Shown: positions 1 through 64,000 of the stretch, piece after piece
Position numbering within the stretch: position 1 is the stretch's first letter
How the letters are laid out: the number at the start of each line of letters is the position of its first letter
Assembly (NCBI RefSeq): GCF_000012985.1
Contig: NC_007645.1
Location: 5,044,581-5,108,580 of the forward strand
From: Hahella chejuensis KCTC 2396
GTDB taxonomy: Bacteria; Pseudomonadota; Gammaproteobacteria; Pseudomonadales; Oleiphilaceae
Length of the DNA stretch: 64,000 nucleotides
Reading direction: 5' to 3'
The notes under the pieces: generated by a model
The model's input: the letters and a program-made list of their open reading frames with translations, nothing else
The model's database searches: none
What the model was told of the DNA's origin: nothing
Position numbers and translations under genes: made by a program

Positions 1-1364
1 CACTACCGGAACTGGGGGACAGCAGCGGCGCGATCATTACGCCCGCCCAGGAGCAAGCGCTGGGACAAGCCTGGTTGCGCTCCCTGCGCTCTCAGCTCCC
101 TACATACGCCGACCCACTGCTGACGGTTTACATACGGGACCTGATTTACAAGCTGGCGCCCAACAGTGAACTTCAGGACCACAACCTGACCACCGTTGTG
201 GTCGACTCCAACATCCTGAACGCATTCGCCGTCCCAGGCGGCGTTATAGGCGTCAACGCCGGCTTGTTCTTGTACGCTCAAAGCGAACAGGAGATGGCCG
301 GCGTGCTCGCTCACGAAATTGCTCACTTAAGCCAACGCCACTTCGCACGTCGCCTGGAAGAGAGCAAGATGCACACCGCCCTCAACATGGCGGGCATTCT
401 GGCGAGCGTGATTATCGCCGCCACCGCAGGCTCAGATGCTGGCGTAGCGGCTTTAGCCTCCACTCAGGCCTATTCGATACAGGAACAATTGAGCTACAGC
501 AGACAGAACGAGCAGGAGGCGGACCGCCTCGGCCTGGAAACGCTGGCGGCCAGCGGCATGGAGCCTCGCGCCATGTCCACGATGTTTGAAAAGATGCTGC
601 GCAATAGTCGCTACGCACAGCAATTCCCGGAATATCTGCGCACCCACCCACTCACAGAGAGCCGCGTATCCGATACCGCCGCCAGAGCCGCCAACTATCC
701 CGCAGGCCTGTACAAAGAGGACCCGGACTACTACATCGTGCAAAGCCGCGTGCTTCTGCATTACGCCAAAAACGCCGAGGACGCATTTAATCTTTTCAAG
801 GCGCAATCCAGCGGCGGCACTGAAAATTCGCGCCTGGCGGCGCTGTATGGACAGGTGATCAGCGCCAGCAAAGTGGAGCGCCCGCAAGACGCCAAAGAGG
901 CAATGGAGCAGCTGCTTAAAATAGACAGCAACCGGATTTCCATTGTCATCGCCTATGCGGACTGGCTGGCGGCAAGCAAAAGAAACGACGAAGCCATTCA
1001 AGTGCTTAGAAAGCACCTGCAACGCAACCCCGGTAATTATCCGCTCAGCATGGATTTAGCCCGCCTCCTGAATCAACAGGGCGATCACAAGGAAGCGGAA
1101 CGCTTACTGCGCGGATTGACCGCCAGCTACAGCGCCGAACCCAGCCTCTGGTACGAACTGGCGGAGACCCACGGACTGGCTGGATCAATCGCAGAACTGC
1201 ACCAGGCGCGAGCGGAATATTTCTACCTTACGGGAAATATCAGTAAAGCGACGCAGCAGTTACGCCAGGCGCTCAGCAAAAGTGAAGGAAACTACCAGAG
1301 AATGGCGGTCATCCAAAAACGGATGAAAGACTTTGCTGAAGCAGGAAAGGAATTTAAGTTCTAG
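1..1364 (+). CDS. bepA: BepA-like M48 periplasmic metalloprotease with TPR repeats (5' end outside window)
   Basis: The reading frame is open from the first bases of the window, so the N-terminus, including any signal peptide, lies upstream. The visible start resembles the region just after the signal peptide of BepA/YfgC proteins (LPELGDSSG, then ITPAQEQALG). The zinc site is clear: HEIAH near base 313 (HExxH) and a downstream EQEAD supplying the third ligand. The second half is TPR-like helical repeats. In Enterobacteria BepA works in the periplasm on outer-membrane assembly, helping or degrading LptD and other stalled barrel proteins; the same role is inferred here. It converges on nadA, with a short hairpin (1371-1393) between them. 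A second M48 protease lies at 34519-36057, so the genome carries at least two. Confidence 0.85.
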   Translation, partial: LPELGDSSGAIITPAQEQALGQAWLRSLRSQLPTYADPLLTVYIRDLIYKLAPNSELQDHNLTTVVVDSNILNAFAVPGGVIGVNAGLFLYAQSEQEMAGVLAHEIAHLSQRHFARRLEESKMHTALNMAGILASVIIAATAGSDAGVAALASTQAYSIQEQLSYSRQNEQEADRLGLETLAASGMEPRAMSTMFEKMLRNSRYAQQFPEYLRTHPLTESRVSDTAARAANYPAGLYKEDPDYYIVQSRVLLHYAKNAEDAFNLFKAQSSGGTENSRLAALYGQVISASKVERPQDAKEAMEQLLKIDSNRISIVIAYADWLAASKRNDEAIQVLRKHLQRNPGNYPLSMDLARLLNQQGDHKEAERLLRGLTASYSAEPSLWYELAETHGLAGSIAELHQARAEYFYLTGNISKATQQLRQALSKSEGNYQRMAVIQKRMKDFAEAGKEFKF

Positions 1365-1370
1365 GGTTAA

Positions 1371-1393
1371 AGGCGCTCCACATCGAAGCGCCT
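1371..1393. terminator. Possible stem-loop between convergent bepA and nadA
   Basis: AGGCGCT and AGCGCCT pair around a 9-base loop between the two convergent stop codons. There is no clear T-tract on either side, so this is a weak terminator candidate at best. Confidence 0.35.
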
Positions 1394-1406
1394 CATAGGC
1401 ATATGA

Positions 1407-2468
1407 TTACGCGTTGCCTTTTACGGCCATCTGACGCTCTTTGGAGAAGTTAAGCATCCGCTGCAGCGGGATAAGCGCCTTCTCCCGAAGATCCGCCTCC
1501 ACAATAATTTCCTGACGCTTACTAATCAAAACGTCACGCAGATTCTCAAGTCCATTCATCGCCATCCAGGGACAATGCGCGCAGCTTCGACATGTGGCGC
1601 CATTCCCAGCGGTCGGCGCCTCGATAAGCGTTTTCTCCGGGGCCATTTGCTGCATTTTATAGAAAATACCGGCATCGGTAGCGACAATGAATTGCTCGTT
1701 CGACATGCTCTTGACCGCATTGATCAATTGCGACGTAGAACCCACGACGTCCGCCATCTCCACAACAGCCTCCGGCGATTCCGGATGCACCAACACTGCG
1801 GCGTCAGGATAGAGTTGCTTGAGGTCGGACAAGCCTTTAGATTTGAACTCCTCATGCACGATACAGGAGCCGTCCCACAACAAGACATCCGCCCCTGTCT
1901 TATTTTTCACATAGCCGCCCAGATGCTTATCAGGGGCCCATATGATTTTCTCTCCCCGCTCATGCAGGTATTCAACGATATCCAAAGCGATACTTGAGGT
2001 CACCACCCAATCTGCGCGCGCTTTGACCGCTGCGGACGTATTCGCATACACCACCACTGTACGGTCACTATGTTCATCACAGAACGCAGAAAACTCTTCT
2101 ACGGGGCAACCGATATCCAGCGAGCATGTCGCCTCCAGAGTGGGCATCAGAACCGTTTTCTCCGGATTAAGAATCTTCGCCGTCTCCCCCATGAAACGAA
2201 CCCCACACACCATTAGCGTGGACGCTGGATGCTGATTGCCAAAACGGGCCATCTCCAGAGAGTCTGCGACGCAGCCTCCGGTTTCTTCCGCCAACGCCTG
2301 CAATAAAGGATCAGTATAATAATGAGCCACCAGTACAGCGTCTTCCTGCACCAGCAACTCTTTTATCTCCGCCTTCAGGCGCTCCGCTTCTTCCGGACTT
2401 AACTCACTGGCTTCGTGCTCTCGAGCGAGATGCTCCTGAACAAAAATTCGGTCGCTTATAGCACTCAT
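1407..2468 (-). CDS. nadA: Quinolinate synthase NadA
   Basis: NadA condenses iminoaspartate with dihydroxyacetone phosphate to quinolinate, the committed step of de novo NAD synthesis, using a 4Fe-4S cluster in the cytoplasm. Family blocks are present: [24 protein letters not shown], an [10 protein letters not shown] segment, DGSCIVHEE, and a late [13 protein letters not shown] segment. The three cluster cysteines are expected in the CGVRFM, SCIVHEE and CxxCxxC segments. I chose the ATG at 2468 (353 aa, MSAISDRIF), which fits the family; the frame stays open to 2510 but the extra 14 residues look unlike any NadA. Placement beside tRNA-Lys and pal/cpoB matches the order known from E. coli. Confidence 0.93.
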
Positions 2469-2610
2469 CAATTTTGACCCATATGTAATAGTATTTTGTA
2501 TCCACAGCATTTTACCGCTATAGCGACATTATACGACATGATCAACACCGATTAAGCCTTTCATCGACATACAAATAAAAGCGTAATGAACTGGAGAGCG
2601 GGAGAAACAA

Positions 2611-2636
2611 AAACGGGGCCTTGAAGGCCCCGTTTT
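2611..2636 (-). terminator. Rho-independent terminator after the tRNA-Lys pair
   Basis: A GGGGCC/GGCCCC stem with a short loop, flanked by A and T runs. On the minus strand the stem is followed by CGTTTTTGTTT, so it ends transcription of the two tRNA-Lys genes before nadA. Confidence 0.8.
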
Positions 2637-2644
2637 GCGAATGA

Positions 2645-2720
2645 TGGTGGGTCGTGATGGATTCGAACCATCGACCAATTGGTTAAAAGCCAACTGCTCT
2701 ACCGACTGAGCTAACGACCC
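2645..2720 (-). tRNA. tRNA-Lys (anticodon TTT), second of a pair
   Basis: A full 76-base cloverleaf on the minus strand: acceptor GGGTCGT/ACGACCC, D-arm AGCTCAGTCGGTAGAGC, anticodon loop CTTTTAA (TTT), T-arm with GGTTCGAATCC and an encoded CCA tail. The mature sequence is identical to the copy at 2773-2848; only 52 bases separate them, so they are almost certainly one transcript processed into two tRNAs. Confidence 0.97.
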
Positions 2721-2772
2721 AAGAAACTTTCTTGGATGATTATCGCCTTGTTGGCGACAATCTGGAATTTAA

Positions 2773-2848
2773 TGGTGGGTCGTGATGGATTCGAACCATC
2801 GACCAATTGGTTAAAAGCCAACTGCTCTACCGACTGAGCTAACGACCC
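2773..2848 (-). tRNA. tRNA-Lys (anticodon TTT), first of a pair
   Basis: Identical in all 76 bases to the copy at 2645-2720, with anticodon TTT and encoded CCA. It is the promoter-proximal member. A sigma-70-like promoter lies just upstream (2862-2889). Confidence 0.97.
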
Positions 2849-2861
2849 AAGCGAGGCGCAT

Positions 2862-2889
2862 ATACTACTGATTCTGAGGGAAATGACAA
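2862..2889 (-). promoter_or_regulatory. Sigma-70-like promoter for the tRNA-Lys pair
   Basis: Reading the minus strand, TTGTCA is followed after 16 bases by TAGTAT, ending about a dozen bases before the first tRNA-Lys, with a GC-rich stretch (GCGCC) after the -10 as is common at stable-RNA promoters. Inferred from consensus match only. Confidence 0.55.
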
Positions 2890-2941
2890 GAGGTTTTTTC
2901 AAATTTTTTCCAGAAAAAACGCATCTTTTTTTCAGGCGCCC

Positions 2942-3778
2942 TCACTGCACCTGTCTTAAATAATCTTTCGCCAAATTTGCAGGGGAAGTTCCCGGAAAAC
3001 GGCTGACAGTTTCGCTCAAATACTTCTTCGCTTCAGCGTTATCGCCCAAACGATGATAGGTAACGCCAAGCTTATACATGGCGTCAGGAGCCTTTCTGTG
3101 CTCTGGATACTTGCCCACAACCACAACAAACGCCTGACGCGCCTGTTCCAGCTTGGGAATCACCAGATACACTTCTCCCAACCAATAATATGCATTAGCG
3201 GACAGTTCCGAATCCGGGTGCTTTTTGATGAAAGCATGCAAAGCTTCCACCGCTTTGTCGTACTCACGCCGTTTTATCAAATCAAACGCCTGATCGTACT
3301 CCTGCTGCTCAGCAGCGGATGGAGGCGCTTTATTCGGAGTCAGCTCAAGCGTCTCCTCACCCGAGCTGGCCGAGGGTCCGGGAGTTGGCCTTACAGAGGC
3401 ATCCACCCCCGTAGTCGACGCTGGTCCGTCCACAGCGACAGGGGAACGGGTTTCCCTCGTTTGCGTCCCCTGACGCTGCAATTCCAAAATTCGCCGATCC
3501 AGATCAATGTAGCGCTCACGCTCTTGCTTCTTCATCTGGTCAACCTGATGCCTGAGCTCTTCCACTTGACCTCTGAGCTCCCTCACCTCCTGCTGCATCT
3601 GCTCAAACATATAGAGCATTTCCGCCGCAGAGCCGCCCGCAGAAGGGGCTTGCTGTTGCGCCGGACGCACCTGCAGCACCGGCGTCGTTGTTGACGAAGC
3701 CGCCAACGCCAGTGGAGAAAGTGTTCCACACGCCAACGCGCCAAGGAGAGTTACATTCCGAATAGTTTTCTTAGACAT
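2942..3778 (-). CDS. cpoB: CpoB/YbgF, periplasmic Tol-Pal accessory protein
   Basis: 278 aa. A signal peptide (about residues 1-26, ending in LALA) is followed by a coiled coil (about 55-105, FEQMQQEVRELRGQVEEL type) that trimerises YbgF in other species, then a Pro/Ser/Thr-rich linker and a C-terminal TPR domain (about 155-278: YDQAFDLIKRREYDKAVEAL, YWLGEVYL, YKLGVTYHRLGD). In E. coli CpoB coordinates PBP1B peptidoglycan synthesis with Tol-driven outer-membrane constriction. It is the last gene of the tol-pal series, just after pal, with an AT-rich stretch before the tRNA-Lys promoter. Confidence 0.92.
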   Translation of the reverse strand: MSKKTIRNVTLLGALACGTLSPLALAASSTTTPVLQVRPAQQQAPSAGGSAAEMLYMFEQMQQEVRELRGQVEELRHQVDQMKKQERERYIDLDRRILELQRQGTQTRETRSPVAVDGPASTTGVDASVRPTPGPSASSGEETLELTPNKAPPSAAEQQEYDQAFDLIKRREYDKAVEALHAFIKKHPDSELSANAYYWLGEVYLVIPKLEQARQAFVVVVGKYPEHRKAPDAMYKLGVTYHRLGDNAEAKKYLSETVSRFPGTSPANLAKDYLRQVQ

Positions 3779-3814
3779 CAGTTCGGCTATCCGTCCTTAA
3801 TAGTTCAAATAAGA

Positions 3815-4378
3815 TTACTTGTACTCAATTACGACACGACGGTTTTTGTTCCAAGCTGCTTCGTTGTGAGCAGGATCAACAGGGAACTCTTCACCGTAGC
3901 TAACAGTTTCGATCTGGCTGTCGTTGGCGCCATTCACCACCAGGAAACGCTCGATCGCCTGCGCACGACGCTCGCCAAGCGCCAGGTTGTATTCTTTAGT
4001 GCCACGCTCATCCGCATAGCCGTTCAGAACCACTTTTACAGCAGGGTTAGCCGCCAACAACGCAGCGTGAGCGCGCAGAGACATGTGAGACTCAGGCTTC
4101 ACGATAGTTTTGTCGAAATCGAAGTAGAATACGCGCACTTCACGCAGCGCATCTTGCTCTGCGGTCATTGCGTTTTGCTCAGCCAGACGCTGCTGCTCAG
4201 CCAACTCTTCTTCAGACAAACCAGAACCATTGCCCAGACCAACGCCGCCTGCGTCAGCGCCGTCTTGATCAACTACGCCAACAGTTTCGTCTGGTCTGGT
4301 ATCGGTTGAAGTACAACCGGCTGCAATAAAAGAGACCAACACCAGCGCGAAAATATTACGAATACTCAGTACATTCAT
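3815..4378 (-). CDS. pal: Peptidoglycan-associated lipoprotein Pal
   Basis: 187 aa. The signal peptide ends in a lipobox (FIAAGC, Cys22), so it is a lipoprotein; Ser/Thr follow the Cys rather than Asp, consistent with outer-membrane sorting. After an acidic/Gln-rich linker comes an OmpA C-terminal domain (about 78-187) with the peptidoglycan-binding NGYADERGTKEYNLALGERR block. Pal tethers the outer membrane to peptidoglycan and is handled by TolB at the division site. It sits directly between tolB and cpoB, as in nearly all gammaproteobacteria. Confidence 0.96.
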   Translation of the reverse strand: MNVLSIRNIFALVLVSFIAAGCTSTDTRPDETVGVVDQDGADAGGVGLGNGSGLSEEELAEQQRLAEQNAMTAEQDALREVRVFYFDFDKTIVKPESHMSLRAHAALLAANPAVKVVLNGYADERGTKEYNLALGERRAQAIERFLVVNGANDSQIETVSYGEEFPVDPAHNEAAWNKNRRVVIEYK

Positions 4379-4405
4379 AGCTTTTCCTTACATACTTAGC
4401 TTGTT

Positions 4406-5698
4406 TTATCTTGAAATATACGGGGACCAGGCCGGTTCCCGCACGTCGCCAAACTGGGCCGGCAGGGTATACTTCGATCCGGAGTTCACTCCTACAACCG
4501 CCAATACGCCCTTACCGTTTTTCTGGGTTGCATAAATTATCATACTTCCATTGGGCGCGACACTTGGAGATTCATCCATTTCGGTTTGCGTCAAAATCTG
4601 ATCCTGTCCTGACTCCAAATCCAGTGACGCCACATTGAATGAACCGTCACGTTGATGAACATAATAGACCTTCTTGCCGTCAACGCTAAAACGAGGACGT
4701 GAATTATAGCGCCCTTCGAAAGTCAGCCTGCGGGGAGAACCTCCAGAAGCATCCACCAAGTAGATTTGCGGGCCGCCGCCGCGATCCGAAGTAAACGCAA
4801 TAGTTCTGCCGTCTGGAGACCAGGAAGCCTCGGTATCGATCGCCCAGTGATTGGTCAGTCGCTTGAGGGAGTTATTACGCAGATCCAACACATAAAGTTC
4901 GGCGTTGCCGTCTTTCGACAACGTCACCGCCAATTTAGTTCCATCGGGAGACCAGGTGGGCGCGCTGTTCAACCCCTTAAAGGAGGTGACCTGCGTGCGT
5001 GTACCAGTGTCGACATCCTGCACATAAATAGCTGGACGCTGGGATTCAAAAGAAACATAAGCCAGTTTTTTCCCATCAGGGGACCAAGCCGGTGAAATGA
5101 TGGGCATGGATCTTTTCAGAAGCTCCGTCGAACGACGGCCATCGGCGTCCGCCACTTCCAACCTGTAAATATTCTTAGCGCCGCTCTTCTCCAGAGTGAC
5201 GTAGGCGATACGCGTGGAAAACACGCCGCGAATCCCTGTCACCGCTTCGTATACGGCATCCGCAATGGCGTGCCCCATATCTCTCAGCTTCTCACTTTTC
5301 CCACTGATGATTTTACCGATTACGCGCTGTTGCGACTGAACGTTATAGAGCTCATATCGCACCTTATAGACTTGCGATGGCGCATCGTATTGCACTCCGC
5401 CAACCAACAGGTAACGCTGTCCCAGCAACCCCCAATCGCGAAAATAAATTTCCTCAGCTTTACTGGGAATACTTACCATTTTGGTGCGATCCAAAGGTTC
5501 TATATCTCCGGAACGCTTTAAATCCTCAGTAAAAATTTGCCCGATATCTTCCGCCAGCGGTTGCCCTGACTCATTGGCGAACGGGACCACCGCTACGGGT
5601 ATGGCAGCCCGGCTTCCTTTATCAATTTCAATAACCAGGTCAGCTCGCGCCAGCCCGCTTATCAATAAAATCAGTGTAAAAAAAATTTGTTTTTTCAT
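4406..5698 (-). CDS. tolB: TolB, periplasmic beta-propeller of the Tol-Pal system
   Basis: 430 aa, usual length. A signal peptide (about 1-19, LLISGLARA) is followed by the N-terminal alpha/beta domain that receives the TolA signal, then a six-bladed propeller of WSPDGK/LAYVS repeats ([75 protein letters not shown]). The propeller binds Pal. Lies 27 bases after pal's start on the minus strand and 28 bases before tolA's stop, within the same operon. Confidence 0.96.
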
Positions 5699-5726
5699 TG
5701 GAACACTTACAAATAGGCAGTGATTT

Positions 5727-6707
5727 TTATTTGGGATTAAAAATAAAGGTTACGTTTCTAAATTCCCGATTAAATAAACCGGGATCAGAAGGCACAGAAT
5801 ATTTTCTTACTGCATTGGCGGCGCTGATCGCCGACTGATCAAAAGCACTGTTACCGCTGGACTTTACAACTTTCACGGACAAGAGCTCCCCTGTCGGCAA
5901 CAATTGCAACTGCAGTTCTGCTTTTAAACCTTTAATTTCTCCTGGGGGCTGCAGCCAAGCCTGAGTCACGGCTGAATATATCAGCGCTCTGTACTTCTCA
6001 ACTTCCGTTAGTTCGCGCTGTTGCCGCTGAGCGGCGCTCTCCGCCTCGAGCTGCTCCTGCAAGCGACGCTCGTACTCCGCCGCTTCCTGAGCCATCTTCA
6101 GCTCTTCTGCTTTTTTCAATTCTTCCTGGCGCTTCTTCTCGCGCGCTTCCTTCATCTGACGCTCAAGCTCTTTTTGCTTTTGCTCAGCCAGACGCTTCTC
6201 TTCCTCTTTTTTCTTACGTTCAGCTTCTTTCTTTTTACGCTCTTCTTCCGCCTGTTTTTTCTCTTCGGCCTTACGCTTTTCCTCTACCTGGCGCTTTTCT
6301 TCCTCTTTCTTCTTGCGCTCTTCCTCCTGCTTTTTCTTCAGCGCAATCGCTTCTTGTTCACGCTTTTTTTCCGCTGCAGCCTTACGCTCAGCTTCCTGCT
6401 TCGCCTGCTCTTGCCGCTTCAACTCTTCCTGACGTTGCTTTTCCTGTTCCTGCCGCTTCTTTTGCTGCTCTTCTTCCCGCTTCGGCTCTTCTTTTTTGAC
6501 CGCGGGCCTAGGCTCAGGCTTAGTCATTTGTTTCAACGCATCAGCGTCAATCACCACCGCCTGCATATGAGGAATAACGGGAGTTGGCGGCGTATGCGCA
6601 GACCAGCCCAGAAACGCGAGCCCCGCAATACCCACGTGCAAGATGACGGAAAACAGCGCCGGACCGATGTATCCGCTTTTTGGTTGATTACCGGAGCTAT
6701 CCTTCAC
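5727..6707 (-). CDS. tolA: TolA, inner-membrane to periplasm energy-transducing protein
   Basis: 326 aa. One N-terminal membrane helix (about 15-37, [19 protein letters not shown]) anchors it; the middle (about 60-225) is a long Lys/Glu/Arg/Gln-rich helical rod, and the C-terminal domain (about 235-326: [45 protein letters not shown]) is the TolB/Pal and colicin-binding module. It uses the proton-motive force through TolQR to reach across the periplasm. The rod is coded by purine-rich codons on the minus strand, which creates a long meaningless open frame on the opposite strand. Confidence 0.95.
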
Positions 6708-6731
6708 AGCTTATCTTTCACCCATAACAGC

Positions 6732-7154
6732 TTAAGGCTTCTCTGTAATCAGCCCGACGTTCGCCACGCCGGCGTCCTTCAACGCCGCCATCAGCCCCAC
6801 TATCGTTCCGTAAGGTACGTTACGATCGCCTCGCACCAGGACCATTACCGCCTTGTTGGTCTCCCGCACCAGACTTACCCGTTTCACCACATCATCCAGC
6901 GGCATGGGCTTGGAGCGATCGTCGCCGACTTCAACAAAATAGGCGCCAAATGCATCCACCGACACCACTAGAGGCGGCGTCTCGGGCGAGATCTGCAACG
7001 CTTCCGACTCCGTCTGCGGCAAATCCACATTCACTCCCTGCATCAACATGGGCGCAGTGATCATAAAAATGACCAGCAACACCAGCATGACGTCGATATA
7101 GGGAACGACGTTGATTTCCGCCATCTGCTTTTTCTTTACGCGGGTAAAATCCAA
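6732..7154 (-). CDS. tolR: TolR, stator-complex subunit of Tol-Pal
   Basis: 140 aa, ExbD/TolR family. A single N-terminal membrane helix (about 16-38) carries the essential Asp (PYIDVMLVLLVIFMITAP), the proposed proton-carrying residue; the rest is the periplasmic domain with PLVVSVDAFGAYF and the VLVRGDRNVPYGTIVGLMAALKDAGVANVGLIT ending typical of TolR. It lies 15 bases after tolQ and directly before tolA. Confidence 0.95.
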   Translation of the reverse strand: MDFTRVKKKQMAEINVVPYIDVMLVLLVIFMITAPMLMQGVNVDLPQTESEALQISPETPPLVVSVDAFGAYFVEVGDDRSKPMPLDDVVKRVSLVRETNKAVMVLVRGDRNVPYGTIVGLMAALKDAGVANVGLITEKP

Positions 7155-7169
7155 GGATTGGTTCTCCTT

Positions 7170-7853
7170 TTAAGAGGACTTTGCGTGAACTCTGCGATGC
7201 AGGATGCTGGAAAACTCTTCCGCAAAAGTCTGAAAGGAATTGGCGAGACTCTCGCTTCTGGCCGAGTACCGGTTGTAAGCGATTACCGCCGGAATAGCGG
7301 CGAAGAGCCCCATTGCCGTCGCGATCAGCGCCTCAGAAATACCTGGAGCCACCGTGGAAATGGTGGCTTGCTGAAGGTGCGCCAACCCGCGAAAGGAATT
7401 CATAATTCCCCATACTGTGCCGAACAGCCCAATGTAGGGAGTCGTTGAACCCACTGTAGCCAAAAACGGCAAGTGCGCTTCAAGCCGATCCATCTCTCTG
7501 GACATAGCGACGCGCATGGAACGCTGCGTGCCTTCCATCACCGCATCAGGATCAACGCCGGCTTGCTGACGTAAACGAGAAAACTCTTTGAAACCGGAGC
7601 GGAAAATCTGCTCCATGCCGCTATTGGGGTTTGGTGCGGCGCTGGATTCGCGGTAGAGCTGATTGAGATCCATACCAGACCAGAAACGCTCTTCAAATTT
7701 GGTGGTCGCCCTGCGAGCCAGGCCAAAAATTCTGGCGCGCTGGAAGATAATCATCCAGGAGACAATCGAGGCTGCGAGCAGGATCAGCATGACAATCTGC
7801 ACCAAAAAGCTGGCGTTGCTGATCAGCGCCCAAATTGAAAGTTTATCCTCCAC
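7170..7853 (-). CDS. tolQ: TolQ, proton-channel subunit of Tol-Pal
   Basis: 227 aa, MotA/TolQ/ExbB family. Three membrane helices: about 15-37 (LVQIVMLILLAASIVSWMIIF), about 135-158 (ATVGSTTPYIGLFGTVWGIMNSF) and about 170-192 (ISEALIATAMGLFAAIPAVIAYN), with the conserved TPYIGLFGTVWGIM and ALIATAMGLFAAIPA blocks. It forms a ring around the TolR helices and powers TolA. About 70 non-coding bases separate it from ybgC upstream. Confidence 0.95.
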   Translation of the reverse strand: MEDKLSIWALISNASFLVQIVMLILLAASIVSWMIIFQRARIFGLARRATTKFEERFWSGMDLNQLYRESSAAPNPNSGMEQIFRSGFKEFSRLRQQAGVDPDAVMEGTQRSMRVAMSREMDRLEAHLPFLATVGSTTPYIGLFGTVWGIMNSFRGLAHLQQATISTVAPGISEALIATAMGLFAAIPAVIAYNRYSARSESLANSFQTFAEEFSSILHRRVHAKSS

Positions 7854-7920
7854 TTATAGGACTCCTATTGCTGTTTTTATCGTGGGCGGGCCGCCACCTT
7901 TCATAGCGGAGCCGCAAAAA

Positions 7921-8340
7921 CTAAACGTTTATACCTGTTTGCAGCGCCGAGGCCAAATTTCCTGGGATTGACCTGGGCTTAAAGCTGACTTTATCGATGC
8001 AGGCGACTTTGACTCTACCCGAGACCAGCAGTTCCGCCTTATCGCCTCGAGTGATGTTCTGCTCAAATTCCATGTAGGTGCGCCCCAGTTTGACAATGTT
8101 GGCGCTCACCGCCACTTCGTCATCCAGTCGTGCAGGGCTGTGATATTGCAGCGCAAGACTATGCACGACGAACTGGGCGTCAAGATCCACCGTCTCCAGC
8201 CTGGGGAACCCAAGAGACCGGATGAACTCGGTGCGAGCTCTTTCCATAAAACGCAGATAATTGGCGTAAAAAACGATACCGCCAGCGTCAGTGTCTTCAA
8301 TATATACTCGAACGGGCCACACAAACGAGCCGGAAGTCAT
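7921..8340 (-). CDS. ybgC: YbgC-type acyl-CoA thioesterase of the tol-pal cluster
   Basis: 139 aa hot-dog-fold protein. The signature YIEDTDAGGIVFYANYLRFMERARTEFIRSLG near the N-terminus contains the 4-hydroxybenzoyl-CoA thioesterase-type Asp active site (DTDAGG). YbgC is the first gene of the tol-pal operon in most gammaproteobacteria and hydrolyses short or phospholipid-linked acyl-CoAs; its link to Tol function remains loose. It follows ruvB by about 40 bases on the minus strand. Confidence 0.92.
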   Translation of the reverse strand: MTSGSFVWPVRVYIEDTDAGGIVFYANYLRFMERARTEFIRSLGFPRLETVDLDAQFVVHSLALQYHSPARLDDEVAVSANIVKLGRTYMEFEQNITRGDKAELLVSGRVKVACIDKVSFKPRSIPGNLASALQTGINV

Positions 8341-8381
8341 TAAATTCCCTTAATAAAATTTCGCCAAAAGCCTTGTCATCA

Positions 8382-9386
8382 CTACTCCGGCATGGTCAAT
8401 CCGAAGTGATTGTACGCCGCCTGAGTCGCCACTCTGCCGCGCGGTGTGCGCATTAGGAAACCCTGCTGAATCAGATATGGCTCGACCACATCCTCGATAG
8501 TGCCTTTCTCTTCACCGATAGCGGCGGCCAGACTTTCCACTCCAACCGGGCCGCCATCGAACTTCTCCATCACGGCCAGCAATAAACGACGATCCATGTG
8601 ATCAAAGCCGTGCAGATCCACATTCAGCATGTTAAGAGCTTTGTCCGCTACCTCATTGGTGATGGCGCCGTCCGCTTTTACTTCAGCGTAATCGCGCACC
8701 CGCCGCAACAAGCGGTTAGCGATACGAGGCGTTCCCCTCGAGCGTCTGGCGATTTCATGCGCGCCGCCGTCATCAATAGAAACGCCGAGCAGACTAGCCG
8801 AGCGAGCAACGATATGGCGCAAGTCCTCAACAGAGTAAAACTCCAATCGCTGCACTATTCCGAAGCGGTCTCGCAACGGCGAGGTCAGCAGCCCCGCGCG
8901 AGTGGTGGCGCCCACCAGGGTAAACGGAGGTAAATCCAGCTTGATGGAACGCGCCGCCGGCCCTTCCCCGATCATGATGTCCAACTGATAGTCTTCCATC
9001 GCCGGGTATAACACTTCCTCAACCGCCGCACTGAGCCGATGAATTTCATCGATGAACAGCACGTCCTTCGGCTCAAGGTTCGTCAGCAGCGCGGCAAGAT
9101 CGCCAGCCTTTTCCAGAACAGGACCTGAAGTGGTTTTGATGGAAACGTCCATTTCATTGGCGATGATATTGGCCAGCGTAGTTTTACCCAGCCCAGGAGG
9201 ACCGAATATCAAAGTATGGTCTAATGCTTCCTGACGCCCACGCGCAGCATTGATGAAGATCTCCATTTGCTCACGCACCTGAGGCTGGCCGACGTAGTCT
9301 TCCAACCTCTTAGGGCGTATGGCTCGATCTTGGGAATCTTCCTGCAGAGTGGCGTTTGGCGAGATTATGCGATCTGCTTCGATCAT
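8382..9386 (-). CDS. ruvB: Holliday-junction branch-migration ATPase RuvB
   Basis: 334 aa. AAA+ ATPase with Walker [10 protein letters not shown] (residues 62-70), Walker [10 protein letters not shown], sensor 1 GATTRAG and the arginine-finger region TSPLRDRFG, followed by the C-terminal winged helix ([24 protein letters not shown]). RuvB hexamers pump DNA through a RuvA-held four-way junction during recombinational repair. Follows ruvA on the minus strand after a 54-base gap. Confidence 0.97.
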
Positions 9387-9440
9387 GGGGTATTTTTGAG
9401 GTCTTTATTGGCGTCAAACGTTGGGGGCATCATAGCTTGG

Positions 9441-10055
9441 CTACTTGGTTTTTACCATCCCCTTCAAGGCCAGACGGATCAGCTCATCCCGCCCCATACC
9501 ATCTTTATTAACCGCATTAATCGCGCGACTGGCTTCCTGCGGTTTATACCCCAAAGCCAGCAGAGCGGCTTCCGCTTCTTCCAAATGAGAATGCCCGCCC
9601 ACAGCCTGACTCAGCAACTCCGGCGTCGCCGTTTCACGATCTCCTGCGCCCCAATCCTTGATCCGGTCGCGCATTTCAATCAGCAGCCTTTCAGCGGTCT
9701 TTTTACCCACGCCTGGCATCTTGGTGAGACGGGTCAGATTATCGCCGCGGACACACTCGACAAACTCGTTCGGAGACATGTGAGACAAAATCGCCACCGC
9801 CATTTTTGGCCCCACGCCATTGACTTTCAGCAACAGACGAAACAATTCGCGATCTTCGCGGCGGATAAATCCATATAACAGTTGCGCGTCTTCACGCACG
9901 ACGAAATGGGTGAACAGAGAGCAGGATTCTCCCAACTTGGGCAAATAGCCCAATGCAGACAAAGGCACCTCCACTTCGTATCCCACGCCATTCACGTCCA
10001 ACAACACAAAGGGTGGGTGATTCTCCGCCAGCTTACCAACCAGTCTTCCGATCAA
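9441..10055 (-). CDS. ruvA: Holliday-junction binding protein RuvA
   Basis: 204 aa. An N-terminal OB fold ([25 protein letters not shown]) is followed by two helix-hairpin-helix segments ([38 protein letters not shown]) and a C-terminal UBA-like domain ([20 protein letters not shown]) that contacts RuvB. It binds the junction as a tetramer. Lies between ruvC and ruvB in the usual order. Confidence 0.96.
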
Positions 10056-10167
10056 GGGGAACCTCTTCTTTATATATAAGCTAAATATTCAATGAGCGCA
10101 GCTCGATAAAAGTCCTAACATGCAGACATAAGCGGCCAACAATTGACCAATACACAACAAAAGACGC

Positions 10168-10686
10168 CTACCGCATCCGGCCGCGACGACTACTTGACAC
10201 CGAACCAATACGCATCAAGCTTTGCTGGGTATGCAGATGACAGACAGCGATCGCCAATGCATCCGCCGCGTCCGCCTGCGGCTTGGCCTGTAAGTCCAAC
10301 ATCGCCTGCATCATATGTTGCACCTGCCACTTTTCCGCATTCCCTTTACCTACGACAGATTGCTTTACCTTTTTGGCGGAGTACTCAGCCACCTGCAACC
10401 CCTGCTCCGCCATGGCCAGAATCGCCACACCTCGCGCCTGCCCCAGTTTCAAGGCGGAATCCGCGTTACGAGCCATAAACACCTGTTCGATCGCCGCCTC
10501 ATCAGGCGCATACATGCTGACGACCTGAGTCACCCCCAGGTAAATACAGCGCAAACGCTCCGCCAGTGTCTCCCCGGTGACGCGGATACAACCGCTAGCG
10601 ACATAGCGCGGCTTGCCGCCGCCCCACTCCACCACACCATACCCTGTAAATCGTGAACCGGGATCTATACCTAACACTTTCAACAT
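10168..10686 (-). CDS. ruvC: Holliday-junction resolvase RuvC
   Basis: 172 aa, normal length. RNase H-like fold with the first catalytic Asp in GIDPGSRFTGYG (D8), the second acidic residue in AAIEQVFMARN, and the closing acidic pair in DAADALAIAVCH. It cuts junctions symmetrically, with RuvAB. The gene is preceded by a terminator (10777-10801) after yebC, so ruvCAB probably has its own promoter in the 10687-10776 gap. Confidence 0.96.
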   Translation of the reverse strand: MLKVLGIDPGSRFTGYGVVEWGGGKPRYVASGCIRVTGETLAERLRCIYLGVTQVVSMYAPDEAAIEQVFMARNADSALKLGQARGVAILAMAEQGLQVAEYSAKKVKQSVVGKGNAEKWQVQHMMQAMLDLQAKPQADAADALAIAVCHLHTQQSLMRIGSVSSSRRGRMR

Positions 10687-10776
10687 AAATTGGCCACTTA
10701 GCCCGTCAGAACCGTTTTATTTCTATATAAGCCGCCCAGATTACGCAAGCCTACAATAAATTGCGCCAGCGCCAAC

Positions 10777-10801
10777 AAAAAAGGCGGCTGACGCCGCCTT
10801 T
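10777..10801 (-). terminator. Rho-independent terminator between yebC and ruvC
   Basis: On the minus strand a GGCGGC/GCCGCC stem with a GTCA loop is followed by TTTTTT. It lies just after the yebC stop, so transcription from aspS-yebC is largely separated from ruvCAB. Confidence 0.8.
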
Positions 10802-10832
10802 CAGGAGAAGCTTGTATCAAGCCTGCCGCGAA

Positions 10833-11579
10833 TTAACCGCCCATGCTCTCCAGTACTTCATCAGGAATGTCCGCATTACTGTAGACATTCTGCACGTCAT
10901 CCAGATCTTCCAGCATTTCGATGAGCTTCATGACCTTTTCGCCGTTTTCCACATCCAAAGGCGCCATCGTCGCCGGCACCATGGAGACATCCGCCGACTC
11001 CGGCGTCAGACCCGCCGCCATCAGCGCGTCTTTGACGGCCATAAAATCTTCAGCAGAGGTTTGCACTTCCACGGAGCCGTCATCATTGGCGATGACATCC
11101 TGAGCGCCCGCTTCCAGAGCCGCCTCCATGACTGCATCTTCATCAACGTCTGGCGCAAATAGAATCACGCCGGTCTTGCTGAACAAGTATGCAACGGAGC
11201 CATCTGTGCCCAGGTTGCCGCCATGCTTGCTGAATGCATGACGCACTTCCGCCACGGTGCGATTACGGTTGTCAGTCATGACTTCAACATACACAGCCAC
11301 GCCGCCAGGACCGTAACCTTCGTAGGTCAGCTCGTCAAAATTAGAGTCATCGCCGCCGCCAGCGCCGCGCTGAATCGCTTTCTCAATAGTGTCCTTCTTC
11401 ATATTCACGGTCAGGGCTTTATCAATGACCGCGCGCAACCTTGGGTTGTCTTCGGGCAATGCTCCATTCTTCGCCGCCACGGTAATTTCCCGGATCAGCT
11501 TGGTGAATATCTTTCCGCGCTTGGCGTCTTGAGACGCCTTACGGTGCTTGATATTGGCCCACTTACTGTGCCCCGCCAT
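10833..11579 (-). CDS. yebC: YebC/PmpR/TACO1-family protein
   Basis: 248 aa, full family length. Begins with the family hallmark [28 protein letters not shown], then [13 protein letters not shown]-like and [23 protein letters not shown] blocks. Members were described as transcription regulators (PmpR in Pseudomonas) and more recently as factors that relieve ribosome stalling at polyproline; I cannot decide between these from sequence. The position between aspS and ruvC is conserved in gammaproteobacteria. Confidence 0.95.
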
Positions 11580-11630
11580 GTTACTCTCCGCTAAATACTT
11601 TTACTTTCAACAAATTGATTTTCCAAGCTT

Positions 11631-11657
11631 GGCGCCGAAGTCTCAGCCTTCGGCGCC
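11631..11657 (-). other. Strong stem-loop between aspS and yebC
   Basis: GGCGCCGAAG pairs perfectly with CTTCGGCGCC around a 7-base loop. It directly follows the aspS stop on the minus strand but has no T-tract, so it may protect the mRNA 3' end or weaken read-through rather than terminate fully. Confidence 0.6.
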
Positions 11658-11665
11658 GCATCGGC

Positions 11666-13438
11666 TTACTCCGGCTGCTCGGTTTTGCGCAAACGGATAT
11701 TAAGTTCACGCAATTGTTTTGGGTCTACTTTGCCCGGCGCCTGGGTCATCATGCACATCGCACTCTGGGTTTTCGGGAACGCAATCACTTCACGGATAGA
11801 CTGAGCTCCCGTCATCAGCATAACCAAGCGGTCCAGACCGAACGCCAAACCACCATGAGGCGGACAGCCGAACTTCAACGCATCAAGCAGGAAGCCAAAC
11901 TTCTCGCGCGCTTCGTCCTGACCAATGCCCAGAATGCGCAGCACGGTTTCCTGCATGTCGGAATCATGTATACGAACGGAACCGCCGCCCAACTCCGTGC
12001 CGTTCAACACCATGTCATAAGCGCGGGACAAGGCGTTTTCAGGGTCGGACTCCAGCATTTCCACCGCGCAGGAGGGCGCAGTGAATGGGTGATGAATAGC
12101 GGTCCAGCCGCCTTCGCCGTCTTCTTCAAACATGGGGAAGTCCACCACCCACAGCGGCGCCCATTGTTTCTCCAGCAGGTTAAGGTCATGGCCCAGCTTC
12201 ACTCGCAAAGCGCCCAGCGCTTCGTTGACGACGCGAGTCTTGTCTGTGCCGAAGAAGATAATGTCGCCGTCTTCCGCGCCCACGCGCTCCAGCAGCGGAT
12301 CGATAGCGTCAGCTATGTGCTTAACGATTGGAGACTGCAGACCATCCAGACCTTTGGCCTTTTCGTTAACCTTAATATAAGGCAAGCCTTTGGCGCCGTA
12401 GATACCAACAAACTTGGTATAGTCATCGATCTGCTTACGGGACAGCAGTTCGCCGCCTTTGGGAAGACGCAATGCCGCAACCCGGCTCTTCGGATCATTA
12501 GCCGGACCACTGAAGACATTGAAGCTCACGTTGGTCAGCAGGTCGCCCACATCCACCAACTCCAAAGGGATACGCAGGTCAGGTTTGTCGCTACCGTAAC
12601 GGTTCATCGCCTCGGAGAACGGCATGCGCGGAAATTCCGGCAATTCCACTTCCAGCAGATCACGGAACATATCCCGCACCAGACGCTCGGTGATGGACAT
12701 AATCTCGTTTTCATTCAGGAAGGAAGTTTCGATATCCACCTGTGTGAATTCAGGCTGACGGTCTGCGCGCAAGTCTTCGTCGCGGAAGCACTTGGCGATT
12801 TGGTAGTAACGATCTACGCCGGACATCATCAGCAACTGTTTGAACAACTGAGGAGACTGCGGCAGGGCGAAGAAACTGCCCTCATGCGTACGGCTGGGAA
12901 CCAGGTAATCCCGCGCGCCTTCAGGCGTCGCCCGGGTCAGAATCGGCGTTTCCACATCCATGAAGCCATTGCCGTCAAGGAAGTTACGGATGTAGCTGGT
13001 GACCTTCGAGCGAAAGCGCAGCTTGTTGAGCATTTCCGGACGGCGCAGGTCCATGTAACGATAACGCAGACGCACGTCCTCGCCCACCTGAACGAATTCG
13101 TCCAACTGGAAGGGCGGCGTTTTCGCCGTGCTTAGAATTTCCAGCTGTTTACCCAACACCTCCACCATTCCGGTGGACATATCAGTGTTCGCTTTACCCT
13201 CCGGTCTTAAGCGCACGCGGCCCGTGACTTTCACCACGAACTCATCGCGAATCTGCTCAGCCAACTGGAAAACTTCATTTGTATCAGGGTCATACACCAC
13301 TTGCGCGATACCATCCCGATCTCGCAGATCCAAAAAGATGACGCCTCCGTGATCGCGACGGCGGTGAACCCAACCGCAAAGCGTAACTTCTTGATCTACA
13401 AGAGATTCGTTGACCTCACCGCAATAATGACTGCGCAT
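11666..13438 (-). CDS. aspS: Aspartyl-tRNA synthetase
   Basis: 590 aa bacterial-type class II synthetase. N-terminal OB anticodon-binding domain ([29 protein letters not shown]), motif 2 around [27 protein letters not shown], a bacterial GAD insertion domain (about 290-410), and motif 3 [27 protein letters not shown]. It charges tRNA-Asp; whether it also charges tRNA-Asn cannot be told here, though a tRNA-Asn gene is present at 46196. Flanked by hairpins on both sides. Confidence 0.97.
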
Positions 13439-13482
13439 AATCCTGATCCTGTCTTAAATTCTGATTACTGTCTGTTAATTTT

Positions 13483-13506
13483 CAGCCGGAGACCGCACTC
13501 CGGCTG
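13483..13506 (-). other. Stem-loop between fmdB-like gene and aspS
   Basis: CAGCCGGAG pairs with CTCCGGCTG around a 6-base loop in the 97-base gap upstream of aspS. No T-tract on the minus strand, so it is more likely a processing or regulatory hairpin than a full terminator. Confidence 0.5.
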
Positions 13507-13535
13507 CATGATATGTATAAAAAGGGCCGCGCCGA

Positions 13536-13802
13536 TCAGTCCGCGGAACTGCTGCTTTTAGAGCTTGAACCCGCGCTAGAGGACGAAGAGCCGCTATCGC
13601 CCGCCAAGTTTTTCTTCTTGCCGGTTTTGAAATCTGTCTCATACCAGCCGCCGCCCTTCAGGCGAAAACCCGCCGCTGAAATCTTCTTCTTAAACTCGGG
13701 CTTCTCGCAGCTTGGGCAGTCGGTTAACGGCGCTTCGCTCAAGCTTTGCAGAACGTCTTTCTCAAACCCGCAGGATTTACAAACGTATTCGTAAATCGGC
13801 AT
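13536..13802 (-). CDS. FmdB-family small zinc-ribbon protein
   Basis: 88 aa. A zinc ribbon is formed by C8, C11, C29 and C32 (VCKSCG and DCPSCE), followed by KISAAGFRLKGGGWYETDFK, typical of the FmdB/CxxC_CXXC_SSSS family, and an Asp/Ser-rich tail ending in repeated serines. The family's function is poorly defined; the name comes from a putative regulator of formamidase. It commonly lies just upstream of aspS in gammaproteobacteria, as here. Confidence 0.88.
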   Translation of the reverse strand: MPIYEYVCKSCGFEKDVLQSLSEAPLTDCPSCEKPEFKKKISAAGFRLKGGGWYETDFKTGKKKNLAGDSGSSSSSAGSSSKSSSSAD

Positions 13803-14015
13803 TTTTCTCTGACCTCTTTCCAGAAAAAACCAAAAATCATATTAAGTTAGAAGGCTTCTAGACGCCCTAGGATTGGTCGTTCCACAGCGGGAGCGACCGC
13901 AGACGGACAAAAAAAGCGCTGTATTATAAACATTATTTTTCGCAAAATCAGTCCTAACCTGTAATCCCTTGATACTAGGGACTTTAGCCCCATCTATCAG
14001 GTAGCGCCCGATACA

Positions 14016-14037
14016 GCCGGTTGGTATATTAACCGGC
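14016..14037. promoter_or_regulatory. Inverted repeat in front of the sigma-54 regulator gene
   Basis: GCCGGTT, an 8-base AT-rich spacer (GGTATATT) and AACCGGC form a perfect two-fold repeat about 30 bases before the regulator's start codon. It could be an operator or a leader hairpin; nothing in the sequence decides. Confidence 0.4.
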
Positions 14038-14068
14038 GGGAACTCAAAATCACACGAGGGAACACACC

Positions 14069-15406
14069 TTGGCAAGCATATTGCTCGTGGACGACGATGA
14101 AGGTTTTGTACAAGCCACGCGGACACTCCTTGAAATGCTGGGGCATGACGCCCGCTCCGCCGCCAGCGTCGCTGAAGCCAACGCTATTCTGCAGGCGAAT
14201 CAATTCGATATCGTATTACTTGACCTGATGCTTCCTGATGGAAGCGGCCTGCACGTGCTGGACGCCCTCAATGGCTCCCGCAAGCAACCCGGCCACATCG
14301 CGATCGTCACAGGCCACCCTACCGTAAAATCGCTGGTGAAAACGGTCTGCGGCCCCAACATCAGTTATTTGATCAAACCCATTGATATTGAGCAGATAAA
14401 AGCGCTGATCGAAAAGACCAGCCCGGAGCTGTCGGAAGTTGACGCGCCCCGCCACTTCAACAGCCTGATTGGCGAATCGCCGGCCATGCGCGAGCTTTAT
14501 CAGATGATCGAGCGCGTCGCTCAAACCAGAGCCAACGTGTTGCTGCAAGGCGAAAGCGGCGTCGGCAAAGAACTGGTCGCCCGCGCAATCCATGCCGCCG
14601 GGGGCTCTCAAGGGCCATTCGTGGCGGCCAACTGCGGCGCGCTTTCCCGAGAGCTAATCGGCAGCGAACTGTTTGGACATGAAAAAGGCTCCTTTACCGG
14701 CGCAGTCAGCAGAAAAATCGGTCTATTCGAACAAGCCAAAGGCGGCGTGCTGTTTCTCGACGAAGTCACTGAGATGCCAATCGACATGCAGCCAACTTTG
14801 CTGAGAGTACTGGAAACCAACAAAGTCATCCGAGTCGGCGGCGCCGAAGAAATTCCTGTGGATTGCCGAGTGGTTTCAGCCACCAACCGCACCCAACAAC
14901 AGCTGGCGGAAGACGAATGCCTGCGTGAGGACATCTACTTCCGTCTGGCCGTATTCCCCATTCAGATTCCGCCTTTGCGGCAGCGCCGGGAAGATATTCC
15001 ACTATTGGCCAGACGCTTCCTGCAGGAGCTGAACGAAGAGAATGGCTCCGCTTTCGGGCTGGGGGAGAACAACCTTAAACGACTGCAGGATTACGACTGG
15101 CCAGGCAATGTGCGCGAGCTGCGTCACGCTATTCATCGCGCGTTCATTATGACTGATCCAGCTCAATCCGAACTGAGCCTGCCGGACAATCTCGCCTCGC
15201 CTTTCGCCCGCGAGCGACAAGGCTCCCCCGGACTGCAGGTGGGCAAGACCATAGAGGAGATGGAGCGCGAGCTTATCACCCTCACCCTCGCCCAATTGGA
15301 TGGCGACAAGCGCCGCGCGGCGGACATGCTCGGCATCAGCTTGAAAACCCTCTATAACCGCCTGAACAGCTATGGAGAGAATGAAAACACGGAAACGCCC
15401 GTATAA
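14069..15406 (+). CDS. NtrC-family sigma-54-dependent response regulator
   Basis: 445 aa with a TTG start preceded by GAGGG. Domains: receiver (about 1-120; acidic pocket DDD at 8-10, phosphoacceptor Asp52 in LLDLMLPDG, Lys near 103 in YLIKPID), AAA+ ATPase (about 135-370; Walker A GESGVGKE near 161, Walker B GGVLFLDEV) and a Fis-type helix-turn-helix (about 400-440; DKRRAADMLGISLKTLYNRL). The sigma-54 contact loop reads GSFTGA where most family members have GAFTGA, a known variant class. It would open sigma-54 promoters when phosphorylated. It heads a cluster of kinases and receivers, and a perfect sigma-54 promoter lies 4.4 kb downstream at 19819. Confidence 0.92.
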   Translation: MASILLVDDDEGFVQATRTLLEMLGHDARSAASVAEANAILQANQFDIVLLDLMLPDGSGLHVLDALNGSRKQPGHIAIVTGHPTVKSLVKTVCGPNISYLIKPIDIEQIKALIEKTSPELSEVDAPRHFNSLIGESPAMRELYQMIERVAQTRANVLLQGESGVGKELVARAIHAAGGSQGPFVAANCGALSRELIGSELFGHEKGSFTGAVSRKIGLFEQAKGGVLFLDEVTEMPIDMQPTLLRVLETNKVIRVGGAEEIPVDCRVVSATNRTQQQLAEDECLREDIYFRLAVFPIQIPPLRQRREDIPLLARRFLQELNEENGSAFGLGENNLKRLQDYDWPGNVRELRHAIHRAFIMTDPAQSELSLPDNLASPFARERQGSPGLQVGKTIEEMERELITLTLAQLDGDKRRAADMLGISLKTLYNRLNSYGENENTETPV

Positions 15407-15439
15407 GACATTTCCAGCGAATAGAGACAGGACGCCCAT

Positions 15440-15661
15440 ATGACCCAGGAAGCCGATATCGCCAAATTAGCGCACGACCTCCGCAATCCGTTGAACAGCA
15501 TTTCAGTGAATGCGGAACTGGCCAAGCTCCAGCTTCAGACCAACCGCGACAAGGAAGAAATCCTGGTGTGCGTGGAGCGCATACTGGAAGAATGCAAACG
15601 CTGTAGCGCGCGCATCAACGACTTGGTCAACGCCAGCGCAACGGATGCGGATAATGCCTAA
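15440..15661 (+). CDS. Stand-alone histidine-kinase dimerisation/phosphoacceptor (HisKA) mini-protein
   Basis: 73 aa only. Almost the whole protein is a DHp/HisKA helical hairpin: H-box LAHDLRNPLNSISVNAELAKL near residues 10-30, then a second helix (EEILVCVERILEECKRCSARINDLV). There is no ATP-binding domain, sensor or membrane segment. A good ribosome site (AGGA, 7 bases before ATG) and tight placement (33 bases after the regulator, 8-base overlap with the next kinase) argue it is a real gene. It might act as a phosphotransfer intermediate or dimerise with a partner kinase; both are inferences. No obvious frame connection joins it to a catalytic domain: the downstream kinase is in another frame and carries its own H-box. 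Confidence 0.8.
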   Translation: MTQEADIAKLAHDLRNPLNSISVNAELAKLQLQTNRDKEEILVCVERILEECKRCSARINDLVNASATDADNA

Positions 15662-17156
15662 CAGACTTCTGGATCACAGTCCAATATTGCTGAGCCGGCG
15701 CTGGCGTTTCGCCTTCGCCGCCGTGTCGTTGTTGCTGGTCGTCAACGGACTTACTTCCTACCGCGCCATGCGCGAGTTGGTGCAGATCGAGAGCAGCGTC
15801 TCCCATACCTTGCAGGTGATCGGCATTATCAAGAACACCTTCTCCGCCATACAAGGCGCAGAAACCGGTCAACGGGGCTACCTGATCACTGGCGATGAGG
15901 CCTATCTTGAACCTTTTCATGACGCCATGAATTCGCTGGAAATCTATCTTAACCAACTGCAGGCGACCAACTCAGAAATACCGGGACAGCAGGAGCGCTT
16001 TCTACGCCTTCGCCAAGTCACCCAGAGCAAGATCAGCGAAATGCGCGAGGTCATCCAGTTGCGTAAGAACCGCGATCTGGAAAGCGCCACGGAAATCGTG
16101 AACACGGACAAAGGCAGGCGCCTCATGGATATCATCAGCAAGCTGGTGGAGGAAATGGAGGCCGAAGAATATGCGCTGCTGACGCAGCGACGCCATGAGT
16201 CCTATTTGAATCAGCGGGAAACTATTTTCACCCTGGTGGCCGCCACACTGACCAGCCTGGGACTGATTGGCTTTGTTTACTACCTGTTGCAGAGAAATCT
16301 CCGCCAGCACACACGCATCACCGAGATTCTGCAGACAGAGAACGACCGACTGGAGGAAAAAGTCTCCGAACGCACAGCCGTGCTGACCCACTTCTCCAAA
16401 GAGCTTGAACGCAGCAATCGGGAGCTGCAGGATTTCGCCTTTGTCGCATCCCATGACCTGCAAGAGCCGTTAAGAAAAATTCGCGCGTTTGGCGACCGCC
16501 TGCAACAAAAATACGCCGACAAGCTGGAAGACAGCGGCGCCGACTATATTCGGCGCATGCAATCCGCCGCAGAGCGCATGTCGCGCCTGATTAACGACCT
16601 GCTTTCATTTTCCCGGGTTTCCACCAAGGCGCAGCCCTTCACGCAAGTGGATTTGAACGAAATACTCGACGAAGTGCTGGAAGATCTGGAGATCACTATT
16701 AATGAAAGCGGCGCTGTGATAGACGCCTCGCCTTTGCCAACGCTGGACGCGGACCCCACGCAAATGCGCCAGCTCATGCAAAATCTGATTGGCAACTCAT
16801 TGAAGTTTATTCCTCCTGAACAGAAGCCGCGAATCACCATCAGTGTGAAGCGCTACCATCATTCTCTGCTGGAAGGAGGCGTGGAAACGGAGTGGTGCGA
16901 GCTCCGTTTCAGCGACAACGGAATCGGCTTTGACGAAAAGTTCAAAGACCGGATTTTCACCCCTTTCCAGCGCCTGCACCAGCGCGGAGAATATGAAGGA
17001 ACCGGCATAGGGCTGGCAGTATGCCGTCGCATCGTTGAACGCCATAGCGGCGCCATTAACGCCGAAAGTATTCCCGGACAAGGCGCCACATTCGTTGTGA
17101 ACCTGCCGCTACAGCATACGCCTATTTCTGAAATGGAGCCTGAACAATATGCCTGA
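15654..17156 (+). CDS. Membrane histidine kinase with CHASE3 sensor
   Basis: 500 aa from the ATG at 15654 (the frame is open further upstream, but that part overlaps the preceding gene). Two membrane helices (about 15-35 and 189-211) bracket a periplasmic CHASE3 domain (IKNTFSAIQGAETGQRGYLITGDEAYLEPF). A short coiled linker leads to HisKA with the H-box SHDLQEPLRKIRAFGDRL (His about 266) and a HATPase_c domain (N-box LMQNLIGNSLKF, GIGFDEKF, GTGIGLAVCRRIVE). The DLQEPLRKI form is the phytochrome-like kinase subclass, which usually pairs with Rcp1-type receivers such as the next gene. Start overlaps the mini-HisKA gene by 8 bases, so translation is probably coupled. The ligand is unknown. Confidence 0.9.
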   Translation: MPNRLLDHSPILLSRRWRFAFAAVSLLLVVNGLTSYRAMRELVQIESSVSHTLQVIGIIKNTFSAIQGAETGQRGYLITGDEAYLEPFHDAMNSLEIYLNQLQATNSEIPGQQERFLRLRQVTQSKISEMREVIQLRKNRDLESATEIVNTDKGRRLMDIISKLVEEMEAEEYALLTQRRHESYLNQRETIFTLVAATLTSLGLIGFVYYLLQRNLRQHTRITEILQTENDRLEEKVSERTAVLTHFSKELERSNRELQDFAFVASHDLQEPLRKIRAFGDRLQQKYADKLEDSGADYIRRMQSAAERMSRLINDLLSFSRVSTKAQPFTQVDLNEILDEVLEDLEITINESGAVIDASPLPTLDADPTQMRQLMQNLIGNSLKFIPPEQKPRITISVKRYHHSLLEGGVETEWCELRFSDNGIGFDEKFKDRIFTPFQRLHQRGEYEGTGIGLAVCRRIVERHSGAINAESIPGQGATFVVNLPLQHTPISEMEPEQYA

Positions 17157-17607
17157 CACCAAGAGACCTCTGGTCATTTTAATGGCGGATGATGACGAAG
17201 ATGATCGACAGCTTGCACTGGAAGCCATGCGCGAAAGCCGCGTGCTGAATGAACTTCGATTTGTGAAGGATGGTCTTGAATTGATGCAGTACCTGCGTCG
17301 GGAAGGCGAGTTTGAAGATCCCGCCAGCTCGCCGACTCCCGGCATTATACTTCTGGACCTGAACATGCCCCGCAAAGACGGCCGCGAGGCGTTGGCGGAG
17401 ATTAAGGCGGACCCGGCGCTGCGACGCACGCCGGTCGTCATTCTCACCACATCGAAAGCAGAGCAGGATATGCTGCGCGGCTATGATCTGGGGGCCGCGT
17501 CATACATCACCAAGCCGGTGACATTTGAAGGCCTGGTTGATCTCATGCGCGCACTGGGGCATTACTGGGTCGAATTCGTGGAACTGCCCTGCCACGACCA
17601 TTATTAA
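17149..17607 (+). CDS. Receiver-only response regulator (Rcp1-like)
   Basis: 152 aa, one REC domain and no output domain: acidic pocket ADDDEDDR, phosphoacceptor in GIILLDLNMPRKDG, Thr in VILTTSK and Lys in YITKPVTF. The longer loop before the phosphoacceptor and the LNMPRKDG motif are typical of Rcp1-type partners of phytochrome-like kinases. The ATG lies within ATGCCTGA, overlapping the kinase stop by 8 bases. It presumably passes phosphate onward or titrates the kinase. The last codons and stop lie inside the dispersed repeat that begins at 17600. Confidence 0.9.
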   Translation: MPDTKRPLVILMADDDEDDRQLALEAMRESRVLNELRFVKDGLELMQYLRREGEFEDPASSPTPGIILLDLNMPRKDGREALAEIKADPALRRTPVVILTTSKAEQDMLRGYDLGAASYITKPVTFEGLVDLMRALGHYWVEFVELPCHDHY

Positions 17608-17678
17608 TCAGGCAGACCGCCGCGCAGGCGCATCCATGCCCCTGATGATTAACATGCCAATATCATTGCCATATTAAT
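17600..17678. repeat. Dispersed repeat, copy A
   Basis: An 18-base block (17600-17617) and a 62-base block (17617-17678, sharing its first base) recur at 53359-53376 and 53445-53506. The long block differs at only 4 of 62 positions. Copy A holds the blocks back to back and contains competing inverted repeats (TTAATCAGG with CCTGAT-G-ATTAA, and CAGGCGCAT with ATGCCCCTG). It overlaps the stop codon of the receiver gene and fills most of the gap before the hybrid kinase. Confidence 0.8.
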
Positions 17679-17698
17679 AAGTTGCACGGAAGGCGCGA

Positions 17699-19657
17699 AT
17701 GACAGAGAACCAGACCAGCTTCCCCACGCCAATAAAGTTATTACTGGTGGAAGACGACGAAGATGATTACATCATCGCCAAGGATCTGCTGGAGCAGATT
17801 GCGCCCTCTCAGTTCGAGCTGGACTGGGCCTGCAACGCAGAAGTCGCTCGCACCGCCCTGGCCAGAGACGAGCACCACGTCTGTCTCATGGACTACCGGC
17901 TGGGACCGGACGACGGACTGAAGCTGCTGCGCGAAGCGCCGAAACTCGGCTTCCACGGCCCGATCATCATGCTTACCGGCCAGGATGACAGCCGCCTCGA
18001 CGCCGATGCTCTCCGTGGCGGCGCTGTGGATTATCTAGTGAAATCCGACCTGAATTCCGCCCATTTGGCGAGGGCCATTCGTTATGCGTTGGCGCGCAGG
18101 GAGATGGAGACGGAGAGGCTGGTGAGACTGAAGGCGGAGGCGGAAAACCGCTCCAAAAGCGAGTTTCTGGCGCATCTCAGTCATGAGTTACGCACGCCGC
18201 TGACCGCAATTCTCGGTTATACGGAACTGCTCATCGCCCAGAACAGCATCCCGGATAACTTATCTCATTTACAGATCGTCCAGCGTAATGGGCAGCACCT
18301 GTTAAGCTTGCTCAACGATATTCTGGATATTTCCAAGATTGAAGCAGGCAAGCTCGAAATGGAGTTTGTGCGCGTTAACCTACAGACATATCTGGCCGAC
18401 CTCTATTCTCTGATGGCGGTGTCCGCGCGGGATAAAAATCTGCAACTGCGATTCATTGCAGATATGCCTCTGCCGGAAAATATTGAGACTGACCCCATCC
18501 GCCTGCGCCAGGTCTTACTGAATCTGATCGGCAACGCCATCAAGTTCACCGAGCAGGGCGAAATCATCGTCCGGGTGCAGATGATCAAAGAGGAAGAACA
18601 GGAAAAAATCCAGTTCAAAGTAATTGATACCGGCCCTGGCATAAATCAAACCGACCAGAAACGCCTTTTCCAGCCATTCACCCAGGCATACGCCAATAGC
18701 ATACGCCGTAGTGAGGGCGCTGGGCTGGGGTTAGCCATCAGTCGTCAGTTGGCGCAACGCCTCGGAGGAGATATTCGGCTGAGCAGCCAGCCGGGAAAAG
18801 GCAGTGAGTTCACCGCCATTGTGAAACCCGGCCCTTTGGGAGGCGTTAAGCGCATCCAGCCCGACCTGGAAACCGGAGGCGCGGAGCAGGCTCACGCCAC
18901 ACGCAAGCATCGAGTGCAGGGTCACATCTTGGTAGCCGATGACCTACAGGATATTCGCCACCTTATCGGCCACTTGGTGGAAAACGCCGGAGCGCAGGTC
19001 AGCTATGCGGAGAACGGCGCCGAAGCGGTGCGTATGGTGACCGATGCAGCTCAGTCGGACACGCCCATCGACTTAGTCATCATGGACATGCATATGCCGG
19101 TGCTGGATGGGCACTCCGCCACCCGCGAACTGCGCCGTCGAGGACACGAAATCCCAGTGCTGGCGCTGACTGCCGCCACGATGCGCGGAGAACGGGAACG
19201 CTGCCTGGCTAGTGGCTGTACGGATCACCTGAGCAAGCCGGTCAACATCAATCAGCTATTCACCCTGATCGAGCGTCATCTGTCGCACCCGCAAGTTAAA
19301 ACGCCGACGTTATTACTGGTGGAGGATAACCCCGACGCCAGCGCCGCGACCGCCGCTCTGCTGGAACATCTGGGGTGGCGAGTGTTTTGCGCGGGAAACG
19401 GGGCGGAAGCGCTGGAGCTGGCGGAGCGAGTAAAACCTGCTGCAATCGTTTTGGATCTCAACCTACCAGATACCGACGGCTACACGCTAGCTCAAGAAAT
19501 ACGTGAGAAAGGGCTTCCAGACGCCCACCTTATCGCTTTGAGCGGCTGCGCGGAAGACAAAGGCCGTTCTGCAGAGGCGGGGTTTCGGCGCCACCTGATG
19601 AAGCCCGTATCCATGGGCGAACTCACAGCTGTCCTTCCCGCTAAAAACTCACTCTGA
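17699..19657 (+). CDS. Soluble hybrid histidine kinase, REC-HisKA-HATPase-REC-REC
   Basis: 652 aa with no membrane segment. Domains: REC1 (about 10-130; VEDDEDD, phosphoacceptor in CLMDYRLGPDDG near 64), HisKA (SHELRTPLTAILGYTELL, His about 162), HATPase_c (about 265-385; NLIGNAIKFTEQG, DTGPGI, GAGLGLAISRQLA), REC2 (about 415-530; Asp near 462 in IMDMHMPVLDG) and REC3 (about 535-650; Asp near 586 in VLDLNLPDTDG, Lys in HLMKPVSM). Lacking a sensor, it is probably driven through REC1 by another kinase, making it an integrator. It ends the cluster and is followed by a terminator. Confidence 0.92.
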   Translation: MTENQTSFPTPIKLLLVEDDEDDYIIAKDLLEQIAPSQFELDWACNAEVARTALARDEHHVCLMDYRLGPDDGLKLLREAPKLGFHGPIIMLTGQDDSRLDADALRGGAVDYLVKSDLNSAHLARAIRYALARREMETERLVRLKAEAENRSKSEFLAHLSHELRTPLTAILGYTELLIAQNSIPDNLSHLQIVQRNGQHLLSLLNDILDISKIEAGKLEMEFVRVNLQTYLADLYSLMAVSARDKNLQLRFIADMPLPENIETDPIRLRQVLLNLIGNAIKFTEQGEIIVRVQMIKEEEQEKIQFKVIDTGPGINQTDQKRLFQPFTQAYANSIRRSEGAGLGLAISRQLAQRLGGDIRLSSQPGKGSEFTAIVKPGPLGGVKRIQPDLETGGAEQAHATRKHRVQGHILVADDLQDIRHLIGHLVENAGAQVSYAENGAEAVRMVTDAAQSDTPIDLVIMDMHMPVLDGHSATRELRRRGHEIPVLALTAATMRGERERCLASGCTDHLSKPVNINQLFTLIERHLSHPQVKTPTLLLVEDNPDASAATAALLEHLGWRVFCAGNGAEALELAERVKPAAIVLDLNLPDTDGYTLAQEIREKGLPDAHLIALSGCAEDKGRSAEAGFRRHLMKPVSMGELTAVLPAKNSL

Positions 19658-19680
19658 GGCTCCTGTTTTTTCCTTACTCC

Positions 19681-19722
19681 AGGCCGGCTTGTAAAAGCCA
19701 CAACAAACCGGCCTCCCTTTTT
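19681..19722 (+). terminator. Rho-independent terminator after the hybrid kinase
   Basis: AGGCCGG pairs with CCGGCCT (with TTGT/ACAA inside), followed by CCCTTTTTT. It closes the signalling cluster before the sigma-54 promoter. Confidence 0.7.
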
Positions 19723-19818
19723 TCTTATTTACACGACTTCTTTATTGTTATTTACCCCCAAGCTCAGATTAATCACAAAAAATATTTATTTTCAATAAGT
19801 TAACCGAAAAACCAAGCT

Positions 19819-19834
19819 TGGCACAGCTGTTGCT
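19819..19834 (+). promoter_or_regulatory. Sigma-54 (RpoN) promoter
   Basis: TGGCACAGCTGTTGCT matches the -24/-12 consensus TGGCAC-N5-TTGCW at every conserved position. It lies about 60 bases before the start of the DUF2383-type gene, with an AT-rich stretch upstream where an activator could bind. The expected start site is about a dozen bases downstream of the -12 GC. Confidence 0.8.
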
Positions 19835-19896
19835 CCACCACTATCGAGATGCGGACAATCCGCAAGAAGTAGTGATAAGGAACACTGAGGAGATCA

Positions 19897-20340
19897 ATGA
19901 TGACTAAATCAGAAACAAACAGCTTGAGAGATCTGGTTAAGGTGCTTAACGACGGCATTGACTTCTATACGGAAGCCAAAGACAAAGTGAAGAGCAATGC
20001 GGTGCGCTTGGTGTTTGAGCGCATGTCAGCCATTCGCGAAGGCGCGGTAGGCCGGTTGCAGCCCTACATCGTCTTCGAAAAAGGCGAAAAAGAGACCGGA
20101 CATACTCTTGGCGGCATTCTGCGTGAGCAATACGCCAAAATCCTTGCCTCTATCAAGGATAATTCAGAACACGTGTACATTGAGCAGCTGGAAGAAGTCG
20201 AGGATAAAACCCTGGAAAAAATCCGCGACGCCATCGAGGAAGTGAAGGCTCCCGGCGTTCAGGCCACACTGCAGGATATCTATCCAACCTTGAAGCGTTG
20301 TCACGACGAAATGAGCCGCCTGCAGCGCACCACTGCGTAA
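19897..20340 (+). CDS. PA2169/DUF2383-type four-helix-bundle protein
   Basis: 147 aa, soluble, all helical. The pattern LRDLVKVLNDGIDFYTEAKDKV with a later HDEMSRL is that of the DUF2383 (ferritin-like fold) family, whose function is unknown and which is often tied to stress or envelope conditions. GAGGAG precedes two adjacent ATGs (19897 and 19900); the second has the better spacing. A perfect sigma-54 promoter lies upstream, and the nearest NtrC-type activator is the cluster head at 14069, so control by that cluster is a reasonable guess. The gene stands alone between the terminator at 19681 and the HD-domain gene. Confidence 0.75.
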   Translation: MMTKSETNSLRDLVKVLNDGIDFYTEAKDKVKSNAVRLVFERMSAIREGAVGRLQPYIVFEKGEKETGHTLGGILREQYAKILASIKDNSEHVYIEQLEEVEDKTLEKIRDAIEEVKAPGVQATLQDIYPTLKRCHDEMSRLQRTTA

Positions 20341-20457
20341 CCCGCGCAGTGTTCCCATACTCGCCGCCGGGAGGCATAACTGCGCCCGTGCGGCGGGCAA
20401 TAACCGATTTTGTGGCTATACTTCAAAGTATGACTGTATCCATGCTGGTAATAAGAT

Positions 20458-21576
20458 ATGGCCCAACCATCCCCTCTCCCCTATTTTCCTGCAACCACTC
20501 TCAGGCCAGACATACTGTCGGACTTGCGTGAAAGTTTCGAAAAAAATCTGGTAGAGCTGGAAGCCACACCCAATGACGCCTCACTGATCGCTCGACTCTG
20601 CGCGAATTATGAAGCCATCGCACAGGAAATAAAATTTGCGGAAATCGAGCTAGGATCATTGATGCAAGGCGTTTACACCATCATGGCCGGCATTGCCGAC
20701 AAGCAACTGATCTTCCGTCCGGAAATCAGTGACTTGCTATTGCTGGCGATGGAGCGCATACAGGTTTGCGCCGTCGCTATCGATAGCGGCAGTTTCGAAA
20801 ACATCCAAATGGTGGAGAACGCCAGAATCAGCGATCTCCTCTGCCAACTCCCCAAGACGGTCGCGAACGGTCGCAATGAGGCCATGCAGGAGCTTCTGGC
20901 GCTACTCGCCCCGGAAGTCAGCGCGCAAAGCGCGGGACGCAGTGCGAATGACGTTTATTCCGAGCTGCTGGCGTTGTGGCGCAAGTACGATGTCCACACC
21001 AACGCAGACCTGCTGTTCTTCCTTAGTCTCGCTACGCCAGCCGAAGCGCGATCTCGATTTTGGCTGGGTAAAAATCGACGAGTCCTATTACTGGCTCTGG
21101 CAATGAACCGGCATGCACGCGAGCCAGTGGACCCCGCTCAGCTTAGCGCCGCCGCTCTGGTTCATGACATAGGCATGTCCTTTCTTCCCCTGGATATCCT
21201 GCACAAGAGCAGCAGTCTCTCCGAGTCCGAGGACCATAGCATTCATAAACATACCGGCGTGGGTAGCGCCCTGTTGATCAACATGCCTGAGTGGCAAGAG
21301 TCACGCCGGATTATTGACCAACATCATGAGCATGTCAGCGGCAAGGGCTACCCTATCGGACTGCGGGACCGTGAAATCTGCGACGGAGCAAAAATCATCG
21401 CCATCGCCGACGCTTTCGAAGCGATTTCTCATCCCCGTATCTATTCCAGTCGCTTTAAACGGCCTTTTATCAGAGCAGTGCTGGAAATCAACAGCCGCTC
21501 CGGCAGCCAGTTCTCACAAAAATGGGTGGATGTGTTCAACGCCGTCATCAGACCACTGAAATACGAGTTATACTAA
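20458..21576 (+). CDS. HD-GYP-like domain protein (possible cyclic-di-GMP phosphodiesterase)
   Basis: 372 aa, soluble. The N-terminal 160 residues are helical and unrecognised. The C-terminal half is an HD-GYP-type module: HDIG (His about 236), a following His in HKHTGVG, and HHEHVSGKGYP (about 289), then AKIIAIADAFEAISHPR. Differences from the usual motif are HDIGM for HDIGK and GKGYP for GSGYP, so activity on cyclic-di-GMP is possible but not certain. A PilZ protein at 59396 shows the organism uses this messenger. Followed by a weak hairpin. Confidence 0.78.
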   Translation: MAQPSPLPYFPATTLRPDILSDLRESFEKNLVELEATPNDASLIARLCANYEAIAQEIKFAEIELGSLMQGVYTIMAGIADKQLIFRPEISDLLLLAMERIQVCAVAIDSGSFENIQMVENARISDLLCQLPKTVANGRNEAMQELLALLAPEVSAQSAGRSANDVYSELLALWRKYDVHTNADLLFFLSLATPAEARSRFWLGKNRRVLLLALAMNRHAREPVDPAQLSAAALVHDIGMSFLPLDILHKSSSLSESEDHSIHKHTGVGSALLINMPEWQESRRIIDQHHEHVSGKGYPIGLRDREICDGAKIIAIADAFEAISHPRIYSSRFKRPFIRAVLEINSRSGSQFSQKWVDVFNAVIRPLKYELY

Positions 21577-21590
21577 CCCGCCTTTAATAA

Positions 21591-21615
21591 GCCGCACTCC
21601 TGTCCTGGGTGCGGC
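21591..21615 (+). terminator. Possible terminator hairpin after the HD-GYP-like gene
   Basis: GCCGCAC and GTGCGGC pair around an 11-base loop shortly after the stop codon; the following bases (GCTTGTCT) are only weakly T-rich. Confidence 0.4.
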
Positions 21616-21646
21616 GCTTGTCTACCGTCCAGCCAGGATTTTTCTA

Positions 21647-22270
21647 TTGACCACGAGAGCCCAACAAAAAGAGCGCACCCGTCAGGCGTTAATGAACGCC
21701 GCCCTGCAACAACTTGGCCCAGACCGCAACTTCGCCAGCCTCAGCCTGAGAGAAGTCGCACGCGAAGCAGGCATCGCTCCTACCTCTTTTTATCGCCATT
21801 TCAATGACCTGGAGGAACTTGGCCTGGCTCTGGTGGACGAAGCGGGCATCACCCTGCGCCGATTAATGCGGCAAGCGCGCAAAAGAGTCGCCAAGAAAGG
21901 GGGGCTGGTGGAAACTTCCATCGATACTTTTTTTGAATATCTGAACTCCAACGCCAACCTGTTTCGTTTGCTGCTGCGGGAAAAAAGCGGCGTTTCTTTG
22001 CGCTTTCGCACAGCCATCAAAGCGGAGACCGACCATTTCATCACTGAACTGGCGGCGGACTTGAGCCGATTTGGGGAAAATGGCGGCGCGCCATTACGGG
22101 ACCCGAAAGCAGTCGCCGATGCACTGGTGGTGCTGGTGTTTAACTGCGGCTCAGAAGGTTTGGACGCCGATGCGGCGGAAAGAAAGCAACTGAAGCTAAA
22201 ACTGTCCAGTCAACTACGTATGGTATTGAGAGGCGACCTTGATCGGAAAAGAAGCCCGGAACCACTATGA
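21647..22270 (+). CDS. fabR: FabR, TetR-family repressor of unsaturated fatty-acid synthesis
   Basis: 207 aa. The sequence follows E. coli FabR closely along its length: RAQQKERTRQALMNAALQQL, the helix-turn-helix FASLSLREVAREAGIAPTSFYRHFNDLEELGLALVDEAG, RLMRQARKR, FRLLLREKSG and the C-terminal QLKLKLSSQLRMV. FabR represses fabA/fabB-type genes when unsaturated acyl thioesters are plentiful. The TTG start is preceded by AGGA. No fatty-acid gene is adjacent, so it acts elsewhere. Confidence 0.88.
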   Translation: MTTRAQQKERTRQALMNAALQQLGPDRNFASLSLREVAREAGIAPTSFYRHFNDLEELGLALVDEAGITLRRLMRQARKRVAKKGGLVETSIDTFFEYLNSNANLFRLLLREKSGVSLRFRTAIKAETDHFITELAADLSRFGENGGAPLRDPKAVADALVVLVFNCGSEGLDADAAERKQLKLKLSSQLRMVLRGDLDRKRSPEPL

Positions 22271-22300
22271 CAAGCAGTCCGGGCGGGTGATTTCAGCGAC

Positions 22301-22726
22301 TCAATCAGTGATGGCGATCAGCGGGCTAAGCGCCGCGTGAATCTTCTGTTTAAGCGCCTGCGCGTCCTGCTCTGAATAAGGCTGCGCCGGGCTCACGCCC
22401 CAAACCGGCTTCGGCCAGGCTGCATCCGTGGGAAAGCGAACGATATGGTGAAGATGCAGCTGCGGAACCATGTTGCCCAAAGCCGCTACATTCAACTTAT
22501 GTCCATCGAACAGCGCCATCAGCGTCTTGCCGACTGTCGCCGACTCGCGCGTCAACTGATCTTGCGCCTCGCGGTCCAACTCATAGGCCTCGCGAACGCC
22601 TTCCACTCTCGGAACCAGAATGCACCAGGGGTACTGGCCGTCATTCATCAACAACAGGCGGCACAGAGGCAAATCGCCGATCACTATTGTGTCTTGCGCC
22701 AACTGCGCGTGCAGCTCAAAACTCAC
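22301..22726 (-). CDS. HIT-family (histidine triad) protein
   Basis: 141 aa. The triad region reads VPQLHLHHIVR (residues 88-97), so the first His of the usual HxHxH is Gln while the central nucleophile His91 and the third His93 remain; this Q form is common in one bacterial subgroup. HIT proteins hydrolyse or transfer nucleotide monophosphates (for example AMP from dinucleotides or adenylated compounds). The physiological substrate is not evident. It follows ugd by only 22 bases on the minus strand and may be cotranscribed. Confidence 0.85.
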   Translation of the reverse strand: MSFELHAQLAQDTIVIGDLPLCRLLLMNDGQYPWCILVPRVEGVREAYELDREAQDQLTRESATVGKTLMALFDGHKLNVAALGNMVPQLHLHHIVRFPTDAAWPKPVWGVSPAQPYSEQDAQALKQKIHAALSPLIAITD

Positions 22727-22748
22727 AGCGTTTCTCCTTTAACTGAAT

Positions 22749-24098
22749 TCAGGCTTCCACGCCCTTGCTGATACTTAACCCACGACCAATGCCGTAATAC
22801 TGTATGCCTTTACGCTGCACGCGCTCAGGGTCATACAGGTTGCGGCCATCGAAAATCACAGGCTCTTTCAGCGCGCTGACAATGTAGCTGAAATCCGGGG
22901 AGCGGAACTCCTTCCACTCTGTACAGATAATCAATGCGTCCGCGCCTTTCAGGGCCTGCTCTTTGGTGCCGCACAACATCAGTTCGTCTTTATCGGAGTA
23001 AATACGCTGGGTCTCCTCCATCGCTTTCGGGTCAAACGCCTGCACTTTCGCGCCAGCCGCCCACAGCGACTCCATCAAAACACGACTGGACGCTTCCCGC
23101 ATATCATCCGTATTGGGTTTGAACGCCAACCCCCACAGCGCGAACGTGCGTCCCGCCAATTTGCCATTGAAGTGCTCGCTGAGTTTACGGAACAACACAT
23201 GCTTTTGGGAGTCGTTCACGGACTCTACCGAAGACAGCAGCTTCGCGTCGTAAGCCACGTCTTTGGCGGTGCGCACGAGCGCCTTGACGTCTTTCGGGAA
23301 ACAGGAGCCGCCATAACCGCAGCCAGGATAAATGAAGTGGTACCCGATACGAGGATCAGAGCCTATGCCTTTACGCACCTGTTCAATATCCGCACCAAGC
23401 AGCTCCGACAGATTGGCGATCTCATTCATGAAACTGATCTTGGTGGCCAACATGGCGTTAGCGGCATACTTAGTCAACTCCGCCGAACGCACGTCCATCA
23501 CCACCATTCTGTCGTGATTGCGGTTAAATGGCTCGTAAGCCTCTCGCATCAGGCTGACCGCGCGCTCACTTTGCGCTCCCACGACAATGCGATCCGGCTT
23601 CATAAAGTCGCCCACCGCATCGCCTTCCTTCAAGAACTCAGGATTGGAGACGACGTCAAATTCCAGCGAGAGCCCGCGACCAGCCAGCTCTGCGCTGATA
23701 GCGGCGTGAACTTTATCGCCAGTACCCACCGGCACTGTGGATTTGTCCACGACCACTTTGTAATCTTGCATGTGACGTCCAATAGTACGCGCCACTGTCA
23801 GCACATATTGCAAATCCGCAGAGCCATCTTCATCCGGCGGAGTGCCGACAGCAATAAACTGTATGTCGCCAAACGCCACGGCTTCTTCTGCGTTTGTGGT
23901 GAATGACAGGCGTCCCGCCTCCACATTCAGCTTCACGATGGGCTCAAGCCCTGGTTCATAGATTGGAATCAAACCGTTCTTCAGGTTCTGGATCTTCTTT
24001 TCGTCCACGTCAACGCAGAGCACCTGATGCCCGACGTCCGCCAGACAGGCGCCCGTCACCAAGCCTACGTATCCGGTGCCGAAGATGGCTATTTTCAT
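22749..24098 (-). CDS. ugd: UDP-glucose 6-dehydrogenase
   Basis: 449 aa. N-terminal NAD-binding Rossmann fold ([24 protein letters not shown]), the [11 protein letters not shown] and [23 protein letters not shown] blocks, and the catalytic cysteine in [14 protein letters not shown] (about residue 265). It oxidises UDP-glucose to UDP-glucuronate for exopolysaccharide, capsule or lipid A decoration. Lies 25 bases after galE on the minus strand; together they supply UDP-sugars for surface polysaccharide. Confidence 0.96.
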
Positions 24099-24123
24099 CA
24101 GTACAAGTTCCTAATGTTTAGAT

Positions 24124-25113
24124 TCAAGACTCTTTTTGCTTTTTCTGCCAGACTGCTTCCCAATTCAAAGCGGACTTAACGATGACGCTCAGATCATCAT
24201 GATCGGGCTTCCAGCCCAGGACAGATTTGATCTTATCGTTCATCGCCACCAGCGCGTCAGGATCGCCTGCGCGACGGGCAACTTCCTCAACGGGGAAGTC
24301 TTTTCCGGATTCCGCTTTCACCACATCAATCACTTCTTTCACTGTGAAGCCGCGTCCATAGCCACAGTTGAATATATTGGAGCCGCCGCCAGCTTTCATA
24401 TGGTCCAGCGCCATGACATGCGCCTTGGCCAGGTCATCCACGTGAATGTAATCACGGATGCAGGTGCCATCGCGGGTATCATAGTCCGTGCCGAACACTT
24501 TCATACCTGCGCGGACGCCCTGCACGCACTCACAAGCCACTTTAATCAAGTGAGTCGCTTCCGGCGTCGCCTGGCCGATGCGGCTCTCCAGGTCAGCGCC
24601 CGCTACATTGAAGTAGCGCAGAATGGTGTAGTTCAGGTCCGTCGCGAACGCCAGGTCCTGAATCATGCGCTCACTCATCATCTTGGAAGCGCCGTAGGGA
24701 TTAATCGGCATTAATGGGGTTTCTTCAGTAATCATCGTGTTCTCCGGCATGCCATAGACTGCCGCCGTGGAAGAGAACACCAAGTAAGGAACCTTGTGCT
24801 TCTGAATCGCGCCCAACAGATTGAGCGTATTACGGGTATTGTTGCTGTAGTACTTAAGTGGATTTTCTACCGACTCCGGCACCACAATGTTCGCGGCGAA
24901 GTGCAACACCGCCTCAAACCGCCCTTTCTCGAACACCGCATCCAGCGCGTCTGTATCCGCCAGGTCCGCCTGCACCAGTTCGCCGTAAGTGACAGCCCAG
25001 GGGTGGCCGGTGGACAGGTTGTCGTACACCACGATGTCATGCCCGGCTTCGCCCAGTTGACGCACTACGTGACTGCCGATATAGCCGGCTCCGCCTGTAA
25101 CTAATACTTTCAT
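24124..25113 (-). CDS. galE: UDP-glucose 4-epimerase
   Basis: 329 aa short-chain dehydrogenase fold. NAD-binding TGGAGYIGSH (6-15), catalytic SST (114-116) and YGASK (Tyr140, Lys144), and the GalE-type RYFNVAGAD and NCGYGRGFTVKEV blocks. It interconverts UDP-glucose and UDP-galactose. Forms a probable operon with ugd and the HIT gene. The acyltransferase gene further upstream would also suit polysaccharide modification. Confidence 0.95.
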   Translation of the reverse strand: MKVLVTGGAGYIGSHVVRQLGEAGHDIVVYDNLSTGHPWAVTYGELVQADLADTDALDAVFEKGRFEAVLHFAANIVVPESVENPLKYYSNNTRNTLNLLGAIQKHKVPYLVFSSTAAVYGMPENTMITEETPLMPINPYGASKMMSERMIQDLAFATDLNYTILRYFNVAGADLESRIGQATPEATHLIKVACECVQGVRAGMKVFGTDYDTRDGTCIRDYIHVDDLAKAHVMALDHMKAGGGSNIFNCGYGRGFTVKEVIDVVKAESGKDFPVEEVARRAGDPDALVAMNDKIKSVLGWKPDHDDLSVIVKSALNWEAVWQKKQKES

Positions 25114-25156
25114 TAATGCATATCCTTAAATATTTTCATTGAGGTTAGCTGAATTC

Positions 25157-25681
25157 TTAAGATGATGGCTGCTGCTTCCGTCGCTCGTCTTTAGCTTCGG
25201 AACGCCGACGCTGGAAAAAACCGCTGAGAAGTTGCGAACAAGGTTGTTCCAGCACGCCGCCGCTCCATTCCAGTTTCCAATTAAAATTATGCTCATCCAG
25301 CAGGCGGCTGCTACTGCATACGGCGCCGGCTTTGTGTTCATAGGCGCCAAACACCAGTCTGGATACGCGCGCATGCACCAGCGCGCCGAGACACATGACG
25401 CAGGGCTCCAGCGTCACATACAACGTGGAGCCCGGCAAGCGGTAATTCCCCGCTACCGCGGAGGCTTTACGAATCGCGCTGATTTCCGCATGTGCGGTGG
25501 GGTCGTGACTGCGGATAGGCTGATTCCACCCTTCCCCCAGCACCTGACCGTCCCGCACCAGAATGGCGCCCACCGGCACCTCATCATAAGCCAGCGCTTG
25601 CGCAGCCAGGCCAAGCGCCCGCCGCATCCAGTATTCGTCCTCATCCGGCTGACCGGGAAGCGAATCAAAACCGTCCTGCAT
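25157..25681 (-). CDS. tadA: tRNA adenosine(34) deaminase TadA
   Basis: 174 aa. Cytidine-deaminase fold with HAE (64-66) and PCVMC (C94, C97), the zinc ligands and proton shuttle, plus the family DEYWMRRALGLAAQA and VSRLVFGAYEHKAGA segments. It makes inosine at the wobble position of tRNA-Arg(ACG) and is essential in most bacteria. The first about 12 residues (MQDGFDSLPGQP) are an unconserved extension, so the start could be slightly later. Confidence 0.93.
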   Translation of the reverse strand: MQDGFDSLPGQPDEDEYWMRRALGLAAQALAYDEVPVGAILVRDGQVLGEGWNQPIRSHDPTAHAEISAIRKASAVAGNYRLPGSTLYVTLEPCVMCLGALVHARVSRLVFGAYEHKAGAVCSSSRLLDEHNFNWKLEWSGGVLEQPCSQLLSGFFQRRRSEAKDERRKQQPSS

Positions 25682-25758
25682 ATTACTCTTTCAACTTTGC
25701 AAAACTATTCATAGCGTCATTCTCATCAGAATTAGCTGACGCATATTGCCGACACTTG

Positions 25759-27636
25759 CTAATTTAAAATATCGCCAATTAAATTACGAGCAAGATACTC
25801 AGAACCAGAGCGGGATGCATGCCCCCAGTCCACGTACGCGACATTTGTTAACTTTTTCGCGGCGTCAGAAAAGCCGATAAGACACATATCGGAAGTAGCG
25901 TCTTTTTGACATAGCACATTCCTCGCGCTCGCATAACGAAAGCTAAACCTTGTAGATAACGTAGACAATGCTGAGTCTATTTCAGGCAACGTATTTGCTT
26001 TAGCATAAACTTTTCCATCCAGAGTAGAAATTAGCTCTCCTTTCCTAACTACCTTATACACATCAACCTTCCAACGAGGAACATTACCAATTACGATAAC
26101 TTTCGACTGAGGCGATGCAGACTGAATAGATTTAAAACTATCCACAACGACGCTCTCGAACTCCTCAGAACTTAAAGGATAGTCTGGGTGCAACCAGGCA
26201 GCATGCAACACAATAACCCTATACTTATTTTTTCGAATGTGATCAAGCACGCTCAAGTTAACATCATTACATGTCTTTCTATGGTGCAGCACAGGCAAAT
26301 TAAACAGTGGGGGACACCCCGACTGTGTAAGTTGAGTAAACCCAATTGATTTTCCCGTTAATATCTCCCTCAACCCAATAGAAAGAGAGGCGGCATGGCT
26401 ATCCCCCCATAGCAATACGTCTTGAGTTGGAGAAAAACAAACTTCATCATGCTTAGTTTCACCATCTCCCTGAAGCAAACAGTGATGCTGCCTTACAGCC
26501 GCGCCCCAATCTTTATAAACATCAGGAACCGCGATGCTTGACTGCCAGCCAAACGCAAGAAAAAAACTTAGCAAAAGCAATGACGAAGAAGTAGCCAGTA
26601 TTGAACGGGAAGAGGGAAGGAATCTTCTTTCTCTAAATGGTTTCTCTATATATTTCAAAGAAAAATACGAAAGCCCCAGTGTCAGTGCTATAGCAAGACA
26701 GCTTTCAAAAGAGGTTATTTCCTCTATTTTCCGGTGCCTCATGAAAGCCAGAATGGGTTGATGCCACAGGTATGCGCTATACGAAAGAAGCCCAATCGCC
26801 ACCACAAATTTTTGACTCAAAATTTTCCACGCAACAGTGCCCTCGGAAGCAAAAACAATCACCAAAGCCGTACCTATCGTAGGAACGAGAGTATATAGGC
26901 TTGGCGTCGGTGTGGTAGAGTCAAATAAAAACAACGGAGCTACTATTAATAGTATGCCCAACAAACTGAAGCCCTGCTGAAAAGCAGTTTGCACTCCCCT
27001 GTCGCGTCTCATATAGAAAGCACAAAAAACACCAATCAGAAGTTCCCAACCACGGGTAGGCAATAGATAAAAAGCAGCAGTCGGTTTGTGGTACGCCCCC
27101 CAATGGGCCATTCCCAAACTAGATAGAAAACCAATAGCCAACACAACTAAAACTACTTTTTTCCCAAATCGCCAGGTAAACATCAGAAGCAAAGGAAATA
27201 TGATGTAATACTGCTCCTCAACAGCCAAACTCCACGTATGAAGAAGGGGCTTCATTTCCGCAGAACTATCAAAGTACCCACTTTCACTCCAAAACAGGAT
27301 GTTAGAGGAGAAAGTAGCGACAGCCATTATGCTTTTAGCAAAGTCTTTCATATCTCCTTGCATTAGCAAAAGCCAAGCAAACGGAATACAAGTCAAAATC
27401 ACAAAAAACAACGCGGGCAATATTCTCCGCGCCCGCCGTTCATAAAACTTAACAAGACTGAACTTCCCCTCTTCCATTTCATTGATGATAATCGTTGTTA
27501 TTAAAAAGCCACTAATAACGAAGAAAACATCAACACCAACGAATCCTCCTTTAAATAATTCAAATCCTGCATGAAATAAAATTACAGGGACGACAGCAAG
27601 GGCTCGCAAGCCGTCGATTTCGGCACGATACTTCAA
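25759..27636 (-). CDS. OafA/YrhL-type O-acyltransferase with SGNH domain
   Basis: 625 aa. The first about 350 residues are a multi-pass acyltransferase-3 domain beginning EIDGLRALAVVPVILFHAGF with FVGVDVFFVISGFLIT and the RRARRILPALF segment. The C-terminal periplasmic part has an SGNH hydrolase motif (LLWGDSHAASLS) and ends YVDWGHASRSGSEYLA. Such proteins move acetyl or other acyl groups onto O-antigen or exopolysaccharide sugars. Base composition is visibly lower in GC than its neighbours, with many A/T-ending codons, and the gene separates guaA from tadA, so it was probably acquired by transfer. It sits near ugd and galE, which fits a surface-glycan role. Confidence 0.9.
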   Translation of the reverse strand: MKYRAEIDGLRALAVVPVILFHAGFELFKGGFVGVDVFFVISGFLITTIIINEMEEGKFSLVKFYERRARRILPALFFVILTCIPFAWLLLMQGDMKDFAKSIMAVATFSSNILFWSESGYFDSSAEMKPLLHTWSLAVEEQYYIIFPLLLMFTWRFGKKVVLVVLAIGFLSSLGMAHWGAYHKPTAAFYLLPTRGWELLIGVFCAFYMRRDRGVQTAFQQGFSLLGILLIVAPLFLFDSTTPTPSLYTLVPTIGTALVIVFASEGTVAWKILSQKFVVAIGLLSYSAYLWHQPILAFMRHRKIEEITSFESCLAIALTLGLSYFSLKYIEKPFRERRFLPSSRSILATSSSLLLLSFFLAFGWQSSIAVPDVYKDWGAAVRQHHCLLQGDGETKHDEVCFSPTQDVLLWGDSHAASLSIGLREILTGKSIGFTQLTQSGCPPLFNLPVLHHRKTCNDVNLSVLDHIRKNKYRVIVLHAAWLHPDYPLSSEEFESVVVDSFKSIQSASPQSKVIVIGNVPRWKVDVYKVVRKGELISTLDGKVYAKANTLPEIDSALSTLSTRFSFRYASARNVLCQKDATSDMCLIGFSDAAKKLTNVAYVDWGHASRSGSEYLARNLIGDILN

Positions 27637-27723
27637 GGAAAGCTCCTCTTTGAGGTTATATTTTAATAATAGTTATTATGTTTGGCGCTTAGCCTTAATC
27701 GAAGGGGAAAGGGTTGAAGGGAC

Positions 27724-27763
27724 TGAGCAAGCTAAAGCCTCTTACGAGGCCATAACTTGCTCA
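27724..27763 (-). terminator. Stem-loop downstream of guaA
   Basis: TGAGCAAG pairs with CTTGCTCA, with a nested GCCTC/GAGGC stem inside. It directly follows the guaA stop on the minus strand. No strong T-tract, so termination is plausible but unproven. Confidence 0.5.
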
Positions 27764-27770
27764 AACAAAA

Positions 27771-29351
27771 CTACTCCCACTCAATAGTAGCAGGCGGTTT
27801 GGACGAAACGTCGTAAACCACTCGTGATACGCCGGAAATCTCATTAATAATACGATTGGAGATCTTTTCCAATAGTTCATAAGGCAGATGCGCCCAGCGT
27901 GCAGTCATGAAATCGATGGTTTCTACGGCTCTCAGCGCGATGACGTATTCATAGCGACGGGCGTCGCCCACCACACCGACAGACTTAACCGGCAGGAATA
28001 CTGCAAACGCCTGCGACACCTTGTGATACAACTCCGCGCGATGCAGTTCTTCTATGAAAATCGCATCCGCTTCACGCAGGATGTCCGCATATTCTTTTTT
28101 CACTTCGCCTAGAATGCGCACGCCCAGTCCCGGCCCCGGGAAAGGATGGCGATACACCATGTCATACGGCAGTCCCAGCTCCAGTCCGATCTTACGGACT
28201 TCGTCCTTGAACAGTTCGCGCAGCGGCTCAACCAGTTGCATTTCCATGTCTTCCGGTAACCCGCCAACATTGTGGTGGGATTTTATGACATGGGCTTTAC
28301 CGGTTTTCGCGGCGGCGGACTCGATAACATCCGGGTAGATAGTGCCCTGCGCCAACCACTTCACGTCCTTGATTTTGGCCGCTTCCGCATCAAACACTTC
28401 GATAAAGGTGTGGCCGATGATCTTACGCTTGCGCTCGGGATCGTTTTCTCCCGCCAGCTTGCTCAAAAACTGATCCTGCGCATTGGCGCGCACGACTTTG
28501 ATGCCCATGTTCTTGGCGAACATGTCCATAACCTGATCGCCTTCATGCAGGCGCAGCAGGCCATTATCCACAAACACGCAGGTCAGCTGATCGCCGATGG
28601 CGCGATGCAGCAGCGCCGCAACCACTGAGGAGTCCACGCCGCCGGATAGACCCAACAGCACTTTGTCCTGCCCTACTTGATTACGCACCTGGGTGATGGC
28701 GTCTTCAATGATGCGTCCCGGCGTCCACAGTTGCTTACATCCGCAGATATTCACCAGGAAGCGCTCCAGCATGCGACGCCCCTGCAGAGTGTGGGTGACT
28801 TCCGGATGGAACTGCACGCCAAACCAGGGCTTGCTCTCATGCTGCATAGCGGCGATAGGCGCGCTAGGCGTAGAAGCGCTGATCACAAAGCCTTCCGGCA
28901 AAGCCACCACTTTATCGCCGTGACTCATCCAGACGTCCAGCAGGGGCTTGCCGTCTTCAGCCACATGATCTTTGATATTTTCAAATAAACCGTCTTCGGA
29001 GCGCTCGATCTTCACCTGCGCATAGCCGAACTCCCGCACATTCGAGCCTGCAACCTTGCCTCCCATCTGCTCCGCCATGGTCTGCATGCCATAGCAAATG
29101 CCCAACAGAGGCAGATCCATGTTGAACAGGCATTCCGGCGCGCGCGGTGAGCCCAGTTCTGTCACGGACTCGGGACCGCCAGCCAGGATCACGCCTTTCG
29201 GGTTGAACTCGCGAATATCCGCTTCGCTCATGTCGAAGGGGTAAATTTCGCAGTAAACGCCGATTTCGCGAACCCGGCGAGCAATCAACTGCGTGTATTG
29301 AGAACCGAAATCCAGGATCAAAATACGATGGGAATGAATATTTTCGGACAT
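27771..29351 (-). CDS. guaA: GMP synthase (glutamine-hydrolysing)
   Basis: 526 aa. N-terminal class I glutamine amidotransferase (catalytic C86 in LGICYGMQ, then FHPEVTHT), central ATP-pyrophosphatase with the PP-loop LSGGVDSSV, and the C-terminal dimerisation domain ending [11 protein letters not shown]. It converts XMP to GMP with glutamine and ATP. It lies downstream of guaB in the classic order, but the 184-base gap between them holds a GC-rich hairpin. Confidence 0.97.
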
Positions 29352-29378
29352 TCGAAGCCTTCCTCAGACAGAAACAAG

Positions 29379-29400
29379 GGCGGGGCCTTTCAGCCCCGCC
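29379..29400 (-). other. GC-rich stem-loop between guaB and guaA
   Basis: GGCGGGGC pairs with GCCCCGCC around a 6-base loop, 28 bases upstream of the guaA start. On the minus strand it is followed by CTTGTTTC rather than a T-run. It may tune guaA relative to guaB. Confidence 0.5.
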
Positions 29401-29535
29401 ATAGTTTAAAAACATCTTTTCGGCGCCAGCCGATATTACTAGGCGCCGCAGCGCCCAACCTCGACACGCGACCCGTTTTAGGGGCCGCGCCTGACAAGAA
29501 TTGCCTAAGCGCCATCATCAACCCGAGCGTTCCTA

Positions 29536-31005
29536 TCAGCCGGAACGATAGTTCGGCGCTTCCTTGGTGATCGTCACGTCGTGAACGTGGCTCTCATGGA
29601 TGCCGGCGTTAGTAATGCGGGTGAACTGGGGCTTGGTGCGCATTTCTTCAATGGTTGCACAACCGGTGTAGCCCATGGAGGAACGCAGACCGCCCATCAG
29701 CTGGTGCACCACATTGGTCAGTGGGCCTTTGCTGGCGACGCGCCCTTCAATACCTTCCGGCACCAGTTTCTCAACGCCGGAGCTGGCGTCCTGGAAATAG
29801 CGGTCGCTGGAACCCTGGCTTTGCGCCATGGCGCCCAGAGACCCCATACCACGATAGGCTTTGTAGCTACGGCCTTGATACAGTTCTACTTCACCAGGAG
29901 ATTCATCCGTTCCCGCCAACAGGCCGCCAACCATAACGCTGGAGGCGCCAGCGGCGATTGCCTTGGCGATATCGCCGGAGAAGCGGATGCCGCCGTCTGC
30001 GATCAAGGGGACGCCGCTGTCTTTCAGCGCCGCCGCCACATTTGCAATGGCTGACATTTGCGGTACGCCGATACCTGCAACGATACGGGTAGTACAGATA
30101 GAGCCGGGACCAATGCCCACTTTAACGCCGTCTGCGCCGGCTTCCACCAGCGCCAGCGCCGCTTCGCCGGTGGCGATGTTACCGCCGATAACCTGTACTT
30201 CAGGGAAATGAGTCTTCACCCAACGCACGCGATTCAACACGCCGCGGGAGTGACCGTGCGCGGTATCGACCACGATGACGTCTACGCCGGCGGCGGCCAA
30301 TGCGGCGATACGCTCGTCAGTGCCTTCGCCAGTGCCAACAGCAGCGCCGACGCGCAAACGCCCTTGCTCGTCCTTGGATGCGCGCGGGTAGTCCTGCGCT
30401 TTCTGAATATCTTTCAGCGTGATCAAGCCCTTCAGCTCGAACTCGTTGTTCACCACCAACACTTTTTCGATACGGTGGCGGTGCAGCAGGTTCTTCACCG
30501 TTTCCATGTCGTAACCTTCGGTGACGGTGACCAGCTTCTCTTTCGGCGTCATCAGTTCCTGAACTTTCTTGTTCAGGTTGTTTTCAAAACGGATGTCGCG
30601 ACCGGTGATAATGCCCACCAGATCCTTACCATCCACCACCGGCAGACCAGAAATATTATTGGCCATGGTGATGGCGCGGACTTCACTGACCGTGTTGCTC
30701 GGTGAAACAGTGATGGGGTCTTTCACCACACCACTTTCAAATTTCTTCACCATGCGCACTTCCGCCGCTTGCTGCTCAATCGTCATATTCTTATGAATGA
30801 TGCCGATGCCGCCTTCCTGCGCCAATGCGATAGCCAAACGGGCTTCCGTTACGGTATCCATGGCGGCGGAGACAAGGGGGAGATTGATCGTGATGTCGCG
30901 GGTAAGTCGGGTAGTCAGGCTGACGTCTTTGGGCAGGACTTCAGAATAACCGGGAATGAGGAGAACGTCGTCGAAGGTTAGCGCTTCTTGAGCTATGCGC
31001 AGCAT
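29536..31005 (-). CDS. guaB: IMP dehydrogenase
   Basis: 489 aa. TIM barrel interrupted by two CBS domains (about 90-205), with the catalytic loop cysteine in [11 protein letters not shown] and the flap region around [10 protein letters not shown]. It oxidises IMP to XMP, the rate-limiting step to guanine nucleotides. It begins the guaBA unit; a promoter candidate lies at 31045-31073. Divergent from xseA. Confidence 0.97.
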
Positions 31006-31044
31006 ATGAATCGCCTTTTTGCTTGCAAATAAGTTAATCGGACT

Positions 31045-31073
31045 ATTATAAATTTTAAGGCATAATCAGTAAA
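31045..31073 (-). promoter_or_regulatory. Sigma-70 promoter for guaB
   Basis: Reading the minus strand, TTTACT, 17 bases, then a perfect TATAAT, about 40 bases before the guaB ATG. Found by consensus only; no PurR-like palindrome was obvious to me in the gap. Confidence 0.6.
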
Positions 31074-31172
31074 CTTACGGACTTCCCTAATACCCGCATT
31101 TCTCTAAGAAATTCTGTTTTTCCTCTTCAAACAGGCAAAACAACCCACAGAGTTGGATAAAAATACAGCATA

Positions 31173-32507
31173 ATGAGCGAACTCAGCCCCCATTCTCCCT
31201 TCTCCGTCACCGAATTGAACCGCCAAGTGCGCCGACTTTTGGAAGTCAGCTTCATGCAGGTCTGGGTGACGGGTGAAATTTCCAACTTCAGCTGCCCCAG
31301 CTCAGGACATTGGTACTTCTCACTAAAGGACGACAAAGCCCAGGTGCGTTGCGCCATGTTCCGCAATCGCAATATGTTTGTGAAGCAGCGCCCCCGGGAT
31401 GGCGAGGCGGTTACTTTACGCGCAAAGGTCAGTCTTTATGAAGGACGCGGTGAGTTTCAGTTGATTGCTGAGAGCATGGAACTGGCGGGGGAAGGCGAAC
31501 TGCGGCGCGCGTTTGAGGAGCTGAAACTCAAGCTGTCTCGTGAAGGGCTATTTGAGGAGAGCCGCAAGCGTCCGTTACCAGCCATGCCCAAGCAAGTCGG
31601 CGTGATCACTTCTCCGACCGGCGCGGCCGTACGCGACATTCTCACTGTATTGGAGAGACGCTTCCCCGCCATTCCAGTGCTATTATTTCCGGTCCCGGTT
31701 CAAGGCAAAGAAGCCGGACCCGCGATTGTCGCCGCGATAGCAAGCGCCAACCGGCTGAATTGCTGCGACGTATTGATCGTCGGTCGCGGCGGCGGCTCAT
31801 TAGAGGACTTATGGGCCTTCAACGAGGAGCCTGTGGCCCGCGCCATCGCCGCGAGCGCCATTCCTGTCGTCAGCGCCGTCGGCCATGAAACCGACATCAC
31901 CATCGCCGATCTGGTCGCCGATCTGCGCGCGCCTACGCCTTCCGCCGCCGCGGAAAAAGTAAGTCCGGATCAAGCTGAGTGGAAACATCGCTTCCTGATC
32001 TACGAACAAAGGCTCGACGCCGCCGCGCAGCGCCTGTTGCGACAGGAAGGGTTGCGACTTAATCAACTCAGGGGGCGACTCAAACACCCCGGCCGTCGCC
32101 TGCAGGAGTCAGCCCAGCGTCTGGACGATCTGGAGGTGCGTCTGCATCGGCAGGCGCAAAACCTGCTATCCGTCCGGCGTAATCAATTGACGCATCTACG
32201 TGACCGCCTGCTGGCGTCCAGTCCCCGGCAATCCTTAAAAAACCGCTACGCCACGGTGGACGCCCTCAATCACCGCTTGCAGACCGCTGTCCTGTCCGTG
32301 TTAAGGCACAAGTCTCAGCATTTCGCCAAGCTGTGTGGGCACATGGAGGCGGTCAGCCCCATCGCCACCCTGGCGCGAGGATACGCCATCGTATCCGACG
32401 AAAATGGCCAGATTATTCGCAGCGAGAAAGAGGTGCGCACGGGACAGAAAGTCAAAGCCCGTCTCAGCGACGGTGAAATTCATTGTGAAGTGGTCGCCTC
32501 CGTCTAG
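31173..32507 (+). CDS. xseA: Exodeoxyribonuclease VII large subunit
   Basis: 444 aa. N-terminal OB fold (FSVTELNRQVRRLLEVSFMQVWVTGEISNF, SGHWYFSLKD), catalytic core with GVITSPTGAAVRDIL, VGRGGGSLEDLWAFNEE and SAVGHETDITIADLVADLRAPTPSAAAE, then a long coiled-coil C-terminal region and SPIATLARGYAIV. With XseB it degrades single-stranded DNA in repair. Its position divergent from guaB is common in gammaproteobacteria. xseB is not in this window. Confidence 0.96.
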   Translation: MSELSPHSPFSVTELNRQVRRLLEVSFMQVWVTGEISNFSCPSSGHWYFSLKDDKAQVRCAMFRNRNMFVKQRPRDGEAVTLRAKVSLYEGRGEFQLIAESMELAGEGELRRAFEELKLKLSREGLFEESRKRPLPAMPKQVGVITSPTGAAVRDILTVLERRFPAIPVLLFPVPVQGKEAGPAIVAAIASANRLNCCDVLIVGRGGGSLEDLWAFNEEPVARAIAASAIPVVSAVGHETDITIADLVADLRAPTPSAAAEKVSPDQAEWKHRFLIYEQRLDAAAQRLLRQEGLRLNQLRGRLKHPGRRLQESAQRLDDLEVRLHRQAQNLLSVRRNQLTHLRDRLLASSPRQSLKNRYATVDALNHRLQTAVLSVLRHKSQHFAKLCGHMEAVSPIATLARGYAIVSDENGQIIRSEKEVRTGQKVKARLSDGEIHCEVVASV

Positions 32508-32611
32508 CAGAAAAGTCCTTAACCGGCGGAATGCAGCAACCTCGTCGACAAGTAAGACAAGATCCACGCAAAAAGAAAGCGCTAGAAGCGCTATATCTAT
32601 ATATAAGGAGA

Positions 32612-32648
32612 GTAGAGAAAAGCCGTAGGCAAGGACCCACGGCTCTAC
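32612..32648 (+). terminator. Stem-loop downstream of xseA
   Basis: GTAGAG and AGCCGT pair with ACGGCT and CTCTAC, with a 3-base bulge, in the gap between convergent xseA and the thioesterase gene. Weak T content after the stem; could act in either direction. Confidence 0.4.
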
Positions 32649-32656
32649 AAAGCGGC

Positions 32657-33091
32657 TCAGCCGAGCAAAAAATGCGCCCGAGCCAATGCGATAGGGTCTT
32701 TACGCTTTTTCTGCCAGGCGCTGACGCTGACATTGGCGACCCGATTGCCGCGACGAGTCAGTTTGCATTCCGCATAGGTCTCCTGATACAGACCCGCACG
32801 CAGATAGTCCAAAGAAAAGTCGACAATACGTGGAAAGGTGTCGATTTCCAGGAAAATCGCCAGATGGAAGGCGGCGGACAGCTCCATGAACCCACCAATC
32901 ACACCACCGTGAATCGCCGGCAAAATAGGATTCCCCAGATTCTGCTCACGTTTGGGCAGGATAAACACCACTTCGTTACCGAAGCGTTCGCAACGCACGC
33001 CCAACGTGCTGGCGTAGGGAATCAGCTCCAGAAGCTTGTTGTAGTCGCCGCTACGATGCGCCTGGGCGACGTGTTGCTGTAAAGACTCCAT
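32657..33091 (-). CDS. PaaI-like hot-dog thioesterase (second of a tandem pair)
   Basis: 144 aa from the ATG at 33091, which has AGGAAG upstream; the frame is open to 33127 but that part runs into the preceding gene. PaaI/4HBT-type hot-dog fold with the PAIHGGVIGGFMELSAAF active-site segment. Likely hydrolyses an acyl-CoA thioester in the cytoplasm; substrate unknown. The upstream paralogue stops 3 bases before this start, so the two are probably translated together and may form a heteromer. Confidence 0.82.
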   Translation of the reverse strand: MESLQQHVAQAHRSGDYNKLLELIPYASTLGVRCERFGNEVVFILPKREQNLGNPILPAIHGGVIGGFMELSAAFHLAIFLEIDTFPRIVDFSLDYLRAGLYQETYAECKLTRRGNRVANVSVSAWQKKRKDPIALARAHFLLG

Positions 33092-33093
33092 GA

Positions 33094-33585
33094 TTACTTC
33101 CTGCCCTCGATCTTTTCCCAGAACCAATCGGGGGACGCATCACGCCCAATCCGCATGAACGTGGCGACGCAGTTGGCCACCGTCGTGTCCGGGCCCCGTT
33201 GAAAGGCTTCACAGCGAGTGAAAACGATCGTACCGGTCACCCGATAACAACGGGCGCGTGCGAAGACAGTTTTGCCGGGCTGCGCCGGACGCATATAGTC
33301 TACCCGCAGATCCAGAGTGGGGCACAGCTCCAGCTCCGGCAGGCAACACAAGACGCTGCCGCCTGAGGCGGTATCCATCAATGTAGTGATGGCCCCGCCA
33401 TGAATGACGCCCGTATCGGTGTCGCCGACAATATGTTCGCTATAGGGCAGTTCCAGCTCCAGACCATCTGCATTGGCGCAGGTGACCTTGACGCCAAGTT
33501 CTCGGCATTGATTAAGGCTATCCAGAAACCTCGATACCCGGCCGAAACGAAGCTCATCGTTCTCCCAGGGTTCGTACTGCTGCAT
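33094..33585 (-). CDS. PaaI-like hot-dog thioesterase (first of a tandem pair)
   Basis: 163 aa. The HGG active-site segment is clear (GVIHGGAITTLMDTASGGSVLCCL), followed by TLDLRVDYMRPAQPGKTVFARARCYRVT, typical of PaaI-family acyl-CoA thioesterases. Similar in plan to the next gene but clearly diverged. Probable two-gene operon; the pathway it serves is not evident from neighbours. Confidence 0.85.
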   Translation of the reverse strand: MQQYEPWENDELRFGRVSRFLDSLNQCRELGVKVTCANADGLELELPYSEHIVGDTDTGVIHGGAITTLMDTASGGSVLCCLPELELCPTLDLRVDYMRPAQPGKTVFARARCYRVTGTIVFTRCEAFQRGPDTTVANCVATFMRIGRDASPDWFWEKIEGRK

Positions 33586-33725
33586 GTTTCAGTTATCCGT
33601 CGCTATTTAAATTGAATGAGCTACCTGCGCAACGACGCCCGGATTTCATCAATTCCAGACATCAATGACGCAGAAGTAATTCAACCGCGGCGACGTCACA
33701 CGCAAATATCGTCGACGCTCCGCGA

Positions 33726-34439
33726 TTACTCGTTCCCCGCCGCTGCATCCTCAAAGGTTTTACCGGCGCGCAACGCTTTAAGGGCGCGGGACCGGAACTC
33801 CCGTTGAAACAGGATGGCCACCACGGCGCTGGTTATCGCCATGAACAATAGCGGATGGATAAACCAGGTCAACACGGCGAGTCCGTAATAGTATGAACGC
33901 AAACCCAGGTTAAAAGAATCCCCGGCCAGATTCGCCACCCTGGCGGCGGTCTTGGCCAGCGCCTCGCGAGCGCCGGAGCTGACCTTATCTTCATAGGTCA
34001 ACGGGGCGCTGCTGATCAGCACCCCGCAGAAGTTGTATTGGCGCATGGACCAGGTGAATTTAAAAAAGGAGTACACAAACACCGCGCACAGCACCACCAG
34101 TTTGAGTTCCCACATAAACTTTCCCGTTTGCGCGATATAGGGTAGATCACTAAAGACGGACATGGCTTTGTCCGTATACCCTATAGCCGTGATCAAACCC
34201 GCCAGGATCAACAGGCTGCTGGAGGCGAAAAAAGCGCCATTGCGCTCCAGATTGCCGACCACGGAGGCGTCGGCGATGCGCGCGTCGCGCATCAGCGTGC
34301 GGCGCATCCAGTCGGCGCGATACAAATCCAATGTATTGGATAAGCAGGGCCGGGTTTTGGCGCGGTGTTCCGAATAATAGGTGTAACCGACGCAATTCAA
34401 TAAAAACCAGACGAGAGCAATATAATCCAGTAGATTCAT
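33726..34439 (-). CDS. DUF599-family membrane protein
   Basis: 237 aa with about four membrane helices: near 3-20 (YIALVWFLLNCVGYTYY), 70-90 (ASSSLLILAGLITAIGY), 110-135 (LKLVVLCAVFVYSFFKFTW) and 190-215 (YGLAVLTWFIHPLLFMAITSAVVAILF). The N-terminal pattern and RADWMRRTLMRDARIADASVVGNLERNGAFFASSS match DUF599 proteins, whose function is unknown. It stands divergent from the M48 lipoprotein gene with about 80 bases between starts. Confidence 0.8.
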   Translation of the reverse strand: MNLLDYIALVWFLLNCVGYTYYSEHRAKTRPCLSNTLDLYRADWMRRTLMRDARIADASVVGNLERNGAFFASSSLLILAGLITAIGYTDKAMSVFSDLPYIAQTGKFMWELKLVVLCAVFVYSFFKFTWSMRQYNFCGVLISSAPLTYEDKVSSGAREALAKTAARVANLAGDSFNLGLRSYYYGLAVLTWFIHPLLFMAITSAVVAILFQREFRSRALKALRAGKTFEDAAAGNE

Positions 34440-34518
34440 AACACCTTAATCGTTAGATACGTTGATACTATTTTTGACCATTTTTTGTAGAAATTCATTT
34501 AGACGCTTGGAGAAGAGA

Positions 34519-36057
34519 ATGCTACGCCTCTTTACTTGTAGCCTGTGCTTAATCTTGATCCTGCTGCAAGGGTGCAGCGTGAACCCGGTCACTGGCAAAC
34601 GCGAAATCATGATCATCAGCGAGCAGCAGGAGATGAGCCTGGGACAAGAGCAATACCAGCCCGCTCAGCAATCCCAGGGCGGGCTGTATTATCTTGATCC
34701 AGAGCTGACCTTCTATGTGCGCCAAGTCGGTGAAAAGCTCGCCAAAGTCAGCGACCGCCCCGATCTGCCCTACGAATTCGTCGTACTCAATAATTCCGTT
34801 CCCAACGCCTGGGCGTTGCCCTCCGGCAAGATCGCCATCAACCGCGGGCTGTTGGCGAAACTGGATGACGAGGCGCAACTGGCCGCCGTGCTCGGTCACG
34901 AAATCGTTCACGCCGCCGCCCGTCACAGCGCCAAGCGCATGCAGTCAAATTTGCTCATATCAGCCGGCGTGGCTGGCTTGGGTCTGGCGCTGGACAACCA
35001 GGACTATCGCGACATTCTGGTGGGCGGAGCCGCCATGGCGGTAGCGAAATATGGGCGGGATCATGAGTTGGAGTCCGACCACTATGGCATGCAATACATG
35101 GCCGCCGCCGGTTATGACACCCAGGCGGCGGTGGAGTTGCAGCAACTGTTCATGAAACTTTCCGAGGGGCAATCACAGAATTGGCTGGAAGGATTATTCG
35201 CCTCACACCCGCCCTCCCCTGAGCGCGTGGAGGAAAACCGCCGTACAGCCCTGACGCTGCCCCAGTCGAACTATCGCGGCGAAGACGCCTTTATGAGAGC
35301 GACGGCTCGCCTGCGAAAAACCGTACCCGCCTATGATGCTTACGACAAGGGCGTAAAAGCGCTGAAAGCAGGCGACGACGACAAAGCGCTGCAGCTGGCC
35401 AATCAGGCCATCAAACTGGAATCGGAAGAGGCGATGTTTTACTCCCTGCGCGGCGATATCTATAAAAAGCAGAACAAAGAATCCGCGGCCTTAAAAGAAT
35501 ACGACAAAGCGGTGTCGCTTAATCCGGAATACTTCGCCCACCCTCTCAAGCGCGGCCTGACCTACAAAGAGTTGGGCGACAGCGCCAAAGCCGCGCAGGA
35601 CCTGCGCCGGGCCAATGACTTGCTACCGACTTCCGTCGCCAATCTGGCGCTGGGAGATATCGAAGCGCAAAGCAATAACTCCGCCGCAGCCATCAGCCAC
35701 TACAGCGCCGCCGCTGAAGCCTCCGGGGCTTATGGCCAGGAAGCCAGACAAAAGCTATCGCGTTTGGACCTGCCCAAAAACCCCGAACGCTATTTGCAAA
35801 TTCAGACTCTGAAGGACAAACAAGGCCGCGCTTTCATTACCTATAGCAATCAAAGCGCATTAGAGGTGAATAATATTGTGGTCGAAGTCGCCCTGATAAA
35901 CGCCAGCGGCTGGGTCATGAAGCAGAACACCCTCACCTTGGGCGCCGCCGGCCCCGGCCAGCAAGCCAAGCCCGTATTCTGCGCCATAGCGACAGAGGCG
36001 GCGCAGCGCAAGGACTTATCGCTGCTCACCCGCCTGCAAAGCTATCGTTTGCGCTAA
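34519..36057 (+). CDS. M48-family zinc metalloprotease lipoprotein with TPR repeats
   Basis: 512 aa from the ATG at 34519, preceded by GGAG; the frame opens earlier but without a convincing start. Signal peptide with lipobox LLQGC, so membrane-anchored in the periplasm. Zinc site HEIVHAAARH (HExxH) with a later ELESDHYG supplying the third ligand. The C-terminal half (about 275-400) has TPR-like repeats (ALKAGDDDKALQLANQAIKL, ALKEYDKAVSLNPEYF). It resembles LoiP/YcaL/BepA-type quality-control proteases of outer-membrane proteins. Its stop codon overlaps that of the convergent hydrolase. Confidence 0.88.
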   Translation: MLRLFTCSLCLILILLQGCSVNPVTGKREIMIISEQQEMSLGQEQYQPAQQSQGGLYYLDPELTFYVRQVGEKLAKVSDRPDLPYEFVVLNNSVPNAWALPSGKIAINRGLLAKLDDEAQLAAVLGHEIVHAAARHSAKRMQSNLLISAGVAGLGLALDNQDYRDILVGGAAMAVAKYGRDHELESDHYGMQYMAAAGYDTQAAVELQQLFMKLSEGQSQNWLEGLFASHPPSPERVEENRRTALTLPQSNYRGEDAFMRATARLRKTVPAYDAYDKGVKALKAGDDDKALQLANQAIKLESEEAMFYSLRGDIYKKQNKESAALKEYDKAVSLNPEYFAHPLKRGLTYKELGDSAKAAQDLRRANDLLPTSVANLALGDIEAQSNNSAAAISHYSAAAEASGAYGQEARQKLSRLDLPKNPERYLQIQTLKDKQGRAFITYSNQSALEVNNIVVEVALINASGWVMKQNTLTLGAAGPGQQAKPVFCAIATEAAQRKDLSLLTRLQSYRLR

Positions 36058-36998
36058 CCCGCAGCGGACGCCGCCAGCGCCATAATATGCGTGAAGGCGG
36101 CGTCCGGATCTTCCTGCATAAAGCAATGCCCGCCAGGAAGGGTCTGCAACCGTACGTTGGGGTTTATCGACGCCGCCCGCTGCGCTGATTTCACCACGAA
36201 AGGGTATGTGCTCTCTCCATAAATAATCGCCATAGGCCGCCGCGCTTTTTTAATGGAAGGCCACAACTTCTCCGGAAAAGTCGCAAACACCGCCGCTTCC
36301 AGACGGGGTGGGCACTTCAAGGCCACCCCCCGCTCCGTTTCCTGCAGCGCATGTTGGATATAAGCCTCCAACGCATCGTCGCGCCACCCTTTCAGCATGC
36401 CGCGCCCCTCAAAATACTTACGCGCCGCCGCCATATCATCCCAGCCATCGCGTCGATTTTCCGCCCGCGCCGCCAAGGGATTTGGCGCGCGTAATCGCAG
36501 CCAGCGATAGGCGGTCAGCGCTCGCAACATGGTTGGCGTGAAGTAAACCGGGTCCAGCGCCACCACCTGATCAAACGCATCCTGGTGGGCGGCGGCGATC
36601 AGCGTGGTCAATACGCCGCCAAAGCTGTGTCCCACACCTAACGCAGGAACCGCGCCATAATCCGCACGAAAACGCCGCCAGGCGGCGTAGGCGGTTTCCG
36701 CCGTTGCATTCCAGCCGCGAAATGCGTCGCCAGCGTCGCTGTCGCCGTGCCCCTGCGCATCGCTAAGAAACAGGTCGTAATGCTCGGCGAGCAGGCGTAA
36801 CAACGGCTCGTAGGTCAACCCACAAAAACCGTTGCCGTGCATGAAGTGCAAGACCGGTTTGCCCGAGGGGCGGCTGCGCCAGCCTCGAATCGTCATTCCC
36901 GGCTCAGCGGCGTATTCCCAGGGAATCAACTTCATCAACAGAGACTCCGGCGGCGAATTTCTTACATCGGCCATACCAGAGAGTGAGGCTTGACTCAT
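36054..36998 (-). CDS. Alpha/beta hydrolase
   Basis: 314 aa. Alpha/beta-hydrolase fold: oxyanion segment HFMHGNGFCG, nucleophile elbow GVGHSFGG, and a late PGGHCFMQEDP histidine. The substrate cannot be told; the HGNGF motif is seen in esterase/epoxide-hydrolase-like families. Starts within the ATGA overlap with the glycosyltransferase gene upstream, so they are translationally coupled and probably part of one unit with the ABC genes. Confidence 0.85.
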   Translation of the reverse strand: MSQASLSGMADVRNSPPESLLMKLIPWEYAAEPGMTIRGWRSRPSGKPVLHFMHGNGFCGLTYEPLLRLLAEHYDLFLSDAQGHGDSDAGDAFRGWNATAETAYAAWRRFRADYGAVPALGVGHSFGGVLTTLIAAAHQDAFDQVVALDPVYFTPTMLRALTAYRWLRLRAPNPLAARAENRRDGWDDMAAARKYFEGRGMLKGWRDDALEAYIQHALQETERGVALKCPPRLEAAVFATFPEKLWPSIKKARRPMAIIYGESTYPFVVKSAQRAASINPNVRLQTLPGGHCFMQEDPDAAFTHIMALAASAAG

Positions 36999-38278
36999 AC
37001 TTCGTCCTTATCCTCTATATCGTTCATCAAAGCGTATACTTGCTCGTCATGATCACAGTGAATACTGGGGTACAGATTATCCCGCCACCAGTGTATCCAT
37101 TTAAGTGTCTGAAATCCGTCGAACCAGCAGTGAAAGTGGCGACGAAAGGCTTGCTCAGTGGAGGATTGCGCAGCAAAACGGCGCACCGCCCCGGCAATAG
37201 CGAACGCCTCCAGAGCGCTACCCGCCAAATCTTCCCGTCCGGTATAAGCGCCCAGCTCCGAGGAGATATCAGCCAGCGCCGCTTCCGGCTGCTCCCGCAG
37301 ACGCCATAGCGCCGTTACAGATTGCAGAAGTATGCGCAAGCACTGGTAGGTCGCCGGGTGATAAAAAAACACCGCCCCATCGCCTTCCAACGCCTTTTGC
37401 AACGCGGGTCCGGTGCCAAAGGGAACCCGGCGGCTGAGCCGCCCGCTTAAAACGATATCGCCGCCTTTTGTCTGCATTATCGGCCCAAGCTTGGCGAGCT
37501 TGTTCAGCAAATAAAAATCCTCCGCCGCCGCCCGTAATGGCATGCCGCGCACCATGGCGTAGGCGTCCGTGCGACAAGCCAGGGTGCTGCCGATAGTGTG
37601 GAAGGCGTAGGGAGACCCCGCTTTCTGCAAGCCCGCCACGTAGTATCGCAGCTTACTTTCATAGAGTTGCATCAATAGCTGCTGTCTGGCGTCGCCTTCG
37701 CCACGGTGACGAAAAGGGTGAACCAGCGCCACGGCGTCACCAGCCTGCTGCGGCGCTTGCTCGAAATAATCGGAGGGGAGTTCGGCGTCAGCGTCAGTGA
37801 AATGAATCCACGGGGTTTGCAGATAGCCCGCCACGACCAAAGCCAAAGCGATGTCGCCGCCTATTTTTCGGGCCAGCCCCACCCCTGACTCTTTGGGAAT
37901 CAAGGCTTCCTCGGCGCATCGATCCACCAGAAGAATTGAGCGCCCGGCAGTCTCCACCAACTGCAAATTGGCGCGACGCCACAACGTGCGACCTTCGTTT
38001 TGGGCTTGTCGCAAACACTCCCGAGTCGTCGCCAATGCATCCGCTTCCGCGGACACAGGCGCATTGATTACCCAGATTTGCAGGCAGTCAGTCTTGGTTA
38101 GAGCCTCTGCAACACGCTTAAGCCTTTGATAGTCCTCCGCGAATGCAGGAATGACCAAAGCGGCGCGCCACCGCTCCTCAATCCCCTCAAACCCTTGGCT
38201 TTCCGCTTCCGCATACTCACGCAGATACTTATCTACCGCTTTATTAGGCCTGTACGCCCGAGCAACCGCCTCCGCCAT
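36995..38278 (-). CDS. Family 2-like glycosyltransferase (GT-A fold)
   Basis: 427 aa from the ATG at 38278, 10 bases after the ABC permease stop; the open frame continues upstream inside that gene. Shows a GT-A-type core: WRAALVIPAFAEDYQRLKRVAEAL, a DxD-like HFTDADAELP, and YAFHTIGSTLACRTDAYAMVRGMPLRAAAEDFYLLNKL (acceptor-side ED). No membrane helices seen. Sugar donor and acceptor unknown. An unusual companion for a YbbAP ABC system and a hydrolase; they may act on a shared envelope substrate, but this is inference. Confidence 0.75.
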   Translation of the reverse strand: MAEAVARAYRPNKAVDKYLREYAEAESQGFEGIEERWRAALVIPAFAEDYQRLKRVAEALTKTDCLQIWVINAPVSAEADALATTRECLRQAQNEGRTLWRRANLQLVETAGRSILLVDRCAEEALIPKESGVGLARKIGGDIALALVVAGYLQTPWIHFTDADAELPSDYFEQAPQQAGDAVALVHPFRHRGEGDARQQLLMQLYESKLRYYVAGLQKAGSPYAFHTIGSTLACRTDAYAMVRGMPLRAAAEDFYLLNKLAKLGPIMQTKGGDIVLSGRLSRRVPFGTGPALQKALEGDGAVFFYHPATYQCLRILLQSVTALWRLREQPEAALADISSELGAYTGREDLAGSALEAFAIAGAVRRFAAQSSTEQAFRRHFHCWFDGFQTLKWIHWWRDNLYPSIHCDHDEQVYALMNDIEDKDEV

Positions 38279-38288
38279 CGACGCCAGC

Positions 38289-40808
38289 CTACTCCACAAA
38301 GCCAGATTGCAAGGTCGCATGAGGCGGAGCCAACAGAGCGCCCCGCAAACACCAGTATGCATACGCCGCGGTCGCGCCGGCGCTGATTAACGGCGCCAGC
38401 AACCACAGCTCCCAGTGCAGGCTAAAAGGCAGCTCAAATAAGCGATATTGCAGGAAGCCCGCTATGCTTTCCGCCACGATGACGCCCATGACGCCGGCGA
38501 AAGCGCCGATCAGACTAAACTCGCCTACAGTCGCGCCGATCACGACGCGCCGGTGCGCGCCCAGCGCTCGAAACAACGCTGTTTCCGCACGCCGGGAGGG
38601 GGCCTCGCGCGCCAGTAAAGACGCCACCACCAACAGCGCCGCCGCAAAAATCAGCGCCAACAGCGCCTCAATCGCCAGCGACACCTGCGCGATCACTTCA
38701 CGCACTTTCACGACAAATTGATCCAGTTCCAGCACAGATACCGTGGGAAACTGTCGATTGACCCGATTCACCATTTCAGTCTTGTTATCGCCCAGATAAG
38801 CGCTGGTCAGATAGGTGGCGGCGAAGCTATCCAGCGCGCCAGGCGCGAAAGCCATGTAGAAGTTGGGCTTGAGGCTGTCCCATTGCACACTGCGAATGCT
38901 CTGCACTTTCGATTCCAGCACGGAGCCGCCGATCTGGAAAGTCAGGGCATCTCCCAGCTTTACGTCGAGACGCTGCGCCAATTGGCTTTCGATGGAGACG
39001 CCAGGGACACTGACGGCCACGCTCGACGACGCGTCCCACCAGGAGCCGCGCACGATGCGATTATCTTCGGGCAATTCCGCCATCCAGGTAAGATTAAGCT
39101 CCCGGTTCAGCGCGCCAACCTCTCTCTCCTTGCTCACCACTGTACGCACAGGATCGCCGTTGATGTGGGTCAGGCGACCCCGCACCATCGGGTACAGTGG
39201 CGCCGCAGCAATCTGGTTTTGCTCGAACAGCGTTTGCATCGGCTCCACTTCATAAGGAGCGATGTTAATGAAGAAATGATTGGGCGCGTTTTCTGGAATT
39301 TGCGCCCGCCAGTTGTCTACCAACTCCGTCCGCACCAGAAATAACGTCAGCAGCAAAGCCCAGGCGCTGCCCAGCGCCAGTACGTGCGGCACCGTTGACC
39401 AGGGGCGACGCTTCAACTGATCGGCCCCTGCCCGCAGGGCGCCTGGCGTGACCGTGCGGCGCGGCGGACGCAGCTTCACCCACATTTTCATCAACCAGGC
39501 CGCTATGGCGATCATCGCCGCCAGTCCAATCAATACAGCAGCGACGATGGTTAGTTCACCGCTGTAGACCATCAATAACGCCGCAAATCCGACCAGGGCG
39601 GACAACATACGCGACTTAGAGAACCCGAGCATGCGCTGAAAGTCCGCATTGGCCGCCGCCTGACGCAGAATAAACATGGGCGGCTGTTTGGCCAGAGCCC
39701 GAAACACCGGCCAGGCGAACGCCGCCAGCACAATCGCCAACGTCAGCAACGGCAACCAGACCCAGTTCAGAGGCAGTGATTTCTGCAGCGGCGGCAGCAT
39801 GTCGCCCATGGCCCATACCGCCCATTGCTCAAATAACAACCCGCACGCCAGCCCTAAAACCGAGGCGCTGGCGGCGGAAATCAACAGTAATGACGCAAAG
39901 CGCATACGTAACTGGCCACTGCGGCAGCCCAAGGTTTTCAGCAGAGCGACCGTGTCTTTTTGCTGTTGCGCGTAATACTGCGCCGTGACGGTGAGCGCCA
40001 CCGCCGCCAGCAATACCCCCAATACGCCTCCCAGCAACAGGTAACGTTCCGCCCGCTCAATCGCCCGCGACACCGCCGGGCGACCGTCCTTGGCGGAGAC
40101 AATCCGCTCAGAGGCCGTCAGTGAAGACGAGATGTCTGCGTTGAACTGCTCCAGCAGCCGCTCCTCCCCCGCCAGCAGAAGGCGATACTTCAATCGGCTT
40201 CCGGGCTGGGCCACTGCGGTGGCGGCGACATCCTCGTAGCTCATCAATACCCGCGGCGCCACGTTCATAAAGGAAAACGAAGGGTCGGGCTCTTTCGCCA
40301 GCAACCCGGTAATGGTCAACTGCTTACGGCCAACGCCGACCCTGTCTCCCAGCTCCACGCCCAGCAGGGAAAACAGTCTTGGCGCCAGCCAGACCTCACC
40401 TTGCGCCGGCCCATGATGAACCGTTTGCGCCGACGCGCCAGCCTGGGTCACCACGCCAACCTCGCCTTTCAGCGGATAACCTTTATCCACGGCTTTTACA
40501 GCCACCAGTTGAAACTGGTCGCCGTTATTCAGCATGGTGGAGAACTCCAGCGTAAACGCCGTCTCCAGGCCCAGTTTTTGCGCTTCATCCACCCAGGCGT
40601 CTGAGAGATCGCCTGAGCTCTCAATGACCTGATCGCCTCCCAGAAAGCGGGAAGCGCCGTCGTCGAATACGGCTTTCAAGCGACCGGTAAAAGCGGTGAT
40701 CGACGCCACGGTCAGCACCGCGACGAACAACGCCAGCCATAACAGACGAAACGAGGGTTGCCGCCATTCTCGCAGCCAAAGTTGCAGCGGACGCATAGAG
40801 TTCATCAT
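38289..40808 (-). CDS. YbbP-type ABC transporter permease (FtsX superfamily)
   Basis: 839 aa, about ten membrane helices arranged as two FtsX-like halves (helices near 22-42, 255-275, 305-330, 350-370, 405-455, 470-490, 720-745, 765-790, 800-820) with large periplasmic domains between (about 45-250 and 500-715). This is the MacB/LolCE-like class that moves lipids or lipoproteins or does mechanical work rather than solute uptake. E. coli YbbP pairs with YbbA next to tesA, as here. Its ATG overlaps the ATPase stop by one base (TAATG). Confidence 0.88.
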   Translation of the reverse strand: MMNSMRPLQLWLREWRQPSFRLLWLALFVAVLTVASITAFTGRLKAVFDDGASRFLGGDQVIESSGDLSDAWVDEAQKLGLETAFTLEFSTMLNNGDQFQLVAVKAVDKGYPLKGEVGVVTQAGASAQTVHHGPAQGEVWLAPRLFSLLGVELGDRVGVGRKQLTITGLLAKEPDPSFSFMNVAPRVLMSYEDVAATAVAQPGSRLKYRLLLAGEERLLEQFNADISSSLTASERIVSAKDGRPAVSRAIERAERYLLLGGVLGVLLAAVALTVTAQYYAQQQKDTVALLKTLGCRSGQLRMRFASLLLISAASASVLGLACGLLFEQWAVWAMGDMLPPLQKSLPLNWVWLPLLTLAIVLAAFAWPVFRALAKQPPMFILRQAAANADFQRMLGFSKSRMLSALVGFAALLMVYSGELTIVAAVLIGLAAMIAIAAWLMKMWVKLRPPRRTVTPGALRAGADQLKRRPWSTVPHVLALGSAWALLLTLFLVRTELVDNWRAQIPENAPNHFFINIAPYEVEPMQTLFEQNQIAAAPLYPMVRGRLTHINGDPVRTVVSKEREVGALNRELNLTWMAELPEDNRIVRGSWWDASSSVAVSVPGVSIESQLAQRLDVKLGDALTFQIGGSVLESKVQSIRSVQWDSLKPNFYMAFAPGALDSFAATYLTSAYLGDNKTEMVNRVNRQFPTVSVLELDQFVVKVREVIAQVSLAIEALLALIFAAALLVVASLLAREAPSRRAETALFRALGAHRRVVIGATVGEFSLIGAFAGVMGVIVAESIAGFLQYRLFELPFSLHWELWLLAPLISAGATAAYAYWCLRGALLAPPHATLQSGFVE

Positions 40809-41485
40809 TACGCCATCTCCAGAACGCCCTGATCCAGGGCCAGAGATCGACCGCAGCGGCCTGCCAGTTCACGGTCGTGAGTAACCAGAATCAATGTCGT
40901 GGAATGCTGTTTATTCAGATCAAACAGCAGATCCATGATGTGCTGCCCGGTTTCCAGATCCAGATTGCCGGTAGGCTCATCCGCAAACAGAATATCCGGC
41001 TCCGTGGCGAAAGCTCTGGCTACGGCGACCCGCTGTTGCTCGCCTCCGGACAACTGGCGCGGGTAATGCCCCTCTCGCTCCAGCAACCCCACTCGGTCCA
41101 GCCAGTCCCGCGCCCGCTCGCGACTTTCCGCAACGCCGGCGAGATCCAGCGGCAACATCACATTTTCCAGAGCTGTCATGGTGGGAATGAGCTGAAAGGA
41201 TTGAAAAACGAAACCGACATGTTGGGCGCGAATAGCGGCGCGACCGTCCTCATCCAGTTGCGCGAGATCCTTGCCCAGCATACGCACCTGACCGGCTGAC
41301 GGCAGATCAAGGCCCGCCATGATGCTCAGCAGTGTGGTCTTGCCGGAGCCGGAGCGTCCGATAATCGCCAACGACTCCCCCACCTTGATTTGCAGATCGA
41401 CGCCTTTCAATATATCCAAACGCCCGCTACCATTGGAGACACTTTTCGTAAGCGATTTAACCTCAAGCACATCAACCGAAGTCAT
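40808..41485 (-). CDS. YbbA-type ABC transporter ATP-binding protein
   Basis: 225 aa from the ATG at 41485 (GAGG a few bases upstream). Walker [11 protein letters not shown]-loop [22 protein letters not shown], signature [14 protein letters not shown] and Walker [13 protein letters not shown], typical of the MacB/LolD/YbbA group. It powers the permease encoded immediately downstream. The start codon overlaps that of divergent tesA, so the two promoters lie within each other's coding regions. Confidence 0.92.
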
Positions 41486-42158
41486 GCCAGCAACCTCATT
41501 CCTCAATCTGTTTAAACGTCATGTCATCAAGTCCGTCTGGACTCTGTTTGCGCTCTGTTGCCTGATGGTAAGCCCTATCACACAGGCTGTCACAGATAAA
41601 TCGCAACCAGTAAAAATTGTCGTGTTAGGGGACAGTCTCAGCGCCGCTTATGGCATCCCCCTGGAATCCGGCTGGATTACGCTGATGGAAAACGAGCTTA
41701 GCGCCACCTACCCCAACCTCACCCTGATCAACGCCAGCATTTCCGGCGAAACCACCGGCGGCGGCCGCGCCCGCCTGTCAGCGTTATTGAAGGAGCACAA
41801 ACCGGATATCGTCCTTCTGGAACTGGGTGGTAACGATGGCCTGCGTGGTTTCCCCCTCAACATCATTAAAGACAACCTGGCGGCTATGCTGGATAGCATC
41901 GCTGACGCCGGCGCAAAGGCCATGCTGATCGGCATGCGCATTCCGCCCAATTATGGACCGGCTTATGCTGAAGGATTCCATCAGATCTACCAAGACCTGG
42001 CCAGTGAACAAAAAGTCACGTTAGTTCCCTTCCTGCTGGATAATGTCGCGCTTGATCCCAGTTTGATGCAGTCCGACGGGATTCACCCCAACGCCAAGGG
42101 CCAGCCGCAACTGGTGGAAAATGTATTGCCGCATTTAAATTCTCTGCTAAGTCATTGA
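41484..42158 (+). CDS. tesA: Multifunctional acyl-CoA thioesterase I / lysophospholipase L1
   Basis: 224 aa from the ATG at 41484. Signal peptide (about 1-33, ending SPITQA), then an SGNH hydrolase: block I VVLGDSLSAAYGI, block III GGNDGLRG and block V DGIHPNAKG, matching TesA. In E. coli it is a periplasmic esterase acting on thioesters and lysophospholipids. The divergent arrangement with ybbA is conserved. The frame opens earlier within the ATPase gene, but that part is antisense coding. Confidence 0.92.
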   Translation: MPATSFLNLFKRHVIKSVWTLFALCCLMVSPITQAVTDKSQPVKIVVLGDSLSAAYGIPLESGWITLMENELSATYPNLTLINASISGETTGGGRARLSALLKEHKPDIVLLELGGNDGLRGFPLNIIKDNLAAMLDSIADAGAKAMLIGMRIPPNYGPAYAEGFHQIYQDLASEQKVTLVPFLLDNVALDPSLMQSDGIHPNAKGQPQLVENVLPHLNSLLSH

Positions 42159-42233
42159 TCCAAGCGACGCTTATTTGCACTCTTTATAGCTATTGCTAGT
42201 CTTAAAGTAAGTCATACTATTGAGGCTGGCTAT

Positions 42234-43157
42234 ATGGTGACCCCGCGAATTCGTCCGGGATGGTTGTTGTGCCTGCTGGCGGCATGGGCATTCAGCGGCC
42301 ATGTCGGCGCGGCGATAATCAATAACAACAACGTCTTCCAGATCAGCGAACAAATGCAGATCAAGGCCAAGCGTCTGATCGCCGCTCAGAACAAGTCTGT
42401 TGACGAATCTGACGCGCCGGTGTTTCAGGATAAGTTGCCCAATCAGGTCTATGCAAAGGCGCTGGACGCCTATGCGCAGATTCGTCAGTTGATGACGCTG
42501 AATAACCTTTCTCCCATCGAAGATAAACAGCTCCCCTTCCAGATTTTCAGACCTAAAGACGTATACGAGCTATTAGAACAAGCGGACCAGGGCCTCAACG
42601 CCATTTTGGAAACCAAGTCCATCAGTACGGAAGCGGAATTTGAACGCCCTTTGGGCAAGTCCGGCGCCGATGTCTATCAAAGCCTGTGGAAGCTCACCAA
42701 TGTTTTATCCGTACTAGCCCCGCCGCCGGATATCGGCGATACGCAAAAACAATTCAAGCTGATCGAAGATGAGCTGAGGCTGCTGGCCCGTGCGCAGAAC
42801 CTCAAATTTTCCGAGCCGCAAAAGGATCAGTACAGCGACAAGAGTATCCGTGACGTGATGCTGGCGCTGTACCAGGACTATCACCTGCTCGGCAGACTGC
42901 AGCGCAATCTGGAGGTGGAGCCCACCAGTCCGGAAGCCATCCCCAGCGGCGCCTTGACCGTGCTGGATGTTTACGACGGCGCGCGCAGCGTGCTGGCGGA
43001 GATCCACCGCATGAAAGCCGGCCTCAATATCGAACAGCGCAGCCCGGCGCCCGAGGGGGAAGCCAACGCCTCCCTGAACAGCCTGTATGCGCAAGCGAAA
43101 AAAATCCATGATTTGCTGATAAGCCTGCTGAGCGGTATGACCCCGGCGGGCCAATAG
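42234..43157 (+). CDS. Unknown periplasmic protein preceding a chemoreceptor
   Basis: 307 aa; GAGG 8 bases before the ATG. A clear signal peptide (about 1-27, LLCLLAAWAFSGHVGAA) then a soluble, mostly helical protein with no motif I recognise. Ends 23 bases before the methyl-accepting protein gene, so they are surely cotranscribed. A natural idea is that it binds a ligand or partner for the chemoreceptor in the periplasm; nothing in the sequence proves it. Confidence 0.75.
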   Translation: MVTPRIRPGWLLCLLAAWAFSGHVGAAIINNNNVFQISEQMQIKAKRLIAAQNKSVDESDAPVFQDKLPNQVYAKALDAYAQIRQLMTLNNLSPIEDKQLPFQIFRPKDVYELLEQADQGLNAILETKSISTEAEFERPLGKSGADVYQSLWKLTNVLSVLAPPPDIGDTQKQFKLIEDELRLLARAQNLKFSEPQKDQYSDKSIRDVMLALYQDYHLLGRLQRNLEVEPTSPEAIPSGALTVLDVYDGARSVLAEIHRMKAGLNIEQRSPAPEGEANASLNSLYAQAKKIHDLLISLLSGMTPAGQ

Positions 43158-43180
43158 CGATGTAATAACTGAGGTGCGGA

Positions 43181-45130
43181 ATGCGTCTGCAGAATCTTCC
43201 ATTGATGCTGAAGTTGAGTCTGGTTCCGGCGCTGATACTGATTCTGTTGCTGGCTTATGCGCTGATAGTGATCTCATCTCTACGGGAAATCACCACCCGC
43301 GCCAACCACTTTTCCACCGTCATCGAACCGACAGCGCGCCTGACCAGCGAGCTCAGCGCCAATCTGTCCACCCGCGCCAGCCTGCAGCAGCAGTATCTGC
43401 GCACGCCTAACGATAAAACACTGGAAGAATACAATCAGGCCAGCGCGCAGGCGCAAGAGTACTTTTCCGACGCCAATTTCAGCAAACTGAAAAGCGCCAA
43501 CGCCCTGCAAACCGCCAGCCTGCGCATCGACGATTTGTTTCGCAACAATCTGCTGCCCAAAAACCGTGAGTTACGCAGCAGTATCGCCACCGTGCAGGAA
43601 ACAATCGTGCCGAAAACCCTGGAGCTCTCCAATAACATCAGGGTGACCCTGGACCCTTCCAGCGCTCAGGTGCTGATTCAATGGACTATCCTGGTCAGCA
43701 ACCATATACAGGCCGCGCTCATTAACCTGAACGCGTTCATGCGCACCGGCTCGCCCACAGAAACCGACGCTTTTTTGATGGAAGTCTATGGGGCGCAAAA
43801 TGCGGTGATCGACCTGAAAAAACACTTGCGCAAGCCGGAGCATGAAAAATGGATTGGTGAAATAGATGGCCTGGTGAAACAGTTTGAAAGCAAAGCAAAA
43901 ACCATCTTCGACGTCGCCCGCACTCAGAACAGCCTCTTGGACAGCGAACTGCGTCCTTTGGTCAACGACACCCTGAACGTTGTGGCGGAAGAGCAGGCCA
44001 GCATCTGGAGCGACTTGCGCAGCGTCAGTGGATACATTGCGGAATCCCTGGACTCCAATATCGTGAAAATGCTGCTCTTTCTGGTCGTCACGCTGGTCAT
44101 TTCCAGCGTTTTGACCGCGCTGGTGTCGCGTCTGATCAGCAAGCCCATTAAAGATGTGGTCGCCACAATGGAAGACATCGCCCAAGGCGGCGGCGACCTC
44201 ACCCGGCGCCTGACATACCTTGGCCAGGATGAACTTGGCCGTCTGGCGCGCGCGTTCAACCAATTTATCGAGCTGATTCAGCAGATATGCATCAGCATCA
44301 ATGACAAATCTCAGGAGCTGGGACAATCAGCGGAATCCTTGCAGGATGTGGCTCATCAGGGCGAAAACTGCCTGGAGCAACAAAAAGCCGAATTCGTCAC
44401 CGTATCCGAATCCACACAACTGATCTCCCACAGTTTCCGGGATATCGCCCAGCAGGCGGGCAAATTGCTGGAAATCGCGCAATCCATCGCCTCACAGTCG
44501 GATAATGGTAAGCGCTTGCTGCAGAACAATACGGACACGCTTTCCAAACTGGCCCAGCAAATGGAGACCTCTTACGCCTCCATGCAACGCTTGGCCAGCA
44601 GCAGCCAGAAAGTCTCGGAAGTGCTGCAGGTCATCAACAATATCGCCGAGCAAACCAACCTGCTCGCGCTAAACGCAGCTATCGAAGCCGCCCGCGCCGG
44701 CGAGCATGGTCGCGGCTTCGCCGTAGTGGCGGATGAAGTCAGGCAATTGGCGTTGCGCACTCGGGACTCCACCGAAGAAATCCGCGAAATCATGGAAGGC
44801 CTGCAAAAAGACGCGCAAGAAACAGAAAAAATGATCAACCTGAGCAACAGCATGACGCAAAACAGCGTGTCGCAGATGAGCACGCTGGCGGTGACCGTAG
44901 ATCAGACCAACAGCGGCATTGCAGAGGCCAGCGACCTGATCGACCAAGTGGCCAAAACTACCGAGGAACAGGCCAAGCACGCGGAAGGCATCGCGCAAAG
45001 CATGCATACTTTGGAGACGCTACTGGATGAAAGCTGGCTGCAGGTGAACACCACCTCCTCCAACAGCGAGAATATCAATCAGCTGTCATCGCAGCTGCAG
45101 GAAAACGTCGGCCGCTTTAAGACTTGTTAA
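43181..45130 (+). CDS. Methyl-accepting chemotaxis protein
   Basis: 649 aa; AGGTGCGGA precedes the ATG. Two membrane helices (about 12-32 and 303-325) bracket a long, helical periplasmic sensor of about 270 residues. Then HAMP (about 326-380, [29 protein letters not shown]) and the cytoplasmic signalling domain with the hairpin tip [42 protein letters not shown]. It would report to CheA/CheW. No CheB/CheR tethering pentapeptide at the C-terminus (ends GRFKTC). Confidence 0.95.
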
Positions 45131-45161
45131 GCGTCGTTAACTGCACGGCCGGTTGGCGCCT

Positions 45162-46085
45162 TTATTTGATTACCAGCACGTCACATTCCAGATGATCCAG
45201 CACCCGCTCCGCCGTGCTGCCGATAAAAATGCGGTCCACGCCGCTGCGGGATACCGCGCCCATCACCACCAGATCATGTCCGTGCTGATTGACGCAGGCG
45301 GGTAGCACTTTCTCCGGCGAGCCTTCTTCGAAAAACACATGCGTGCTTGACTCCACATAGTTTTCCAGCAGGCGGTCCAGCGCCTTTTGGTGCTTGGACT
45401 TCACTTTCTCGCGATATTCCTCGTAATCGGCGACGATGGCGTCAAATTCCACCAACATGCCGGTAGGTATCGGCTCATAGGCGTGCACGACGTTCAGTTC
45501 CGCAGGCAGGCGACAGGAAATTTCGTGGGCGATGTCCAAAATGCGGGGATTCAGATTATTAACTGAGCCCTCCACCTCTATCGGGTCCACCGCCGCCAGT
45601 ACTTGAATATGTCCATCCCAGCGATGTTCCTCCCGCACAAACCAGATTGGCGCATCCGCATCCCGCATCAAATGCCAGTCTGTATTGGTGAATAACGCCC
45701 GCTGCAGGATGGAGTGATGATGGGTGGCCTTGATAATGAGTTGCGCTTGTGTCTCGCGACAACGTTCCACTACCGCTTTGTAGAGAGGCTTCTCCCAGCG
45801 CACATGCTGGGTGACGGCGATGCCGTGGGCGCGCATCTGCTCCGCAAAGGCCTCCAGCCAGCGTTCGCGACTGGCCAGACAACTGTCCTTAGCCGAACTA
45901 AGCGCCTTGGCGTCGAAGGGATAACTGGACTCCAGCGCCCGTTGATATTCCGCCACCATCAGCTCCACTTCCGCGCCCAGCGCCTTGGCGAGGCGAATCG
46001 TACGGGGAATGACTTCCTGCCTTTCCTTGGTCGGGTCCACAACCAGCAATATCTTTTTAATCTCCGCCAGCTTCTTGATTTCCAT
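45162..46085 (-). CDS. UspE-like tandem universal stress protein
   Basis: 307 aa from the ATG at 46085, preceded by GGGGAGAGG. Two Usp domains in tandem: the first (about 10-150, KKILLVVDPTKERQEVIPRTIRLAKAL) and the second (about 155-307) ending with GAVSRSGVDRIFIGSTAERVLDHLECDVLVIK, which keeps the G-2x-G-9x-G-S/T ATP-binding pattern. UspE-type proteins respond to starvation and DNA damage; the mechanism is unclear. Convergent with the chemoreceptor gene. Confidence 0.9.
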   Translation of the reverse strand: MEIKKLAEIKKILLVVDPTKERQEVIPRTIRLAKALGAEVELMVAEYQRALESSYPFDAKALSSAKDSCLASRERWLEAFAEQMRAHGIAVTQHVRWEKPLYKAVVERCRETQAQLIIKATHHHSILQRALFTNTDWHLMRDADAPIWFVREEHRWDGHIQVLAAVDPIEVEGSVNNLNPRILDIAHEISCRLPAELNVVHAYEPIPTGMLVEFDAIVADYEEYREKVKSKHQKALDRLLENYVESSTHVFFEEGSPEKVLPACVNQHGHDLVVMGAVSRSGVDRIFIGSTAERVLDHLECDVLVIK

Positions 46086-46146
46086 AGCCTCTCCCCACCG
46101 ATTTAAAATTTTTTTCAACTTCCGTCGTTTTTAATAATAGAAAAGG

Positions 46147-46175
46147 TTGACGAGATAGTCCCATGTCATTATTAT
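46147..46175 (+). promoter_or_regulatory. Sigma-70 promoter for tRNA-Asn/tRNA-Pro
   Basis: TTGACG, 17 bases, then TATTAT, about 20 bases before tRNA-Asn. A GC-rich discriminator (GCGGCC) follows the -10, as expected for growth-rate-controlled stable RNA promoters. Confidence 0.7.
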
Positions 46176-46195
46176 TGCGGCCTCGAAAATGACGT

Positions 46196-46271
46196 TCCCC
46201 GATAGCTCAGTTGGTAGAGCAAATGACTGTTAATCATTGGGTCGCTGGTTCGAGTCCAGCTCGGGGAGCCA
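46196..46271 (+). tRNA. tRNA-Asn (anticodon GTT)
   Basis: 76-base cloverleaf with acceptor TCCCCG/CGGGGA, anticodon loop CTGTTAA (GTT), T-arm GGTTCGAGTCC and encoded CCA. Followed 25 bases later by tRNA-Pro. Confidence 0.97.
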
Positions 46272-46296
46272 ACTTTTTCGGATCTTCAAGATCATT

Positions 46297-46373
46297 CGGG
46301 GTATAGCGCAGTCTGGTAGCGCGCCTGCTTTGGGAGCAGGATGTCGGGAGTTCGAATCTCTCTACCCCGACCA
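46297..46373 (+). tRNA. tRNA-Pro (anticodon TGG)
   Basis: 77-base cloverleaf with acceptor CGGGGT/ACCCCG, anticodon loop TTTGGGA (TGG), T-arm AGTTCGAATCT and encoded CCA. A T-run (ACTTTTTT) follows directly, perhaps enough for termination. The 200 bases up to the M18 peptidase gene hold nothing else I can identify. Confidence 0.97.
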
Positions 46374-46574
46374 CTTTTTTCACATCCCTTCTTAATTTCT
46401 TTTTTCCAAATTCAAAACCCATAATTAGCATCCAGCTATATTATTTCCCGTGCGCTTTCGCTACAAAAACGGCGCGACGCTGATATCTTTCCTTCTACGC
46501 TCCCCTTAAGCGCCCCCCTCTTTATACAAGTGAGCCCATCCCTGGACTATCTCGCCTCCCCTGGCCTTATCACG

Positions 46575-47879
46575 TCACGCCTGCGGAAGCGTCACCGTAT
46601 TGAAGAACAACTTGCTGACTTCATATAAGGTCAACGGATCAGCGCTGCCACAGGTTTCCCTGATAGAGTGCATCGCAAATTGCGGCACGCCGATATCCAG
46701 TGTTTTGACGCCCAATTCCGCCGCCGTGAGCGGTCCGATGGTGCTGCCGCATGCCATATCCGTCCGCACCACAAATACCTGATAAGGCAGTTTCAGCTCC
46801 TCACTGAGACGACGGTAGAACGAACTGGTGATGCTGTTGGTGGCGTAACGCTGATTCGAATTCACCTTGATGACTGGCCCACTGTTCAGCAAAGGCCCAT
46901 GATTCTCATCATGACGATCCGCATAATTGGGATGCACGCCGTGGGCGTTGTCAGCGGAAAACATCATGGACCGGCTGATCATCTGGCTCAAACGCGCCTC
47001 ATCTTCCGCAATGCGCAACAACACTGAGCGCAGGAAAGGCCCTTGCGCGCCCTCGGCGGACACGCTACCTACCTCTTCATGGTCATTGAAGACCAGGAAA
47101 CAAGGTTGACTGGAGCCTGCATCCAACAACGCCTGCAGCCCAATATAGCAACTCAGCAAATTATCCAGACGCGCAGAGCTCAGGAATTCTTTTTGCAGGC
47201 CGTGAATATTGGCCGGCTGGGTATCATACAGGCACAACTCATAATCCAGCACGCGCTCCGCATCCAACTCAGGATGCTCCTGCTTGACTTGCTCCAGCAG
47301 CAAACCACGGAACTCAGGCGGACTGTCCGCGCGGCATTGCATCAGCACCGCCGGCAGGTCTTTCTGGGGATTGATGGAGCGGCTGTTGTTCACTTCCCGG
47401 TCCAGGTGAATCGCCAGGCTGGGAATCATCGCAATGGGGCGCTCCCAATTGATCAGCGTGCTTTTCACTTCCCCCGCGCCGCTCAGATAGGTCACCCGGC
47501 CTGCGAGAGACAATTCACGATCAAACCAGGGATTCAGCAACACGCCGCCGTACACCTCGACGCCCAGCTGATAATAGCCTTTGCGCAGCAGCTCCGGGTT
47601 CGGTTTGATTTTCAGACAGGGACTGTCGGTATGCGCGCCAAACATTCTGGCGCCGCTGACTTCCAATGGTCCCTGCGCGCCGCCGAATGCGATCAGCGAG
47701 GAGCCGTTACGCGTAATAAAGTAACGCTCATTGGCCTGCAGCGACCATTCATACTCTTCGTGTAAACGCTTGAAACCCGCTTTTTCCAGCATTTCCACCA
47801 TATTGGCGACCGCATGAAAAGGGGTTGGCGAGGCGTCAAGAAACGCCAATAATCCTTCATTAAACTCTTCTTTATTCAT
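46575..47879 (-). CDS. M18-family aminopeptidase (ApeB-like)
   Basis: 434 aa. Zinc-peptidase features: GAHTDSPCLKIKP (metal His/Asp), FLVFNDHEEVGSVSAEGAQG (catalytic Glu pair), SADNAHGVHPNYADRHDENHGPLLNSGPVIKVNSNQRYATN and late DIGVPQFAMHSIRETCG (metal His). Family M18 enzymes are dodecameric cytoplasmic aminopeptidases that prefer Asp or Glu N-termini. Stands alone on the minus strand, downstream of the giant envelope protein gene. Confidence 0.92.
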   Translation of the reverse strand: MNKEEFNEGLLAFLDASPTPFHAVANMVEMLEKAGFKRLHEEYEWSLQANERYFITRNGSSLIAFGGAQGPLEVSGARMFGAHTDSPCLKIKPNPELLRKGYYQLGVEVYGGVLLNPWFDRELSLAGRVTYLSGAGEVKSTLINWERPIAMIPSLAIHLDREVNNSRSINPQKDLPAVLMQCRADSPPEFRGLLLEQVKQEHPELDAERVLDYELCLYDTQPANIHGLQKEFLSSARLDNLLSCYIGLQALLDAGSSQPCFLVFNDHEEVGSVSAEGAQGPFLRSVLLRIAEDEARLSQMISRSMMFSADNAHGVHPNYADRHDENHGPLLNSGPVIKVNSNQRYATNSITSSFYRRLSEELKLPYQVFVVRTDMACGSTIGPLTAAELGVKTLDIGVPQFAMHSIRETCGSADPLTLYEVSKLFFNTVTLPQA

Positions 47880-47963
47880 ACTTCACTCAAGTAACCGCGT
47901 TATCCGATTCTGTACGGCTGCCGGCGCGTGGCGTCGGCAGCGACCACAAACACTGAACATAGC

Positions 47964-50900
47964 CTATACGGGAGATTCCGGCTTGGCCAGTTGGTTTTGC
48001 GAAGAATTCTCACCTGCTTTTCCCCCGTCCGCTTTTTTATCCTTACGCCCAGGCTTGGACGGCGCCTCAGGCAAGCGCTCAGAGAATTTTTCCCAGGCCC
48101 AGCGCAACCAGTTGATCATGGCGAAGGCCAGCCAGAGCGACCAAACCAGCATCGCCACCCGATAGAACAGCACAGGAACCGTCCAGACGGCCGCCGTCGG
48201 CAGTTCGCCCGCAGCCGCATCCTGATACCAGCGTAGCTGACCTGCATAAGACCCGTTGCCGGCGACATAATCCGCAGGCTGACCAATCAAACCTTTGGGA
48301 ATACTGGCGATCACCCACCCCAGCACTGCCAGGGTCAGCAAAACCAACAGCGCGCTATACAGTCTACGCCCCCAGCGCGGCATACCATGCGCCAGCTCGT
48401 AACGGTAATTGAACGCATAAAACCAAACCGCCAGCACCAACAGGCCCTGCACCCAACCCAAAGCCGCGCCTGCCGCCAGCACAGCCCAGCGCCCCACGCC
48501 CAGCGGATTGCCGCCATGCCAACCCAGCACTGAGGCCAACAGCAACATCACCGCCAATACGCCCCAGAACAAAATAGCCGGCCCCATCTGAGGGCCACTC
48601 ACCCATAATGGCCACAAGCGGTCTGGAAGTTGAATCTGCAACTGTATATTGCTGACCGGCGCCGGCAACTGCAGCGCCGGCGTTTGATAACGCCACTGCG
48701 CGCCCGGCGCCTCCTCATGCCAGCGAATACTTAAATGCTGCTCACCATAACCAAGCACCACATCCACCCGTTTGGTTTCTTCGCCGCGGGCGACATTTCT
48801 TCCATCCAGCTCTACCGCATCCAAAACCGCGCCGTCCGGCAAATCAAAGCTATAGCGCTGGGAGCGGGAAGTACGCAAACGAATATCCGCCACGAATTGC
48901 AACTGCTTGCCGCCAACCGTCTCGGTCAAATTCAAGCTGTCCACCGTCAGCATGCGGCCTTCAACCGCCTTATTGGGGGAAACAGATAAGAACAACGAAT
49001 CTCCCGGCTGAGGCCGCCACTTTGGCCGCCAATAGCCGGACTGAATAATTTCGTATGGCGCAGGCCCGGTGTACTCCAGACTCCACTGCGGCCCCACCAG
49101 AATCGACCAATGCTCGCTCCATGCGCTATTCGTCGGAGCCAGCAACTCGATACGCTGACGGAAGCTCAAGGTGGACACCCACTCCAGGCTGCTCTGCCGA
49201 TCGTCCAAGGTCACCAATGCCCGCTGATTGCTGACATCAATCTCTCCCGAAGTCACCGACTCCCCCATTAACAGCGGAATGCTGGCCGAAACCGTACCCC
49301 GCAAAGGCGCCACCCGCTCCACGCGAGTGCGCACCCGCCACTTCAGACCAAGATCCAGCTCCCGATAGACTTTAACGAAGGCTGGCGCAGGTTCTTGAAA
49401 CAGAGATTGCCGCGCTTCCGAACTGCGCTGACTGACGCTGGTGCGCTCAAACTTAATATTGGAGCTCAGCAGCTCGTTACTGCCAGCGCCGGACATCGAC
49501 CAATCCGCCACTTTCGCCGAAAATCGGTGCGGACGCAGGGGAAACGCCAGCTGAAACTGATCCACTTCCCGTACGCTGCCTTCCAGCACCACTTCCTGTA
49601 CGCCCGCCTCCAGCGGAATGCGCCAGACGCCATCTTCTCCTGCGCTCCAACGATCCCAACGCTTACCGTTGACAAACACATTCTCTGGCCGCCAAAAACC
49701 AGCGCGAGCCGGAATAGGCAAAGCGACCGGCTGCAATGAACTGACCTCCAGCGACAAGGTCAGACTGTAACCATCCAGAATCAGGTTCGCGGAATTGACG
49801 TCCACACAACGAGGAGTACAGGCAGGCGGCGCAGTCAGGCGCTGCTCCAGCGCCTGCAACATTTCCGGACTGGGGTAACCGGTATCGGCATGGACCGGCT
49901 CCGCCGGCGTCATCAAGGCCAGAGGCGCCAATAACGCCAGTCCCGCCAGCTTGGTGGTGACGCCAGGTTGCGGCGAGTCATCCCCGCCCTTATCGCTACG
50001 TCCACCGCGTCGCCCTACCAGACACGCCAACAGCACCACCAGCAGCGCGAAATGGACAATTCGCGCAACCCCTGTCTGGACGGGGCTCAACACATACAAC
50101 TTAGCGCTTTCATCACCGCTCAGCGGCCCCTGCCAAGTAAGATTCACTTTTTTCCAACTCCAGTCCGGCACCCCTGGCCCGGTGGGCGCCGGAGCCTCCG
50201 GGGCCACATCCTCTGGCTCGCGCGACTTCAACGACATCGGCGCACTCATCGGAACAGGCGGCGCCGACTCCATCAACTCCTCCGCCATATAGCCGGGCTC
50301 CATATCCATTTCCATATCCGCCACAGGAGCCATCGCTCCGCGGTCCACAAAATAAGCCACGCCGGAGTCACGCTCCAGTTGCGGGTAGATCGCCATACGC
50401 ACCTGCGCCACCCCGTAGTTCAGCAGCATGCCCGCCAAAATCAGCAGGGCGCCCCAACGCCAACCAGTCACCAGCTTCAACATCCAGCCGGGACGAACCA
50501 CCCGCAATAACGCATTGGGAATGATCAACAACAACCATGCCGCCACTGGCGCATATATTTCGTGATAAGCGAACCCTAAAGCCACAGCCGTCACCAGCCC
50601 CCAGATTATGCCCTCCAAACGCGCCACCGCCGCAGTAATCAGCAGCAGCAGGAACAAGTCCCACAAAGACCATCGATCAAACCAGGTTCCCGCACTTCGA
50701 TCTACGCCGGATGCAGCCAAAGGCCACCATCCCGGCGGTAGATTGACGTCACTGGAGACATTTTCCAGACTCAGACTGCCGCTGTCATCGCGCCAACCGC
50801 TGGCCGGGATCACAAACGCCGCGGTTTCGCGCTCCACTGGCGCGCTGCTGACCGCCGTCATATCCAGGTTAGCGCGTCGCACTTCGACGCCTCTATTGGC

Positions 50901-52103
50901 GCCCTGGCGCGATTGCGTGACCAGCTGCGCCTGACCTGACAAATCCACCTTACCCAATTCATAAGGCGCTCCCTGCTCCAAGCGCCAGCCCTGCGACATT
51001 TCACCTGTCAGGCGGTCTCGCCATATCCAGCGACTTTGATCGAACGCCAGCCAACCCTGGGTTTGCTGGCGAATACGATTCCCTGATAAAGAAGTGAGCC
51101 CCCGCTCAATTTCCTTCAGATCCAGCGGCGAGCCTTCCGCCACCCGAAACGCCGGCAAAGACCGCCACTCCTGAGGCAACAGCGTCTGCTGCGGGTCGAC
51201 GGCGCGCCCGTCTATTTCCACGCGGCGCAGTTGCGGCTGCGTCTCCACCACCCACAGCTCTGAGTCAGGCCATACGCCCCCCGGCTCTGGCTCCATGGAG
51301 AATGCATCCGCGCGAGTGGTCTGCCGAAAGCGCGCCACCAGCGTCCAGGACCCCGGGCGCACCTGAATTCGCAGACGTCCATCCTTTTCCACCCGGGCAG
51401 GCAGGTTGCTGGTCAGAGAGACTTGCTCCCAACCTGACAGGCGGAAGCCGCCCAGCACCTCTTCCCGCTCACCACCGGAAACGTCAAGCTGCAGACGCGT
51501 CTCCAGGAGTTTTGGCTCATCATCGATTAACTTGCGGAATACGTTGATTTTCAAAGAATCCGGCTGCAGATTCGCCTGCAATTGATCGCGCACCAGCCAG
51601 AGCGCGGAACCGCTGTCCACATATGCGCGCCCTTCCAGCGCCGCTACAGCGGTCAACCTAGTCATGGCGAATGCTTTCGGCAAGGGCACGCTCTGCGGCA
51701 ACTGCTCCCAACTGATACGCCCCTGAACCCGGTAACTCCCTGGCTGCAGCCACACCGAAGGCACTCCGTCCACATTAATGACCGCCACCCGATTACCAGA
51801 CAGCTTCACTTCATGAGGCCAAAATTGAGCGGAGCCCGGCAACGGCAGCCAGCCCTCATACTGGCTTTCCGCCTGGAAACGAAAGTCCAGGCGCTTTATC
51901 TCCAGATCCAACTCCAGCGCGCCAAGCCAAAGGCACACTTTCGCACCGGTTCCGTCATGGGCCGGCGTACAGTCTTTATCAATGTGATCGTGCAGCACCC
52001 AGCCGGACCAATCGGCCAGTTGCTGCGGAATATCTGGAGGCGCGGCCTGGGCCGGCGAAATGCAAAACAGAAGGAAGAAACATGCGACTAGACAGGATTT
52101 CAT
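47964..52103 (-). CDS. Giant envelope protein with two related halves and internal signal-like segment (function unknown)
   Basis: 1379 aa from the ATG at 52103, where a good signal peptide begins (MKSCLVACFFLLFCISPAQA); a start at 52115 or the TTG at 52211 is also possible. Layout: beta-rich periplasmic part (about 20-465), a membrane cluster (about 470-570), a linker and one helix (about 678-698), then a second signal-like segment (LAGLALLAPLALMTPAEPVHA, about 713-735) opening a second beta-rich part (to about 1165) and a final set of membrane helices (about 1171-1340) with a Lys-rich cytoplasmic tail. The two beta parts share a pattern (FWPHEVKLSG / FWRPENVFVNGKR, then GVPSVWLQPGSYRVQG / GVWRIPLEAGVQEVVLEG), so the protein looks like an internal duplication or fusion. 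No enzyme motif recognised. Confidence 0.8.
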   Translation of the reverse strand: MKSCLVACFFLLFCISPAQAAPPDIPQQLADWSGWVLHDHIDKDCTPAHDGTGAKVCLWLGALELDLEIKRLDFRFQAESQYEGWLPLPGSAQFWPHEVKLSGNRVAVINVDGVPSVWLQPGSYRVQGRISWEQLPQSVPLPKAFAMTRLTAVAALEGRAYVDSGSALWLVRDQLQANLQPDSLKINVFRKLIDDEPKLLETRLQLDVSGGEREEVLGGFRLSGWEQVSLTSNLPARVEKDGRLRIQVRPGSWTLVARFRQTTRADAFSMEPEPGGVWPDSELWVVETQPQLRRVEIDGRAVDPQQTLLPQEWRSLPAFRVAEGSPLDLKEIERGLTSLSGNRIRQQTQGWLAFDQSRWIWRDRLTGEMSQGWRLEQGAPYELGKVDLSGQAQLVTQSRQGANRGVEVRRANLDMTAVSSAPVERETAAFVIPASGWRDDSGSLSLENVSSDVNLPPGWWPLAASGVDRSAGTWFDRWSLWDLFLLLLITAAVARLEGIIWGLVTAVALGFAYHEIYAPVAAWLLLIIPNALLRVVRPGWMLKLVTGWRWGALLILAGMLLNYGVAQVRMAIYPQLERDSGVAYFVDRGAMAPVADMEMDMEPGYMAEELMESAPPVPMSAPMSLKSREPEDVAPEAPAPTGPGVPDWSWKKVNLTWQGPLSGDESAKLYVLSPVQTGVARIVHFALLVVLLACLVGRRGGRSDKGGDDSPQPGVTTKLAGLALLAPLALMTPAEPVHADTGYPSPEMLQALEQRLTAPPACTPRCVDVNSANLILDGYSLTLSLEVSSLQPVALPIPARAGFWRPENVFVNGKRWDRWSAGEDGVWRIPLEAGVQEVVLEGSVREVDQFQLAFPLRPHRFSAKVADWSMSGAGSNELLSSNIKFERTSVSQRSSEARQSLFQEPAPAFVKVYRELDLGLKWRVRTRVERVAPLRGTVSASIPLLMGESVTSGEIDVSNQRALVTLDDRQSSLEWVSTLSFRQRIELLAPTNSAWSEHWSILVGPQWSLEYTGPAPYEIIQSGYWRPKWRPQPGDSLFLSVSPNKAVEGRMLTVDSLNLTETVGGKQLQFVADIRLRTSRSQRYSFDLPDGAVLDAVELDGRNVARGEETKRVDVVLGYGEQHLSIRWHEEAPGAQWRYQTPALQLPAPVSNIQLQIQLPDRLWPLWVSGPQMGPAILFWGVLAVMLLLASVLGWHGGNPLGVGRWAVLAAGAALGWVQGLLVLAVWFYAFNYRYELAHGMPRWGRRLYSALLVLLTLAVLGWVIASIPKGLIGQPADYVAGNGSYAGQLRWYQDAAAGELPTAAVWTVPVLFYRVAMLVWSLWLAFAMINWLRWAWEKFSERLPEAPSKPGRKDKKADGGKAGENSSQNQLAKPESPV

Positions 52104-52285
52104 TAATATATCCATAGCTATAAAACGGACAAATACGACACAGGTCGTCGGACTCTCTCGACAGCAGATCCCAACGCCGATCCTCGTATTCAGACTCCCG
52201 GGCGCCTGCAAAGTCTGTTTGGTGAAATAAGGTTGAGCAAATATAATGGAATGTCAATAACTTGCCGAGCCAAAATAGTCTGATT

Positions 52286-52780
52286 ATGAAAAGCAAACAC
52301 CTGGAAGACGCGCTGTTCCTGGACATCGAAGCCAGCAGCCCGGACGACGACGCCTATCCTATCTGCATCGCCTGGACCGACCCGGATGGCGCTATCCAAA
52401 AGGCGCTGATCATTCCAGAGGACGACTGGGAGGATTGGGACTTCGGTTACCAGCATAGTCACGGCTTATCCCGGGAGCATTTATTTGAGCAGGGCGAAAC
52501 CGGCAAAGACGTCATCCGCGCCTTGTCCAGCGACTTGGCCGAAGCCACCGTTTACGTCGACGGCCTCGACCCTGACGCCCAGTTGCTGGAACGTCTGTTC
52601 GAAGCCTTCGACGCCGACATGCCTTTTGAATTGGCGCGGATCACAGATTTTCTGCCGGAACTGAACTTCGAAACCTTTCTCGAACGACGCCAGGAAATTC
52701 TGCTGGAAAACGGTCTTTCCGGCTTCAATGCGGAGAACAACGTTTTCGTCATGGCCGAATTGACCCGCCGTATGCGCTGA
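52286..52780 (+). CDS. Putative DEDD-type 3'-5' exonuclease-like protein
   Basis: 164 aa from the ATG at 52286. LFLDIEASSPDDDAYPICIAWTDPDG has the shape of exonuclease motif I (DxE) of the DnaQ/DEDD fold, and TVYVDGLDPDAQLLERLFEAF resembles motif II (D before a hydrophobic run). The third acidic motif is not clear, and the protein is short, so it could be an inactive or nucleotide-binding relative. Divergent from the giant protein gene, convergent with the next; a GGCGGC/GCCGCC hairpin (52789-52803) follows. Confidence 0.65.
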   Translation: MKSKHLEDALFLDIEASSPDDDAYPICIAWTDPDGAIQKALIIPEDDWEDWDFGYQHSHGLSREHLFEQGETGKDVIRALSSDLAEATVYVDGLDPDAQLLERLFEAFDADMPFELARITDFLPELNFETFLERRQEILLENGLSGFNAENNVFVMAELTRRMR

Positions 52781-52803
52781 ATATTTCGGGCGGCGAAGCC
52801 GCC

Positions 52804-53343
52804 TTACTCTACTCCCACCCAATAAAATCTCGCCGCTCGCTGCACTTGTTCTGACATGGGCTCGTCGCAATCCATCTCGCGCTGAAACACCAACTCCTGC
52901 AAGTCCATCACGGCCTTGGAAATTTCTTCAGAGGCGGCGCGCATACGCTCAACCAGCTTCTCGCCGACCTCCGCTTCCAACACTTGCAACCGGCTGCCAA
53001 ACTCACCGAAGAAGCCGCTGACCACCCACTCGCGTAAATACAGCGCCTGCTGCAACTGCAACCAATGATCCTGCGGTAATTCCAAATCAAATATCAGCTC
53101 TTCCACGGTTTTTTCCACACCACCGCTTTCTACGGTGTACAGCATCCTGCGCAGTTCGCGGCTCCATGTATCCCCCAATCCATGTGGACTGGCGCCGTAC
53201 AAACAGGCCAGCACATGCTCCAGAGCCTGCACTTCAAAAAACGCCTGCCCCAGCGCCTGCATCAACGCCCCATCCTGATGGATAAGCTCCGCCCCCTGCG
53301 ACTTGGAGATTGCGGAGAGACTGCCGGTAGTTCCCTGACTCAT
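52804..53343 (-). CDS. Hypothetical helical cytoplasmic protein
   Basis: 179 aa with no signal peptide or membrane segment; largely helical (ALMQALGQAFFEVQALEHVLACLYGASP, QLQQALYLREWVVSGFFGEFGSRLQVLEAEVGEKLVERM). I do not recognise a family. Normal codon use for the neighbourhood. Its upstream region begins with the 18-base block of the dispersed repeat (53359-53376), which may overlap its promoter. Confidence 0.65.
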   Translation of the reverse strand: MSQGTTGSLSAISKSQGAELIHQDGALMQALGQAFFEVQALEHVLACLYGASPHGLGDTWSRELRRMLYTVESGGVEKTVEELIFDLELPQDHWLQLQQALYLREWVVSGFFGEFGSRLQVLEAEVGEKLVERMRAASEEISKAVMDLQELVFQREMDCDEPMSEQVQRAARFYWVGVE

Positions 53344-53358
53344 TTCACTTGCACCTTT

Positions 53359-53506
53359 ATTATTAATCAGGCAGACAAATAGCTTCCTTCTATTTATCTG
53401 TAACGACAGGGCCTGACATGTCAGGCCCTGTCTCCCGCGGCTAGCCGCCGCGCAGGCGCATCCATGCGCCTGGTTATTAACATGCCAATATCATTGCCAT
53501 ATCAAT
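53359..53506. repeat. Dispersed repeat, copy B, split by an insert
   Basis: The 18-base block (53359-53376) is identical to 17600-17617 and the 62-base block (53445-53506) matches 17617-17678 at 58 of 62 positions. Between them lie 68 extra bases holding two perfect palindromes (53406-53431 and 53437-53448). The long block itself contains CAGGCGCAT-CC-ATGCGCCTG (53453-53472), a perfect hairpin here. The remaining bases to 53646 show nothing I can identify. Confidence 0.8.
53406..53431. other. Perfect 26-base palindrome within repeat copy B
   Basis: ACAGGGCCTGACA and TGTCAGGCCCTGT are exact reverse complements with no loop. Could be a protein-binding site, a hairpin terminator without a T-tract, or a remnant end of a mobile unit. 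Confidence 0.6.
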
Positions 53507-53646
53507 ATTGAATTTATTGGTTTGCTCATCGGTAGCCGTAGCTCGCCGGCAGTTAAGTAACAATATATTACCTTGCTAAAAACCTTTGTGGCTTGTTGAT
53601 TACTCGCTTCACTGCTAAGTTTTTACTGGACTGCAGATAACTTCCA

Positions 53647-54264
53647 GTGTCTTCACGCTTTAATCAATCGCATCAGCCAACTAAGCGCGCCCGCATGGAA
53701 ATATCGAACAATGTGAACTCAGATCTGATCTGGGACCTGGACTTGCTCGCCGACCGCAGCAAAGCTCAGGAGTTCGTATTGAAGTTTGAGAACAAACTGT
53801 GCGTCTTCTCAGGCTCCGTACGGCAAATTTATACCAATTACAGCATGCACTTCCCTGAAGACTATAACCGCAATCTGGTTATATTGCCTGACCCTTACGC
53901 CTTTCACGATACGTTCAGCCATATTGAAGAAGAGGCCGTCACCCGCACCGGCTTTCATATCATCCCCGGCGAACTAATCAAACAGAAAGGGATGTTTATG
54001 CTGATACAACCCAAAGACCCGGAAGCGCCAGCCAAGCCCATCGCTATGCGTAAAGCGCTGGAAGTGCTTAATAAAATGCGCACAGAAACCGATCCATTCC
54101 TGCCCATTCTGGTCAAAGGCGACCTGAAGCCCTTCCAAGACCAGATTCCCTGCCTGCACCTACATCGCTTGCGTCTGCCGCTCATCCACCGCGCCAGCGA
54201 ATTTGAGAAAAGCGAGCTGCGTCGGGTCATTCAAACCAAGATGCAGGATATCGCCGAACTCTAA
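53647..54264 (+). CDS. Hypothetical cytoplasmic protein
   Basis: 205 aa from a GTG start; an internal ATG at 53695 (MEISNNVNSD) is an alternative, giving 189 aa. Neither start has a good ribosome site. No signal peptide, membrane segment or recognised motif; mixed helix and strand, with an even spread of charged residues. Reads as a real gene by codon pattern and by the stop followed at once by a small hairpin (54265-54279). Function unknown. Confidence 0.6.
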   Translation: MSSRFNQSHQPTKRARMEISNNVNSDLIWDLDLLADRSKAQEFVLKFENKLCVFSGSVRQIYTNYSMHFPEDYNRNLVILPDPYAFHDTFSHIEEEAVTRTGFHIIPGELIKQKGMFMLIQPKDPEAPAKPIAMRKALEVLNKMRTETDPFLPILVKGDLKPFQDQIPCLHLHRLRLPLIHRASEFEKSELRRVIQTKMQDIAEL

Positions 54265-54405
54265 GCCCTTCCCAAGGGCGGCAAATTGATTTGTGACGCT
54301 TTTCCGTGACTGCGCCGACCGCTTCCGTCACAATCCCGACCTATTGCGCCGCCACTGCGGCCGCATGCCGCACCGATAAAAACAACTCATGGAAAGCAGA
54401 AAATA

Positions 54406-54996
54406 ATGAAGCGCCGCATTCGTCATCCGCGTTCGATCACAACCGTTCTCACCGTATTGGCGGTTTTGCTGGCCAGCCCGGTCAGCCGCGCGGAGGGAGA
54501 AAAAGAAGGCAAGTCTTATATCGGACTGAGCGCCACTCAGTTCGATTTTAAACGGGTCGCCGGCAGCAACAGCGCCAGCACGACCGGCGTCACGCTTAGC
54601 TACGGCTCCTACCTGACCGACTATGTCAAAACCGAGTTTCGCGCCGGCATGGGACTGGATGAAGAGGAAGCAAAACCGGGACTGGACATAGGGATGGACT
54701 ACTTCGCCAGCTGGTATATGGGCGCGCAGTATCCGGCCACGGATTATCTGTCCGTGTACGCCCTGTTCGGATTCACCCATATGAAAGGCAAAGTCTCCAA
54801 AGACGATCCGGACGCCCATCAAAGCATTCCGGAAGACCTCACCGAAAGCAGCTTCAGCGTCAGTTACGCGTTAGGAACGGAAATAAAGGTCACTGGCGAT
54901 CTTTGGGGCGTATTGGAGTTCGGCCGCATTCATCGCGACACGGAAACTGCGATCCGCGTCATGCAGCTCAGCGCCGGTCTGAAATACGAGTTCTAG
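54406..54996 (+). CDS. Small outer-membrane beta-barrel protein (OmpA/OmpW-like porin family)
   Basis: 196 aa. Signal peptide (about 1-28, VLAVLLASPVSRA), then alternating strands (YIGLSATQFDFKRV, TGVTLSYGSYLTDYVKTEFRAGMGL, LSVYALFGFTHMKGKV, SFSVSYALGTEIKVTGDLWGVLEFGRIH) and a terminal strand MQLSAGLKYEF ending in Phe, the usual outer-membrane insertion signal. An eight-stranded barrel is likely. Role unknown. Lies just before the convergent rlmKL gene. Confidence 0.8.
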   Translation: MKRRIRHPRSITTVLTVLAVLLASPVSRAEGEKEGKSYIGLSATQFDFKRVAGSNSASTTGVTLSYGSYLTDYVKTEFRAGMGLDEEEAKPGLDIGMDYFASWYMGAQYPATDYLSVYALFGFTHMKGKVSKDDPDAHQSIPEDLTESSFSVSYALGTEIKVTGDLWGVLEFGRIHRDTETAIRVMQLSAGLKYEF

Positions 54997-55019
54997 ATCC
55001 GGCGCGGAGCATCACAGAC

Positions 55020-57173
55020 TCAGGCGCTATGGCGTATATGCCAGCACTGGTGAATCCGTTCATTGCGCTTGAAGTCTTCAGGAATACTGGCGGCGGTATG
55101 ATTTTCCACCGCAAAACGCTGTTCAATGCCTGAGTCCAGCTTGAAGCGTCGGTAGTTGCAGGAAAAGATCAATACCCCTCCTGGCGCCAGCAACCGCATA
55201 CAATCTTCAATCAACCCTGCATGATCCCGCTGAATATCCAATACATCCTCCATTTTCTTGGAGTTGGAGAATGTGGGTGGATCGAGGAATATCAGGTCAT
55301 ATGAATTATGCTCAGCTTTAAGCCAATCCAGGACGTTGGCGCGCACAAAACGATGGGGACCGCTCAGTTTATTAAGGTGAAAGTTGCGCTCCGCCCAGCT
55401 CAGATAGGTCTGCGACATATCCACACTGGTGGTGGTCGCCGCGCCGCCCGCCGCCGCATGGACGGAAGCCGCTCCGGTGTAGCAGAACAGATTCAGAAAG
55501 CGCTTGCCCGAGCTATGCTTCTGAATCCAATAGCGGGTTGGACGGTGATCAAGGAAAAGCCCTGAGTCCAAATAATCAGACAGGTTTACCCAAAACCGGC
55601 AACCGTGCTCTTCTACCGTACGCTCCTTGCGACTTGAATCTGTTTTTTCATACTGCAGCATGCCTTTTTGCTTTTTACGCTGCTTGAGAAACAACTGTCC
55701 GCCGTCGATTCCCAATACCGCCGGAGTCACTTCCAACACGTCCAGCAGACGTTGGCGCGCCTTTTCTTCATCCACTGATTTCGGCGGCGCATATTCCTGC
55801 ACAATGATCCCACCGTCATACCAGTCGATGGCGACAGCATACTCCGGCATATCCGCATCATAGATCCGGTAAGCGCTAAGCTGCTGCTTCTTCGCCCACT
55901 TGCTCCATTTCGCCAGATTCTTACTCAGTCGATTGCGGAACATTTGCGCCTGCTCGGAGATCCCCTCTAGAGAGGCGTTCTGCGGCTTGCGCGGCGTTTC
56001 TGCTTCAGGTCGGTTCCCATAAACATCGAACAAATAAAGCGTTGTGGCCAGAGGTCCGTTGTAAAGATGGTATTGTTTGTCCGCCCGTAGCCCAATTTCT
56101 TTCGCCAGGTTGACGCTGGAAGTAAAAATACCCGCTTTCCATTCACCGTATGCGGTTTTCAGCCTCCGTCCCAGCGCCCGGTACAGCGAGCGCAGCTCCA
56201 ACTCCTGCCCTAAGCGCTCACCATAGGGAGGGTTGCACACCAGCAAGCGCTGCCCGCATCCTTCCGTATCTGGAGTGAAGTCCATGGCGCTGGCGGTTTC
56301 CAGCTTCACCCAGCGATCAAGTCCGGCGCGGGACAAATTACGCTTGGCGGTGCGGATGGCGGCGGGATTCAGGTCGCAGCCGAAGATGGCTCCGCGCCAG
56401 CGACGCTTGCCAAGCACCGCTTTCTCCATCGCTTCTTCATATACTCCACGCCAGACTTCCGGGTCATGCCAGGGAGCTTTTTCAAACAGAAAGTGCGGGT
56501 TGAGCAGTCCCGGCGCGATATTCATCGCGATCATCGCCGCCTCAACCACCAACGTGCCGGAACCGCACATCGGATCGACGAAACAACCGTCTTCTCCGCA
56601 TATCTCCGGCCAGCCGGCGCGATAGAGTATCGCCGCCGCCAGATTTTCCTTTAACGGCGCGGCGGCCCCCTCTTGCCGATACCCACGCTGATGCAGGCTT
56701 CTGCCCGCCAGATCCAACCCCAAGGTAATGGTTTTCGCCAGGTTCAGCTGCACGGTTTGCACGCCGGAGCGCTTGTCGATAACGGGCAGCTCCAGATCAC
56801 GGTCGCGAAAATGATCGTTAATGGCGTCTTTGACCACTTGCGCGCCAAAGCGTGAGTGCCGGATATCGCCACTGGAGCCAAACGCAGCGATCCAATAGCT
56901 TTCTCCCGGACGCAGATGCTCGCTCCAATTCACCTCGGAAGCAGCCTGATACAGGCCGTCACGCGTGGCTGTGCGGGTGGACTGCAATAATCGCAGCACC
57001 CTGTTGGCGAGACGGGAGCCCAGACAAATTCGGTAAGCCCCGGCGAGATCCACCTTCGCCTCAACCCCAGCGGGATTGGTTCTGAGCACTTCCGCGCCCA
57101 GGGTCTTTAATTCGTCCGCAAGCACATACTCCAGTCCTTTGGGACAGCTCGCAAACAATGAAAATTCATTCAT
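55020..57173 (-). CDS. rlmKL: Bifunctional 23S rRNA methyltransferase RlmKL
   Basis: 717 aa, the gammaproteobacterial fusion. N-terminal THUMP domain (about 1-160), RlmL methyltransferase with VDPMCGSGTLVVEAAM and LVCNPPYGERL (m2G2445), then RlmK with NLFCYTGAASVHAA and IFLDPPTFSNSKKM (m7G2069). It modifies 23S rRNA during 50S assembly. The product is divergent from rmf, itself a ribosome factor. Confidence 0.95.
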   Translation of the reverse strand: MNEFSLFASCPKGLEYVLADELKTLGAEVLRTNPAGVEAKVDLAGAYRICLGSRLANRVLRLLQSTRTATRDGLYQAASEVNWSEHLRPGESYWIAAFGSSGDIRHSRFGAQVVKDAINDHFRDRDLELPVIDKRSGVQTVQLNLAKTITLGLDLAGRSLHQRGYRQEGAAAPLKENLAAAILYRAGWPEICGEDGCFVDPMCGSGTLVVEAAMIAMNIAPGLLNPHFLFEKAPWHDPEVWRGVYEEAMEKAVLGKRRWRGAIFGCDLNPAAIRTAKRNLSRAGLDRWVKLETASAMDFTPDTEGCGQRLLVCNPPYGERLGQELELRSLYRALGRRLKTAYGEWKAGIFTSSVNLAKEIGLRADKQYHLYNGPLATTLYLFDVYGNRPEAETPRKPQNASLEGISEQAQMFRNRLSKNLAKWSKWAKKQQLSAYRIYDADMPEYAVAIDWYDGGIIVQEYAPPKSVDEEKARQRLLDVLEVTPAVLGIDGGQLFLKQRKKQKGMLQYEKTDSSRKERTVEEHGCRFWVNLSDYLDSGLFLDHRPTRYWIQKHSSGKRFLNLFCYTGAASVHAAAGGAATTTSVDMSQTYLSWAERNFHLNKLSGPHRFVRANVLDWLKAEHNSYDLIFLDPPTFSNSKKMEDVLDIQRDHAGLIEDCMRLLAPGGVLIFSCNYRRFKLDSGIEQRFAVENHTAASIPEDFKRNERIHQCWHIRHSA

Positions 57174-57325
57174 ATTCCTACGCCGTTACAAATCGTTGCA
57201 TATCAAGGGTTAAAGATGGTTCTATGGCGATCAAGCGCTTAACCGGATTTAATTCCACAAAACTATAAAAAAACCGTCACATAGATGAAATAATTTGTGT
57301 ACATCGAAATTAAATTTGGCTTAAC

Positions 57326-57354
57326 TTGAAAGTGTAGCGCTATTAATTTGATAT
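57326..57354 (+). promoter_or_regulatory. Sigma-70 promoter upstream of rmf
   Basis: TTGAAA, 17 bases, then TGATAT (with TATATA overlapping by register). It lies about 35 bases before the leader ORF and 120 before the rmf ATG. Confidence 0.55.
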
Positions 57355-57387
57355 ATATCCCCTCGTACAAGATCAGACGATAAGGAG

Positions 57388-57474
57388 ATGCTTTCTAGTC
57401 CAAATTCCGATTCAACTGTTAATCTGTTTGAATTCCTGTCTAACCCAGAAATTGGTGAGGTCATTAAAGAATGA
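57388..57474 (+). CDS. Possible 28-residue leader peptide overlapping rmf
   Basis: ATG at 57388 with AAGGAG directly in front (spacing unusually short), reading MLSSPNSDSTVNLFEFLSNP and on to a TGA that overlaps the rmf ATG as ATGA (57471-57474). The overlap would suit translational coupling of the leader to rmf. No homology known to me. Could also be chance; the tight ribosome-site spacing counts against it. Confidence 0.4.
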   Translation: MLSSPNSDSTVNLFEFLSNPEIGEVIKE

Positions 57475-57680
57475 GAAGACAGAAGCGCGATATGTTTGAA
57501 AGAGCGTACCTCAAGGGTTACCGCGCCGGCGTAAGCGGCCGGTCAAAAGATTTATGTCCCGCCGCCAATCCTCAAATGCGTCAAGAGTGGATTAACGGCT
57601 GGCGCGACGGCCGAGCGGACCATTGGGATGGTTACACCGGCGTATCAGGGATACACAGAAGCCCTGGCATAGCATCCTGA
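57471..57680 (+). CDS. rmf: Ribosome modulation factor Rmf
   Basis: 69 aa. RQKRDMFERAYLKGYRAGVSGRSKDLCP and WINGWRDGRADHWDGY follow E. coli Rmf along its length; the last about 14 residues (GVSGIHRSPGIAS) extend beyond the 55-residue E. coli protein. Rmf pairs 70S ribosomes into silent 100S dimers in stationary phase. GAGGT lies about 10 bases before the ATG. A leader ORF overlaps its start, and a terminator follows. Confidence 0.92.
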   Translation: MRRQKRDMFERAYLKGYRAGVSGRSKDLCPAANPQMRQEWINGWRDGRADHWDGYTGVSGIHRSPGIAS

Positions 57681-57728
57681 TTCACCCGAACACTCATTCA
57701 TAAAGGAAGGGTTCACCCAACCCCATTT

Positions 57729-57750
57729 AGGCCCGCCTCGCGGGCCTTTT
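57729..57750 (+). terminator. Rho-independent terminator after rmf
   Basis: AGGCCCGC, CTC loop, GCGGGCCT, then TTTTC. The T-run lies on the plus strand, so it ends the rmf transcript before convergent pyrD. Confidence 0.85.
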
Positions 57751-57760
57751 CATTGACGCT

Positions 57761-58786
57761 TTAACCGTCCAACCCGCCAATGGCCTCAGCCGCTTCCCGC
57801 ACCAGGACCGGCCCCCGATAAATGAGACCGCTATATACCTGAACCAGCTTGGCGCCCGCACGCACTTTATCCACCGCATCCTGCGCGCTCATCACGCCGC
57901 CGGAGGCGATAACGGGAATACGACCTTCCAGCGCCACGCACAATTCTTTCACCACATGGGTGGAGCGCTTGGTCAATGGCGCACCGCTTAAGCCGCCCTG
58001 CTCCTTTCCATGAGCCAGACTCTCAACGCCCTCACGCGACAATGTGGTATTCGTGGCGATGGCGCCGTCCATGTTGTAATCCAGCAGGGTGCGCGCAACC
58101 ATGTGCACCTCGTCGTCAGACATGTCTGGCGCGATTTTCACGACGAAGGGCACGTAACGCCCATGCTGTTGGTTCATGCGCTCCTGACAATCCTTGATTT
58201 CCTGCAGCATGCTGCGCAGCGAATCGCCGAACTGTAACGCGCGCAATCCAGGCGTGTTAGGGGAGGAAATGTTGATCGTGATGTAGGACGCGTAGGGATA
58301 CACCTTATTGATGCAGGCAATGTAGTCCGAGGCGGCTTCCTCAGCGGGAGTGTCTTTGTTCTTCCCAACGTTAACGCCGATCACCCCACCATATTTTTTC
58401 TTGCGCAAGCGCTCCGTCATGTAATCAACGCCGTAGTTGTTGAATCCCATGCGGTTGATAATCGCGCTGCGTTCCTCCAGGCGAAAAAGACGTGGCGGAG
58501 GATTGCCGTCCTGAGGCTTCGGAGTCACTGTACCAACTTCGATAAAGCCGAAACCCAGTTTACTCAGACCATCGATGTAATCGCCGTTTTTATCCAATCC
58601 CGCCGCCAGCCCCACCGCGTTGGGGAAGGTAATTCCCATCAACTCGACCGGCCGGGAATACATTTGGGGCATAAACATTCCCAACATGCCGGCGTTATCA
58701 GCCATCTTAAGCATTTTCAGGGAAATATTATGGGAGGCTTCCGCTGGAAGGCGAAACAGAAACTGTCGGGCTAACTGATATGACAT
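57761..58786 (-). CDS. pyrD: Dihydroorotate dehydrogenase (quinone), class 2
   Basis: 341 aa. The N-terminal extension ([26 protein letters not shown]) is the membrane-associating, quinone-binding helix pair of class 2 enzymes. The FMN barrel shows [34 protein letters not shown], the catalytic-Ser segment [14 protein letters not shown], and [35 protein letters not shown]. It oxidises dihydroorotate to orotate in pyrimidine synthesis. Convergent with rmf, an arrangement also seen in E. coli's pyrD-rmf neighbourhood. Confidence 0.96.
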
Positions 58787-59395
58787 AAGGCTATTCCACT
58801 GCTGTAGAACAGTTTAAAAGAGGGGTGAACTTCAGGCGCGGTATTATAACCAACCAGAATCGCATTAAAAGGTTTATTTCCCATTACAGGCGCGACGCCT
58901 ATCGGCTCCTGCTTCTCACGAAAAGTAACTTCACATCGCGTTTTGCACTGTTTTTGACCACCAGTCACTACATGTTGGGGATATCTGTGACAGAACTGTA
59001 ATTTATCCACTAAATCTGTGGATAACTTTGTTAATATCGGTAGGGAAAAATCTCAGACCCCACGAAATTCCAGCTCTCCCAGCGATTTGATCACTTTTTA
59101 ACCAACTATTTTTTGCGCTTAAATTTCAACCACTTATTAACCCTGGTTCCCCGAATCCGGGAATAGCGTCACTTTTTGCACCGGAATAGGATACTCAAAT
59201 CCATCAAATTCGCCGCTTAGGTTTGACGCGAAATGCAGAAAAGTTCGCCGGGGTTTCCGTAGATTTATAGGTAAGTCATTAATTTACCGGGCCTGCGAGT
59301 TATCCACAGCCATCAGAACAACAAAAAGGGGAGCTACCGCTCCCCTTTTTGTCTCAACAGCTAATGTTTAACGTGGATCTAATCGATGGCGGATA
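58787..59395. other. Gene-free stretch with DnaA-box matches
   Basis: About 600 bases with no convincing gene. Three DnaA-box matches: TTATCCACT (59003-59011), TGTGGATAA (59017-59025, perfect consensus in reverse) and TTATCCACA (59300-59308, perfect). The first two form an 8-base inverted repeat with a 7-base gap. AT-rich runs lie between 59090 and 59145. It may be a regulatory or DnaA-titration site; no other feature seen. Confidence 0.5.
59323..59350 (-). terminator. Bidirectional rho-independent terminator
   Basis: AAAAAGGGGAGC, TACC loop, GCTCCCCTTTTT, symmetric with T-runs on both strands. It would end the PilZ gene transcript on the minus strand. Confidence 0.85.
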
Positions 59396-59665
59396 TCAAA
59401 CAAAGTTCAAGGCCATTTCATTAGCGCCACAGCGCACCACTTTCAATGGCACAGTCGGACTGCGTTCCTGCAACAAGCCAACAACTTTCAGTGAAACCAA
59501 ATCTCCAACCTCGGCGTTGCCGGCAAAATCGCCGGTCACCAACACGCCTCCTTCGGAAAGATCGACTGTTTTCAACTCGTGGAGCCCTGTCACAGGGTGA
59601 TCAAGCAATACGCTCATCGACGCGGTTAGTCGTTCAAAACGACGCCTTTCTGTGTGGGAACTCAT
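59396..59665 (-). CDS. PilZ-domain cyclic-di-GMP binding protein
   Basis: 89 aa, a lone PilZ domain. The binding motifs are present: an RRRFER run near the N-terminus (RxxxR) and VDLSEGG (D/NxSxxG), with GDLVSLKVVG after it. The ATG at 59665 has AAGGTG seven bases upstream; a GTG at 59674 is the alternative. It should bind cyclic-di-GMP and pass the signal to an unknown partner. A terminator follows at 59323. Confidence 0.88.
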   Translation of the reverse strand: MSSHTERRRFERLTASMSVLLDHPVTGLHELKTVDLSEGGVLVTGDFAGNAEVGDLVSLKVVGLLQERSPTVPLKVVRCGANEMALNFV

Positions 59666-59847
59666 AGTATGCACCTTTTCCGTTATTTATTGTGGTTATT
59701 TTTTGACCAGTATAAAAAACTTAAAGCCCCTGGTTCAACTATTATCCTCACCCCCTATCCTGTGCAACATCCCTCTTCACCGCAGGACAGTTGGAACATG
59801 CTACAATTCTTCATCGCTCTCACGATAAAGCTTTTTAAAACAGCAGC

Positions 59848-60999
59848 ATGACATACTCTACTCCCGCCGAAAAGACTCGCGCCGCCCATCGCGTCACCTT
59901 GATTGGAATGATTCTGGATATTGCGCTGGGGTTGCTGAAAATCATTGTCGGGGTCCTCGCACAGTCTCATGCGTTAGTGGCTGACGGCATCCACTCTTTC
60001 ACTGATGCGGGAACGGATATCCTGGTGATTGTCATCACTCGCTACTCCCACCAGAAACCAGACCGGGAACATCCTTACGGCCACGGCAAATTCGAAACCC
60101 TGGGCACAGTAGTATTGGGCTCCATGCTCATTGCTGTCGCCGGCGCCATGGCTTACGACAGTATTCTGCGCCTGTGGGAGAAAGATGCGCAGGTCGCTCC
60201 TGGGTGGCCTGCGCTATTGGCGGCGAGTCTGTCTATCGCCGGTAAAGAATGGATTTATCGCTACACACTGGATATCGGCAAGAAGTTGCGCTCCGACCTG
60301 ATCATCGCCAACGCCTGGCATTCACGCAGTGACGCTCTTTCCTCGGTGGTCGTGCTCATCGCCTTGCTTGGCGTAATCGCCGGCTTCCCATGGGTCGACG
60401 CTTTAGCAGCGATTATTGTGGCGATCCTCATCGGCAAGATTGGCATCGAGCTGGCGGGCAAAAGTGTCAAAGAGCTAGTGGAAACCGCGCTTCCTGAAGA
60501 TCAGGTCCACGCCATTAGAGAACTCGCGCTATCAGTGGAAGGCGTTCGCGGCGTGCATGATCTGCGCGGACGTTATGTGGGACCGGATATCGTTATTGAC
60601 CTGCATTTACAAGTGGACTCGTCGCTGAGCGTCTCGGAGGGACACTATATTGGCGTGCATGTCGCGAGAAAAATCCGAGCAAAGTTTGAGCACATCAGCG
60701 ACATCACCTACCACATAGATACAGAGAATGACGCTAACGGAAAGAAACGGGCGGGTTCTCCCTTATTGCCGCTACGCCAGGACGTGACCGAAACCTTGCA
60801 ACGGCGCTGGCGCGGCCTGACGCCGGAAGGTTCAATCAAGCGGCTGATTTTGCACTACATCAATGGCCAAGTGCATGTGGAAGTGATGATCGCCGGAAAC
60901 GAGTGTCGTCTTTCCCAGGAGATAGTAAAAAGCATGCGGGAAAGTACTGCCGACCTGACTTGGCTGGGCGATATAAAAGTCTGGAGGGAGGCGCCCTGA
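59848..60999 (+). CDS. Cation diffusion facilitator (FieF/MamM-type) metal transporter
   Basis: 383 aa. Six membrane helices in the first about 210 residues with the metal sites HSFTD (H49, D53) in helix 2 and HSRSD (about 158-162) in helix 5, then a C-terminal cytoplasmic domain (about 215-300, VEGVRGVHDLRGRYVGPDIVIDLHLQVD) and an extra tail of about 80 residues beyond the usual FieF length. It exports divalent metals such as zinc or iron using the proton gradient. Divergent from the PilZ gene. Confidence 0.93.
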   Translation: MTYSTPAEKTRAAHRVTLIGMILDIALGLLKIIVGVLAQSHALVADGIHSFTDAGTDILVIVITRYSHQKPDREHPYGHGKFETLGTVVLGSMLIAVAGAMAYDSILRLWEKDAQVAPGWPALLAASLSIAGKEWIYRYTLDIGKKLRSDLIIANAWHSRSDALSSVVVLIALLGVIAGFPWVDALAAIIVAILIGKIGIELAGKSVKELVETALPEDQVHAIRELALSVEGVRGVHDLRGRYVGPDIVIDLHLQVDSSLSVSEGHYIGVHVARKIRAKFEHISDITYHIDTENDANGKKRAGSPLLPLRQDVTETLQRRWRGLTPEGSIKRLILHYINGQVHVEVMIAGNECRLSQEIVKSMRESTADLTWLGDIKVWREAP

Positions 61000-61030
61000 A
61001 GCGGTTCGCCCACAGCGCCTCCCCTACTGG

Positions 61031-61852
61031 CTAAGGCCCAAGCAAACGCCTTTTCTCCGCCTCAAACTCTTCCTGCGTGATGGCCCCTGCGTCCAACAAC
61101 TCCTTCAGTTTTTTAATCCGACTGAGATTATCCTCAATCGCAGGCCCTGGCGCCGTAAAGTCAGCGTCAAGAGAAGGACCGGCGGCAGCGGAAAAGTTCC
61201 CAAATTGGTAGCTCCCCACAGAAGGCGATGGCCCTTTATCTTTATCCACGAGCCCAAAGAAACCGCCAATCTTACGCAACACCAGTTTCAGGAAACGCCA
61301 TAATTTCGGCAGCAACCAGATCGCAAGAGCAATAAATAGTCCCAGCAATACAAGGAAAACCAACGGGTGATTCAACGCCGCCCATAAGCCGGCCAGCACC
61401 ATGATGTCCTCGCCAATTGAAGCCGCCCAGTTAGTAAAAGGCTCCGGTGAAGTATTGATCGCCAAACGCGTCCCGGCCTTAGTGGCATGGGACGTCGCCG
61501 CCATCGAGGCGCCGACCAGGCCAGCCGCAATCTGTAACGCCGGTGAAATATCTCCCACTGCGCCAGCCGCCAGCACCGCGCCGGCAGGAATGCGAATAAA
61601 GGTGTGCAGCGCGTCCCAACCACTGTCCACGCCAGGAGTCTTATCCGCGAAAAACTCCACACAGTACATAAATCCGGCCGCCGCGATCACCAGCGGATCC
61701 TGCAGTGTCTGCAAATCCGGCGGCAAATCGATATGCCCGGTCGCGCCGCCCAATCCCAGCATCAGCACGGCAGCGTATAAGTTCACGCCACTGGCCCAGG
61801 ACACGCCCATCATTAATGCAATGGTGGAGACCAAAGTATCATAGGTTTCCAT
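61031..61852 (-). CDS. DUF4126 membrane protein with SHOCT tail
   Basis: 273 aa with about five membrane helices (near 5-35, 52-70, 85-125, 145-185 including a long hydrophobic run at LVFLVLLGLFIALAIWLL). The GVSWASGVNLYAAVLMLGLGG and KAGTRLAINTSPEPFTNW blocks fit DUF4126. The C-terminus (about 240-273, SRIKKLKELLDAGAITQEEFEAEKRRLLG) is a SHOCT motif, often an oligomerisation or membrane-association element. Function unknown. Confidence 0.82.
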   Translation of the reverse strand: METYDTLVSTIALMMGVSWASGVNLYAAVLMLGLGGATGHIDLPPDLQTLQDPLVIAAAGFMYCVEFFADKTPGVDSGWDALHTFIRIPAGAVLAAGAVGDISPALQIAAGLVGASMAATSHATKAGTRLAINTSPEPFTNWAASIGEDIMVLAGLWAALNHPLVFLVLLGLFIALAIWLLPKLWRFLKLVLRKIGGFFGLVDKDKGPSPSVGSYQFGNFSAAAGPSLDADFTAPGPAIEDNLSRIKKLKELLDAGAITQEEFEAEKRRLLGP

Positions 61853-61993
61853 TAAACCACCTCAACCACTATGGGTTAGTCATCTCCCACCTGACGCGCA
61901 TCGTTGGAGCCGCAGGCGGAGTTATCATTACTATCGCTATTACATCCTTTCTTACCTGAACCCTGGCTGAATTTGTCCTCAGGGCTCAGCTTT

Positions 61994-62752
61994 TCAGGCG
62001 GAGAATCCTCGCCACCATAGCCACAACAAACGCAGCGCCAACAACGTCAGCACCCATTTGAACAGTGATTTAAAACGCGCTTCGGGCAATTTACCGAGAA
62101 TTTTTAAGCCAGCTTTAGTGCCTAGAAACCCGGCCAGCACCATTAAACCGAGCAAAGGAAGCCAAGGGGTGAAAACGAACCCCGCCATCCCGAACACCAT
62201 AATTTTCAACAAATGTTGCGCCGTCATACAGCTGGAGAAGTTAGCGGTGTAGGTCCAGCGGTCAACGCCGCTACGTCCAAGCCAGGCCGACACGAGGGGA
62301 CCGGTTGCGCCGACGATCATTGTGGCCAGCGTCGTCAATAAACCACCGCAGAACAGGCCTACTTTAGTTTTTCCCAATCCCAGTTCAGGAATGGGCCCCC
62401 AGCACAGCCAGATGATGAATAGCGCCACCATCGGAGGAATCCAGGAGGGATCGACGCGTCCCAGTAACCAAGCGGCGGCGAGCGCCGCAATAAAAGCGCC
62501 GCTTAAAAAGAATGCGATTGTACGCAGTTGAATGTGCTTACGGGTTAAGGCCGCCCGGCTGGCGTTGGAGCCCATTTGCACAATACCATGCAAAGGGATC
62601 AGGGCTAACGGCGGCACAATATCCGCCATCACTGCGATCAGAAAGGCGCCGCCGCCAACACCAAGCGCGGCGGTCAGCATCGACCCCAGGAAACTGCTCC
62701 CTAACAGCGTTGCGACTTCGAGCCAGGAAAGGCCCGCAAACCATTCCGTCAT
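61994..62752 (-). CDS. TSUP-family (TauE/SafE-like) membrane transporter
   Basis: 252 aa, about seven to eight membrane helices. N-terminal SFLGSMLTAALGVGGGAFLI and the repeat-like ATMIVGATGPLVSAWL in the second half mark the sulfite/organosulfonate exporter family. The substrate cannot be told. Its ATG overlaps the rmuC stop as ATGA, so the two are translationally coupled. Confidence 0.88.
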   Translation of the reverse strand: MTEWFAGLSWLEVATLLGSSFLGSMLTAALGVGGGAFLIAVMADIVPPLALIPLHGIVQMGSNASRAALTRKHIQLRTIAFFLSGAFIAALAAAWLLGRVDPSWIPPMVALFIIWLCWGPIPELGLGKTKVGLFCGGLLTTLATMIVGATGPLVSAWLGRSGVDRWTYTANFSSCMTAQHLLKIMVFGMAGFVFTPWLPLLGLMVLAGFLGTKAGLKILGKLPEARFKSLFKWVLTLLALRLLWLWWRGFSA

Positions 62753-64000
62753 AAACCGGCGCCGTCACCGAGTGAGAGAGACACCGTTCGGGAGTCGCCC
62801 TCTTCTGACATTTGCGCCCGTTGCAGAGTTGACTCGCTCAGTTGTTTACCAGCGCGCGCGCCCAACTGCTTCAGCTTCTCCACTCGGGTAATCAAATTAC
62901 CTCGCCCCGTGGCCAAACGCCCCATCGCGGTATCATAGGCGCCTTGCGTCTGCTGCAAGCGCTGGCCGACCTCCTCCAGATCCTGCACAAAATTAACGAA
63001 CTTGTCGTACAGATAGCCGGCCTGCCGGGCGATTTCCTGCGCATTTTGAGACTGATGCTCATAGCGCCAGATATTGTGAATGGTGCGCAAAGTAGCGAGT
63101 AACGTCGAAGGAGAAACGATCACCACATTCAGTTGAAACGCTTCGTTAAACAGGCTTTGGTCTCCCTGCACCGCAGCCGCAAAGGCCCCCTCAATAGGAA
63201 TAAACAACAGTACAAAGTCCAGTGAATTCAGCCCTAACGCGTCTTGATATCGTTTCCCGCTCAGCCCCTTTATATGCTGTCGCACCGACAACACATGCTG
63301 CTTCAGGTAATCAATCCGCGCGCTGTCGTCGCTGGCGTTATGATACTGCTCGTAGGCCACAAGACTGACTTTCGAGTCAACAACGACATTTTTGTTTTCT
63401 GGAAGGCGAATAATCACATCTGGTTGTATACGGCGCCCAGCTTCATTTCTTTGCGCGCTCTGCACCTCGTACTCGCGCCCCTTCACCAACCCCGAACGTT
63501 CCAGAATGCGCTCCAGTATGACTTCGCCCCAGGTTCCAGCGGCCTTGTTGTCGCCTTTCAGCGCATTGGTCAGCTTGATAGCGTCGTCACTGATACGCTC
63601 GTTCAGCGTCTGGAGCTTCTTAATTTCCGCAGACAACGAGAAACGCTGCTGCGCTTCCTTGTCGTAGACGTCCTCAACTTTCTTGCGAAAGTCATTCAGC
63701 TGCGTATTTAAGGGGTCGAGAATAGTCTTCAGATTATTCTGACTAAATTCGGACAGTTTCTGTGTACTACTTTCGAAGATGCGATTGGCGAGCAGTTGAA
63801 ACTCTTGCGTCAGCGCCTCACGCGAGGCTTCCAACAACTTCAGTTTCTCCTGGTGATGCAACTGTTCTTTTGCTGCGGCGGTTTTCAAAGACGCCAGCTC
63901 GCTCTGAGCAGCGCTGAGCGCCTGCGTTAACTCAGACAAGTTTGCGTCTTTGTCTTTGGCCGCCGCCTCCACTTGGACATAGCGCTCATGGATTGACTCC
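62749..64000 (-). CDS. rmuC: DNA recombination protein RmuC (5' end outside window)
   Basis: The frame is still open at the right edge (417 residues visible, reading ESIHERYVQVEAAA at the edge), so the N-terminal membrane anchor lies outside. A long coiled coil (about 15-130) leads to the endonuclease-like RmuC core: NKAAGTWGEVILERILERSGLVKGREYEVQ, RIQPDVIIRLPENKNVVVDSKVSL and FIPIEGAFAAAVQ. RmuC limits inversions at short inverted repeats in E. coli. Shares an ATGA junction with the TSUP gene. Confidence 0.93.
   Translation of the reverse strand, partial: ESIHERYVQVEAAAKDKDANLSELTQALSAAQSELASLKTAAAKEQLHHQEKLKLLEASREALTQEFQLLANRIFESSTQKLSEFSQNNLKTILDPLNTQLNDFRKKVEDVYDKEAQQRFSLSAEIKKLQTLNERISDDAIKLTNALKGDNKAAGTWGEVILERILERSGLVKGREYEVQSAQRNEAGRRIQPDVIIRLPENKNVVVDSKVSLVAYEQYHNASDDSARIDYLKQHVLSVRQHIKGLSGKRYQDALGLNSLDFVLLFIPIEGAFAAAVQGDQSLFNEAFQLNVVIVSPSTLLATLRTIHNIWRYEHQSQNAQEIARQAGYLYDKFVNFVQDLEEVGQRLQQTQGAYDTAMGRLATGRGNLITRVEKLKQLGARAGKQLSESTLQRAQMSEEGDSRTVSLSLGDGAGL

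Follow-up and report, generated by a model that had tools for sequence, protein, structure and literature searches.

A short HisKA gene in a two-component operon

The window, i.e. the whole stretch of 64,000 nucleotides that was analysed, contains an operon in which a protein of 73 residues, made up of a HisKA dimerisation and phospho-acceptor (DHp) hairpin, is encoded between the gene of an NtrC-type sigma-54 response regulator on its 5' side and the gene of a CHASE3 sensor kinase on its 3' side (Table 1). Such a HisKA-only protein without a catalytic domain, lying between a sigma-54 regulator and a full kinase, had been proposed in a preliminary description of the DNA, and Pfam confirmed both the domain content and the position. 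The HisKA family PF00512 matched residues 7-66 (E 4e-12, 46.4 bits vs a gathering cut-off of 26.9), leaving only 7 residues after the match, and was the sole Pfam family at E up to 1; accordingly, neither a HATPase domain nor the HPt domain PF01627 was found in the protein at this threshold. The CHASE3 kinase gene begins at an ATG inside the hairpin gene, so that the two share 8 bases at the 3' end of the latter, and coupled translation, also part of the preliminary description, is therefore plausible. The C52xxC55 pair, the single-domain receiver and the sigma-54 promoter had not been mentioned there.

Table 1 The lone hairpin gene, its operon and the adjoining sigma-54 promoter in the window.
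Feature	Position	Strand	Evidence
NtrC-type sigma-54 response regulator (REC, Sigma54_activat, HTH_8), proposed partner	14069..15406	+	Pfam; receiver Asp52, Thr81, Lys103
Lone HisKA/DHp protein, 73 aa	15440..15661	+	ATG 15440, TAA 15661; helices 3-34 and 38-72 in the model
His12 codon, presumed phospho-acceptor	15473..15475	+	52/52 sequences; HK853 His260 if helix 1 is ungapped
Codons 52-55, C-K-R-C motif, helix 2	15593..15604	+	C52xxC55, both Cys in 45/52
CHASE3-HisKA-HATPase sensor kinase	15654..17156	+	Pfam; shares 8 bases with the hairpin gene
Single-domain receiver (REC), proposed to carry phosphate to the hairpin	17149..17607	+	Pfam; phospho-Asp 42/42
Hybrid kinase REC-HisKA-HATPase-REC-REC	17699..19657	+	Pfam; three receiver Asp and His 42/42
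Sigma-54 (-24/-12) promoter, TGGCACAGCTGTTGCT	19819..19834	+	sole zero-mismatch TGGCAC-N5-TTGCW site in 64 kb
DUF2383 protein, likely target of the regulator	19897..20340	+	Pfam E 5e-30; 62 bases past the sigma-54 site

The open frame of the hairpin gene comprises 78 codons and is the only HisKA-bearing frame under 362 aa in the source genome (7,215,267 bases, one contig); all the others of the 67 HisKA matches at E ≤ 0.01 lie in frames of at least 362 aa. NCBIfam gave only weak matches far under the cut-offs, nearly all of them kinases, and the matches to PHROGs were likewise weak, the best one (E 6.6e-7) belonging to an unnamed family. Sequence searches of the PDB found nothing better than E 0.049 with a hairpin profile, and only weak kinase matches with the single hairpin sequence (best E 0.016). 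The H-box of the hairpin, HDLRNPLNSI, differs from those of the operon kinases, SHDLQEPLRKI and SHELRTPLTAI, for which reason we rejected a recent copy of one of these kinases as its origin. The H-box HDLQEPL of the CHASE3 kinase itself has a Glu at H+4, not Thr or Asn. Kinases of the HDLQEPL type that adjoin single-domain receivers presumably recall the Cph1-Rcp1 pair.

Allowing up to two mismatches, we found 20 sigma-54 promoter sites in the window vs a mean of 41.6 in its shuffles, and because the window holds fewer such matches than its shuffles, only the perfect site was used. Within 46 loci of relatives (606,456 bases), a search that allowed one mismatch and kept GG/GC fixed gave 46 sites, vs 5, 5, 8, 13 and 12 sites in five single-base shuffles of the same loci; they include sites before DUF2383 genes (L009, L151) and before a gene for an OmpA-domain protein (L070). 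The DUF2383 gene of the window is probably a target of the NtrC-type regulator, judging from its place behind the promoter. It is followed by a gene for an HD-GYP-type (HD_5) protein (20458-21576), which is also present in Hahella sp. HN01 (L009). Genes beside the operon in two other relatives (L011:1045-4253 and L070:3130-6040) encode BON, AI-2E transporter, OmpA-type and DUF883 proteins, the last of these below the cut-off. These neighbours suggest a role in envelope stress, and our guess, which is based on them, is that the output of the system concerns envelope or general stress.

Distribution and gene order of the hairpin family

Relatives were sought by one scan of GTDB contigs and by whole-genome searches of overlapping samples of the order (390 genomes), of two families (144 genomes of the family of G057, which includes Cellvibrio, and 15 of the family of G098), of the class (369) and of the phylum (398). 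After removal of the duplicates L072, L123, L124 and L125 and of the false locus L157, short lone hairpins were found in 53 genomes of four families, corresponding to 52 distinct proteins including that of the window. These genomes are the window's own, Hahella sp. HN01 with an identical hairpin, 40 of the 144 in the family including Cellvibrio (of the 41 that gave a match, one has just a kinase), 4 of the 15 in f28 and 7 in f185; the order search lists 17 further genomes from the family of the window, none of which has a short hairpin. Counted from the longest start, the 52 proteins have 62-91 aa. The remaining matches lie in frames of at least 287 aa in the whole-genome searches and, apart from L044, of at least 334 aa in the contig scan. 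Such long-frame matches were excluded from the family (G486, the second of G516, the second of G194, G600, G723, G728, G825, G599 and those of the phylum search), the second G516 match and those of the phylum search by frame length alone, and most of the others after inspection of their sequences. Judging from the coordinates, the stops flagged within the matches of G118, G504 and G126 are the normal ends of these genes. The exception L044 (5702-5959), from a Holophagaceae MAG, is another lone HisKA frame of 85 aa from its ATG, with the H-box HDLRNPLNS and no CxxC; by eye, no two-component genes adjoin it.

An NtrC-type gene lies upstream of the hairpin gene in 52 of 52 loci, at a gap of at most 285 bases, and the complete order NtrC, hairpin, CHASE3 kinase, receiver, hybrid is present in 47 of them. 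The preliminary description had called for a search for orthologues beside NtrC-type regulators, and from this outcome the partner of the hairpin is best read as the NtrC-type regulator. As for the five other loci, the single-domain receiver is missing between the kinases of L010, L154 has the order receiver, NtrC, hairpin, hybrid without a CHASE3 kinase (best match to this kinase in its genome: 200 bits), and L135, L144 and L147 comprise just the NtrC and hairpin genes, the next gene being on the opposite strand. In the genomes of the last three (G513, G514 and G515) a genome-wide search for equivalents of the operon kinases gave no comparable match: the best hybrid matches reached 277-285 bits vs 709 bits at the intact locus of G516, and the best CHASE3 kinase matches 135-161 bits vs 461 bits; a receiver gene is absent from their NtrC-hairpin cluster. 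Since NtrC and hairpin are kept together in three genomes where both operon kinases are absent, they look like the core pair of the system.

Within the family of G057, an NtrC match at E ≤ 1e-130 was obtained for 37 of the 144 genomes, each of which belongs to the 40 with the hairpin; in the other three of these 40 the NtrC gene is in two frames (two genomes) or is a 421-aa frame beside the hairpin (one). Throughout the order, NtrC matches at E ≤ 1e-120 occur in 12 of 390 genomes, 11 of which have a short hairpin. The twelfth, G003, has an NtrC protein 49% identical and, immediately upstream, a protein of 296 aa (L159:2963-3850) that bears the same hairpin in its middle (E 1.9e-10 among the ORFs of the locus). 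Pfam HisKA was below its cut-off there (E 0.033), no ATPase domain was recognisable at E up to 10, and a PDB search with the protein found nothing relevant, so that it may be a kinase that has degenerated or a relative of larger size; the only other genome of the family of G003 did not yield a protein of this type. Split frames were seen for NtrC in L130 and L138 and for the hybrid in L130 and L216, which could reflect sequence error or decay. L138 and L216 come from single-contig genomes, one of the two split-NtrC loci thus belonging to such a genome (G409), and the hairpin is intact in both L130 and L138.

Conserved residues and related proteins

His12, Arg15, Asn19 and Glu26 are each present in all 52 sequences and Lys29 of helix 1 in 49. 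The motif of the window copy, HDLRN, is textbook, and the copy has the acid adjoining the presumed phospho-His that is a feature of sensor kinases; in the family, this acid at H+1 (position 13) occurs in 37 of 52 sequences and is absent in 15. Asn at H+4 (Asn16) is found in 45 of 52, the others having Lys (5), Gly (1) or Ala (1); these are all seven f185 members, each of which still has His12. The CxxC of helix 2 is formed by C52 (47/52) and C55 (50/52), both being present in 45 of 52. C52 is missing from exactly those five members that carry Lys16, and the two features are therefore partly linked by descent. As a control, the best 30 of the 67 HisKA matches of the source genome all have the acid, and none has a CxxC at H+30 to H+55; the latter also holds for a second set, 46 HDLRNPLN boxes taken from loci outside this genome (0/46; L014-L059, leaving out L044 as a lone hairpin itself), which were chosen by H-box and are thus a control for the Cys pair but not for the acid.

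The hairpin gene is under purifying selection: dN/dS was 0 to 0.18 in 11 of 13 close pairs, and synonymous sites were saturated in two. A conserved H-box and an intact gene in close relatives were the two points on which the preliminary description had staked its case, and His12 in 52/52 together with an intact short gene under selection answers both. The same data (52/52 and dN/dS 0 to 0.18) refute a kinase remnant, and the Pfam match together with 52 distinct short proteins of this kind rules out a spurious ORF. Alignments of the partner proteins cover 46 loci, six further loci of the 52 lying outside them. Asp52, Thr81 and Lys103 of the NtrC receiver are present in 44 of 44 aligned rows (L130 and L138, where the gene is in pieces, were left out). 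The Asp of the single-domain receiver, the three receiver Asp of the hybrid and the checked H, N and G box residues of the CHASE3 kinase are each present in 42 of 42 rows; here, absent genes and the hybrid of L130, also in pieces, were left out of the 46.

The AlphaFold monomer model of the hairpin (five rows) has two helices, with a mean pLDDT of 90.8. Foldseek placed HK853-RR468 complexes on top, rank 1 with a TMq of 0.78 but an E of 0.089, and gave no match at E 0.001; VIA-align paired model residues 1-72 or 1-73 with HK853 249-321, yet its list was full of two-helix structures that are unrelated and score a similar Z (best 9.6). The match in fold taken alone therefore shows little. If helix 1 is ungapped, His12 would fall on the catalytic His260 of HK853 and Asn16 on Thr264. 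Unlike the hairpin, HK853 of Thermotoga is a complete kinase that includes a catalytic domain; in its DHp domain H260 is catalytic, T264 is required for phosphatase activity, for which the E/DxxT/N motif matters, and the isolated DHp fragment can bind its receiver in a complex (PMC5727384).

With the dimeric histidine phosphotransferases ChpT of Caulobacter and Spo0B of Bacillus, the window protein shares a helical hairpin with a (here presumed) phospho-His and without a working kinase domain. ChpT is described as a four-helix bundle formed by dimerisation, without autokinase activity, that acts between kinase and regulator and has an atypical ATPase-like C-terminal domain (PMC3433190), and Spo0B is named a degenerated kinase (PMC5898713), whereas the window protein has nothing past the hairpin. 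Spo0B was not among the structure matches listed for the model, and ChpT (4fmt) stood low in the Foldseek list (rank 38, E 1.2). PhyT (PhyP) of Sphingomonas, part of the relay Pak-SdrG-PhyT-PhyR, resembles our case in that kinases, a single-domain receiver, a kinase-derived His protein and an output regulator come together (PMC5898713). It is, however, membrane-anchored, with a putative periplasmic sensor, a degenerated ATPase domain and an HRxxN motif, and its output is the release of an alternative sigma factor through NepR (PMC5898713), unlike the sigma-54 activator of the window. The protein has the helical hairpin and the invariant His of Spo0B, ChpT and PhyT and, like them, no working kinase domain (no HATPase match), and it lacks their ATPase-like C-terminal domain. 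As the protein ends after the hairpin, we say that it would work like these proteins without filing it among them.

HmrB of Caulobacter is a putative atypical HPT of 108 aa with a helical hairpin and a predicted four-helix-bundle dimer, whose gene adjoins hmrA and hmrC and of whose His residues two are each needed; the part of the report available mentions no HisKA motif and no meaningful Foldseek match (PMC11481889). In domain content (HisKA, no HATPase, no REC) the window protein also falls under the 'phosphotransfer proteins' of P2CS, defined as HPT or HisKA proteins without a HATPase or receiver domain (PMC2716373), of which Azospirillum brasilense CBG497 has one with HisKA (PMC4618731). 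This class is a bioinformatic bin and not a family, and the available parts of these sources tie no mechanism, CxxC or NtrC link to it. Hence the HisKA-only bin, dimeric hairpin phosphotransferases and a hairpin-only candidate (HmrB) were known from these reports; new, as far as the literature searched shows, are the hairpin family, its association with a single NtrC-type regulator and its CxxC. No study of lone HisKA/DHp proteins of this family or of the hairpin operon was found in that search, outside of which most subscription journals lie; on cysteine switches in the dimerisation domains of kinases it turned up one paper.

A proposed relay to the sigma-54 regulator and its alternatives

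We favour, with moderate confidence owing to the three kinase-less genomes, that the lone hairpin is a minimal histidine phosphotransferase which feeds Asp52 of the NtrC-type regulator. Two hairpins would dimerise into a four-helix bundle like that of a kinase DHp domain. The two operon kinases would charge a receiver domain, most simply the single-domain receiver or else one of the hybrid, from which His12 would take the phosphoryl group and pass it to Asp52; the regulator would then activate sigma-54 promoters, the one before the DUF2383 gene among them. The hairpin would thus be the second His of a His-Asp-His-Asp chain that ends at the regulator. The computed basis is the monomer fold, the invariant His, the lack of a catalytic domain, the partnership in gene order and co-occurrence, and the purifying selection. 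The His is kept throughout the family, vs 37 of 52 for the acid and 45 of 52 for the Asn, and hence also where residues of kinase and phosphatase chemistry are not. An invariant His with such relaxed residues is expected of a pure carrier, which is why we place the hairpin as second His. Further points for the relay are the regulator upstream in every locus and the hairpin in all 37 genomes with a strong NtrC match in the family of G057, the invariant receiver residues of the regulator, the low dN/dS of the hairpin gene, and the case of G003, which has no short hairpin but the 296-aa hairpin protein beside its NtrC gene. The operon kinases and the conserved receiver would, moreover, make up a chain that misses only the second His carrier, and the published Pak-SdrG-PhyT-PhyR chain has the same layout (PMC5898713). 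Against it count L010 without the single-domain receiver, L130 and L138 with a split NtrC gene beside an intact hairpin gene, and the textbook HDLRN motif of the window copy itself. The proposed donors are also not essential to the pair, since G513, G514 and G515 keep it without the operon kinases and without a receiver gene in the cluster; these genomes would fit an unlinked donor, or a second role of the hairpin as phosphatase or sequestering partner.

Because most members have both the acid and the Asn, phosphorylation by a kinase or phosphatase activity is possible for these. A dedicated phosphatase is in our view unlikely. In this reading, His12 and Asn16 would serve to dephosphorylate the regulator in the manner of the phosphatase motif found in HisKA kinases. 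It would account for the pair being kept where both kinases are missing, and it is in line with the Asn at H+4 in 45 of 52 and with the reported roles of the E/DxxT/N motif and T264 and the HK853 DHp-receiver complex (PMC5727384), but all seven f185 members have Lys, Gly or Ala at this position with the His still kept, and 15 of 52 lack the acid that belongs to the motif. Quite improbable, to our mind, is that the hairpin binds the unphosphorylated regulator and holds it off until a signal arrives, with phosphate chemistry being secondary. PhyT is proposed to sequester PhyR as a second role, no phosphatase activity having been detected in that study (PMC5898713), and the constant regulator gene upstream and the strong conservation of helix 1 past the His (N19 and E26 in 52/52, K29 in 49/52) would suit such a binder; a pure binder, however, has no need of an invariant His.

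That the hairpin serves an operon kinase in trans, as phospho-acceptor or heterodimer partner, or as a decoy or inhibitor by dimer exchange, is suggested by the 8-base gene overlap in the window and the five-gene order in 47 of 52 loci. We consider this very unlikely: the hairpin occurs in three genomes without these kinases and in one more without the CHASE3 kinase, its H-box is unlike both of theirs, and the H+1 acid is missing in 15 of 52. The preliminary description had offered a phosphotransfer relay or a dimer-exchange inhibitor. The relay part stands, with phosphotransfer as its presumed chemistry, while the absence of both kinases and the receiver gene from 3 of 52 loci is evidence against an inhibitor of those kinases. 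To a degraded kinase remnant or a spurious ORF, which the shortness of the protein and its being made of a kinase domain only might suggest, we give next to no credence, given 52 distinct sequences with an invariant His and a dN/dS of 0 to 0.18.

If the proposed phosphotransfer to the regulator is true, a dimeric histidine phosphotransferase can be made from some 70 residues and would rank with the smallest known relays of its type; the job could then be done without the dead ATPase domain that Spo0B, ChpT and PhyT carry, and the hairpin would offer a clean system from nature in which to test this. The single-domain receiver and the kinase pair, otherwise without output, would gain one. Natural variants at H+1, H+4, C52 and C55 are available for separating transfer from phosphatase chemistry.

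From the spacing of hydrophobic residues we estimate that C52 and C55 fall in the core register of helix 2. A dimer could then gather four thiols roughly two helix turns from the phospho-His, and it is conceivable, though doubtful, that the hairpin is a redox- or metal-gated phosphotransferase in which thiol oxidation or metal loading switches the phosphate flow to the sigma-54 regulator. If this were true, a carrier without a sensor domain would become a cytoplasmic sensor.
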